A model generated the notes under the pieces. The model did no database searches. It had not been told where the DNA came from and worked only from the letters and a program-made list of their open reading frames with translations. A program made the position numbers and the translations under genes. A DNA stretch of 39,260 nucleotides, from contig JACVGT010000042.1 of assembly GCA_018992685.1 (NCBI GenBank), positions 1-39,260 on the forward strand, given 5' to 3'. The stretch's first letter is position 1. Every line of letters begins with the position of its first letter. Source of the stretch: Theionarchaea archaeon. Its GTDB lineage: Archaea; Methanobacteriota_B; Thermococci; Methanofastidiosales; SZ-28-30. Shown one piece after another: positions 1-39,260 of this stretch.

Positions 1-104
1 AGTACATCACCGACCCATACGGTGACTGTGACATCCTGATCATCGCAGGTGCTGACAGAGACGCCACCAGAGAAGCAGCTCAAGACCTGATTGACCAGCT
101 TTAA
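1..104 (+). CDS. C-terminal end of a probable S-layer-type surface protein (partial)
   Basis: The reading frame is open from the window edge and ends at TAA 102-104. The visible 33 residues read as a hydrophobic strand (CDILIIAGADRDATREAA) followed by a short helix ending in DQL. Endings of the form 'hydrophobic strand, AG-x-DR-x-ATR-x-AA, helix' are familiar from archaeal S-layer and related surface proteins, where they close a Rossmann-like C-terminal domain. The family call rests only on this short tail. A strongly T-rich stretch follows directly, consistent with the end of the transcript. The neighbourhood contains several other envelope proteins, which fits. Confidence 0.55.
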   Translation, partial: YITDPYGDCDILIIAGADRDATREAAQDLIDQL

Positions 105-109
105 ACCAT

Positions 110-147
110 ATTTTTCTTTCTTTTTTGTTTATTTTCTCTTCTTTTTA
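110..147 (+). terminator. T-rich archaeal-type terminator
   Basis: Starting 6 nt after the upstream stop codon the non-template strand is almost pure pyrimidine, with several runs of five or six T. Archaeal RNA polymerase terminates on oligo-U tracts without a stem-loop, so this is a plausible terminator for the truncated gene. Confidence 0.5.
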
Positions 148-476
148 GATTACAGCTGAAACGTTACTCTGTTCCTTAATATCATGTAACTTTGCTCTCT
201 TTTTCGAGGAGTGCTAGCTGCATGAACATGCTCCCTGCTTGATAATGTAACAACCATTTCACCACGACCTGTAAACAGAATAGCAGTTTTCTTTGTGAGA
301 AGATCCATGCACACCCAAGAGGTGGCTCCAAGCCTCTTGAGCCACGACTCAGAAAAGAACAGCAGTCACTCGTGAATAGCAGTCCAGAGAGTCATGCAGT
401 ACAGTTCATGCACTGCTACTTTTACCAAGAACGGCTACAAGAACCATCTCAATCAAGAATAAAAGTGAAAGAAGAA
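148..476. other. Intergenic stretch without a convincing gene
   Basis: No credible reading frame was found on either strand. A potential hairpin is formed by GTGGCTC (322-328) and GAGCCAC (339-345), with AAGAGG/CCTCTT nested nearby. GCAGT/ACTGC half-sites occur around 396-416. These could belong to an RNA or a 3' end, but nothing identifies one. Confidence 0.3.
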
Positions 477-1040
477 TTAGTCCACCTTTTCGTCATATAC
501 TCCTTGTGAGAAGCGATCCAGAATCATCGTTGGCTTTGAAATCTCAACATATAGAGGCAGTTCTGCCACAGTCTCTCCGGTTTCTCTGTCTACGACGACA
601 ATAACCCACTCTCCCACAGGAAAGTCCAGCTTAGTTCTCCCGATGAAAACAAAGATCCCATCCTCAAAGTAGAAAATGCTCCATCCACCAAGATCATGGC
701 ACCAAATGTAGAACTTCACTGAAACTTGGTCTCCCAGACATTCTGCACCGTCAACAGGAACATTGGCAACATTGGTCCGATCTCCATCGGGGTACTGCAA
801 GTAGAATTCAGGACACAAACAGAAATCCTTGCATTCTTCGGTAGAGATTGTCGCCTCTATCACGTCAATGGCCGGCACCTTGTACCACATGCCCTCCACC
901 AATAGTGGAATTCCATTGTACTCTGCTTCCATGCTCGCATAGGAAAGCACATTCTCACGTCCTCCCTGTACTATCCCGGTAAGGAACAGAACACACAAGA
1001 GGCCCACGATTCCAATTCTTCTCGTATTATCAACTCCCAT
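477..1040 (-). CDS. Secreted cysteine-containing hypothetical protein
   Basis: This 187-aa protein is of no family I recognise. I start it at MGVDN (ATG 1040-1038) because a classical signal peptide follows at once: RR, then a hydrophobic core ending near VQGG at about residue 27. A longer reading would place 27 odd residues before that signal. The mature part is beta-rich and has five cysteines, including a C-x3-C-x-C cluster near residue 70, suggesting disulfides outside the cell. The start overlaps the stop of the upstream membrane-anchored gene (1032-1030) by 11 nt, so the pair is one operon and probably translationally coupled. Secretion is well supported; function is unknown. Confidence 0.6.
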   Translation of the reverse strand: MGVDNTRRIGIVGLLCVLFLTGIVQGGRENVLSYASMEAEYNGIPLLVEGMWYKVPAIDVIEATISTEECKDFCLCPEFYLQYPDGDRTNVANVPVDGAECLGDQVSVKFYIWCHDLGGWSIFYFEDGIFVFIGRTKLDFPVGEWVIVVVDRETGETVAELPLYVEISKPTMILDRFSQGVYDEKVD

Positions 1041-1515
1041 ACAAGTCAGGCTCAATGTACCAGTCAATGAACTTCCACTCACCGTTCTCCCACCGGTACT
1101 TGTGCAGTGTTGTCGTTTCAACTGGCTCCTGCCCTTGCTCAGTAATCCTCACATTGATGAAAACAGTGGCTATGTCACCCTGGATATCCAAATACTGGAT
1201 CCCTAGGTATTCCACCTGTCGATTTGTGTCCACAACTTCCTGCAGCATAATCCATATCTCCGTTTGAGCTGCTTCTTCTGACCCAGTCATCTGAATGAGC
1301 TTATCCTTGCTCTGCTGACTGAGCAGATCCCAATACATGGTCTTGTACTCTGGCTGATCCACATTGTTGAATACTTCGATGAAATACTGTACAGTGGGTT
1401 CAATCTTGCTCTCTCTGATTGAATACTCGCTCCGGCTCTGGATTACTGACACTACGGACAGAATGAGCACCACAGCCACAACTGCACAGATGAACGCGAT
1501 GATCTTTCTTTGCAT
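1030..1515 (-). CDS. Membrane-anchored NTF2-like hypothetical protein
   Basis: The 161-aa product begins with MQRK and one hydrophobic segment (about residues 5-25), then a soluble extracellular domain of about 130 residues. That domain has a helical first half (YFIEVFNNVDQPEYKTMYWDLL) and a beta-rich second half ending in KYRWENGEWKFIDW. This order, with a terminal W-x-NGEWK-type hairpin, resembles NTF2-like/DUF4878-type folds; that assignment is inference from pattern only. It is the first gene of a two-gene operon with the secreted protein that overlaps its 3' end. A TATA-like box (minus strand, 1535-1548) and an AGGAAAG ribosome-binding site precede the ATG. Confidence 0.6.
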   Translation of the reverse strand: MQRKIIAFICAVVAVVLILSVVSVIQSRSEYSIRESKIEPTVQYFIEVFNNVDQPEYKTMYWDLLSQQSKDKLIQMTGSEEAAQTEIWIMLQEVVDTNRQVEYLGIQYLDIQGDIATVFINVRITEQGQEPVETTTLHKYRWENGEWKFIDWYIEPDLYGS

Positions 1516-1534
1516 GTACTTTCCTTCTTCTGAG

Positions 1535-1548
1535 ACATATAAAGGTTT
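1535..1548 (-). promoter_or_regulatory. TATA promoter of the 1515-477 operon
   Basis: Read on the minus strand the site is AAACCTTTATATGT, about 20-33 nt before the ATG at 1515, followed by an AGGAAAG ribosome-binding site. Position and sequence fit an archaeal BRE/TATA element. Confidence 0.55.
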
Positions 1549-1735
1549 TCCTGCTCTGAATGAAGAATGCCACGGTTTCTTGAGGGAAAGTGTATTTCAG
1601 ATCACAGGTTCAGCAAGGGAGGGAATCAGCAATAGAAAGTGAATCGACAATACGACATCAATGCTGGGCCGCTAGCAAGCTCTTGTTGATCTTCCTACCA
1701 GATCTACTAGCGAGATCACCCCCAGCGTAGCAAAA

Positions 1736-1748
1736 CATTTTTATATGT
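1736..1748 (+). promoter_or_regulatory. TATA promoter of the FG-GAP protein gene
   Basis: ATTTTTATATGTT lies about 20-30 nt before ATG 1767 and leaves almost no leader, so the transcript is probably leaderless. Confidence 0.5.
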
Positions 1749-1766
1749 TTCCTTGGATGAGCTCTC

Positions 1767-3089
1767 ATGAGATCCGTGATGATTTTGATGTTTCTACTGA
1801 TCCAGGTAGGATTCCCTCAGATGAATGAAGTCGCAGAGCAACCTTTTGAGGGATATGCCCATGTCCTTCTGACATCAGATCTGACGAACGACCAGTCGAA
1901 AGAGATAATCGTGTTTGATGAGATTGCGAGCACAGTGAAATGTTTCGACTGCTTTCTAACCCTGCTGTGGACGTTGGAAGTGGAATATCCAGTCATAACA
2001 GCTGCTGCCAGAGATGTGGACAGCGACGGAATGGAAGAGGTTTTCTTTCTGGAAGAGCTGAAAAGCGGTACTTTCTACCCATACCGTGTAATCAGTGTGG
2101 AACCTGATGGCACCCCCAACTGGAGGAAATTTATCGAAGTTAATGTTCATGCAGACCTGCAATTTCACTTCATTGATGCAGACGGAAATCCCGGAGAGGA
2201 AATCGTCATTGCCAACAGGATACTGATGGAAGACGGACTAGAGCGGCTGGCTTTTGAACGAGATAGGACCATTATCAGTGCTGTGCTGTCTGAAGGTATT
2301 CCTTATTTTCTGACCTATCTGCCAGAAGAGGCGTCATATGAGCTCTACACATTTGACACTGAGCCTCTGTGGAAAGGTGATGATTGCCGGGTCGAAGGAA
2401 CAGAAGTCACCTTGGAGATTCCGCTCTGCACCCTCTTCATGAAAGCTCACCTCTGTTCGTGCGTAGAGGACTGGGCTCTTGAACCTGGAGAACAGGTTGT
2501 GAAAAATGTACGTCTGTGGGCCGATATCACAGGTGACGGGGAAGAAGAGGCCTTGTTTGTTTCCGATACCACGATCAAGCTTCTAGATGATGAGGAAACT
2601 ACTGCGTGGACCTGGGAATGCCCAGATTCCGTGGAGAGTGTTTCTGTTATAGATTTTGCAGACGATGGTGTGCTGGAACTTGTAGTGGCCACTCCTCTAA
2701 AGGGAATTCGTGTTCCTTCGGTATATATCGTCGACAGCCAGGGCAGTCTCCTGACAGTTCTTTCGTTCGGCCTGTCAGAGCCTCAATTTCAGTTCACAGA
2801 TCTGGATGGGGATGATGACGTAGATGTGTGGACCTGCGACCTGAAATCCAGAGGAAGTACCCTTCGTGTCTACTCCAGTGATGCAGCCAGCGGGCCTCTG
2901 GATGCCTTGAGCCCCAGGGGCGTGCTTCGAACCATTGATCCTGCGGGCCCTGTCACGGCCTTTTGGAAACTCTTTGCACAATACCAGGCGCTGATGCTCG
3001 TAGCCCTCCTCGTTGCTGCGAGTGTAGTCCTGTTCCTCGTGAGGCAGAGAAAAAAAAGAAGAACAGAATCAACACAGAAGGGAGAATAA
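1767..3089 (+). CDS. Membrane-anchored FG-GAP/VCBS beta-propeller surface protein
   Basis: The 440-aa protein has an N-terminal signal peptide (about residues 1-18) and a single C-terminal transmembrane segment (about 407-425) followed by a basic tail (RQRKKRRTE). The extracellular part should therefore be tethered to the membrane. At least five calcium-loop-like repeats of the FG-GAP/VCBS type are visible: DVDSDGMEEV, DADGNPGEEI, DITGDGEEEA, FADDGVLELV and DLDGDDDVDV. Such loops mark integrin-alpha-like beta-propellers. Five cysteines lie between the third and fourth quarters. A TATA box sits just upstream. The next gene encodes an intramembrane protease in the same orientation, but the 94-nt gap contains its own promoter. 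The ligand is unknown. Confidence 0.75.
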   Translation: MRSVMILMFLLIQVGFPQMNEVAEQPFEGYAHVLLTSDLTNDQSKEIIVFDEIASTVKCFDCFLTLLWTLEVEYPVITAAARDVDSDGMEEVFFLEELKSGTFYPYRVISVEPDGTPNWRKFIEVNVHADLQFHFIDADGNPGEEIVIANRILMEDGLERLAFERDRTIISAVLSEGIPYFLTYLPEEASYELYTFDTEPLWKGDDCRVEGTEVTLEIPLCTLFMKAHLCSCVEDWALEPGEQVVKNVRLWADITGDGEEEALFVSDTTIKLLDDEETTAWTWECPDSVESVSVIDFADDGVLELVVATPLKGIRVPSVYIVDSQGSLLTVLSFGLSEPQFQFTDLDGDDDVDVWTCDLKSRGSTLRVYSSDAASGPLDALSPRGVLRTIDPAGPVTAFWKLFAQYQALMLVALLVAASVVLFLVRQRKKRRTESTQKGE

Positions 3090-3153
3090 CCCAGTTAGAT
3101 CCTCAAGAAAAAACTCTTCGGATTATGACTGAGCAGACGCCATTTCAAGAAAC

Positions 3154-3163
3154 ACTTATAAGA
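3154..3163 (+). promoter_or_regulatory. TATA box of the YhfC-like protease gene
   Basis: CACTTATAAG is centred about 26 nt upstream of ATG 3184, the expected spacing for a leaderless archaeal transcript. Confidence 0.5.
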
Positions 3164-3183
3164 GTCCCACTCGTCATCATGTT

Positions 3184-3900
3184 ATGATTGAATGGATATT
3201 CTTAGTAGTCGGAATTGTGACAGTCATCATCCCGCTCAGTGTTGCCTTTTTCTTGAATCGGAAATTCAGGAGCTCCTGGATCTTTCTGGTTTTTGGAGCT
3301 GCCATGTTTGTCTTGTCTCTGGTAAGGATTCCATTGAACCTTGGTGTCCAAGATATCTTCAACGCTCACCTTGTTGGTGTTCCACTTCTGGTAGTCAGTG
3401 CACTCTTCCCTTCAGCGACTGCAGGTATATTCGAGGAAGGGTGTAGGTATTTGGGGTATCGCTACCTGATCAATCCTGAGAAAAGAACCTGGCCCAACGG
3501 GTTAATGTACGGGGTGGGTCATGGGGGCATTGAAGCAATCCTTCTGTTAGGCCTGAACTATGTAGTTCTCTTTGTAGTATTGCGGTTTGCCACCGGACTG
3601 CTGCCCCCTGGAATGTTGTCTCAAGTAACGGATGTTCCCGCCTACATGCCCTTTGTGGCCTTTCTTGAGAGGATATTCGCCCTTTGTATCCAGATAGGAT
3701 TTTCCATTCTTGTGCTCCAGTGCTTCGTCCAGAAATCTCTCAAGTTTATCGGATATGCCATTGGACTACACCTTGCAGTCGACTTTCTAGCAGTGATGAT
3801 TGCTCAAAAGTCCATTGCTGCTGCAGAGGGAATAGCGGGTGCTTTCGCCATCCTCGGGCTCTATATTGTCTGGAGGTTCAGAGAGAGTACTAGAACTTAA
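3184..3900 (+). CDS. YhfC-type glutamic intramembrane protease (CPBP-like)
   Basis: This 238-aa polytopic protein has about six or seven hydrophobic segments. It carries FEEGCRYLGYRYL near residues 83-96 and NGLMYGVGHGGIEA near 108-121. An EE-x3-R motif in one membrane helix and H-x2-E-type residues in the next are the hallmarks of the YhfC (DUF2324) family, relatives of CPBP/Rce1 proteases that cut proteins inside the membrane. Length matches the family. It sits directly after a membrane-tethered surface protein and before a sensory protein. Cleavage of surface proteins is an appealing role but is inference. The transcript appears leaderless. Confidence 0.75.
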   Translation: MIEWIFLVVGIVTVIIPLSVAFFLNRKFRSSWIFLVFGAAMFVLSLVRIPLNLGVQDIFNAHLVGVPLLVVSALFPSATAGIFEEGCRYLGYRYLINPEKRTWPNGLMYGVGHGGIEAILLLGLNYVVLFVVLRFATGLLPPGMLSQVTDVPAYMPFVAFLERIFALCIQIGFSILVLQCFVQKSLKFIGYAIGLHLAVDFLAVMIAQKSIAAAEGIAGAFAILGLYIVWRFRESTRT

Positions 3901-3920
3901 ATACCTGGGAAATACAGATA

Positions 3921-3930
3921 ACTTTTTAAG
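3921..3930 (+). promoter_or_regulatory. TATA box of the MEDS-PAS-GAF-DUF835 gene
   Basis: ACTTTTTAAG lies about 28-37 nt before ATG 3958, a typical archaeal promoter position. Confidence 0.45.
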
Positions 3931-3957
3931 GGCAAAGATGTAAAATATCGTGGTAGC

Positions 3958-6015
3958 ATGAGCCCACCTGAGGTTAGAACGGTTCCCGGGAATCATGTAT
4001 GTTGCATGGAATGTGGTGGAGAGTGGCTCCGGAATTCTGTAATGGAGGGAATAGCAAACAATCAGCAGTGCCTGCTGATGGGAGATGAAGCATCCCTGGC
4101 ACATATGAAAGAGGAGATCTCCGAAAATCAGGACAATGTCATCTTCTTTTCTCTTGGAAAGGAGGCTTCTAGGGTCAGACCTGCAGAACTCCTAAACACA
4201 GTTGAGACCTTCATTAAGAAAGCAAAAGACGACGGATTCTCCTCATTGAAAATAATCCAGGACATGAACTGGATTGAATCCAATGAAGTGAGCCACAACC
4301 AGTGTCGTGATTATGAAGCTCGCCTTGATATGATATGTAAAGAATCCAATGTGGTGTGTGTATGCCTTTATGGGACTGCTACTTCTTCTTCCGTCTTGTC
4401 AGAAGCCTTGAAGACACACCCTCTCGTTGCAATTGAAGAAGTCCTTTACGAAAATTGGTTCTACCTGCCGCCTGAACTTCTCTTACAGGATTGTGAGTCA
4501 GAGCTGGTGAGAGCATATCTCAGGAAAATCGTGGACTTCCAGGCTGAGGCTACACGGAGGGATCAAGCCTCAGAAAAAGAAGAGGAGTTTGATACGACTG
4601 GAACGAAAAAACAGGAGAAGAATCTGGAGTTTCTGGCTGGAGTCGTCGAAAATGTCATGGAGGCTGTGATTGTCACAGATGCCAAGGGAGTGATCACCTA
4701 CGTAAACCCTTCAGTATGTGAAATGTTTGGATATTCCAAGAGAGAGTTGAAGGGAAAACTTGTCAGCATGCTCAATTCCAAGAAGTCTCCGGTGACCTTC
4801 CACGAAATACTCCGTCAAAAGAAAAACTGGGAAGGAGAAATGCTTGCTATTCGAAAAAACGGGGTCCGATTCCCCATTTGGTTGAGGCTGTCTCCCCTGT
4901 ATAATGAAAGAGAGGAGACCACAGCCTTTGTGTCAGTGTGTCGAGACATTACAGAACAGAAAGAAGCAGAAGAAAAACTGCAGCGGTATGCACTATTACT
5001 GGAAATGAAGGTAAGAGAGAAGACTAGAGGAACAGAAACGTTGCTCAAGACCAGCTACAGTCTGAGAACTACATCCAACTGGCGAAAGGGAATAGAAACC
5101 ATAACCAAAGGAATTGTGGAGGGATTGGGATTCGACCGAGCTGCTGTCTTCTTTGTCAATGAGCATGAACAGGTCCTGGAATGCAAGGGGCAACTCAACA
5201 TGTCCGAGAAAATGTTGAGAGTGAAAATCCCGCTGAAAGATACCAGATACGCGGTGGTGAAATGTGTTACTGAGTGCGAGCCACTGCTTGTAAGAGATGC
5301 TTTATCTGATGTGAGGATACAGGTGCATCTGGAAGAAGAAGCCAGAGAATTCGTATGGGTGCCCATTTTGTTCCAATCTGGCGTTCTGGGAGCCATTGGG
5401 GCAGACAGAGCCAGAAGCCAGAATCCCATTGAATCAGAAGATGTGGATATGTTGGAACTCTATGCCAACCAAATTGCAGAGTTCATTGAGAGAACCAGGC
5501 TGGTAGTGGAGCCTGAAATTGAGAAGCAGGTCTCCACACCCCTCAAGTATGATCTGGAATCTCGTGAAGTATACATTGTAGAAGAAGAGAGCTCTGACAA
5601 AGCATTTGACATTTTTACAGACCTGGTTAAACACGGGTTCAAGGGGTTTGGAATTTGCAGGACTCATCCCCAGAAGGTTCGGGAGAAATATGCTCTGGAA
5701 AGGACTCCCGTGATGTGGCTCTCTGAAATCGAGAGCAAGCAGTTGGAGCAGGTGGGTCCTCAGGACATCCCCAAGTTGACGTATGTGGTGTCGGAGTTCA
5801 TCAAGCGAGCGCAGCCCGCAGTGGTAATACTGGAAGGTGTGGAATACCTGATGGTTCAAAATGATTTTAAGACAGTGTTGAAGCTGTTGCACACCCTCTC
5901 AGATTACGTAGTTACTTCCCAATCTATTCTGCTTCTACCTATAAATCCGAGGTCTTTGCCTGTGCATCAGCATGTTCTGCTCAGGAGAGCTTTCAGAACA
6001 GTACCAGAGGGATGA
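3958..6015 (+). CDS. Multidomain sensor: MEDS - PAS - GAF - DUF835
   Basis: The 685-aa soluble protein reads as four modules. Residues about 10-178 are a MEDS/DcmR-type sensory domain, with DMNWIE, RDYEARLDMICKES, LKTHPLVAIEEVLYENWFYLPPE as family landmarks. Residues about 225-340 are a PAS domain with its PAC tail (VTDAKGVITYVNP ... CRDITEQKEAEE). Residues about 365-505 are a GAF domain. Residues about 538-672 are DUF835 (YIVEEESSDKAFDIF ... WLSEIE ... VVILEGVEYLMVQNDF). No HisKA, HATPase, receiver or HTH domain is present, so the output must be carried by DUF835 or by a partner protein. N-terminal cysteines (HVCCMEC) could bind a ligand or metal. MEDS and DUF835 occur in archaeal signalling proteins; the signal is unknown. 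Confidence 0.8.
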   Translation: MSPPEVRTVPGNHVCCMECGGEWLRNSVMEGIANNQQCLLMGDEASLAHMKEEISENQDNVIFFSLGKEASRVRPAELLNTVETFIKKAKDDGFSSLKIIQDMNWIESNEVSHNQCRDYEARLDMICKESNVVCVCLYGTATSSSVLSEALKTHPLVAIEEVLYENWFYLPPELLLQDCESELVRAYLRKIVDFQAEATRRDQASEKEEEFDTTGTKKQEKNLEFLAGVVENVMEAVIVTDAKGVITYVNPSVCEMFGYSKRELKGKLVSMLNSKKSPVTFHEILRQKKNWEGEMLAIRKNGVRFPIWLRLSPLYNEREETTAFVSVCRDITEQKEAEEKLQRYALLLEMKVREKTRGTETLLKTSYSLRTTSNWRKGIETITKGIVEGLGFDRAAVFFVNEHEQVLECKGQLNMSEKMLRVKIPLKDTRYAVVKCVTECEPLLVRDALSDVRIQVHLEEEAREFVWVPILFQSGVLGAIGADRARSQNPIESEDVDMLELYANQIAEFIERTRLVVEPEIEKQVSTPLKYDLESREVYIVEEESSDKAFDIFTDLVKHGFKGFGICRTHPQKVREKYALERTPVMWLSEIESKQLEQVGPQDIPKLTYVVSEFIKRAQPAVVILEGVEYLMVQNDFKTVLKLLHTLSDYVVTSQSILLLPINPRSLPVHQHVLLRRAFRTVPEG

Positions 6016-6164
6016 GGCAGCATGATCGCAGAATAGTCATTTTCGGCACATAGATAACCATGGGGCATCACTCTATTGAAAATGATATTCACTGTGAAAA
6101 AAGAAGATTTTTAAAAGAAAAGAACACTACCATAGGAATTTTTAGAAACGTGTAGAATAATTTT

Positions 6165-6323
6165 TTGGCTGATCTCATTCTTAATATATATTCTTCCTCA
6201 CCTGATTGTGAGGCATTTGTCAATGAAATCCAGGCACAGAAAGGCAAGAGGATATCAGAAGAAACGGCCGACATGCTGATCCAGTACGCTCAGAGTGTAA
6301 TTCAGCAAATTTGGACAACATAG
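6165..6323 (+). pseudogene. Possible small gene or 3' remnant of a gene
   Basis: An open frame of about 52 codons starts at TTG 6165 and ends at TAG 6321-6323. It translates to protein-like sequence with an amphipathic C-terminal helix (SEETADMLIQYAQSVIQQIW). There is no convincing ribosome-binding site, and an in-frame TAG lies just upstream (6153-6155). It therefore looks more like the end of a decayed gene than an intact one. It lies on the 3' side of tRNA-Gly, where integrated elements often leave remnants. A T-rich stretch at 6331-6347 follows. I do not recognise the family. Confidence 0.3.
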
Positions 6324-6384
6324 AGACCAACCCTCTTTCTTTTTTCATTCTTGACAGATACAAAAGTCAATGCAACATGGTGGA

Positions 6385-6456
6385 TGCGGCTGCCGGGATT
6401 TGAACCCGGGTCGTGAGCTTGGAAGGCTCAAGTGCTAGCCACTACACTACAGCCGC
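6385..6456 (-). tRNA. tRNA-Gly (anticodon TCC)
   Basis: On the minus strand the sequence folds into a full cloverleaf. The acceptor stem is GCGGCTG/CAGCCGC, the D-arm begins at GTGTAGTGGC, the anticodon stem is TGAGC/GCTCA with loop CTTCCAA, and the T-arm is CCGGG-TTCAAAT-CCCGG. The anticodon TCC is the complement of 6421-6423. The discriminator base is A, followed by TCCA, so CCA is not encoded directly after position 73 and must be added. No intron is present. Confidence 0.97.
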
Positions 6457-6517
6457 TCACGTTCAAGTTCTCTGTCTGTTTATAAGGTTTTCCTCCTCAC
6501 TTCTCACTTCTCACTCC

Positions 6518-7969
6518 TCACTCTCCATTTGATCCGGTATCAACAACACTCTTCACGTACCACACGATGTACCCGAGAGCTGCAGCCATTCCCGAAAAAC
6601 TGACAATGAGGAGCCACATGTCTTCCTGAGAATAGCAGCTCAGCTGGTAGGCTGCTTTAACCACAACCTGCGTAGCATCTTTGAATATCTGCTGATCGAA
6701 ATGCTCCAGGTCATCGTGTCCAGTATGAATGTAGGGAACGACTTTTCCAAATCGTTTCCTATGGTAATAAAGAGTGTGACCTCCTCTTTTCTTGAAAAAA
6801 TCACTTTCGCCTGTGTATACCTCGGAAATCACAGGGCGTAGGAGATTCTTTTCGTCAACAGTTGTAATATCAGTTGTAGGTATCCCTGCCTCAGTGAAAG
6901 AAACGAAGTCAGAAACTCCTCCAGTGTCTTCGAGATGCAATCGCTGTGGAGTGTAGCCAAGAACCTCCGATGCCAGAGAAGACACATATTGATCAATGTA
7001 GTAATTCGTGCGGAGTTCTGGGTTCCACATGTCCGGATAGCGAGGAGTTTCACCCACGCAAACAGTGTTTCCTGAGCCTATGCAATCGACATTGATACCC
7101 ACGCAGTGTGGCAGTGAATGTGTTTCCACAAAAGCTCCAGAACCCAACAATCCAATCTCCTCTGCATCAAAGAACGCAAAATACACAGTAGCAGTCGTTT
7201 GCTTGTCAGAGAGAATCCGGGCGCATTCCAACAGCGCAGCCACTCCTGACCCGTTATCAATTACTCCGTCAGTGAATACGGAGTCATAGTGGGCAGAGAG
7301 AAGAACGGTTCGTCCACTCCCAGGCTTTATGCCGATCACATTGTAGCCTTTCACATCTTTTCGATATGAGGAGAAATTTACATACACCACGGATTCTTCT
7401 GTCCTCTCTTGATTTACGAGGAGATAATCCTGGTAGGATATAGAAAAGAACGTCTCCTGGTAGGGTGAGAATGCTGGTTCATGTTCGCTGTACACCAGAT
7501 ACACGCCCTCATCAGCAGGTTCTTCATATGCTGAAGCTTCCACCAGTTGCAGGGGGGCAACCTGGCTGTATCCATCTGTTTCTATACCCATAGGTGGGAT
7601 CGCCCTGTCAGTGAGGTTGATCTGATCCGGGGTGGACAGGTCTCCATCAAAGTCGACTAACAGCTCATATTCAGTTATCTGAGACGTGGAAATGGTGAAT
7701 TCCTGTATCTCTACAGTGTATCCATAGCCTTTGAGAGTATCTGCTATATAGGTAGAGGCTGACGTGCACCCCCCAATGGTCTCGTCAGTTGTCGTGCCTG
7801 ATCCTGTCAGGCGAGGAGCACAAGCTACAAGAGCTTCCAGGTGCTTGAGGGCTGCTTCCACGCGCACCTCCTCTGACACGTCGAACTCAGACTGATGAGG
7901 ATACAGGAGCAGGATACATAGGGTGAAAAGAGCTGCCACAGCAAGAAATGCGGGGATTATCTTCCTCAT
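6518..7969 (-). CDS. Membrane-anchored M28-family zinc peptidase
   Basis: The 483-aa protein has an N-terminal signal-anchor (residues about 4-23) and a C-terminal membrane segment (about 452-472), placing the catalytic domain outside the cytoplasm. The M28 zinc ligands are recognisable in order: His and Asp in SAHYDSV and DNGSGVAALLE, the catalytic and metal-binding glutamates in DAEEIGLLGS, an aspartate in NVDCIGSGN, and the last histidine in HTGHDDLEHFD. Family members are aminopeptidases or carboxypeptidases that trim peptides. An insertion of about 100 residues precedes the catalytic core. The start codon overlaps the stop of the upstream kinase gene as ATGA, so the two are translationally coupled. 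A link between external peptide degradation and adenosine phosphorylation is not obvious. Confidence 0.88.
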   Translation of the reverse strand: MRKIIPAFLAVAALFTLCILLLYPHQSEFDVSEEVRVEAALKHLEALVACAPRLTGSGTTTDETIGGCTSASTYIADTLKGYGYTVEIQEFTISTSQITEYELLVDFDGDLSTPDQINLTDRAIPPMGIETDGYSQVAPLQLVEASAYEEPADEGVYLVYSEHEPAFSPYQETFFSISYQDYLLVNQERTEESVVYVNFSSYRKDVKGYNVIGIKPGSGRTVLLSAHYDSVFTDGVIDNGSGVAALLECARILSDKQTTATVYFAFFDAEEIGLLGSGAFVETHSLPHCVGINVDCIGSGNTVCVGETPRYPDMWNPELRTNYYIDQYVSSLASEVLGYTPQRLHLEDTGGVSDFVSFTEAGIPTTDITTVDEKNLLRPVISEVYTGESDFFKKRGGHTLYYHRKRFGKVVPYIHTGHDDLEHFDQQIFKDATQVVVKAAYQLSCYSQEDMWLLIVSFSGMAAALGYIVWYVKSVVDTGSNGE

Positions 7970-8442
7970 GTGTATCCTATCTCTTTCAGTAATGCTTTTC
8001 TTTCCTCCCTCTGGGGCTCGTTTTCAACGCATTCCACCGGTGTCCCGTCCACTACTCCGACGACAGCTCTTCCCAAATCAGTTGTAGCCACCACAACCTG
8101 TAATGGATTCTCAGAGGCGGCATACACCGTGCAGGTGGTAGGATACTCTTTCACTGTATTCAGTACGTTGATGGGAAATGCTTTCTGCATCATGATGACG
8201 AACACATGCCCGGCTCCAATAGCACAACACGCACCCGCTGCACACTCTCTAAGAGACTCGCTAGTACCTTCTACACGGGTAAGCCGAGGTTTGGCTTCAT
8301 TCATGGCAAGGCCGAATTCGATTCCAGGAACGGCAGTCTTCAATGCCAGGGCCAGATCAACCACCGTAAAAATGGAGAAATTCCCCTGGCCGATTATACA
8401 TTCCACGCCTTCTGGCTTCTCTATGGGAACTATGTCTAACAT
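7966..8442 (-). CDS. Adenosine-specific kinase family protein
   Basis: The 158-aa protein closely fits the archaeal adenosine-specific kinase family (the PAE2307-type fold). It shows the conserved blocks GQGNFSIFTVVDLALAL, PGIEFGLAMNEAKPRL, AIGAGHVFVIMMQKAFPINV and GRAVVGVVDG, and its length is typical. Members phosphorylate adenosine to AMP in the cytoplasm. The ATG at 8442 follows a GGTGA ribosome-binding site immediately upstream, and a TATA-like box (minus strand, 8471-8484) precedes it. It heads a two-gene operon with the M28 peptidase, whose ATG overlaps its TGA. Function is taken from the family; substrate specificity here is not proven. Confidence 0.88.
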   Translation of the reverse strand: MLDIVPIEKPEGVECIIGQGNFSIFTVVDLALALKTAVPGIEFGLAMNEAKPRLTRVEGTSESLRECAAGACCAIGAGHVFVIMMQKAFPINVLNTVKEYPTTCTVYAASENPLQVVVATTDLGRAVVGVVDGTPVECVENEPQREERKALLKEIGYT

Positions 8443-8470
8443 GTCACCACGAATGTGCTTTCCGTGTGCT

Positions 8471-8484
8471 ATTCTTATAGTTAT
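8471..8484 (-). promoter_or_regulatory. TATA promoter of the adenosine kinase-peptidase operon
   Basis: The minus strand reads ATAACTATAAGAAT about 29-42 nt before the ATG at 8442. It separates this operon from the pilus operon that ends at 8522. Confidence 0.45.
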
Positions 8485-8521
8485 CGGCTATGTGCCCACA
8501 GTCCTCCGCTAACCGGGAAGG

Positions 8522-9190
8522 TTAGGCCAGAAGATGCAAGAAGAGTTGCAGGACAAGATCACCTTTCAAGAAAGCAATGATACATCCTGTGAGCATGTAA
8601 AGAATTAAAGGAGAACCATAGGTCACCCATATGTTCTCTCGATCGCACCGTTCTCTAAACGCAGCGATGTCGATGTCAATGTCAGGCAGCAGGTGCAAAT
8701 TTCCTGCCTCATCCTCAAGAGGGAGAAATCGATAGTCAAGGCCCTCCCGTGAACGGGGAAAGCCTGTGAAATACAGAAGAACCTTCTTCCCCCAGGAGGC
8801 CTTGCCCCTGTACCGATTCCCTCTTATCATGTTATAACTGAAAACTATTCCTACTTCAAGCACTTTTAAGACAGCCAGGTTGTTGAACACAGAAATCACA
8901 AAAAGAGGACTTGCAACACCTGAATATGTAGGAACGAGACAAGCCAGGGCAATCAGTGCCTTCATGTCAGCGCCGCCAAACAACCCAGAAATTGCCAGCA
9001 CAAATGCCAGGCCGCACGCCACTGCCACCCCAACGCCCATGAGCCTCCACTGATTGTCCCACAGTCTGAGGATGAATCCCGAAGCGCCCATGGCCAGCCA
9101 CAGGCTGTCAGGTATCTCCCTTGTCTTCACGTCATAGTATGAGCCACATAGCAAGAACCCCACTGCCAGTGCTGGTGCAAAAGGTGGCAT
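8522..9190 (-). CDS. Prepilin/preflagellin peptidase (A24 aspartic protease)
   Basis: This 222-aa polytopic membrane protein has the two catalytic aspartates of the A24 family: one in YYDVKTREIPD (about residues 18-28) and one in the GxGD-type motif FGGADMKA (about 71-78). It should remove the short leader of pilin-like precursors at the cytoplasmic membrane face. The region after the fourth helix holds a soluble loop with PDIDIDIAAFRE before a final helix, similar to archaeal FlaK/PibD-type enzymes. It is the last gene of the secretion operon, starting only 3 nt after the stop of the preceding T2SF gene. No obvious pilin gene is linked, so its substrates must be elsewhere. Confidence 0.88.
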   Translation of the reverse strand: MPPFAPALAVGFLLCGSYYDVKTREIPDSLWLAMGASGFILRLWDNQWRLMGVGVAVACGLAFVLAISGLFGGADMKALIALACLVPTYSGVASPLFVISVFNNLAVLKVLEVGIVFSYNMIRGNRYRGKASWGKKVLLYFTGFPRSREGLDYRFLPLEDEAGNLHLLPDIDIDIAAFRERCDRENIWVTYGSPLILYMLTGCIIAFLKGDLVLQLFLHLLA

Positions 9191-9193
9191 GGG

Positions 9194-10042
9194 CTAGATC
9201 AGTCCCCATTCAGTTACTGCATTGAATAAGATGTATCCAGATGCGATCAGGATAATCGAATGTTTCAGCCCTGCGATAATCCTTTTCTCTGCCATTTTTC
9301 CTGCAGCCAACCCGATGAACAATCCCTGCAACATGAGCATCCTGAAGAACAACGTTGTAAATCCCTCTGTAGAGAGACCGCTCTCAATGAATCCTGCTCC
9401 TGCTCCCCCAGAAAGGGGCTGAATGAAGGTTTTGTATAGAATAAGAATAACTACCAGGAACACAAAGTAAGTAATATAGCAAATCAGGATGTAAGGCTTG
9501 ATCATTGTATCAGTCTCTCGCTCAATATTCTTGAGTTCCCTGGCGTTCCGGGAAGCTGCCTGCAGGATCTCCCTGATGTCTCCTCCTGCCTTGTTGGCCT
9601 CAATGATCAGGTACGTCAGTTTCTCAATGTAAGGACTCTTTGTTCTTTCAGTAAATCGTTTGAATACATTTTCGAAGGGAATACCCCAGGAGATCTGCAT
9701 GGCCATCTTCTCTATCTGTTGATTCAGAAGCCCATATTCTCTGTCCTTGGTAACATAGATTGCCTGGGGAATACTCATTCCCGAGTCTACACCAGAAGAG
9801 ACATCTGCAAGGAAACTTGGAAATTCGGCCTCCATTTTCCTCATGTGAGAGAACTCTATATACTTGCCTGCAGCAAAAGGGGCAACTCCAATAAGGAACG
9901 AAAATAAAATAAGATCATCAAAGAAGGGGCTTTCAAGATAGTTCAAAAAACTATACATGAAGAGTCCCATGGCGACGACACCAGGAACAGCTATGAGAAA
10001 AATGTCTTTTGGTGAAATCCGGAGTCCACCTTCGTCTGCCAT
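9194..10042 (-). CDS. Type II secretion F-domain membrane protein (TadC/FlaJ-like half)
   Basis: The 282-aa protein holds one T2SF domain (FPSFLADVSSGVDSGMSIPQA through GGDIREILQAASRNARELKNIE) flanked by transmembrane helices: two at the N-terminus and about three at the C-terminus. I start it at MADEGG (10042) because a strong GGAGGAG ribosome-binding site lies 6 nt upstream inside the end of the previous gene, whereas a start at 10069 has none. It is a platform protein for a pilus-type assembly ATPase. Classical archaeal FlaJ carries two such domains in one long chain; here the halves are separate genes, as in Tad systems (TadB/TadC). Confidence 0.88.
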   Translation of the reverse strand: MADEGGLRISPKDIFLIAVPGVVAMGLFMYSFLNYLESPFFDDLILFSFLIGVAPFAAGKYIEFSHMRKMEAEFPSFLADVSSGVDSGMSIPQAIYVTKDREYGLLNQQIEKMAMQISWGIPFENVFKRFTERTKSPYIEKLTYLIIEANKAGGDIREILQAASRNARELKNIERETDTMIKPYILICYITYFVFLVVILILYKTFIQPLSGGAGAGFIESGLSTEGFTTLFFRMLMLQGLFIGLAAGKMAEKRIIAGLKHSIILIASGYILFNAVTEWGLI

Positions 10043-10043
10043 G

Positions 10044-10928
10044 CTACTCCTCCGGAATGATTGAGTCAATCATTAGCAGGAAAAGTACTGAAAGGCCGGG
10101 GATTCCAAGGTACACCACCAGCATCATCATGTCCTGCATTGATAACGGTCCAAAATCCCCCCCACTGATCATGGTCAGGGTGGACATGACAATGACCAAG
10201 AAGATAGTGCCGAAAACCGGTATCGTAATGTAACTCTCAGCAAAAAGTCCCAAGTTTTCTGCAAAGTCTTTCATCATCTGCCTGTATTCAACCATCATGT
10301 TTTCAGCTTCATTATGCAGGTACATCTTGAGGTCTCCTCCTGAACGAACAGTAGTGGTGATGCCCATGAGCAGTTCAGAAAAACGCCGGGAAGGTGTGTG
10401 CTGTGTATAGTCATGGAGAACAGTCACAATATCCTTTCCAAAGAATCTACAGTCTCTAGTTATGTTCTTTGCCTCCTCTGCAATTTCTCCATACAGCTCA
10501 GATCTGGCCAGGGAGTCAAAGACAGCATCAGGGGGGACACCCGCTCCTGCCATTGCTGCCATGTATGGAACAGCAAAAGGCAATTTGGAGTCAATAGCCC
10601 GCTTTCTGGAGTCAGCCATGAAGCTTGGATAGATGTAGAAAAAGGCGAACATAAATATTGGAGTAAGAATAGAGGTTAAAGCCATTGCCAGGGTGATAGC
10701 TAGTCTTTCTTTCCCTAACAGGGACAAGAACATGGCTACCGCCAACATCATGAGAGGCATGATAATTGCAGTGATCAATGCTGCGTACGAGAAGTACTCC
10801 CCTACAGTTATGCGGATATTGGCCTTCCGAATACTTGCACGTAGACTTGCGGAGCTCCCGATTAAGGGATCGATGATTGGACCAAAAATCTTGTAGGCCA
10901 ATCGGGAAAGAGCAAGTGCAATATTCAT
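10044..10928 (-). CDS. Type II secretion F-domain membrane protein (TadB/FlaJ-like half)
   Basis: The 294-aa protein contains a single T2SF domain (AVPYMAAMAGAGVPPDAVFDSL to TTVRSGGDLKMYLHNEAENMM) with two hydrophobic segments before it and two after. It should form the inner-membrane platform together with the next gene's product. Its start overlaps the stop of the ATPase gene by 4 nt, and it is followed after 1 nt by the second T2SF gene, so the three proteins are probably made in a fixed ratio. Which half corresponds to TadB and which to TadC is inferred only from gene order. Confidence 0.87.
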   Translation of the reverse strand: MNIALALSRLAYKIFGPIIDPLIGSSASLRASIRKANIRITVGEYFSYAALITAIIMPLMMLAVAMFLSLLGKERLAITLAMALTSILTPIFMFAFFYIYPSFMADSRKRAIDSKLPFAVPYMAAMAGAGVPPDAVFDSLARSELYGEIAEEAKNITRDCRFFGKDIVTVLHDYTQHTPSRRFSELLMGITTTVRSGGDLKMYLHNEAENMMVEYRQMMKDFAENLGLFAESYITIPVFGTIFLVIVMSTLTMISGGDFGPLSMQDMMMLVVYLGIPGLSVLFLLMIDSIIPEE

Positions 10929-12562
10929 ACTGTTGCCTCGATCTTGCCAAGAACTGAGTCAGGATCCCTATAGTACTCAGCAATGATTTCTGCCACGTCC
11001 TTGTAGAACCTGATCTGGTTATTGTGCATCCAGCTGATAATCTGCTTTCTTCTTTCAATCTCCTTGAGAATCTCTTCCATAGACATACCTTTCTCTTTTT
11101 CCAATCGCTCCAGCAGGTAACTTCTGCCTGTAAACCTGAAGGTATCTTCAAAGGGGTTCCACTCATACAGTGTATTGGTAATGACCTCTTTTGTGGAAGG
11201 GTCCAGATCCACCACTTCCACGATATCGGTGATTCTTCGGGTGATTTTTCCTCTGAGCCTCACCCTCGCTTGGAGCAAGACAATGTCCAGATTCTTAATA
11301 AGAATACGGGGGCAGTTAATGGGCTCTGATTCCAGACGGTGAACTACACCCTGAGGAGAATCAGCGTGAATTGTACCCATGGCAGCGTGACCTGTGGCTA
11401 TGGCCTGGAAAAGAGTATATGCCTCCTTACCTCGCACCTCTCCCACCACAATGTAATCAGGACGTTGTCTCAATGAAGCCTTCAGGAGGTCGAACATATC
11501 CACTTCACCCATCCTCTTGCCTGATGGTGAAATGGGTCCGAACCCTGCTCTGGTAACTGCAGGAATCCAGTTCTGGTGAGCTACATTGAGTTCAGCAGTG
11601 TCCTCAATAGAGACAATCTTAGCTTCGGGCCTGATGAACAGACACAGACAGTTCAGTGTGGTGGTCTTTCCAGATGCTGTCCCGCCCGCTATGAGAATAG
11701 ACACTCCCTTCTCCATGAAGAACCACATCAGAGCCAGCATGGAAGCAGAGAATGTACCAAATGTCATCATATCGGGGGGAGTCAGAGGATCCTCTCTGAA
11801 TTTACGGATAGTAAACGTAGAACCATGCATAGTTACCTCCTTCCCCAGTGAAAGCTGCACACGAGAACCATCAGGAAGAGACCCATCCAGCAAGGGCTCT
11901 GCAATGGAAACGTGGCGCTGGCATCGCTGAGCCAGCTTAATGATAAAGGAATCCAGTTCGTCTGCATTTCTGAATATGACGTTGGTCTTCAGGTTCTCAA
12001 AGTGCCGGTGAAAGATGTACAGAGGGATAGCCGGACCGTCACATGAGATATCCTCAATGTTTGGGTCTCTCAGGATGGGATCTATTCTATTGTATCCCAC
12101 GAATTCTCTAGTGACATAATAGGTGAGTCGTTCATAGCTTGGTCTGTCCATGCGCATCCGGTACTTCCTGATGACGTTGTTTACCTCTCTGCGTAGGTAA
12201 TCAGTAAGGCCACCCTCATCAAGTGTCTTGAAGTCAATGTTAATGGTCTCATGGAGAATGGCATTGATCTGCTCCATCTTCAATTCATCGTCCCGGGTAA
12301 GTCCTGGTTCCAGCACTTTATAGAACATTTCTTTACTATCAGAATCATAGTACACATTTGCATACGCATAGGGTGGGTTGATGGGATAGGTGATATTCAG
12401 CTTGTTGAGGGGAATTTCCAGAACGTCGGCATCCAGCAACGGGGATGCGAGCTGGACTCCTCCTGCATTGTAGATATTAACTGGTGGTCCGAACTTGGAT
12501 TCAGGTTCTTCTAGTTGGAGTTGTTTCTGTTTTGGTTTTCTGAGGCTGAGATTGAAAGCCAT
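10925..12562 (-). CDS. Pilus/secretion ATPase (FlaI/TadA/GspE family)
   Basis: The 545-aa ATPase has the full motif set: Walker A GGTASGKTT (residues 293-301), an Asp box near IVSIEDTAELN, Walker B IVVGEVRG (371-378) and the His box GHAAMGTIHAD (391-401). An N-terminal domain of about 270 residues (Y-x-N ... RREVNNVIRKYRMRMDRPSYERLTYYVTREFVGY) is typical of archaeal members. It powers assembly of a pilus-like fibre or secretion from the cytoplasmic face. It is the first gene of an operon with two T2SF proteins and a prepilin peptidase. A GGTGAT ribosome-binding site precedes the ATG. A palindrome, ACTAT-N4-ATAGT, lies between the TATA box and this site, suggesting repression or conditional expression. 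Confidence 0.92.
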   Translation of the reverse strand: MAFNLSLRKPKQKQLQLEEPESKFGPPVNIYNAGGVQLASPLLDADVLEIPLNKLNITYPINPPYAYANVYYDSDSKEMFYKVLEPGLTRDDELKMEQINAILHETINIDFKTLDEGGLTDYLRREVNNVIRKYRMRMDRPSYERLTYYVTREFVGYNRIDPILRDPNIEDISCDGPAIPLYIFHRHFENLKTNVIFRNADELDSFIIKLAQRCQRHVSIAEPLLDGSLPDGSRVQLSLGKEVTMHGSTFTIRKFREDPLTPPDMMTFGTFSASMLALMWFFMEKGVSILIAGGTASGKTTTLNCLCLFIRPEAKIVSIEDTAELNVAHQNWIPAVTRAGFGPISPSGKRMGEVDMFDLLKASLRQRPDYIVVGEVRGKEAYTLFQAIATGHAAMGTIHADSPQGVVHRLESEPINCPRILIKNLDIVLLQARVRLRGKITRRITDIVEVVDLDPSTKEVITNTLYEWNPFEDTFRFTGRSYLLERLEKEKGMSMEEILKEIERRKQIISWMHNNQIRFYKDVAEIIAEYYRDPDSVLGKIEATV

Positions 12563-12576
12563 AGTATCACCTACTT

Positions 12577-12590
12577 ACTATCAGAATAGT
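12577..12590. promoter_or_regulatory. Palindromic operator candidate ACTAT-CAGA-ATAGT
   Basis: This is an inverted repeat with 5-nt arms and a 4-nt centre, 15 nt before the ATPase start codon and downstream of its TATA box. The same arm-and-spacer pattern recurs at 34524, 38901, 38955 and 38988. Its place between TATA box and start suits a repressor. Confidence 0.5.
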
Positions 12591-12597
12591 AGTCCTT

Positions 12598-12612
12598 CCT
12601 TATTAAAGGTTT
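12598..12612 (-). promoter_or_regulatory. TATA promoter of the secretion operon
   Basis: The minus strand reads GAAACCTTTAATAAG, about 36-50 nt before the ATG at 12562, leaving a short leader that contains the palindrome and the GGTGAT ribosome-binding site. Confidence 0.5.
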
Positions 12613-12699
12613 CCATGGATGAGCAGGAACCTGCAACATCAAGCAGGAAATAAGGCTACAACCTGCATATGACACAGTATATTCTGTATTGACACCCTC

Positions 12700-12711
12700 C
12701 TTTATAAACTT
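12700..12711 (+). promoter_or_regulatory. TATA box of the radical SAM gene
   Basis: CTTTATAAACTT lies about 19-30 nt before ATG 12730. It is divergent from the secretion operon promoter and about 90 bp away. Confidence 0.5.
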
Positions 12712-12729
12712 TAATCCCCCACTGAAGGT

Positions 12730-13428
12730 ATGTATTCCCCTGTAGAGAGGGCCCTCCACGTACAGGATATCGTGTCTTCAGGAGATAGGAGGAAATACTA
12801 CCGGTTCAGACCGGCACCCTTTTACGGGGGCATTGCAACTGCTGACTGCGTGGGATGCCCCCTGACCTGCGTATTCTGCTGGAGTGGCTTTCCGCGTGAC
12901 CATCCGGACAAAGCGGGGACCTGGTACAGCTCCCAACAGGTTTTTGACGAGCTGGTGAGCATTGCTAAGAAAAAAAGATACTCAAGTCTGAGAGTAAGTG
13001 GAAATGAGCCCACACTGGGGCAGGAACATCTCTTTAACGTGCTGGAAAAGGTTGAAAAGACCCCATATCAGTTCGTGCTGGAAACGTCCGGAATTCTCAT
13101 TGATGGCCAGTATGCAAGAGCACTTTCCCAGTTCAAGAATGTCCACGTACGGGTCTCTTTAAAAGGAACGTGTGAGGAAGAATTCGCCCACCTTACAGGA
13201 TGTGATCCCAATGGATTCAGACTCCAGCTTCGAGCACTACAGGAATTAATAACCCATGGTGTGCCCTGCCATCCCGCAGTAATGGTTTCATTCTCAACAC
13301 CAGAGAGAATTCGAGAACTCATGGAAAGGCTGACCTGTATTTCGACCACATTCTACATAGAAGAAGAACACGTAATGCTGTATCCTCTGGTAAAGAAACG
13401 ACTGAAAAGGGCAGGATTTCTCCCGTAA
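12730..13428 (+). CDS. Radical SAM protein, archaeal uncharacterised family
   Basis: The 232-aa protein carries four close cysteines, C40, C43, C47 and C50. C43-x3-C47-x2-C50 is the radical SAM [4Fe-4S] motif, and C40 is an extra conserved-looking residue. SGNEPTLG (about residues 98-105) corresponds to the GGE-like SAM-binding strand. VLETSGI and HVRVSLKGTCEEEFAHLTG follow in the order of a partial TIM barrel. The pattern YRF-x(5)-GGIATADC-VGC resembles an archaeal radical SAM family of predicted Fe-S oxidoreductases without assigned substrate (I believe COG5014, not checked). No auxiliary cluster domain follows. It is divergent from the secretion operon, and its substrate cannot be told from context. 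Confidence 0.82.
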   Translation: MYSPVERALHVQDIVSSGDRRKYYRFRPAPFYGGIATADCVGCPLTCVFCWSGFPRDHPDKAGTWYSSQQVFDELVSIAKKKRYSSLRVSGNEPTLGQEHLFNVLEKVEKTPYQFVLETSGILIDGQYARALSQFKNVHVRVSLKGTCEEEFAHLTGCDPNGFRLQLRALQELITHGVPCHPAVMVSFSTPERIRELMERLTCISTTFYIEEEHVMLYPLVKKRLKRAGFLP

Positions 13429-13590
13429 CCAGGGGTGGTATTGGCAATCCCATGGGGGCAGATGTCACTGATGTGTAATCCTGGTTCCAACAGAACTTTG
13501 AAACTCTGGCTGCTATATCACTTATCCTAAGGGAAGGTAAAGGACTGTTACAATGATAAAATAGAAAATGATTTGTGACAGAAGGACAAC

Positions 13591-13600
13591 CTTTTTAAGC
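13591..13600 (+). promoter_or_regulatory. TATA box of the GvpD/KaiC-like gene
   Basis: CTTTTTAAGC is 18-27 nt before ATG 13618, consistent with leaderless transcription. Confidence 0.45.
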
Positions 13601-13617
13601 CAAACAGAAAAAGAGCC

Positions 13618-15012
13618 ATGATGATAACCATTCCCGATGAGATCATGAACTTCCTTTCCAAGAAGGGAGGACAGACACTTCTCGTAAAAGGGAGCGCAGG
13701 GAGTGGAAAAACCATTCTCTCACTGTCTCTCATCAAGGCGTGCAAAAATAATGGCATCTACCTGTCAACCCGAGTGAGACCTGATGATTTGTACAGGGAT
13801 TGTCCGTGGATAAAAGACCAGTTGTCCAAGAACAATATTGTGGATGCCACAAATCCCCTCAAAGAAAGAATCGCTGTCCAGGAAAGAGACTTCTCAGAGG
13901 TAATTAAATACGGTTCCAAGGAAGACTTCCTGGTGGCTCTATACGAGCGAGTGGCCCAGCTGGCCCATCCAGTGGTGGTCATAGACTCCTGGGACGCTGT
14001 CATCTCCCACTTGTACACCTCTGAAGAACGGATGGAGAAAGCCATCATTGAATTGTGCAAAGAAACCCAGACAAACCTCATTCTGGTTGGGGAGCATCCT
14101 GAAGAAACCAAGCTGGACTATCTCATGGATGGCGTCACAGCACTTGAGCGCACCCGAATCGACGACAGACGACTGCGGGTCATCCATCTGTTAAAGCTGC
14201 GGGGTGTCGAGATCCATCAGCCTCAATATGTTTTCACGCTGGAAGATGGCATGTTCAGAAGCTTTGGGCGATTTGAGCCCAGGCACATTGAAAACCCCAA
14301 GAAGTGGAAACCTCTCTCTGACTCAGAAAGAGCTTTTTCTACCGGATGTAAGGATCTGGATAACATTCTGAAAAGCGGATTCAAGAAGGGGAGCCTCAAT
14401 TTGTTTGAAGAAGAACTTGATGTTTCCCGTACGGCTGAGGGATACTTGTGGAGGTGTTGCCTCTTTAATTTCCTGGCGCAGAATCGAGGTGTAGTTCTCC
14501 TGGCAGGGGAAGGAGTCAGTCCACAGAAACTCAAAGAGCTGTCAGTGCCCTATGTTGGGGAGGAGGTGTGGAACAGGTTGGTACGCATTGGTGTGTATGA
14601 TATTGAGGAAGCAGATGAGCCCTATATTATTCCGGTAAAGGGCACATCAGAAGAACGGTACGCAGCCTGGAAGACTGTGTTGAGTGAACTCAAGACGAAG
14701 ACTAACCAACCAATACAGGACTACACTGCCCTAGATACGCTTGAATTCAGAAGCGGTGTGGAGAACACCATAAAGAAAATGGGAAGAGGGGTTAGAGAAC
14801 TGAAGAATTCCGGGGACCTCCAGATTGCCCTGCTCAAACCAGGGCTTGAGGTGTCAAAGCAGATCATAAATCTTGCTGAGACGTATTTCAAGGTTCGATC
14901 CATGTACGGCACGGCATTACTGTATGGGGTCCATCCAGAAACAGGATTCTACGTCATTGAAGTGGATTCAACAGAAGGGATTCCTCAGGTTGAACTGGTT
15001 CCCATTGTGTGA
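13618..15012 (+). CDS. GvpD/KaiC-like RecA-fold ATPase with degenerate second domain
   Basis: The 464-aa protein begins with a RecA/KaiC-type ATPase domain: Walker A GSAGSGKT at residues 25-32 and Walker B VVVID at 119-123. From about residue 239 (FSTGCKDLDNILKSGFKKGSL) a second KaiC-like domain starts, but the expected P-loop is replaced by NLFEEELDVSRTAEG, so only the first domain should bind ATP. The double-domain layout and KGSAGSGKT start resemble archaeal GvpD-like and KaiC-like regulators, which are usually cytoplasmic signalling ATPases. It has its own TATA box and stands alone. It may act with the MEDS/DUF835 type of sensor, but nothing in the sequence proves a partner. Confidence 0.72.
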   Translation: MMITIPDEIMNFLSKKGGQTLLVKGSAGSGKTILSLSLIKACKNNGIYLSTRVRPDDLYRDCPWIKDQLSKNNIVDATNPLKERIAVQERDFSEVIKYGSKEDFLVALYERVAQLAHPVVVIDSWDAVISHLYTSEERMEKAIIELCKETQTNLILVGEHPEETKLDYLMDGVTALERTRIDDRRLRVIHLLKLRGVEIHQPQYVFTLEDGMFRSFGRFEPRHIENPKKWKPLSDSERAFSTGCKDLDNILKSGFKKGSLNLFEEELDVSRTAEGYLWRCCLFNFLAQNRGVVLLAGEGVSPQKLKELSVPYVGEEVWNRLVRIGVYDIEEADEPYIIPVKGTSEERYAAWKTVLSELKTKTNQPIQDYTALDTLEFRSGVENTIKKMGRGVRELKNSGDLQIALLKPGLEVSKQIINLAETYFKVRSMYGTALLYGVHPETGFYVIEVDSTEGIPQVELVPIV

Positions 15013-15087
15013 AATCACCTGAGACACCACCAATTCCATTACATTCGTGCCATGCACCCCGGTGGGGGGAGTCTATTTTTCCTGACC

Positions 15088-15822
15088 CTACGCTATGCTC
15101 ATGACCAAGAGCAGCAGCAAGATGTAGAGGGCAAAAGGGAGTAGCCCGACAAGAGGAAGCAGCCCACACCAGTATTTATGAGCTCCCGGAGGACGAAGCC
15201 TTCTCACTTCATCAATTTCCTCTCGAACAACAAACGAGGGAGCCAGAACTATGATGGAATAGACAACAACGAAGAGGGGGATCACCATCACTGCAAGACA
15301 AAGGCCGGAGAACGTTGGCTCTTCCAGGATCTGTGCAAAGATACCGTCAGCTCCCAGCTCATACACCCCTCCCAAAAGGAGAATCTCAGTATAGGAATAG
15401 CTGTATCTGGTTTCAACAGTGTAGAGCAGCCACAACATTATCACATACCATGGCATGGTAATCGCCAAATCGAGGAACACATTGCTGCTTGCAGCAACTC
15501 CTGAAGCGCCAAACACCTTCTCAAGAAACCAGAAAACACATTCCACCCAGATTGCGCCCAGACTTCCCACTGCGATGAATTTTTTTCTGGGACTCCAATG
15601 GACACTCAAGAGAAGAGATACCCTCTTTCTGCTGCTCCAGAACAGGACTGTGGTCACAGCACAGACAAAGGCAGACCATGCAACAGTTCTGTCTTCTGCG
15701 TTTTCTCCCATACCGTTCGCAAGCAAGACAACTGAAACACACATAGTCCAGACAAAAAATAGCTTCATTCTACGAGATTGAAAAAAAAACTGCCATACGC
15801 CAGCCAATCCTTCCGATATCAT
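15088..15822 (-). CDS. Polytopic membrane protein of unknown function
   Basis: This 244-aa protein has about six transmembrane segments: near residues 20-37, 48-63, 84-102, 118-136, 163-190 and 222-242. Short charged loops include SSRKRV and REEIDEVRRLRPPGAHKYW; the basic pattern suggests cytoplasmic loops. YTVETRYSYSYTEILLLGGVYELGADGIF and PGAHKYWCGLLPLVGLLPF are the most distinctive stretches, but I do not recognise the family. A TATA-like box (minus strand, 15844-15854) lies 22-32 nt before the ATG. It is convergent with the GvpD-like gene and divergent from the acyl-CoA synthetase gene. Confidence 0.65.
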   Translation of the reverse strand: MISEGLAGVWQFFFQSRRMKLFFVWTMCVSVVLLANGMGENAEDRTVAWSAFVCAVTTVLFWSSRKRVSLLLSVHWSPRKKFIAVGSLGAIWVECVFWFLEKVFGASGVAASSNVFLDLAITMPWYVIMLWLLYTVETRYSYSYTEILLLGGVYELGADGIFAQILEEPTFSGLCLAVMVIPLFVVVYSIIVLAPSFVVREEIDEVRRLRPPGAHKYWCGLLPLVGLLPFALYILLLLLVMSIA

Positions 15823-15915
15823 AGACTTGAGTAATTAGTCAGCCATAAAAACGTTTCTGTATCGAGATTGGCCATAGCAAACGGGACGTGCTTCTCAACC
15901 AGAGCAGGAACCAGT

Positions 15916-15928
15916 AAGGTTAAAAAGG
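15916..15928 (+). promoter_or_regulatory. TATA promoter of the ACD-beta/carbamate kinase operon
   Basis: AAGGTTAAAAAGG is 20-32 nt before ATG 15948, giving a leaderless or nearly leaderless transcript. Confidence 0.45.
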
Positions 15929-15947
15929 AGAAGACTTTACCTGCTGT

Positions 15948-16619
15948 ATGCACCCTCTCATTGAAAAGGCCTTGAAAGAAAAGAGGCACCTCCTAGAGCC
16001 AGAAGCCAAAACACTGCTCAGAGAGTACGATCTACCTGTGCCAGAGTTTCAGATGTGCTCTACTCCTGAGGAGGCAGCTGCTGCTGCTGAAAGGCTGACC
16101 TATCCTGTGGTCATGAAGGTTGTGTCTCCTGATATTCTGCATAAGACAGATATCGGAGGAGTGAAGGTGGGATTGCAGTCCAGGGAAGATACAAAAGCAG
16201 GTTTCAAAGAGATCAAGGAGGCTGCACAATCCCGAGGGACCTTTGCAGGAGTTATCGTGTATCACATGCAGGATCAAGGCACAGAAATCATTATTGGTGT
16301 TACCTATGATGCACAGTTTGAGCACGCTCTCATGTTTGGACTTGGAGGCGTATTCGTTGAAGTGTTGAGAGACATTTCGTTCAGGCTTATTCCCATCACT
16401 GAGCAAGACGCCCGGGAGATGGTCCGTGAAATCAAAGGACATCCTGTCCTTGCTGGCGTGCGGGGCCAACCTCCGAGGGACATTGAGGCGGTTGTGGATG
16501 CCTTGCTCAAAGTCTCTCTTCTGATAGAAGACAATCCTCAGATACGTGAACTGGATTTGAACCCTGTATTCGTCTACGACAAAGGAGTATCCATCATTGA
16601 TGCCCGGATCGTCCTGTGA
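15948..16619 (+). CDS. acdB: ADP-forming acyl-CoA (acetyl-CoA) synthetase, beta subunit
   Basis: The 223-aa ATP-grasp protein matches the small subunit of archaeal ADP-forming acetyl-CoA synthetase in length and motifs: PVVMKVVSPDILHKTDIGGV, MFGLGGVFVEVLRDISFRL and ELDLNPVFV. The enzyme converts acyl-CoA, ADP and phosphate to the acid, CoA and ATP, an energy-conserving step in archaeal peptide and sugar fermentation. The alpha (CoA-ligase) subunit is not adjacent and must be encoded elsewhere. Carbamate kinase, another ATP-yielding enzyme, starts 4 nt after the stop, so the two appear to form one operon for substrate-level phosphorylation. Which acyl group is used cannot be read from the sequence. 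Confidence 0.9.
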   Translation: MHPLIEKALKEKRHLLEPEAKTLLREYDLPVPEFQMCSTPEEAAAAAERLTYPVVMKVVSPDILHKTDIGGVKVGLQSREDTKAGFKEIKEAAQSRGTFAGVIVYHMQDQGTEIIIGVTYDAQFEHALMFGLGGVFVEVLRDISFRLIPITEQDAREMVREIKGHPVLAGVRGQPPRDIEAVVDALLKVSLLIEDNPQIRELDLNPVFVYDKGVSIIDARIVL

Positions 16620-16623
16620 TAGT

Positions 16624-17562
16624 ATGAGAATGGTTATTGCGCTGGGTGGAAATGCCATAAAGAAGCCCAAGGAAAAGGGCACTGCCAGTGAACAACTGGG
16701 AAACGTGCAGGAGACATGTCAACACATTTGGGAACTCGTGAGAGATCATCAGGTGGTAATTACTCATGGCAATGGACCCCAGGTGGGGAACATACTCATC
16801 CAACAGGAGGCCAGTGAACCCTACGTTCCCGGCATGCCATTGGACATCTGCGTTGCAGAAAGCCAGGGATTGATAGGGTATATGATTCAGCAGTCATTGA
16901 GAAATGTGCTTCAGGTACACGGCGTCAACAAGGAAGTGGTAACCATTATCAGTCAGGTGGTGGTCAGCAGGGAAGATCCTGCTTTCAAGACTCCTACCAA
17001 GCCCGTGGGCCCCTTTTTCTCCCAAGAACGGGCAGAAGAATTAAGGAAGGGAGGCATCTCTGTTGTGGAAGATGCAGGAAGGGGCTACAGACGCGTCGTT
17101 CCTTCACCAAATCCCTTGAGACTGATTGAAGCCCCTATGGTCGCATCACTCCTGGATCAGGGAAAAGTGGTTGTTGCAGCAGGGGGAGGAGGAATCCCCG
17201 TCGAAGAGAAAAAAGCTCTTTGTGGTGTCGAAGCAGTAATAGACAAAGATCTAGCCTCAGAGATTGTAGCAGAAGCCATCGAAGCCGATTACCTCATCAT
17301 TCTCACTGATGTCGACCAGGTAGCCCTGAACTACAACAAGGAAACTCAGGAGAATCTCGACATCCTCACAGATTGCGAGGCCGAAAACTATCTGGAACAA
17401 GGACAGTTTGCTCCCGGGAGCATGGGACCAAAGATCCTTTCTGCCATTCGATTCTTGAGAGGGGGTGGAAAGAAAGCAATCATCACCTCGCCCCGCAGAG
17501 TGCGTGAAGCTTTGTTAGGAGAGGGAGGCACTCAGATAGTACCTCATTCAGGCAGCCAGTAG
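16624..17562 (+). CDS. arcC: Carbamate kinase
   Basis: The 312-aa protein is a clear amino-acid-kinase-fold carbamate kinase. It has ALGGNAI near the N-terminus, THGNGPQVGNI, IDKDLASEIVAEAIEAD, LTDVDQVALNY and GSMGPKILSAIRF. It catalyses carbamoyl phosphate + ADP to ATP plus carbamate, or the reverse. I start it at ATG 16624 (MRMVIALGG), 4 nt after the stop of the upstream gene and behind a GTGAT ribosome-binding-like site. An upstream in-frame ATG at 16597 would overlap the previous gene without reason. Arginine deiminase and ornithine carbamoyltransferase genes are not present here, so the source of carbamoyl phosphate is unknown. Confidence 0.94.
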   Translation: MRMVIALGGNAIKKPKEKGTASEQLGNVQETCQHIWELVRDHQVVITHGNGPQVGNILIQQEASEPYVPGMPLDICVAESQGLIGYMIQQSLRNVLQVHGVNKEVVTIISQVVVSREDPAFKTPTKPVGPFFSQERAEELRKGGISVVEDAGRGYRRVVPSPNPLRLIEAPMVASLLDQGKVVVAAGGGGIPVEEKKALCGVEAVIDKDLASEIVAEAIEADYLIILTDVDQVALNYNKETQENLDILTDCEAENYLEQGQFAPGSMGPKILSAIRFLRGGGKKAIITSPRRVREALLGEGGTQIVPHSGSQ

Positions 17563-17653
17563 TACCATCAACATCGTTTGTCCTTATCCGTCATATTCTT
17601 CCTTTCTTATACTTCCTACATGCCACTGCAGACAAGGTGAGAAAAAGACCAGG

Positions 17654-17670
17654 CGAAAGGTTAATAAAGG
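17654..17670 (+). promoter_or_regulatory. BRE/TATA promoter of the small helical protein gene
   Basis: CGAAAGGTTAATAAAGG has the CGAAA BRE and a TTAATAAA TATA-like box, about 30-46 nt before ATG 17700. A GGTGAT ribosome-binding site (17692-17697) follows. Confidence 0.5.
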
Positions 17671-17699
17671 GGCCGAAAAATTGTGGAGCAGGTGATGAT

Positions 17700-17936
17700 A
17701 TGGAAATGAGCGAAGAGGAGCTAATAGAACTGGACAGAGAAAACATCAGAATGGAAATGCGAGCTGCAGGGCTCCCTGTAGACGAAGAAGAAGTGGAAAA
17801 ACTCAGGATAGCCATGCTCAAAGCGATGGTGCTTCGTACTATTGCCTCTGCCGCCCTAGTTCCTGAGACTGAAGATGAGGAAAAAGCCCACCTGCTGGAG
17901 GCAATTTATACCAATGCTCTGGCTTCTCTGCTCTAA
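17700..17936 (+). CDS. Small acidic helical hypothetical protein
   Basis: The 78-aa protein starts at ATG 17700, chosen because GGTGAT lies just upstream and the BRE/TATA element at 17654 sits at the right distance; a longer reading would run through the promoter. It is predicted all-helical, with an acidic first third (MSEEELIELDRENIRMEMRA), a DEEEVEKLR helix and a hydrophobic C-terminal helix (YTNALASLL). No transmembrane segment, cysteine or known motif is seen. Its last 4 nt overlap the stop of the convergent HTH gene. Function unknown. Confidence 0.65.
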   Translation: MEMSEEELIELDRENIRMEMRAAGLPVDEEEVEKLRIAMLKAMVLRTIASAALVPETEDEEKAHLLEAIYTNALASLL

Positions 17937-19177
17937 TTCCTTTGGTCCCTGAGACTGTCTTCTTCTAACCTCTGCCTTACTTTTTGATAAAAAACCTCAT
18001 AGGGAAACTCAAGAGTCTGCTGTTCTTCATCATAATACTCCATCAAGATGCTCTGGCTCTTCCACCTGCCCGGAGGGTAGCTGCGCATTGGAAAAAACTT
18101 TCTGTCCACGAGTTCTTCACATTGATCTAGTTCAGTCATGAGCTTTCCCCCCAGAAATGGATCACCTACTGCATAGATTACACCATACGGTTCCCCTCTT
18201 TCCACAGACTGAACCATGCAGACTCGGGTGAAGATCCGCGTATTTCTCCCGAAATTGAAAATGATGCGCTTAGTAGCCTCAACGGAATCACATCGCAAGA
18301 AAAGCATGAATCGAGAGCATTTTGGGTTGGGGAATGGCCAGATGTAGTACACCTTTTCCAGAATGTTCTTGTTCATCAACAACTGGTAGGCTTCTCTGAA
18401 TTCCCTCAGCGAGAGATCTACGTTCCTCAAATCCCTCAATTCAGCTTTTAGCTCCTCTCTTTTTAGATCTAAATGCTCTTTGCGTAGCAGTTCTTTTAAT
18501 TCAGCCCTTCTTCTCTTCTTGAATTTCTTTTCAATTCGTACTATTCTCCTCAGATCGCATGCGCCGTGACCATTCCACACACGCATGATGAGAATCTGGG
18601 CGACCTTGTTCAAAGCAAGATCAGAAAAAGATCCCCAGCTTAAATCGGGAATAGAAACATCTCCCAGGAGACGTCCAAAATCGGGTTCAGGAAGAGCTTC
18701 CCTGCCATTGACCAAAAAGGTGGGGTTTATCAGCTTCCAATTTCCATCAAGCTCAAATAAATGATAGTACTTAATCACCTGGTTACTTTTCAAGAGGTCA
18801 AGGATGCGTTTTAGCTCGTTGAGATCTGTGTTCATGAAGCCAACCATGTACTTTCTGAAAATGCCTTCTTCCAGAGGAAAGAAGTAGGTCCAGCAGTTAA
18901 TTTCCTGGAGTATGGAAATAATATATTCGTAGTGACTGTCAAACATGACAAAGGCAAATACCCGGGAGACCTTGTTTCTAAAGATCTTGCCGAAGTCAGG
19001 ATACATGTATGGTCCACCCAGATACTCTCTTCTCTCCAGTTTTCTTTGCAGTGTCGTCACATATTCAGTATATTTGAACCCAATAAGACTGGAGAGCTCC
19101 TGATTGGTGAAATCCGGTTCCCGCCCCATCAACTGCAGCAACAGCTTCTCTCTTCTGGACAGATCTTTTCGCACCAT
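17933..19177 (-). CDS. Large HTH-containing putative transcriptional regulator
   Basis: The 414-aa protein begins with a basic winged-HTH-like segment: RREKLLLQLMGREPDFTNQELSSLIG, then FKYTEYVTTLQRKLERREYLGG, residues about 7-55. Next is an alpha/beta region (VFAFVMFDSHYEYIISILQEI, about 72-130) resembling the ligand-binding halves of Lrp-like proteins. A highly charged helical stretch (about 215-265, KKFKKRRRAELKELLRKEHLDLKREELKAELR) could form a coiled coil. A second alpha/beta segment (about 285-345) resembles the first. It is probably a cytoplasmic DNA-binding regulator, but the family is not recognised. It is divergent from a small secreted peptide gene and shares with it a palindromic TATA region, so it may regulate that gene. 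Confidence 0.62.
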   Translation of the reverse strand: MVRKDLSRREKLLLQLMGREPDFTNQELSSLIGFKYTEYVTTLQRKLERREYLGGPYMYPDFGKIFRNKVSRVFAFVMFDSHYEYIISILQEINCWTYFFPLEEGIFRKYMVGFMNTDLNELKRILDLLKSNQVIKYYHLFELDGNWKLINPTFLVNGREALPEPDFGRLLGDVSIPDLSWGSFSDLALNKVAQILIMRVWNGHGACDLRRIVRIEKKFKKRRRAELKELLRKEHLDLKREELKAELRDLRNVDLSLREFREAYQLLMNKNILEKVYYIWPFPNPKCSRFMLFLRCDSVEATKRIIFNFGRNTRIFTRVCMVQSVERGEPYGVIYAVGDPFLGGKLMTELDQCEELVDRKFFPMRSYPPGRWKSQSILMEYYDEEQQTLEFPYEVFYQKVRQRLEEDSLRDQRN

Positions 19178-19196
19178 ACTACATTCATGGAATAGA

Positions 19197-19210
19197 AATA
19201 TTTAAATATT
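19197..19210. promoter_or_regulatory. Perfectly palindromic TATA region, AATATTTAAATATT
   Basis: The 14-bp perfect palindrome lies 20 bp before the start of the HTH gene (minus) and 31 bp before the start of the secreted peptide gene (plus). Both distances suit a TATA box. A symmetric TATA can position transcription in both directions, so one element may serve both genes. Confidence 0.5.
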
Positions 19211-19240
19211 ATGCCGACGTCACGTACAATGGTGATACAA

Positions 19241-19447
19241 ATGAGAAGCCGAAAGATTCTTGCGGCTGTGCTGGTGGGGCTGCTACTGGTAAGCGCACTC
19301 GGGCCAGTGGTAGCTTTTGGTGAAGATAGTGACTCATTGGACTATACAACATGCACTCTTGAAGACTTGCTTGAGTGGCTTCTTGAGTACATGTTATGGC
19401 TCTTGGAAGGTCGACCAAATGGACCACCAGTTCCCAATTGTGGATGA
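19241..19447 (+). CDS. Small secreted peptide with two cysteines
   Basis: The start at ATG 19241 is fixed by a GGTGAT ribosome-binding site at 19231-19236. The 68-aa product has a clear signal peptide: MRSRK, a hydrophobic core LAAVLVGLLLVSALGPVV, and a likely cut after AFG or VVA. The mature peptide of about 40 residues is acidic at first (EDSDSLDYTTCTLED), then strongly amphipathic with tryptophans (LLEWLLEYMLWLLEG), and ends PNGPPVPNCG. The two cysteines could close a loop. A strong stem-loop terminator lies 50 nt downstream, so it is a monocistronic unit. It is divergent from an HTH regulator. A role as antimicrobial, signalling or membrane-active peptide is possible but unproven. Confidence 0.65.
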   Translation: MRSRKILAAVLVGLLLVSALGPVVAFGEDSDSLDYTTCTLEDLLEWLLEYMLWLLEGRPNGPPVPNCG

Positions 19448-19493
19448 CCTCTTGGGGTTAATCCAAATGGTGGTTGAAAGACAAATCAGTTTG

Positions 19494-19522
19494 AGGGACA
19501 TAGCATGTCCCTTTTTATTTTT
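19494..19522 (+). terminator. Stem-loop plus poly-T terminator
   Basis: AGGGACA-TAGCA-TGTCCCT forms a perfect 7-bp stem with a 5-nt loop, directly followed by TTTTATTTTT. It has the form of a bacterial intrinsic terminator and ends the small peptide transcript. Confidence 0.75.
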
Positions 19523-19605
19523 CTGCACTTACTGACTACAGAATGTGCATGAGAGCACCCGCATCTCACGCCGCTTGCTGGAGTCCAAGGCAGAATTCAC
19601 CACAA

Positions 19606-19615
19606 TGTTTTTAAG
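19606..19615 (+). promoter_or_regulatory. TATA box of the FKBP gene
   Basis: GTTTTTAAGA is 22-31 nt before ATG 19637, consistent with leaderless transcription. Confidence 0.45.
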
Positions 19616-19636
19616 ACCTGCAGAGACACACCCATC

Positions 19637-20416
19637 ATGAACATGAGAACGAATAAGGGTTACGCAGCCATAGGAATTATCATAGTTGTCGTTATAGCTA
19701 GTATCTACTATCTAGAATTCTACAAAACGGTAGCAATGGGAGATACAGTCTTTGTAAATTATACTGGAACACTGGATACCGGAGAGATCTTCGACACCTC
19801 ATTTGAAGAGGTGGCAATGGATGACTCTCAGGCCAAGGTGTGGTGGTTCAAACTGAGAACGGGCTATGAACCTCTGGAAATTGTTGTGGGGAAAGGAAAT
19901 GTGCTTCCAGATTTTGAAATGGCCTTGATTGGCATGCGGGAAGGACAGAAGAAAGAGATAGCAGTTGCTCCCGAGAGAGCAGCAGGACTAAAAGATTCCA
20001 CGAAAATCAAGGAGATCCCCTTGATTCAAACCCTGAACAAAGAGGAAGAATTGACTATTGAAGAATTCAAGACGAACTTCCGTCAGGACCCAATAGTAGA
20101 TGGAATTTACCAGTTCCAGGGCGTCCCCGTCATGGTTACAGAAGTCACGGAGGAGACTGTACACTTTGTCTTGCAGTTTCAGTTGGGCCAGGAAATCTAT
20201 ATTTCATTGGGAAACGCCAAGGTCACTGGCGAAACAGAAACAGAGTTTGAAATAACCCTTACTCCGACTTTGGGCGATGTGATTTACACCCTTTTTGGAG
20301 AAGGACGGGTCATCGAGATCAGAGAAGACGCTATGCTGGTAGATTTCAACGCGGTGCTTGCAGGAGAAACGCTCCATTACACAATCTGGGTGGTAAGAAT
20401 AGAAAAAGCAGAATAG
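19637..20416 (+). CDS. Membrane-anchored FKBP-type peptidyl-prolyl isomerase
   Basis: The 259-aa protein starts with a short basic leader and one hydrophobic segment (about residues 9-27), so the FKBP domain should lie outside the membrane. GDTVFVNYTGTLDTGEIFDTSFEEVA, then PLEIVVGKGNVLPDFEMALIGMREGQKKEIAVAPE, are standard FKBP/SlyD-type signatures. The C-terminal half (about 150-257) has two further beta-rich segments like the insert-in-flap and C-terminal domains of long archaeal FKBPs. It should catalyse proline isomerisation and chaperone folding of secreted proteins, which fits the many extracytoplasmic beta-proteins in this window. A second ATG, two codons later, is possible. Confidence 0.9.
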   Translation: MNMRTNKGYAAIGIIIVVVIASIYYLEFYKTVAMGDTVFVNYTGTLDTGEIFDTSFEEVAMDDSQAKVWWFKLRTGYEPLEIVVGKGNVLPDFEMALIGMREGQKKEIAVAPERAAGLKDSTKIKEIPLIQTLNKEEELTIEEFKTNFRQDPIVDGIYQFQGVPVMVTEVTEETVHFVLQFQLGQEIYISLGNAKVTGETETEFEITLTPTLGDVIYTLFGEGRVIEIREDAMLVDFNAVLAGETLHYTIWVVRIEKAE

Positions 20417-20417
20417 C

Positions 20418-20582
20418 CTATTCGTCAGGAGTCCGTTCAGGGAAGACCTCCAGCATCACGGGACTTTCAAATCCGCATTCTTCACACACATAGGAAGACT
20501 GAGGAATAATGCCCATAAGGAAGGTCGTCCTCTTGAGCCTGGTGCTCCCACAATTCAGACAGACGAGAATGCCTTTCTTCAT
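20418..20582 (-). CDS. Small zinc-ribbon protein (54 aa)
   Basis: This short gene runs from ATG 20582 to TAG 20418. It encodes a 54-aa protein with two cysteine pairs: C-x2-C at residues 8-11 (VCLNCGS) and C-x2-C at 33-36 (VCEECGFES). The spacing of about 21 residues is that of a rubredoxin-like zinc ribbon. Its ATG overlaps the stop of the MBF1 gene as ATGA, so the two are co-translated. It ends 2 nt from the convergent FKBP gene. A link to transcription or translation is plausible, because MBF1 itself starts with a zinc ribbon and bridges regulators to TBP. The small length makes it easy to miss. Confidence 0.8.
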   Translation of the reverse strand: MKKGILVCLNCGSTRLKRTTFLMGIIPQSSYVCEECGFESPVMLEVFPERTPDE

Positions 20583-21031
20583 GCTTTCCTCTTCTTTATT
20601 CTTATTACGTCGCCGATGGTCAAATCGTCAGAATACCGTCTGGTATGGACAATCTCTGGTTCAGACACTTTTTCCACCAGTGTTATTTCCAGAGCACCTT
20701 CCAGCTTTCGAGCCAGTTTGCGAGAAGGTCTCATATGACCCGTTTCTACTCTATGAATGACTGATTCTTTTTCATTGATGGTCCTGGCCAATTCTTTCTG
20801 AGTTAGCCCTCTTCTTTCTCTTCCTCTTCTCACAACATCGGGATACTCATCTACTACTTCATAGTCTTCTGTCTTGGGATGGAAGGCCGGTTTTCGATCA
20901 GATTTCACTGGTTTCTTCTTCACTACAGTGCCATAACGGACACAATTCTGACAAACAGTCAGCCTCGCACTCTCCACGAAAACTTCTCTACCCTTCCCTT
21001 TTATTGACCTTCCACATATTTCACACATCAT
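20579..21031 (-). CDS. mbf1: Archaeal multiprotein bridging factor 1 (aMBF1)
   Basis: The 150-aa protein has the archaeal MBF1 layout. An N-terminal zinc ribbon carries C3, C6, C27 and C30 (CEIC ... CQNC). A linker follows, then an XRE-type HTH (about residues 66-118) containing RGLTQKELARTINEKESVIHRVETGHMRPS, and a C-terminal extension ending DVIRIKKRKA. aMBF1 is a conserved archaeal transcription or ribosome-associated factor. It heads an operon with the 54-aa zinc-ribbon gene that overlaps its stop. A BRE/TATA promoter (minus strand, 21051-21070) lies just upstream and is divergent from the PAN promoter. A second ATG one codon in is an equal start candidate. Confidence 0.93.
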   Translation of the reverse strand: MMCEICGRSIKGKGREVFVESARLTVCQNCVRYGTVVKKKPVKSDRKPAFHPKTEDYEVVDEYPDVVRRGRERRGLTQKELARTINEKESVIHRVETGHMRPSRKLARKLEGALEITLVEKVSEPEIVHTRRYSDDLTIGDVIRIKKRKA

Positions 21032-21050
21032 TATCCTAGGCTGGGCCAGA

Positions 21051-21070
21051 AATACTCTTAAAGTTTTCGC
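21051..21070 (-). promoter_or_regulatory. BRE/TATA promoter of mbf1
   Basis: The minus strand reads GCGAAAACTTTAAGAGTATT: a CGAAAA BRE followed by a CTTTAAGA TATA-like box, about 20-39 nt before the ATG. Confidence 0.55.
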
Positions 21071-21085
21071 TAATCGATGCCACTA

Positions 21086-21104
21086 ACCAAAAGATTTATA
21101 AAGG
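21086..21104 (+). promoter_or_regulatory. BRE/TATA promoter of pan
   Basis: ACCAAAAGATTTATAAAGG is a strong archaeal promoter. It leaves a leader of about 40 nt with a GGGAGGA ribosome-binding site before ATG 21155. Confidence 0.6.
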
Positions 21105-21154
21105 GTTGCAATAATATTAGTAGATAATGCTTTTACATAAAAGGGAGGAAATTC

Positions 21155-22360
21155 ATGTCATACCAGGCCAAGTATGATGAAGGAGGCCGACGCGAAGCAG
21201 ACCGCGTCGACACAGAAAGCTATTTGCAAAACCTCCAGAGACGAATAAAGAGTCTGGAACTGCAGAAACGTAATACGGAAACCGAATTGGTCCGGCTGCA
21301 GCGAGAGAACAGAGAATTGCGAAAAGAGTTGGATCGTCTTCGGTCTCCTCCTTTGATTACTGCGGTAGTGGAGGATGTTCTGGTAGACGGGAGGGCTGTG
21401 GTAAAAAGTTCCTCCGGCCCCAATTACGTGGTTAATGTCTCTCATTTTGTCAATACTAACGACATCGTTGTGGGCAGCAGGGTGGCTATGAATCAGAGAA
21501 CACTCTCTATTCTCGAAGTGCTGCCGTTCTCAAGGGATCAGGCGGTTTCCAGCATGGAGATTGTGAGAAAGCCTGCTGTGGCCTACAAGGACATCGGAGG
21601 ACTGGATGTGCAGATTGCAGAGATCAAAGAGACTGTTGAATTACCTCTAAAGCATCCTGAGCTCTTCGAACGAGTGGGGATTGAGCCTCCATCGGGTGTC
21701 CTGCTGTATGGTCCTCCGGGAAATGGAAAGACGCAACTGGCCAAAGCAGTTGCCAGTGAAACTGAATCAACCTTTGTCAAAGTCGTGGGTTCTGAATTCG
21801 TTCGCAAATTCATCGGTGAGGGTGCTCGCATTGTCAGGGAAGTCTTCCAGCTTGCCAGAGAAAAGGGTCCCAGCATAATCTTTATTGATGAGATTGACGC
21901 TATTGGATCCCGGAGAATTGATTCAGAAGTGTCTGGAGACAGGGAAGTCCATCGAACGATGATGCAGTTGCTTTCAGAAATGGACGGGTTTGATCCTTCT
22001 GGAAACGTCAAGATACTGGCTGCCACCAACAGGCCAGACATTCTGGACCCTGCCCTATTGCGTCCAGGAAGGTTTGACAGGTTGATTGAGGTCCCCCTTC
22101 CCGATAAGAAGGGCCGCTTAAATATTTTGAAGATACACACCTGCAACATGAATCTCAAGAGTGTGGAACTGGAAGATGTCGCAGAACGATCAGAAAATGC
22201 ATCTGGAGCAGACCTCAAAGCGATCTGTACTGAGTCAGGAATGTTTGCAATTCGAGAAGGCAGGGACTACATCGAAGAGGCCGACTTTTTCAGTGCTTGC
22301 GACAAAGTATTAGGGTCATACGAGGAGAAAGATTCAGAATCAGGGCTTATCTATGGATAA
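21155..22360 (+). CDS. pan: Proteasome-activating nucleotidase (PAN)
   Basis: The 401-aa AAA+ ATPase has an N-terminal coiled coil (about residues 20-63) and an OB domain (about 66-122). The ATPase core shows Walker A GPPGNGKT (186-193), the pore loop KFIGEG (218-223), Walker [15 protein letters not shown] (241-254) and an arginine-finger region, [10 protein letters not shown]. The protein ends in Ile-Tyr-Gly, an HbYX motif that docks into the 20S proteasome and opens its gate. It should form the cytoplasmic hexamer that unfolds substrates for degradation. The pore aromatic is Phe rather than the more usual Tyr. It has its own strong promoter and is monocistronic. Confidence 0.96.
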
Positions 22361-22593
22361 GTTTCAGTCCACGCATTTTTTACTATCATTTGCATTTTTT
22401 GAGTTTTGAATTGTTATCAGAAATAAAAAGGAAAGGAGGAAGGATATAATTTATCCTTATTGATAATAATTAGTATATAAAGATATCGGTAAAAAGTATT
22501 GATTAAGAATACTATCGTCAACCGCTACAGCAATTAACGAACTAAAGAGAGATCCTATCCTCTGTTCAGGAATGTTCGTTCCAGCTCTCGGAC

Positions 22594-22607
22594 TTTACAT
22601 ATGTAAA
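22594..22607. promoter_or_regulatory. Operator candidate TTTACATATGTAAA
   Basis: This is a perfect 14-bp palindrome 58 bp upstream of a near-identical copy and about 140 bp before the mer TATA box. Two similar sites upstream of one promoter suggest a dimeric regulator of the mer operon. Confidence 0.5.
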
Positions 22608-22651
22608 ACATTTGTTTTCATCAGAGGATATCGGAAAACTAGCCGTTATCA

Positions 22652-22665
22652 TTTACAAATGTAAA
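22652..22665. promoter_or_regulatory. Operator candidate TTTACAAATGTAAA
   Basis: This differs from the copy at 22594 only in the central base pair and has the same 6-nt arms. It lies about 70 bp upstream of the mer BRE/TATA element. Confidence 0.5.
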
Positions 22666-22732
22666 CCGAGCGAAGAATTGCTATTTCATGGCCCGAAATA
22701 GGAAGGTGCCCGATTCCGGGTACATGAACAAT

Positions 22733-22750
22733 GCGAAAACCTTATATTTG
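22733..22750 (+). promoter_or_regulatory. BRE/TATA promoter of the mer operon
   Basis: GCGAAAACCTTATATTTG combines a CGAAA BRE with a CTTATATTT TATA-like box. It implies a leader of roughly 70 nt before the mer start. Confidence 0.5.
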
Positions 22751-22845
22751 ACATGATGCAAGAGGTGCCAGATGATGATACCGACAGCGTCTGACCCTAC
22801 GGGATGATGACAGATGGGCGGTCTGATACAACCAGGTGAATGAAT

Positions 22846-23835
22846 ATGAAATTTGGTATTGAGTTTAGTCCTGAAAAACCTACGTACGAAGTGGCGTATT
22901 ACTCTCGAGATGCAGAAGATGCAGGATTTCACCACGTATGGATAACTGACCACTATAACAACAGGAATGTGTACAGCACTATGACAGACATTGCCTACCA
23001 TACTAACAAGGTATTGATTGGATCTGCAGTCACCAATCCGTATGTGTCCAGCCCTGTGTGGACAGCCAGCGCCATATTCACCATCGATGAAATCTCCGGA
23101 GGGAGAGCAATCTTTGGCATAGGGGCTGGGGACAAAATGACTCTCAATGCTATTGGGATAAAGTGGGAGAGACCTCTAGCTGCTGTAAAAGAAGCTGTGG
23201 AAATCTTCCGGGAATTGAATGAGACAAAAAAGTGCACGTATAACGGAAGTTTCTTCAACATTCCCAATGCCAGAATCAAGAAGAAGCCCTCTCACAGAAT
23301 TCCTGTGTATATTGGAGCTCAGGGTCCAAAGATGCTCCAGATGTCAGCTGCCATGGCAGATGGGGTCTTGGTGAATGCATCCCATCCCAGAGACTTCGAG
23401 CCTGCAGTCAGGGCGTTGAAAGAAGGGGCTGAAGAAGGAGGAAGGAATCTCTCAGAGCTTGATGTAGCAGCGTATACCAGCTTTTCAATAGATGAAAAAC
23501 GGGATAAAGCAATAAAGAAAGCCAGAATTGTGGCAGGTGCAATTGCTGTGGGTTCTCCTGACTTTGTACTGGAACGGCACGGTATCGAACCGGAGACAAG
23601 AGATGCAATAAAGGAAATGGTCGCTGGCCAGGATTTCAAAGCCATGAAAGAAGGCGGGGTTCCCGATCATGTGGTAGAGGCATTTAGCATTGCAGGAACA
23701 CCCGAAGACTGCGTGGAAAAAATAAATGCACTTGGGAAGGCCGGGGTAACCCAGATTGTCACCGGAATGCCTCTGGGCAAGTCAAAAACAGATGCTATAA
23801 AACTGATTAAAAAAGAGGTAATTCCTCACTTTTGA
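22846..23835 (+). CDS. mer: F420-dependent methylenetetrahydromethanopterin reductase (Mer-like)
   Basis: The 329-aa luciferase-like protein starts MKFGIEF, as Mer enzymes do. It keeps [74 protein letters not shown] and [12 protein letters not shown]. Mer reduces methylene- to methyl-tetrahydromethanopterin with F420H2, in methanogenesis or the archaeal Wood-Ljungdahl branch. ATG 22846 is preferred over 22840 because AGGTGA ends only at 22839, leaving a normal gap. Segments between the conserved blocks (for example [21 protein letters not shown]) differ from the methanogen enzymes I recall, so another F420-dependent substrate is possible. It is coupled to the zinc-ribbon gene that follows. 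Confidence 0.85.
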
Positions 23836-23837
23836 AC

Positions 23838-24371
23838 ATGGAATGCTTTACCTGTAAGATCACAACTGCTGTAGACAAGTCGTATCCAGTCCGCGAAGCT
23901 GTATTCGGGGAGAGTTCTGGACGGTGCCGGTGGCATGCGTGGGATAATGATGCCGTGTTCGTCTGCAGTGTATGCCGAAAGCCGAAATTTTCTGAACAGG
24001 TTGCCTGGTGCAGGAAAAAGGATGTACTCATTTGTACCGAATGCGGTCCCTCACAAACGGTAGAGAATCAGTTCTGGTTCTGGAAGAAGTACACCCTTAT
24101 CAGCTGTCCCCACTGTGGAGAACGCCACCCCACACTCAACCGTCAGGAATTCTTGGGTGAACACCCCTGGCAGGCCAACCCATTTCGCTGCCCCCAATTC
24201 CCTATCTGGTATCCAGGTGGCCGATTACTTGAGAAGAAGAATCTAGCCCAGAGAAAGCCGGGGATACGTTGCCCTCACTGTAATGCTCGTCTTTCAATTT
24301 CAGACCCTGGCACATACCAGTGTCCGTACTGTCACCAGACGTTCCAAGTACGAAAAAAATCTCACCGATAG
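23838..24371 (+). CDS. Cysteine-rich multi-zinc-ribbon protein coupled to mer
   Basis: The roughly 177-aa protein starts at ATG 23838, 2 nt after the mer stop; a TTG at 23832 would overlap that stop. It contains a series of CxxC knuckles: CFTC near the start, CSVC, CTEC, CPHCGERH, CPHCNARL and CPYCHQTF, plus single cysteines between. It could bind three or more zinc ions or Fe-S clusters. There is no signal peptide or membrane segment, so it is probably cytoplasmic. Tight coupling to mer suggests a role linked to that enzyme, such as a redox or assembly partner, or a regulator of one-carbon metabolism. This is inference and the family is not recognised. Confidence 0.68.
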   Translation: MECFTCKITTAVDKSYPVREAVFGESSGRCRWHAWDNDAVFVCSVCRKPKFSEQVAWCRKKDVLICTECGPSQTVENQFWFWKKYTLISCPHCGERHPTLNRQEFLGEHPWQANPFRCPQFPIWYPGGRLLEKKNLAQRKPGIRCPHCNARLSISDPGTYQCPYCHQTFQVRKKSHR

Positions 24372-24423
24372 CTGCATATCTAAAATACCTTCCCCCATGA
24401 TAGCGGTTCTTCCCTGATAATCT

Positions 24424-24437
24424 ACTATGAAGATAGG
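24424..24437. promoter_or_regulatory. One-mismatch copy of the ACTAY-N4-ATAGT palindrome
   Basis: ACTAT-GAAG-ATAGG matches the recurring palindrome in all but the last base. It lies 35 bp upstream of the BRE of the operon encoding the 2183-aa surface protein. It is weak on its own but fits the pattern elsewhere. Confidence 0.3.
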
Positions 24438-24458
24438 TGGTTTTACCTTCCTTCTTAC

Positions 24459-24475
24459 CGAAAGATTTATATAGT
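24459..24475 (+). promoter_or_regulatory. BRE/TATA promoter of the giant surface-protein operon
   Basis: CGAAAGATTTATATAGT is a near-ideal archaeal promoter 22-38 nt before ATG 24497, implying a leaderless first gene. Confidence 0.6.
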
Positions 24476-24496
24476 ATTGATTAGCAATAATGAACT

Positions 24497-24874
24497 ATGA
24501 GATTGAAAAGGAACATTGGTGATGCAAAGTATGAAACTACATTTCTCCTCAGGCCGGTAGATGGTGTTGGAGAAAGTATGAAAGCAGTGCTCAAATGCAT
24601 CTTCTGGAGAAAACCCGAACTTTCAGAACCTGCTTTGGAATTCCTTGAGATCATCAAAGAGAATAAAGGTGTTGATGACAGCCTGTGGGAGACGTTCTGC
24701 AGGAGCTCATCCATTACCCGGGGTCAGTATGACAGCATAATCAAGAAACTGAGAGGCTCGGGATTGATCTACAAGAGAGACAGCACCTGGATGCTTTCAG
24801 ATGATTTCATGGAGTTTCTTCAGACTGTACTTCAAATAGCAGAACACTGGAAGATCGAGGGTGAGTATCAATGA
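24497..24874 (+). CDS. Small winged-helix-like protein coupled to the giant surface protein
   Basis: The 125-aa protein is basic at the N-terminus. Its second half has helix-turn-helix character: LWETFCRSSSITRGQYDSIIKKLRGSGLIYKRDSTWMLSDDF (about residues 67-108) reads as a recognition helix followed by a beta wing. It is probably cytoplasmic and may bind DNA, although the motif is weak and no family is recognised. Its last 4 nt (ATGA) overlap the start of the 2183-aa surface protein, so the two are translationally coupled. It could be an autoregulator of that gene. It is transcribed from a strong leaderless promoter. Confidence 0.62.
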   Translation: MRLKRNIGDAKYETTFLLRPVDGVGESMKAVLKCIFWRKPELSEPALEFLEIIKENKGVDDSLWETFCRSSSITRGQYDSIIKKLRGSGLIYKRDSTWMLSDDFMEFLQTVLQIAEHWKIEGEYQ

Positions 24875-27800
24875 AGAAGGCAATTCCCCTGATGCTCTTG
24901 GTGCTGCTAGCTGCTGCACAAGTGAACTCGCAGCAAGATACCAGTGTTCCCCAGTATCTCGAATTTGACGATCAGATTCTGGTAATGAGAGAGTCCTTAC
25001 GGCAGGATAGAATTGAAATGATTCGTTCAGAACGGTTTGAGCCTAATGAGTGGTATGCTGACGTCTATGGGCCAGCCCCTCCCTATTACTTCTTCCAGGC
25101 TCCCCTAGGAAGTGTGATGCAGGACCCCTCTGCAACATACTATGGAAGGCAGATTATTCTGGGTCCTAACTCCCTGTACATGATAATAGTCTATGATTTT
25201 GAACACGACTCCATTATTGAGGCGGGAGAGTGGAAAGATATAAATGGGAACTTCATTGCAGAAGCCGAGGAATGGTTTGACGAGAATATGAACAATGTCA
25301 GAGATTTCGGCGAATGGACAGATTCCAATGGAAATGGAATTGTGAACCTTGGAGAACTCACTGATGTAAATGGAAACGGTGTCTTCGATATTGGAGAATG
25401 GCATGAAGGAAAGAACACTGACGGAGACCCCACCAACAATTTGCCAGGAGAATTCAATGGGGCCGTTGATCCCAATGAATGGATCGGGATGAACCTTGAT
25501 CGATCTATAACAAAAAAACTGGCCCTGAAAATCTATAAGAGAGTTTACACAGCTGCGGTACCCATTTGGAAGGAGATGGACTACAAGGAATATGTCTATC
25601 CAACATACCCAGAAAGGGTTATCCAGCACCCAGCACTGAGATCCATGACATCCCTGACTGATAATCAGAAACTAGTGTTGCTCTTGAGACTTGAAGACTG
25701 TGAACGCTGTGAAGTCGTTGGGGATGTTGCGTGGTATGAAGATGAATTTGCTCGAATCGTATTTAATTTCCAGGGATTCGTCAGAGAAACACTTCACACC
25801 ACCCTCCCCCGTTGCGAGGGATGCTACCAGGCCACGGTATCTCATTACGCCAGGCTACAGATCTATGTCCACGAAAAGTTTGATCTGCTGTACGAAGATT
25901 TCTACCTGCACTCTGTGGAACCCAGAGGACTTCCTGACAATGCCGATGGAACCACGGGATACTACTACTCGCCACGGGACGAGATGTACCGTGCTGATCG
26001 GTATGAGAGAAGAATCCGTTCGCTGGTCAGCTTTGATCCATACTATCTCATCATCCGGGATAATAACGAAATGGTACTTTACGAGACAATCTATGGAAAA
26101 GCGCTGATTGTACCCTACGATGCTAAGGAAGAGGAATATGGTTCTCACATTTACGAACGCAAGTATCCTGACGGCACAGAAAAGGACATCCGCATAGAAG
26201 TGATCCATGTCTATCAGATTGAGACTCCATCCTGCGAACAGGTGCTTGTAGCCCGGCTGCTCATTGATGAGGACACTGAGGCCTACAATACGTCAAGTAT
26301 AGACCCTGACGAGAAGGTGTTCACAGTGTTCTATTACGCCTGTGACAACCACTTTGAAAATAACGTCATCTTCCCTGAAGAATATGATAGAGGTCTTTCT
26401 GATTTTGGCATCATAGTAGAGAAGATAGAACTGGAAGAGGAGAAGGTGTGGTTGAAATTCGTGAGAGAAGTGGAATCTGAGAGAATTCCCAATCCTGCGG
26501 GATTCCTTTTTGGAAGCCAGGACTATCAAATAGTGTTTGATGAATTAGACAGGGACAACCCCCTGGGCATGTGCGACTACTACGATAAACAAGAAGAGAA
26601 TATCCCTCGATTCGAGAAAATCCTGGTGGATGTGTCCTTACCTTACCGGTTTTTGTTGAACAATGCAGTCTTGAAATATGAGGACCTGAAAGGAAATCCC
26701 AATGAACTGGCCTCTTACGAGGAACAACCCTGGGAAATGACTGAATGGAACACAGAAGTGACCATTCTGCAGCTGAAAAAAATAGCCTATAATCCGAATG
26801 CTGCAGACTATACAGGGTTGGGGTACGACGATATTCCTATCTACAACCCACCATTGAATCCAGCTCCAGGATTGGTGCAGGTAGGACCTGATCTGCTACC
26901 TAATTTCCAGATTTCAGACGAGGACTTTTCTGGAACTTGTATCCCCGGGGATACTATCACATTCTATATTGAGGTGTATAACGGATCTGGGGGGCCAATG
27001 GCTGTGCAGGTCCAGGATGATATACCTGTTGGAATGCAAATGGATGCAGCCCAGATAACTCAACTGATTCTCTCAGGTGGTGTGTTGATTGAGATCCTCC
27101 CAGCTGATGGAATCGGGAATCCGGGAGAGACGGTAGTATGGAACATTCCCAATCTCCCTCCAGGATATACCTTGCTATCATACAATGCTACAGTTGTTTC
27201 CGACGGAACCGTTGGCTTTGGAGGAAGTATCATAAACGATGGATGCATTGCACAGTACTTCGAGACTGGAATCCCCAGGATTGCTGCAGCCCCTGCAGTG
27301 GAAATACTTGTTCAGTCTGCCCAAATTATAAAAGAACCCTTCGCAGACCTTGCATGCACCATTCCGGCTCCAACTATTCTTCCAGGAAGCAGATTGTATT
27401 ACAGACTGACTGTTTACGACACAATAGTGAATCCAGTGAGTCTCTACCATCCGCAAGTTATCGAGGTATCTGATGTTATACCCATTCCCACCATCAACCC
27501 CCAATACCACGTCTCATTTCCTGGACTGACCCCTCAACCAATTGTAGGGAACGTTGTTTTGTGGCAGGGAGTGAATGTACTGGGTTCAGGAGGTTCTATG
27601 ACCGGCATCTACAGTGTTTTTGTCCCCGTCGGATCAGCTGGAAATATTTTGAACGATGCATCAGTTACCTACGTTGTTCCCTTCCCTCTCCCAGGAGTAA
27701 CAACCGTAACGACAGTAAGCAACCTGGCAGAGACATGGATTGTGACCCAGTTGTCTCAGATAACTGAGCCGCTGGAGCCCTGTCTGTCCATGAATATCAG

Positions 27801-30800
27801 CAAAGAAGGTCCCGCATCGCAGGCAGGGGGAGTCATACGTTATGAAATTACTGTGGCCAACAGAGGGTCTGGGCCCTATGCAGATGCTTTCAACCTGGTA
27901 ATCATTGATAAACTACCTCAATATGCATCAGGACCTGTGAACATTCAATCCACTAACCCGTTGGTAACCTGGACCACACATGATTCTGATGGGGATTTTG
28001 TGGATGATGTCATTGTGTGGAAGGTCGATCAGCTCCCCGCGGGGTCAGACTTTGAACTGACCTTTGAAATAACCATTGAAACCACGCAAATCCCCTACAA
28101 CTGCTACATGATCAAAGTGTTTACCTATGATCTGTACAAACAGGAGGAGGATCGATATCTGGGAATGGGAGGTATTTCTCGGGTTGCTGAGTATAAAATC
28201 TCTCCCACTGACATGACTGAAGTAATAAAAGATTCGGTATTCACCCAGGTTATGAAAGGAGCAGAAAAGCTTGAAAACTACTTGATAAAGGTCTTTGAAA
28301 GCAGGATCTACGACAAGGAATTTTTCTTTCAGTTTGTAGAGTTCAATGAGAAGGAAAGATCCGCGCGGTTCAAGATGTTTGAGCGTGTGGGATCTGATCT
28401 GGACATGAACGTGTACTGGGGAGTCCTGGAACAATCAACCATGGAAACTGGCTCCTCTCAGATCTACTCTAATGATACCTTCCTGGCTCACGTCTTGCTG
28501 AGGAATGACGGAACTGGAACTATCTCAGACATCTCGTATGAACTGGATGCTCCTGATTTCTCTCCCATGGACATGACGTGGGAGTACAATATTGAGCAAT
28601 ACCTGGATTTAGATATCGGCCCGGATGAGCAAGCTGGACTCCTCTTCCTCATGAAAGCACCCCAGGTGTCTCATGAAACCACCTTCCCGCTCAAGGTGAA
28701 GCTGACATACACAGATGAAAGGGGAACCAGGAGTGAAACGAAGACTGCATACCTCAATGTCTTGGCTCAGAGACGAGCAAACGTCCAGATAAAGAAAACC
28801 ATTCTTGAAGGGAAGTCAGTGGTGAAGGAGACAGGAAAAGAAGTAGCTGACCTGCGGGTCGGAGAAGAGCGGACAATTGTAGCTTACATTCAGAATCTAT
28901 CAGAAGATGAGATTGAACAAGTCCACTTCATAGACCAAATACCTCAGGGATTGGAAGTGATTGAAGGATATGCAGAGTGGATGGGCGCTCTCAAGCCTGG
29001 TGAAACAGTAAAGGTCACGTACAAGATTAAAGTAAAACAGATTGGAATTTACCAGTTCAGAGGAAAGACCTTCTATAAAGACGAAAAGGATCACGTGTAC
29101 GAAGGAATAAGCAACATTACTGAGATCAGGGTAATAACGGCTCCCGGGCCCAAATTGAATCGAGAAGTCGACACTACCATTGTATCAAAAGGAGATGTTA
29201 TAACAGTCGTTATCAGAGTGGAAAATGACACGCCCACTACTCTCGAAGAAATTCAGGTTGTAGACATTGTACCGGAAGGATTTCAGGTAGAATCTTTGAA
29301 GACCAAGAATCTAGAAGAAGACAATGGAGCAATTCGGATCTATATTGACAGTCTAAAACCCAACAAATATGTTCTCATAGAATACACCTTACGAGCAGGC
29401 GAAAAGGCCGGAAAATTCACACACAAAGGAGTGAGACTGGCTTATGAAAACGGGGATGGCCTTAAAGAAGAAATATTGACAGACGACCAGGAATTGCTCA
29501 TTCCGGAGACGGAAACACCCAATATTTCCATGGACTACACCCTGAGAAGAAAGATAGACTCAGACGGGGAATATGTCACAACAGTACTCACCTTGTCCAA
29601 TTCAGGAGGAATTGCAGCTAAGGCCATAAAGGTTGTCACACCACTCCTGGAGGGAACAGAGTTTGTGGAAGCTTCCACCAACTATCTGCAGGAGAATGGG
29701 ATAATGAGCTTCATGGTGGATGAAATCGAGGCAGGAGAGCAATTTACTGTCAAGTATACCTTCAAAATTCCTCATTTCAACACGGATCGAACCTATGCTT
29801 TGAATTTTGATGTGGTGTATTCGGACGACTTTGACAGGGAATACTCAGACCAACTGGAAGGGGAGCTTGTGGTTCGGGCTCAAAAGCCACTTATCACGGT
29901 CACTAAGGTGATAGAAAAGAATGCAGTCAAACTGAACTTCTCGGTGAGAGTGGCTGTAAACATAATAAATGAAGGTGAAATTGCAGCTGATACTCAGGTA
30001 AGCGATCCTCTGCCTGACGGCTTGGTTCTCTTGTCAGGCACCAATGCGTGGGAAGGCAGGCTGGAACCAGGAGAATCTGCTCAGATCATGTATGAGGTTC
30101 TGTGCACTCGAGTAGGAACATTTGCACTCCCCCAAGCTGCTGCCATTTACAGCGATAGGTGGCAGATCGACTATGTCGCAGAATCTGACCCTACCAGCCT
30201 CCTCATACGGGGAATACTCATTGAAAAGAGCGCAGATGTTGCCGACCTGAAGACAGGGGAAGTAGTGGTGGTAACAGTGACAGTCACCAACACATATGAC
30301 GAACGAGCAGCCAATATAGTCATAGAGGACATGATTCCTGAAGAACTCACCCTTGTGGAAGGAAATCCCGGATGGAGCATTGGCGTTTTGAACCCCGGTG
30401 AATCTGTTACCTTCACATATTCTCTCAAGCCCACGAAGCCTGGAACCTTTAGTCTGGGACCTGCCAGAGCTACGTTTATTGATGTGTACAATGATAAGCA
30501 TGAGTCTTCTTCAGGTTCAGTGACTATCAATGTAATAGAAATGGTGCCTCCAGAGACCAAACCTCCTACTTCAACTCCCCCCGAAGAGAAAGAGAAAGGG
30601 ATGGGACAGAGGGTCGCGGAATCTTTTGACATCGCCATGATCCTGTTGATAGTGCTTGTTATGTTCATCTCCATGGTAGTGGCATTCCTGTTGATAGAAA
30701 GGCGAAGATCAGAGGAAGAGGAGTACTACGAACTGGAAGAATTACCTGCGCCACCTCGTGAAGCTGTGTATGAGAGAAGAGAAGAAGTGAAGAAGGCTCT

Positions 30801-31422
30801 CCCTACACCAGAGGAACGCGGAGAAGCAGAAGAAGAAATAACGCCGCTGGACGTCTTAAAAAGAAGGCGGGAAAGCCTAGAGGAGAAGCGAGAGAAAGTG
30901 GAAAAGGTGGTCGAAACCAAAGATGTGCATGAGCTCTTGAGAAAAGAAGGGACGAAGGCCAGGAAAATCCCTGAGGAATTTGAGTTTGGTAAAGAACCTG
31001 AGGAATTTGAGTTTGGTAAAGAACCTGAGGAATTTGAGTTTGGTAAAGAATTCGAGTTTGGTAGAGAAGCTGAAAAACCAAGAGGCAAGGGACAGCTAGC
31101 AGAAGAGCTTGGTCTCGAAGACCTGTTTGTTGAAGAAGAATCCAAGAGCACCGAAGAATCCCCTTCAGAATTTACCGATGTCCGTGACATTCTCCGGATG
31201 CCAAAAGAAAAAGAAGAGCCTTCAACAAAAGAAGAACCCCTCAGATGGAAACCAGAAAAACCAGACAATGCAGAAAAACCACACAATGAATTCCTTGATA
31301 TCCATGAAATTATTAAGGGGCCCAAAAAAGAAAAAGAGGAGAAAAAGTCAACGACACTTGAATCTCCTGAGGAAGACGACGAGGATTTTGATCCTCGAGA
31401 TATTCTAAAAAAGAGAGACTAG
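24871..31422 (+). CDS. Giant surface protein: Ca-loop repeats, DUF11 modules, TM, cytoplasmic tail
   Basis: This 2183-aa protein starts with a signal peptide (about 1-20). Residues 107-176 are five tandem 14-residue calcium-loop-like repeats of the D-x-N-x-N-G-x-x-x-x-GE type. A long unfamiliar region follows to about 675. From about 677 to 1890 there are some eight or nine Ig-like modules, many with DUF11 landmarks such as VVDIVPEGF, IDQIPQGLEV and SDPLPDGLVL. A Pro/Thr linker leads to one transmembrane helix (about 1919-1946). The acidic-basic tail of about 237 residues is cytoplasmic. It holds three exact EEFEFGKEP repeats and five copies of a short [DV]-x-[DE]-[IL]-[LI]-[KR]-like motif. 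Such a tail suggests contact with intracellular partners. The whole resembles a surface stalk or adhesin. Confidence 0.85.
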   Translation: MKKAIPLMLLVLLAAAQVNSQQDTSVPQYLEFDDQILVMRESLRQDRIEMIRSERFEPNEWYADVYGPAPPYYFFQAPLGSVMQDPSATYYGRQIILGPNSLYMIIVYDFEHDSIIEAGEWKDINGNFIAEAEEWFDENMNNVRDFGEWTDSNGNGIVNLGELTDVNGNGVFDIGEWHEGKNTDGDPTNNLPGEFNGAVDPNEWIGMNLDRSITKKLALKIYKRVYTAAVPIWKEMDYKEYVYPTYPERVIQHPALRSMTSLTDNQKLVLLLRLEDCERCEVVGDVAWYEDEFARIVFNFQGFVRETLHTTLPRCEGCYQATVSHYARLQIYVHEKFDLLYEDFYLHSVEPRGLPDNADGTTGYYYSPRDEMYRADRYERRIRSLVSFDPYYLIIRDNNEMVLYETIYGKALIVPYDAKEEEYGSHIYERKYPDGTEKDIRIEVIHVYQIETPSCEQVLVARLLIDEDTEAYNTSSIDPDEKVFTVFYYACDNHFENNVIFPEEYDRGLSDFGIIVEKIELEEEKVWLKFVREVESERIPNPAGFLFGSQDYQIVFDELDRDNPLGMCDYYDKQEENIPRFEKILVDVSLPYRFLLNNAVLKYEDLKGNPNELASYEEQPWEMTEWNTEVTILQLKKIAYNPNAADYTGLGYDDIPIYNPPLNPAPGLVQVGPDLLPNFQISDEDFSGTCIPGDTITFYIEVYNGSGGPMAVQVQDDIPVGMQMDAAQITQLILSGGVLIEILPADGIGNPGETVVWNIPNLPPGYTLLSYNATVVSDGTVGFGGSIINDGCIAQYFETGIPRIAAAPAVEILVQSAQIIKEPFADLACTIPAPTILPGSRLYYRLTVYDTIVNPVSLYHPQVIEVSDVIPIPTINPQYHVSFPGLTPQPIVGNVVLWQGVNVLGSGGSMTGIYSVFVPVGSAGNILNDASVTYVVPFPLPGVTTVTTVSNLAETWIVTQLSQITEPLEPCLSMNISKEGPASQAGGVIRYEITVANRGSGPYADAFNLVIIDKLPQYASGPVNIQSTNPLVTWTTHDSDGDFVDDVIVWKVDQLPAGSDFELTFEITIETTQIPYNCYMIKVFTYDLYKQEEDRYLGMGGISRVAEYKISPTDMTEVIKDSVFTQVMKGAEKLENYLIKVFESRIYDKEFFFQFVEFNEKERSARFKMFERVGSDLDMNVYWGVLEQSTMETGSSQIYSNDTFLAHVLLRNDGTGTISDISYELDAPDFSPMDMTWEYNIEQYLDLDIGPDEQAGLLFLMKAPQVSHETTFPLKVKLTYTDERGTRSETKTAYLNVLAQRRANVQIKKTILEGKSVVKETGKEVADLRVGEERTIVAYIQNLSEDEIEQVHFIDQIPQGLEVIEGYAEWMGALKPGETVKVTYKIKVKQIGIYQFRGKTFYKDEKDHVYEGISNITEIRVITAPGPKLNREVDTTIVSKGDVITVVIRVENDTPTTLEEIQVVDIVPEGFQVESLKTKNLEEDNGAIRIYIDSLKPNKYVLIEYTLRAGEKAGKFTHKGVRLAYENGDGLKEEILTDDQELLIPETETPNISMDYTLRRKIDSDGEYVTTVLTLSNSGGIAAKAIKVVTPLLEGTEFVEASTNYLQENGIMSFMVDEIEAGEQFTVKYTFKIPHFNTDRTYALNFDVVYSDDFDREYSDQLEGELVVRAQKPLITVTKVIEKNAVKLNFSVRVAVNIINEGEIAADTQVSDPLPDGLVLLSGTNAWEGRLEPGESAQIMYEVLCTRVGTFALPQAAAIYSDRWQIDYVAESDPTSLLIRGILIEKSADVADLKTGEVVVVTVTVTNTYDERAANIVIEDMIPEELTLVEGNPGWSIGVLNPGESVTFTYSLKPTKPGTFSLGPARATFIDVYNDKHESSSGSVTINVIEMVPPETKPPTSTPPEEKEKGMGQRVAESFDIAMILLIVLVMFISMVVAFLLIERRRSEEEEYYELEELPAPPREAVYERREEVKKALPTPEERGEAEEEITPLDVLKRRRESLEEKREKVEKVVETKDVHELLRKEGTKARKIPEEFEFGKEPEEFEFGKEPEEFEFGKEFEFGREAEKPRGKGQLAEELGLEDLFVEEESKSTEESPSEFTDVRDILRMPKEKEEPSTKEEPLRWKPEKPDNAEKPHNEFLDIHEIIKGPKKEKEEKKSTTLESPEEDDEDFDPRDILKKRD
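25189..25398 (+). repeat. Five 42-nt (14-residue) calcium-loop-like repeats
   Basis: The encoded units are VYDFEHDSIIEAGE, WKDINGNFIAEAEE, WFDENMNNVRDFGE, WTDSNGNGIVNLGE and LTDVNGNGVFDIGE. Spacing is exact, and the DxNxNG core sharpens towards the last units. Confidence 0.8.
30970..31050 (+). repeat. Three identical 27-nt tandem repeats
   Basis: Three perfect copies encode PEEFEFGKE in the cytoplasmic tail, followed by a partial copy (FEFGRE). DNA identity suggests recent expansion and possible length variation between strains. Confidence 0.9.
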
Positions 31423-31549
31423 CCCTCTCACCTATTTATCTGGGAAGACGTGCCCCCTGTTGACCTTACCATCTAATCCCCGCAATTGCGAATTTCAGAG
31501 TGGTTCCGGAAGTTCTGCGCGATGCACAAGGTGTATCAAGGCGAAAAAG

Positions 31550-31562
31550 GAAACCTTTTTAT
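31550..31562 (+). promoter_or_regulatory. TATA promoter of the KaiC-like gene
   Basis: GAAACCTTTTTAT lies 23-35 nt before ATG 31585, with a GCGAAAAA BRE-like stretch just before it. Confidence 0.45.
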
Positions 31563-31584
31563 TACCTAAGTACAGGCTCTCTAT

Positions 31585-32331
31585 ATGCAGTATTTCAAGA
31601 CAGGAATCAAGGGGTTCGATATCATCATGGACAAAGGTCTGCCGGATAGAACCACAATAATTCTTCATGGACCCCCTGGTACTGGAATCCGAGTTTTCGG
31701 CCAGCAGTTCATCCATTCAGGACTTCAACTGGGAGCGCAATGTATCTATTTCACTTCAGAAAGGTCAAGCACCGAAATCATGGATGACATGAAGTTCTAT
31801 GATTGGGATGTTGACCAATTTGTCGGAAAGAAGCAGCTCACCTTTATTGACGCTTATACCACCAGGTACGAGAAAAGTTATTCTCAGGATCTGGACATCT
31901 TCAAGGAGCTGGTATGGGATGTGGGTGCTTCCAATCAATTGCGCCTGGCATTAGGTAAACACCTGGAGCAGATGGCTGGCCAGAAGGGGACTGAGATACG
32001 CTGCATGATTGATTCTCTGTCGTCACTATTTCGAACAGAAAACCCTGAGGACGTCATCGATCTGTTCGAGATCATTCAGATGGATGCAAAGAAATACGGA
32101 GGAATATATCTATTCATCCTGGATAAGGGAGTTCATGATGAGCGGCTGGTGAACACCCTGCTGTATCTGGCGGATGGGATCTTCGATTTCTCTACCCGGG
32201 ATCGAGGTTCAGAACTTGAGCATGTGATGCGGGTTCAGAAACTGAAAAACATGATATTCTCAACTAAGTTGATTCCCTATATCATCAGCCAAGAAGGAGT
32301 GGTGGTGGAGACCACTGAGCGAATCATCTAG
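31585..32331 (+). CDS. KaiC-like RecA-fold protein with degenerate Walker A
   Basis: The 248-aa protein is a single KaiC/RadA-type domain starting FKTGIKGFDIIMDKGLP, as KaiC domains do. At residues 29-36 the P-loop reads GPPGTGIR instead of GPPGTGK[TS]: Ile35 and Arg36 replace the essential lysine and the Mg-binding Thr/Ser. The Walker B strand (CMIDSLSSLF, about 140-149) and the FTSER region after the second strand are kept. It should have lost normal ATP hydrolysis and may act as a nucleotide-independent binding or regulatory protein, in the way archaeal FlaH-type relatives act non-catalytically. It follows the giant surface-protein gene, from its own promoter, and precedes a flavoprotein gene 38 nt downstream. 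Confidence 0.8.
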   Translation: MQYFKTGIKGFDIIMDKGLPDRTTIILHGPPGTGIRVFGQQFIHSGLQLGAQCIYFTSERSSTEIMDDMKFYDWDVDQFVGKKQLTFIDAYTTRYEKSYSQDLDIFKELVWDVGASNQLRLALGKHLEQMAGQKGTEIRCMIDSLSSLFRTENPEDVIDLFEIIQMDAKKYGGIYLFILDKGVHDERLVNTLLYLADGIFDFSTRDRGSELEHVMRVQKLKNMIFSTKLIPYIISQEGVVVETTERII

Positions 32332-32369
32332 TTGCGCACGGAAAAGACGGTGAGGGTCAGCTGGTGCCA

Positions 32370-33437
32370 ATGAAGATCATTATTGTTGGAGGTGGAGTCG
32401 CTGGATGTTATCTCGGGCAGTTGCTCAGGAAAAGAGGACTTTCGCCTCTCCTGCTGGAAGAGCATACCGAGATTGGCAACCCAGTGCAATGTGCGGGACT
32501 GATCGGGAGAGAAACAGTGGACAGTGCCAAAGTACCTTTTCCCCGTCATGTCATTCTGAGACGCATTGATGGAGCCACCTTCTACCTGGGTGGAAACCAC
32601 TTCACCATCGAACGAGACAGTGCAGCATATGTTGTGGACAGAGCTCTACTGGACAAGCACTTCTCTCGCGGATTACCCATTAACTGTAAAGAGAAGGTGA
32701 TCTCTTGTAAACCCGGGACTCCAATCTCAGTGACAACCACAAAGAACCAGTACACCTGCGACATCCTGCTGGGGTGTGATGGACCGTTTTCTGTGGTCCG
32801 AAAAGAAGTAGGATTCTCTCTAACCCCCTCATTCTACCCAGCAGCTCAGTACGTAGTCCAATTGGCGCCTGAGGACGATTTTGTACATCTTCACGTTCAT
32901 CCCCCCTTCTTCTTCTGGCTGATACCTGAGACAGAAGAGACGATGCGTGTCGGATATGCCGGTCCCCAACCTGTCAGCCACCTCAACAAATTCTTAGAGC
33001 GCAAAGAAATCAGAGGAACTATCCTGGGGAGGCAGGCGGGGCTCATCCCGCTGGGTGAGGGTGAAATAGCTAGGAAGAATATTGCCCTCGTTGGTGACGC
33101 AGCCTGTCAAGTCAAGCCCATGACAGGGGGTGGAATATACTACGGCATGAAAGCTTCAGAAATGGCCGTTCAGTCCCTGGAGGATCTTAATGACTATGAG
33201 AAAGCCTGGAAAAGGAATTTCGGAACAGAAATAAGGACTGCTCTAAGAATCAGAGGAATCTATGAGACTATAAGCATGAAAAATCTCACCAGAGCTTTCA
33301 ATATCTTCAAAGATAATACCTCCCTCATTGAGACTATGGCAGATTTTGAGAGACACACATCGATCCTCAAAGAATTCGCCAAAAACCCTGTCATATTCAA
33401 ACTTGTTGGTTCTGCAATCCGGGGGCTGCTGCGGTAA
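32370..33437 (+). CDS. Geranylgeranyl reductase family FAD-dependent oxidoreductase
   Basis: The roughly 355-aa flavoprotein has the N-terminal dinucleotide-binding motif IIIVGGGVAGCYLGQLL and the acidic end of the second strand (LLLEEH). It also has VQCAGLIG, the DILLGCDGPFSVVRK block and the second FAD motif NIALVGDAACQVKPMTGGGIYYGMKA. This is the geranylgeranyl reductase family, which saturates isoprenoid chains of archaeal lipids or related substrates. The C-terminal 90 residues are helical and may bind lipid. ATG 32370 is preferred over the GTG two codons earlier. It lies 38 nt after the KaiC-like gene and may be cotranscribed. Substrate (lipid, quinone or other isoprenoid) is not resolved. 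Confidence 0.85.
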   Translation: MKIIIVGGGVAGCYLGQLLRKRGLSPLLLEEHTEIGNPVQCAGLIGRETVDSAKVPFPRHVILRRIDGATFYLGGNHFTIERDSAAYVVDRALLDKHFSRGLPINCKEKVISCKPGTPISVTTTKNQYTCDILLGCDGPFSVVRKEVGFSLTPSFYPAAQYVVQLAPEDDFVHLHVHPPFFFWLIPETEETMRVGYAGPQPVSHLNKFLERKEIRGTILGRQAGLIPLGEGEIARKNIALVGDAACQVKPMTGGGIYYGMKASEMAVQSLEDLNDYEKAWKRNFGTEIRTALRIRGIYETISMKNLTRAFNIFKDNTSLIETMADFERHTSILKEFAKNPVIFKLVGSAIRGLLR

Positions 33438-33560
33438 CCACAGTCCCATGGCAGTATGCGGTGGATGACCTTGACGCTTTTTTCGTGAAGCGCACGTCAG
33501 GTTTCCTCTGCAACTGTATTATCTGACTCCTACCCCCTCCTTTTGGGCCAGCGTTACAAA

Positions 33561-33589
33561 GCCTCATCTCTTACGGTCAGGGATGAGGC
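33561..33589. promoter_or_regulatory. Inverted repeat upstream of the tandem-HTH gene
   Basis: GCCTCATC (33561-33568) and GATGAGGC (33582-33589) are perfect 8-bp arms whose centres lie 21 bp apart, two helical turns. The repeat ends just before the BRE/TATA element, so it is a candidate operator for autoregulation; a hairpin in RNA is unlikely because it lies upstream of the start site. Confidence 0.5.
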
Positions 33590-33591
33590 AT

Positions 33592-33609
33592 GGGAAAAAG
33601 CTTTTATAC
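33592..33609 (+). promoter_or_regulatory. BRE/TATA promoter of the tandem-HTH gene
   Basis: GGAAAAAGCTTTTATACA-like sequence lies 21-38 nt before ATG 33630, consistent with leaderless transcription. Confidence 0.5.
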
Positions 33610-33629
33610 ACCAGAAACCATAACACGGC

Positions 33630-34061
33630 ATGCGGAAGTTTTCGGATGAAGAGCTTTTGGAGTTTCATCGAAAAGGGTTAACAGATAGGGAGATCAGTGA
33701 GAAGTTGGGTGTGACTCAGGCCGCAGTCAACTATCGCCGGGAGAAACTGGGTCTGGAAAATAATTACCAGCCAATCACATTTTCCGACCAGCAGCTGCTC
33801 GCCCTGTACAATCAAGGCTTGAATGATAGGGAAATAAGTGAAACCCTTGGCGTGACTCAAGCTGCTGTAAACTACAGAAGAGGGAGACTGGGACTGAAAT
33901 CGAATCACATATCGGAAAGAGTTTTCTCAACCCTGTATGAAGAAGGATTGTCTGCTGAAGAAATCGCTCACCGGTTGGATGCCCCGCTTCCAGCAGTTTT
34001 GCATAAGATGAAGAAATTCGAAATCGTTTCAGAACATGGTGTGGCAGAGGCAGAAGTATAA
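33630..34061 (+). CDS. Tandem helix-turn-helix DNA-binding protein
   Basis: The 143-aa protein consists of three HTH units. Units one and two (residues about 4-43 and 51-90) are near duplicates, sharing LTDREISEKLGVTQAAVNYRR versus LNDREISETLGVTQAAVNYRR. Unit three (about 97-130, LSAEEIAHRLDAPLPAVLHKM) is diverged. Helix-turn-helix repeats of this resolvase/sigma-70-like kind read DNA in tandem. No ligand-binding or catalytic domain is present. An inverted repeat of 8-bp arms lies just before the promoter. The gene is followed by a ribbon-helix-helix protein and then the 1379-aa surface protein, so it may help control surface genes; this is inference. Confidence 0.8.
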   Translation: MRKFSDEELLEFHRKGLTDREISEKLGVTQAAVNYRREKLGLENNYQPITFSDQQLLALYNQGLNDREISETLGVTQAAVNYRRGRLGLKSNHISERVFSTLYEEGLSAEEIAHRLDAPLPAVLHKMKKFEIVSEHGVAEAEV

Positions 34062-34134
34062 TTCAGGGACTCATTGTTCACCCCTTACTGATTTCTAGCT
34101 ACAACTGGTTTGCTTCAAAATCATTAAACATTGA

Positions 34135-34152
34135 CCGAAAGACTTATATAGG
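34135..34152 (+). promoter_or_regulatory. BRE/TATA promoter of the ribbon-helix-helix gene
   Basis: CCGAAAGACTTATATAGG is a strong archaeal promoter, about 42-59 nt before ATG 34194, with an AAGGTGG ribosome-binding site (34181-34187) in the leader. Confidence 0.6.
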
Positions 34153-34193
34153 ATTATTGTTAAAGGTGTCAAAACGAGTAAAGGTGGAAAGCT

Positions 34194-34364
34194 ATGAAAA
34201 ATATCACTTTCAAGAACATACCAGACAATCTGTACTACAAGGTAGTTGAATGGAAGGGAAAGTTGCGCTGTGCTACATGGCAGGATTTCCTCGAGAAGGT
34301 AATTTTCGTCCTGGAAGAATCTGAAGATACCATGGTAGTAGAACAGGCGTCAGAAAGAGCGTAG
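34194..34364 (+). CDS. Small ribbon-helix-helix DNA-binding protein
   Basis: This short gene (ATG 34194 to TAG 34362-34364) encodes 56 residues. It starts with a beta strand (NITFKNIP), then helix one (DNLYYKVVEWKGKL), a turn, and helix two (TWQDFLEKVIFVLEES). That is the order and spacing of Arc/CopG-type ribbon-helix-helix regulators, which bind palindromes as dimers of dimers. An AAGGTGG ribosome-binding site and a strong BRE/TATA promoter confirm it is expressed. It lies between the tandem-HTH gene and the surface-protein gene, and is the nearest candidate to bind the ACTAY-N4-ATAGT palindromes. A toxin partner is not visible, so a toxin-antitoxin role is unlikely. Confidence 0.72.
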   Translation: MKNITFKNIPDNLYYKVVEWKGKLRCATWQDFLEKVIFVLEESEDTMVVEQASERA

Positions 34365-34523
34365 AACGCTGGGAGGCATTGCCTGCCGCCTTCATACCAC
34401 TGCAACAACTTCTTGTGTGAGCACGAAGCTTTCTTACGAATCCGATCGTAATTTTGGATTTGTCACGCAAATGTCCCTTTATCTTCACAAAGGAAACCTC
34501 ACATGAAGATTTTGATTAAAGTA

Positions 34524-34540
34524 ACTACTATGATAGTAGT
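34524..34540. promoter_or_regulatory. Operator candidate ACTACTAT-G-ATAGTAGT
   Basis: Perfect 8-bp arms surround one base; the core also reads ACTAC-TATG-ATAGT, matching the recurring palindrome. It starts exactly 87 nt before the CGAAAAGTAT promoter element, the same distance as in the 39208 promoter. Confidence 0.6.
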
Positions 34541-34610
34541 AAACAGAAAAACAACGAAAAAGAAATCTTTCTTTTTATCCTCAACAATGACCTTATATGC
34601 CTTCCTTAAG

Positions 34611-34627
34611 CGAAAAGTATATAAAGG
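34611..34627 (+). promoter_or_regulatory. BRE/TATA promoter of the 1379-aa surface protein
   Basis: CGAAAAGTATATAAAGG is nearly identical to the element at 39075. Another TATA-like box (CCTTATATG, 34591) starts 20 nt upstream in both copies. Confidence 0.6.
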
Positions 34628-34735
34628 GATAGATGTATAAGAATTAAAACCTTCAATTAGACGAAAGTTCCAAAAGATGGCATGAGAAAAGTTCTCTGAC
34701 CATCTGGGATCAAGTCTGACAAAGGAGGAAAGGAT

Positions 34736-37700
34736 ATGGCAACCACAAAAAGAAAGGTTAACGGTCTTCTCATATGCGTGCTCCTGGCAGGGAGCATGAT
34801 CATACTGAACTCGAGAGAAGTAGCAGCCCAGAGTATTGGAGGTACTGTATACGAAGACTCCAACATGAATGGTGTCTTCGATGCAGGCGAGGGTTTCCTC
34901 ACGGGTGGAACAGTCTTTCTCGATCATCCTGCTGGAATCTCCATCCCCATTGGAGGAGGTGGTGTCTACAATTTGGCCACTTCCATGGGATTTCACTGGG
35001 TAACAGTACGTATCCCGGGTTACAAGGCAGTAACGAAGAACGTCAACGTCACAGGTGCCATGGCCGTAAACTTCGGAATGGTACCCTTTGAGTCCGTAAC
35101 AGGCAGAGCAGTGAAGACAGATGGCACTGGTGTTGTGGGCATGCATGTGGAAGTCTATGATCAAACATTCACGTATGTCATGGAAACCTACACCGATGCT
35201 TTTGGGAATTACTGTATCCATGGGTTGCCTCCAGGCATTTACAACTTGCGTATTCAAAAGGCAGAATACTTCGACCAGTGGAAATTCAATATCACAGTGG
35301 ATGGAACCACTATCAGTGGTGTGCAGTATAACTGGCACACTACATCCAACGTTGATTTCACCAATTTGAGTTACGATCACGGAATGGTTTTCGGAACAGT
35401 GAACAGTGGAGGGAATCCCTTGCCTGGAGCAGTGGTTGAGGTTCCCGGACTAGGGTTGAGTACTACGACGGACGTTTTCGGTAACTACAGTATCCATAAC
35501 ATTCCCGCAGGCTGGTTCTACATTGTGGCCAAGAAACCTGGGTTCCAGACCGGTGTTGAATTGATTTGTGTTACCAATGGAACTACCGGTCCTACAGGCC
35601 CCACCATCTTTAACCTGGTAACTGCAACGGGATTGCCCATAATACAAGGATCAGTCACAGATGGTCAGCAAGCCATTGAAAATGCACTGGTGGAAATACC
35701 CGGTCTCGGATGGTCATACGGAACTGGATTAGAGATTTACACCGACAAGGCGGGGTTCTACATTTTCGCCGACTACGGGGCCAGTAATTCGTACACTGCC
35801 CATCCTCTGACAGCAGGAAAATTCAACATTGTGGTGCGCAATGAAGCAGGAAGCGTTACTGATGAAAGCGATAATCACCACAAAACCAACGCTCGCATTG
35901 TCACAGCTCAAATGGGGCGAGTTACGGTCTCTGACTTCAGGTTAGAGGAGAACTATGGCATCAAATTCGGGCGCGTAATCAACACAGATGGAATTGGAGT
36001 TGAAGGGGCTACTGTCTATGTTCCCTACTCTCCGTATAAGACAGTGACAGACAGCAATGGAGTCTTCGCCATGAAGCTGCCCTCTGAAACCTATTCTGAG
36101 GACTGTGACTCAGCCGTGCTACCCTACCAGACAACTCGAGGATTTGACGAAATGACCTACTGTGGTATGATAGATACGTTCCAGACGAGCTGTACTGGAA
36201 CTCCTCCAGATTGCCATCGAATGCACAAAGCCCGGTATCTCATCAAAGCAGAAAAGGCATCATACACGGTAACGCTGGAATATTATATACCGGTTCCTGG
36301 AGGACCGGGACTTGCCAGTCCTCCTGATCCTTGTGACTTGTGCGAAAACGGCATCATCCTCAATCACAGGACAGGAATTCTCAAAGGACAGGTATATGAT
36401 GCAGGCGGGATGCCTGTCACCAATGGCTTCGTATTTGTGGCCGGACGTGACGTACCGCTGCTGGCCAATGGGTATTTCGAAACCCATGATGTGGCTCCAG
36501 GAATCTACACTGCTGCAGTCATCGATCCTACGAGGACCATTCTGGGAAGGGAGACTGGAATTCATGTCTATCCCGATCAGATTACCTACGAGATTATCAA
36601 TCTCGGTGCTACTCCCACTACTCATTTCATATCAGGATTCATCTACAGCAACAAGGTCATACCTGATGGTGCAGGTAATATGATTCCTGATACCAATGGA
36701 TATACGGCAGGCGCATCTTTTGATCCGGGAGAGGGAATTTATGGAGTTACCGTGGAGACGACTGCCAGCTCCAGTTACAATGCAACGACTGACAGTTATG
36801 GGTTCTACTGCATAACAGGAATTGACACGACAATAGCAGCCACTACTATCGTGGCAGTAAAGACTGGGTACATTACTATTGCCAATCCCTCAGTGACTCC
36901 TTCTTTTGTCCTAGCATTCTTCTCCGGGTTTGCAGGAACTGCAGGTGCCACTGTATCTCCCATGAGCAAGTTCAGAGGAAGTCTATCAGGGAGAGTAACA
37001 AATGAATCAGGAAGAGATGTATCCAGTGCCATAGCTGCGATTTGGGAGCCAGCCATGATTACGGACGAAACCGACACCAATGGATTCTACATCTTTGATG
37101 ATGTTGAATACGGTTCCTATTTGGTGATGGTGTGTGGCGGAGGAGCATGTGGTATTGACTACCAGGTGGCTTTCAGCCAGGGTTCCTATGCACCAGTGAC
37201 TGTCAATGGAAATGTGACCAAGGACATTACCATAGAGAAAATGAAGGGCAGAGTTGAAGGGATAGTGGACGACGGCGCCAATCCCCTTGTTGATGTTGCA
37301 GTAAGAATATCTGGAATGTATTCTGCTTCAACAGACAGTGCAGGGTACTATACGGTGCTGAACGTTCCTTCCGGTACGCATACTGCCTATGCATACGCAT
37401 ACGGATACATCCTGCAGAAGCACAACAACGCAGATCAGAGCATCGGTATTGTCGGAGGACAGATAGCAACTGCAAACTTCTCGTTGGCCGCTGGAATTAT
37501 GAACACCGGATGGGCAGATGGGTTCATAACTCTTGAGCTCACTGATGGGTTCTGCAATATTGTAGCCAGACTCAATCCATCCTTCGATTTTGCCTTGACT
37601 GATAGTGAAGGGTACTACCTGATCACCAATATCAACAGCGGAACCCAGTACTACGTACATGGTGAACTCGCTAACTACGAAGTCTCAGCTGCGGGTCCCT

Positions 37701-38875
37701 TTGCAGTGAGTGCAGGAACGGGCACACGAGTAGCTGTCATTCACCTCAGACGGTGCACAGGTACCATTGATGGATATCTCACAGATTCCCAGACTGGAGC
37801 ACCCATCGTGGGAGCCACAGTCAAACTCTCGGACATGAACAGGAACAGTGAGGTTTCGTTGTGGTCTCCCGGCGTGGACTACTACACAGATTACAGCAGA
37901 ACCCAGATATACCAGACGACCACTGATTCTCTAGGGTACTACCAGTTCACCCTTGTCCCATGGAATGACGCGAATACGTCCGGACTGAACAAAACGTGGG
38001 CATGGAGTGTGGTAGTCATCAAGACAGGGTATGCGGTGGGCACGAGCAATGCCGCAGTGGCGTGCGGTTCCACGAGTACGGTGAGCTTCACAGTTGATCC
38101 GTTGTGTGGAGTCTCTGGCACTGTGACATTTGACGTATTGTGTGCCACCACAAGCACGGTGACTGCTACCCAGGTTGCAGGCGGGGAAGAAGGACTCACT
38201 GAGTTTGGCTGGTCAACGAATGGTGTTGCCACCGTGACTACAAATGGAGGCAGTTACTATATCGGTCACTTGCACCCCGGAGCCTACAGCGTGACAGCCA
38301 CTGCAGGCAGCTGCATCATGAGCAGTCCATCCACACCCTATACGGGAGCTAATGCAGTAGCACTGAACTACAGGAAGACAACCCCAGATATTGACTTTGG
38401 ATTTGGCCTAGTTGGATCACCAAGTCCTGTGTCCGGATCTGAATCTGGATCTGAAACGGGAACAGGAACAACATCTGGTTCAGACTCTAGCAGTGGCTCG
38501 AGTTCTGAAACTGGTGACCAAGGATCCGGTAGCGAAGGAGATCAAGAGAGCGATTCTAGCAGTGGGAGCAGTACTACTCCCTCACAGGGCGGTCAGTCTC
38601 AGAGTCAGGAACCTGAACAGGGATCCTACTACAACAGACTCCTCAAAGAGGTAGCAGAAAACGTCGTTAAGCAGGCTAGAGCGCTGAAGAACAGGATCTA
38701 CGAAACGTTGGAAACAGATACCGTCCCAGATAATATCAGGCGGATGCTCACGCTGGCAGATTCCAACCTGGAGAATGCAGAGACGGCCCTCACTCAGCAG
38801 AACTACGTAGAGGTTCTCAAATTCGCGCAGACTGCCATTTCATACTACGAGAAGATCCTTCAAGAACTCACTTAA
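34736..38875 (+). CDS. Large secreted protein with carboxypeptidase-regulatory-like / SdrD-like repeats
   Basis: The 1379-aa protein begins with a signal peptide (KRKVNGLLICVLLAGSM, cut near VAAQ at about residue 32). An SdrD-like module with DSNMNGVFDAGEG opens the mature chain. About a dozen carboxypeptidase-regulatory-like beta-sandwich repeats follow, each with a G-x-V ... NPLPGAVVEV ... T-D-x-x-G-x-Y-x-I-x-x-[IL]-P-x-G rhythm. Around residues 1225-1293 comes a Ser/Gly/Glu/Gln-rich linker. The last 85 residues form a helical domain (YYNRLLKEVAENVVKQ ... YYEKILQEL). There is no transmembrane helix, LPXTG or PGF-CTERM sorting signal, so it must be held by the helical domain or released. It has a tandem promoter and a palindromic operator candidate upstream. 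Confidence 0.82.
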   Translation: MATTKRKVNGLLICVLLAGSMIILNSREVAAQSIGGTVYEDSNMNGVFDAGEGFLTGGTVFLDHPAGISIPIGGGGVYNLATSMGFHWVTVRIPGYKAVTKNVNVTGAMAVNFGMVPFESVTGRAVKTDGTGVVGMHVEVYDQTFTYVMETYTDAFGNYCIHGLPPGIYNLRIQKAEYFDQWKFNITVDGTTISGVQYNWHTTSNVDFTNLSYDHGMVFGTVNSGGNPLPGAVVEVPGLGLSTTTDVFGNYSIHNIPAGWFYIVAKKPGFQTGVELICVTNGTTGPTGPTIFNLVTATGLPIIQGSVTDGQQAIENALVEIPGLGWSYGTGLEIYTDKAGFYIFADYGASNSYTAHPLTAGKFNIVVRNEAGSVTDESDNHHKTNARIVTAQMGRVTVSDFRLEENYGIKFGRVINTDGIGVEGATVYVPYSPYKTVTDSNGVFAMKLPSETYSEDCDSAVLPYQTTRGFDEMTYCGMIDTFQTSCTGTPPDCHRMHKARYLIKAEKASYTVTLEYYIPVPGGPGLASPPDPCDLCENGIILNHRTGILKGQVYDAGGMPVTNGFVFVAGRDVPLLANGYFETHDVAPGIYTAAVIDPTRTILGRETGIHVYPDQITYEIINLGATPTTHFISGFIYSNKVIPDGAGNMIPDTNGYTAGASFDPGEGIYGVTVETTASSSYNATTDSYGFYCITGIDTTIAATTIVAVKTGYITIANPSVTPSFVLAFFSGFAGTAGATVSPMSKFRGSLSGRVTNESGRDVSSAIAAIWEPAMITDETDTNGFYIFDDVEYGSYLVMVCGGGACGIDYQVAFSQGSYAPVTVNGNVTKDITIEKMKGRVEGIVDDGANPLVDVAVRISGMYSASTDSAGYYTVLNVPSGTHTAYAYAYGYILQKHNNADQSIGIVGGQIATANFSLAAGIMNTGWADGFITLELTDGFCNIVARLNPSFDFALTDSEGYYLITNINSGTQYYVHGELANYEVSAAGPFAVSAGTGTRVAVIHLRRCTGTIDGYLTDSQTGAPIVGATVKLSDMNRNSEVSLWSPGVDYYTDYSRTQIYQTTTDSLGYYQFTLVPWNDANTSGLNKTWAWSVVVIKTGYAVGTSNAAVACGSTSTVSFTVDPLCGVSGTVTFDVLCATTSTVTATQVAGGEEGLTEFGWSTNGVATVTTNGGSYYIGHLHPGAYSVTATAGSCIMSSPSTPYTGANAVALNYRKTTPDIDFGFGLVGSPSPVSGSESGSETGTGTTSGSDSSSGSSSETGDQGSGSEGDQESDSSSGSSTTPSQGGQSQSQEPEQGSYYNRLLKEVAENVVKQARALKNRIYETLETDTVPDNIRRMLTLADSNLENAETALTQQNYVEVLKFAQTAISYYEKILQELT
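38389..38628 (+). repeat. Ser/Gly/Glu-rich low-complexity linker
   Basis: The coding sequence holds repeated TCTGGATCT- and AGCAGTGGC-like stretches encoding SGSESGSETG, SSSGSSSETG and similar units. It links the last beta-sandwich to the helical C-terminal domain of the 1379-aa protein and probably acts as a flexible or glycosylated stalk. Confidence 0.7.
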
Positions 38876-38897
38876 CTTCTTCTTTTTTCCTTTTTAA
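38876..38897 (+). terminator. T-rich terminator after the 1379-aa protein gene
   Basis: TTCTTCTTTTTTCCTTTTTAA follows the stop directly, consistent with archaeal oligo-U termination. Confidence 0.5.
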
Positions 38898-38919
38898 ATT
38901 ACTATCGTAATAGTAATTT
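38896..38919. promoter_or_regulatory. Palindrome AAATTACTAT-CGTA-ATAGTAATTT
   Basis: Perfect 10-bp arms surround a 4-nt centre. The core is ACTAT-N4-ATAGT (38901-38914), the first of three copies between the two surface-protein genes. Confidence 0.6.
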
Positions 38920-38954
38920 CAATTCACTACCCGAACGAGCCAGTATTCTTTCTT

Positions 38955-38968
38955 ACTACTTAAATAGT
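38955..38968. promoter_or_regulatory. Operator candidate ACTAC-TTAA-ATAGT
   Basis: This is the second copy of the palindrome, one arm with C instead of T, 54 bp after the first and 33 bp before the third. Confidence 0.45.
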
Positions 38969-38987
38969 ATCTTTTTTAGGAAAAGCA

Positions 38988-39001
38988 ACTATCATAATAG
39001 T
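38988..39001. promoter_or_regulatory. Operator candidate ACTAT-CATA-ATAGT
   Basis: This third copy begins 87 nt upstream of the CGAAAAGTAT promoter element, the same spacing as in the 34736 promoter. Confidence 0.55.
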
Positions 39002-39074
39002 AGTATTACAGGATTAGACCCTAGAAGAATATTTATTTATATTCAAAATAAAGACCTTATATAGGATGAATGAC

Positions 39075-39092
39075 CGAAAAGTATTTAAAGGG
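39075..39092 (+). promoter_or_regulatory. BRE/TATA promoter of the 39208 gene
   Basis: CGAAAAGTATTTAAAGGG is preceded 20 nt upstream by a CCTTATATA box (39055), the same pair as before the 34736 gene. Confidence 0.6.
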
Positions 39093-39207
39093 TAATAATC
39101 ATAAGCATTTAGCAAAGAATCAGAACTCAAATCCAAAATAATGGCAAGATATATTCCCTTGTCATTGAGGATGAAGTCTGACGAACCAATAGTAGGAGGT
39201 AAAAAAG

Positions 39208-39260
39208 ATGGAAAACAAACCAGCGAAGAGAGGCTTAAGCCTCTTCATATGCATCATACT
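39208..39260 (+). CDS. N-terminus of a secreted protein (partial)
   Basis: ATG 39208 follows an AGGAGGT ribosome-binding site (39194-39200). The 17 visible residues (MENKPAKRGLSLFICII) are the basic start and hydrophobic core of a signal peptide, similar in style to the neighbouring 1379-aa protein. Because its promoter and leader are a duplicated copy of that gene's, it is probably a paralogous surface protein; the coding sequence runs off the window. Confidence 0.75.
   Translation, partial: MENKPAKRGLSLFICII

Follow-up and report, generated by a model that had tools for sequence, protein, structure and literature searches.

A probable expression cassette retained upstream of two tandem surface-protein genes in a Theionarchaea archaeon

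A tandem pair of surface-protein genes and their upstream regions

The window analyzed here, that is, the whole 39,260-nt stretch of DNA, is contig C24 of the 3.03-Mb genome of a Theionarchaea archaeon and ends at position 39260, inside the second of two genes encoding exported proteins (genes A and B, Table 1). The remainder of gene B is carried by contig C12, which starts with a 129-nt exact overlap to the window end (39260 / L023 1-129), and read across this contig join both genes are adjacent tandem paralogs. Their products share about 51-52% amino acid identity (52% across residues 83-1283), and because gene B is paralogous to gene A the locus is, judged by its sequence, one of tandem gene duplication. 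Both proteins have a signal-peptide-like start and carboxypeptidase-regulatory-like repeats; signal peptide, repeats and stalk were recognized by inspection. The gene A protein scores 51 bits against an NCBIfam S-layer family, far under the cut-off of 1400. We regard A and B, tentatively, as the probable coat proteins of the S-layer type in this organism. Elsewhere in the window (24871-31422), a large 2183-aa DUF11-repeat protein is encoded; close to its C-terminal tail it has a stretch resembling a membrane helix, and in the tail the motif EEFEFGKEP is repeated.

Table 1. Genes, upstream elements, operator dyads and candidate regulators. Positions without a contig prefix refer to the window; G001 is the second species used for comparison.
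Feature	Position	Strand	Remarks
Gene A	34736..38875	+	exported 1379-aa protein, carboxypeptidase-regulatory-like repeats, Ser/Gly/Thr-rich stalk
Gene B, start	39208..39260	+	exported paralog; rest at C12:77-6070; 1997 aa
Gene A elements: palindrome; CCTTATAT; CGAAAAGTAT; AAGTCTGAC; ATG	34524; 34591; 34611; 34712; 34736	+	
Gene B elements: palindrome; CCTTATAT; CGAAAAGTAT; AAGTCTGAC; ATG	38988; 39055; 39075; 39174; 39208	+	
Gene A operator, two overlapping dyads (34522-34539, 34525-34542)	34522..34542	+	one change in G001
Gene A upstream TATA-like box, GACCTTATAT	34589..34598	+	20 nt 5' of BRE; 10/10 same in gene B and in G001
Gene A main BRE/TATA, CGAAAAGTATATAAAGGG	34611..34628	+	identical in G001
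Gene A leader hairpin (UUAGAC/GUCUGA; UUCC/GGGA; AGAUGG/CCAUCU)	34656..34720	+	AAGTCTGAC is the closing arm; model match 92.6 bits
Gene A Shine-Dalgarno (AGGAGG) and spacer to ATG	34723..34735	+	
Gene B operator dyad 1, TTACTATCGTAATAGTAA	38899..38916	+	no mismatch
Gene B operator dyad 2, TTACTACTTAAATAGTAT	38953..38970	+	54 bp from dyad 1
Gene B operator dyad 3	38986..39003	+	33 bp from dyad 2; BRE distance same as gene A operator; identical in G001
Gene B upstream TATA-like box, GACCTTATAT	39053..39062	+	same as gene A box
Gene B main BRE/TATA, CGAAAAGTATTTAAAGGG	39075..39092	+	from A/B and G001 comparisons
Gene B leader hairpin (UCAGA/UCUGA; AUCC/GGAU; AAUGGCAAG/CUUGUCAUU)	39119..39183	+	model match 87.1 bits; identical in G001
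Gene B Shine-Dalgarno (AGGAGG at 39194) and spacer to ATG	39193..39207	+	
Dyad between TATA-like box and PilB3/type II-IV secretion ATPase gene (10925-12562, -)	12575..12592	-	conserved in G001 (C142:12256)
Dyad before exported Ig-like protein	C5:138552		conserved in G001
Dyad before exported protein of unknown family	C16:28601		conserved in G001 (C99:25456)
Dyad before lipoprotein-like gene	C1:145159		
Dyad before further exported protein	C13:90867		
Perfect dyad directly 3' of strong TATA box	C1:245434 (L163 around 1501)		no clear gene immediately behind
Dyad inside gene	C7:124730		sole non-intergenic site
56-aa ribbon-helix-helix-like gene (MKNITFKNIPDNLYYKVVEWKGKL...)	34194..34361	+	directly 5' of gene A cassette; candidate regulator
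143-aa protein, three HTH units	33630..34061	+	5' of gene A; alternative candidate regulator

The first-pass annotation had described the same elements in the same order before both genes, and this description is borne out with coordinates exact to the base: the palindrome lies 87 nt from the BRE before A and before B, and the two TATA-like boxes are 20 nt apart in both cases. Three of its details need rewording. The leader lengths of 125 and 133 nt are right as figures but span BRE to ATG; for the 5' UTR proper, some 85-100 nt would be expected. The palindrome of gene B is imperfect, and the dyads of this gene number three rather than one (38899, 38953, 38986). The AAGTCTGAC leader motif is indeed present, but makes up an arm of an RNA hairpin that has three helices and is common to both leaders.

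The CCTTATAT element is also found 3' of CGAAAA, a BRE-like sequence, ahead of the 22840 gene and is thus plausibly used as a TATA box here; the boxes 20 nt apart read as putative tandem core promoters. By eye, a kink-turn in the leader and a small peptide encoded from 34588 were considered as well; the peptide lacks conservation in gene B.

Conservation of the cassette and its leader structure

The two upstream regions were registered on the BRE and the identity of each block was evaluated against 20,000 shuffles. The palindrome (16/20, 80%), GACCTTATAT (10/10, 100%) and the BRE/TATA (17/19, 89%) each exceeded all 20,000 shuffles, whereas the spacers were near chance (22/47, p = 0.03; 3/11, p = 0.32; 12/28, p = 0.24). 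When the region upstream of gene A was compared by blastn with the genome it comes from, the self-match alone was returned, the similarity of gene B lying under that sensitivity. At four-fold degenerate coding sites A and B share 35% identity, which amounts to saturation, and therefore no recognizable upstream similarity would be expected without selection.

A second species of the same genus (G001), whose gene A is 90% identical, was used for comparison. From TATA to ATG, 106 of 107 bases agree between the species before gene A and 114 of 115 before gene B; at four-fold sites the species are 61% (gene A) and 68% (gene B) identical. The gene B dyads are spaced 54 and 33 bp apart in both species (5.14 and 3.14 helical turns of 10.5 bp), with a 36-nt linker between dyads 1 and 2 that is 53% identical between species and equal in length.

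These comparisons bear on the annotation's proposal that the cassette was duplicated with preserved helical phasing and is functional. Duplication is supported, the genes behind being tandem paralogs, and function is strongly supported by conservation from paralog to paralog and from species to species. At the level of sequence, phasing is supported as well, as A/B spacings are exact despite near-chance spacers and the gene B dyad spacings are kept across species. The similarity of the aligned upstream regions exceeds generic promoter elements, with spacings kept. Saturated paralogs in which control elements, spacings and stem pairs have been retained make the A/B pair an unusually clear natural experiment.

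Alternatively, the similarity could be no sign of function but a passive remnant left by duplication, or by recent gene conversion. The copies are in tandem, and the gene B leader is the place where contigs end in both assemblies, an effect that sequence repeated or shared may have (the overlap is 99 nt in the second species and 129 nt in the window genome). However, the overall divergence of the A and B leaders argues against recent conversion, the similarity is limited to discrete elements between near-chance spacers, and each leader is almost frozen across species, which renders a passive relic most improbable.

Recombination offers another explanation of a conserved block, which would then be the site at which surface-protein genes are swapped behind one promoter in antigenic variation, as in the sap genes of Campylobacter fetus. 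The same leader is broken in two assemblies, and the gene B leader and first codons are identical between species, in line with such swapping. Yet in each copy the promoter is complete and the gene intact, the A and B leaders are too different for ready recombination, and a 99-129 nt stretch common to co-occurring strains would account for the assembly breaks. We take these breaks as a probable side effect of sequence common to related strains and consider a recombination site very unlikely.

Conservation of the cassette by selection, the reading that we prefer, extends to the leader RNA. A structure common to both leaders was evaluated with a base-pair overlap score against column shuffles; the score of A versus B was 40.7, compared with a shuffle mean of 1.6, and none of 1500 shuffles was as high. 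In the alignable part of the hairpin, two pairs are doubly compensated, three show one-sided changes and none is broken, and sliding the partner strand lowers pairing from 100% to 25-44%. A pair-shuffle control on this small alignable set (57/500) is not decisive alone. Against shuffled sequences, the gene A leader folds with a z of -3.8 and the gene B leader with a z of -1.7, the latter alone not unusually stable. Compensatory change, drawn in effect from two diverged leaders in two species, supports a predicted secondary structure common to both. In gene A, CCUUC (34650-34654) is able to pair with the Shine-Dalgarno GGAGG as well, a pairing that gene B does not have.

A generic resemblance of strong archaeal promoters, alike by chance or convergence and without common regulation, can be weighed at this point. 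BRE/TATA elements of the A/B type are indeed common, with 11 matches at <=2 mismatches versus 1 in a reversed control, but the operator at a given distance, GACCTTATAT, the leader motif, the hairpin and the exact spacings are all common to A and B, which are paralogs. The A/B alignment and the hairpin refute this explanation, to which we give almost no credence.

With regard to the distribution of the leader, zero-mismatch matches to AAGTCTGAC with its context (GGATNAAGTCTGAC) occur only 5' of genes A and B, in both genomes. A covariance model of the leader RNA, run on 23 genomes, gave convincing matches for genes A and B only; the weak matches in family f4 that were inspected, most of them within coding sequence or AT-rich DNA of other kinds and none followed by related genes, were rejected. 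A search of the leader against Rfam gave no meaningful match at E <= 1, so that it corresponds to no known Rfam family. Leaders of homologous genes from other families have strong promoters and are long but lack the operator and the AAGTCTGAC motif, and one of the two folds better than shuffles. Homologous surface-protein genes in related families (L063, L064) also have a pair of strong BRE/TATA promoters, separated by about 100 nt, 5' of a long leader. A perfect 16-nt palindrome, AGAGGCTTAAGCCTCT, unchanged in the second species, is found in the signal-peptide codons of gene B (L023, ~98-115) and could form a second small mRNA hairpin.

Genomic distribution of the operator dyad and candidate regulators

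The palindrome is an 18-bp dyad, TTACTAY-N4-RTAGTAA. An earlier pattern with a 1-nt center showed no excess over control, the correct pattern having a 4-nt center. At <=1 mismatch the dyad occurs at 10 sites genome-wide versus 1.5 expected, and 3 perfect dyads are found versus about 0 expected; at two mismatches there is no excess (36 versus 29). Nine of the 10 sites are intergenic, most of them 5' of genes for exported proteins and of the pilus-type ATPase gene. The search of the genome for further copies, which the first-pass annotation had proposed, thus recovered additional operator dyads, such as that at 12575. At the orthologous sites of the second species, the dyad is conserved for the A, B, pilB3-like, C5 and C16 genes. 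For the C16 gene the half-sites are retained while the N4 differs (CATA at C16:28601, TGCA at C99:25456 in G001), as expected of a dyad-binding protein. Together the sites point to a small undescribed set of putatively co-regulated cell-surface genes, in which one regulator may serve the pilus gene and the coat genes alike.

The position of the dyad relative to the core promoter is not uniform. It touches or closely trails a TATA-like box at C5, C16, C1:245434, C1:145159 and the pilus gene, the placement that a repressor site would have, and is distal before A and B, about 80 bp 5' of the BRE. The C1:245434 dyad was not found in the stretch of G001 that was compared, and no gene for an exported protein is obvious immediately 3' of it; it possibly serves a small RNA or small-protein gene. 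The long ORF beyond this dyad has its own promoter.

In 12 genomes of related families, no perfect copy of the dyad and no excess over a reversed control were found, and on this basis the system appears to be genus-level. We know of no archaeal regulator with TTACTAY-N4-RTAGTAA as its recognition sequence.

As regards the protein that would bind the dyad, one candidate is the 56-aa ribbon-helix-helix-like protein. It is unannotated, without a match in Pfam, NCBIfam or PHROGs, about 50-70% conserved across the order and very constrained for its small size. Small ribbon-helix-helix proteins typically bind short dyads, and the gene, which the second species has conserved too, sits immediately 5' of the cassette of gene A. 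However, the fold is putative and no operator is present at the gene's own promoter. The candidate is further weakened because its likely DNA-contacting strand (MKNITFKNIP) is (near-)identical across the order, including families without dyad excess in the 12 genomes. Its assignment as the dyad-binding regulator is tentative and rather unlikely.

Proposed control of the gene pair and comparison with known systems

We consider it fairly likely that the region upstream of genes A and B is a functional expression cassette of the S-layer type that was duplicated together with its gene and has been maintained by selection before A and B alike. The first-pass annotation is thus confirmed in its observation and, in essence, supported in its interpretation. 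In a first layer of control, a DNA-binding protein would recognize the dyad, at an overlapping pair before A and at three phased sites before B, this distal dyad being more likely an activating or looping site than a repressor site. Strong transcription would be driven, in a second layer, from the two TATA boxes 20 nt apart. In the third, the first 85-100 nt of the mRNA would form the three-helix hairpin, ending just 5' of the ribosome-binding site, and this hairpin could protect the mRNA or tune translation, or do both at once. An additional helix, present in gene A, would be able to cover the Shine-Dalgarno.

A bolder reading, which we regard as unlikely, takes the dyad as the mark of an undescribed archaeal regulon comprising coat proteins, other exported proteins and the pilus ATPase, and the hairpin as an RNA element of a new type by which the ratio of the two coat proteins is set (the Shine-Dalgarno can be hidden in A but not in B), perhaps via a protein sensing coat assembly. 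Archaeal control of very abundant cell-surface proteins is poorly known, and we know of no regulatory data for this lineage. The A/B region, read as the functional cassette proposed above, supplies exact targets (the dyad, the hairpin and the helix covering the Shine-Dalgarno) together with a short list of candidate co-regulated genes.

Archaeal repressors, such as those of the MsvR, NrpR and TrmB types, bind dyads over the TATA box or the start site. A dyad of similar size adjoins the core promoter at several sites elsewhere in this genome, whereas before A and B it is distal. In Methanolobus psychrophilus, long 5' UTRs are able to affect mRNA stability and translation, and genes have several start sites (PMC5378194). 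These UTRs are genome-wide and temperature-related, in contrast to the one specific conserved hairpin before two genes only that is described here.

By analogy, the best precedent for the A/B control region is that of the Methanosarcina S-layer gene slmA1 (MA0829 / Mbar_A1758), which has only one 5' end, located 159 nt upstream, and whose promoter and leader are strongly conserved from one Methanosarcina species to another; the authors call the role of the leader unknown (PMC3361143). As in slmA1, genes A and B are surface-protein paralogs with a long leader of predicted RNA structure and with promoter and leader conserved across species. The protein families differ (DUF1608 in slmA1, carboxypeptidase-regulatory-like repeats in A and B), and while one slmA1 paralog per strain is abundantly expressed, the two tandem paralogs A and B each retain the cassette. 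To the slmA1 arrangement, A and B add a dyad operator common to other genes, putative tandem TATA boxes and compensated stems.
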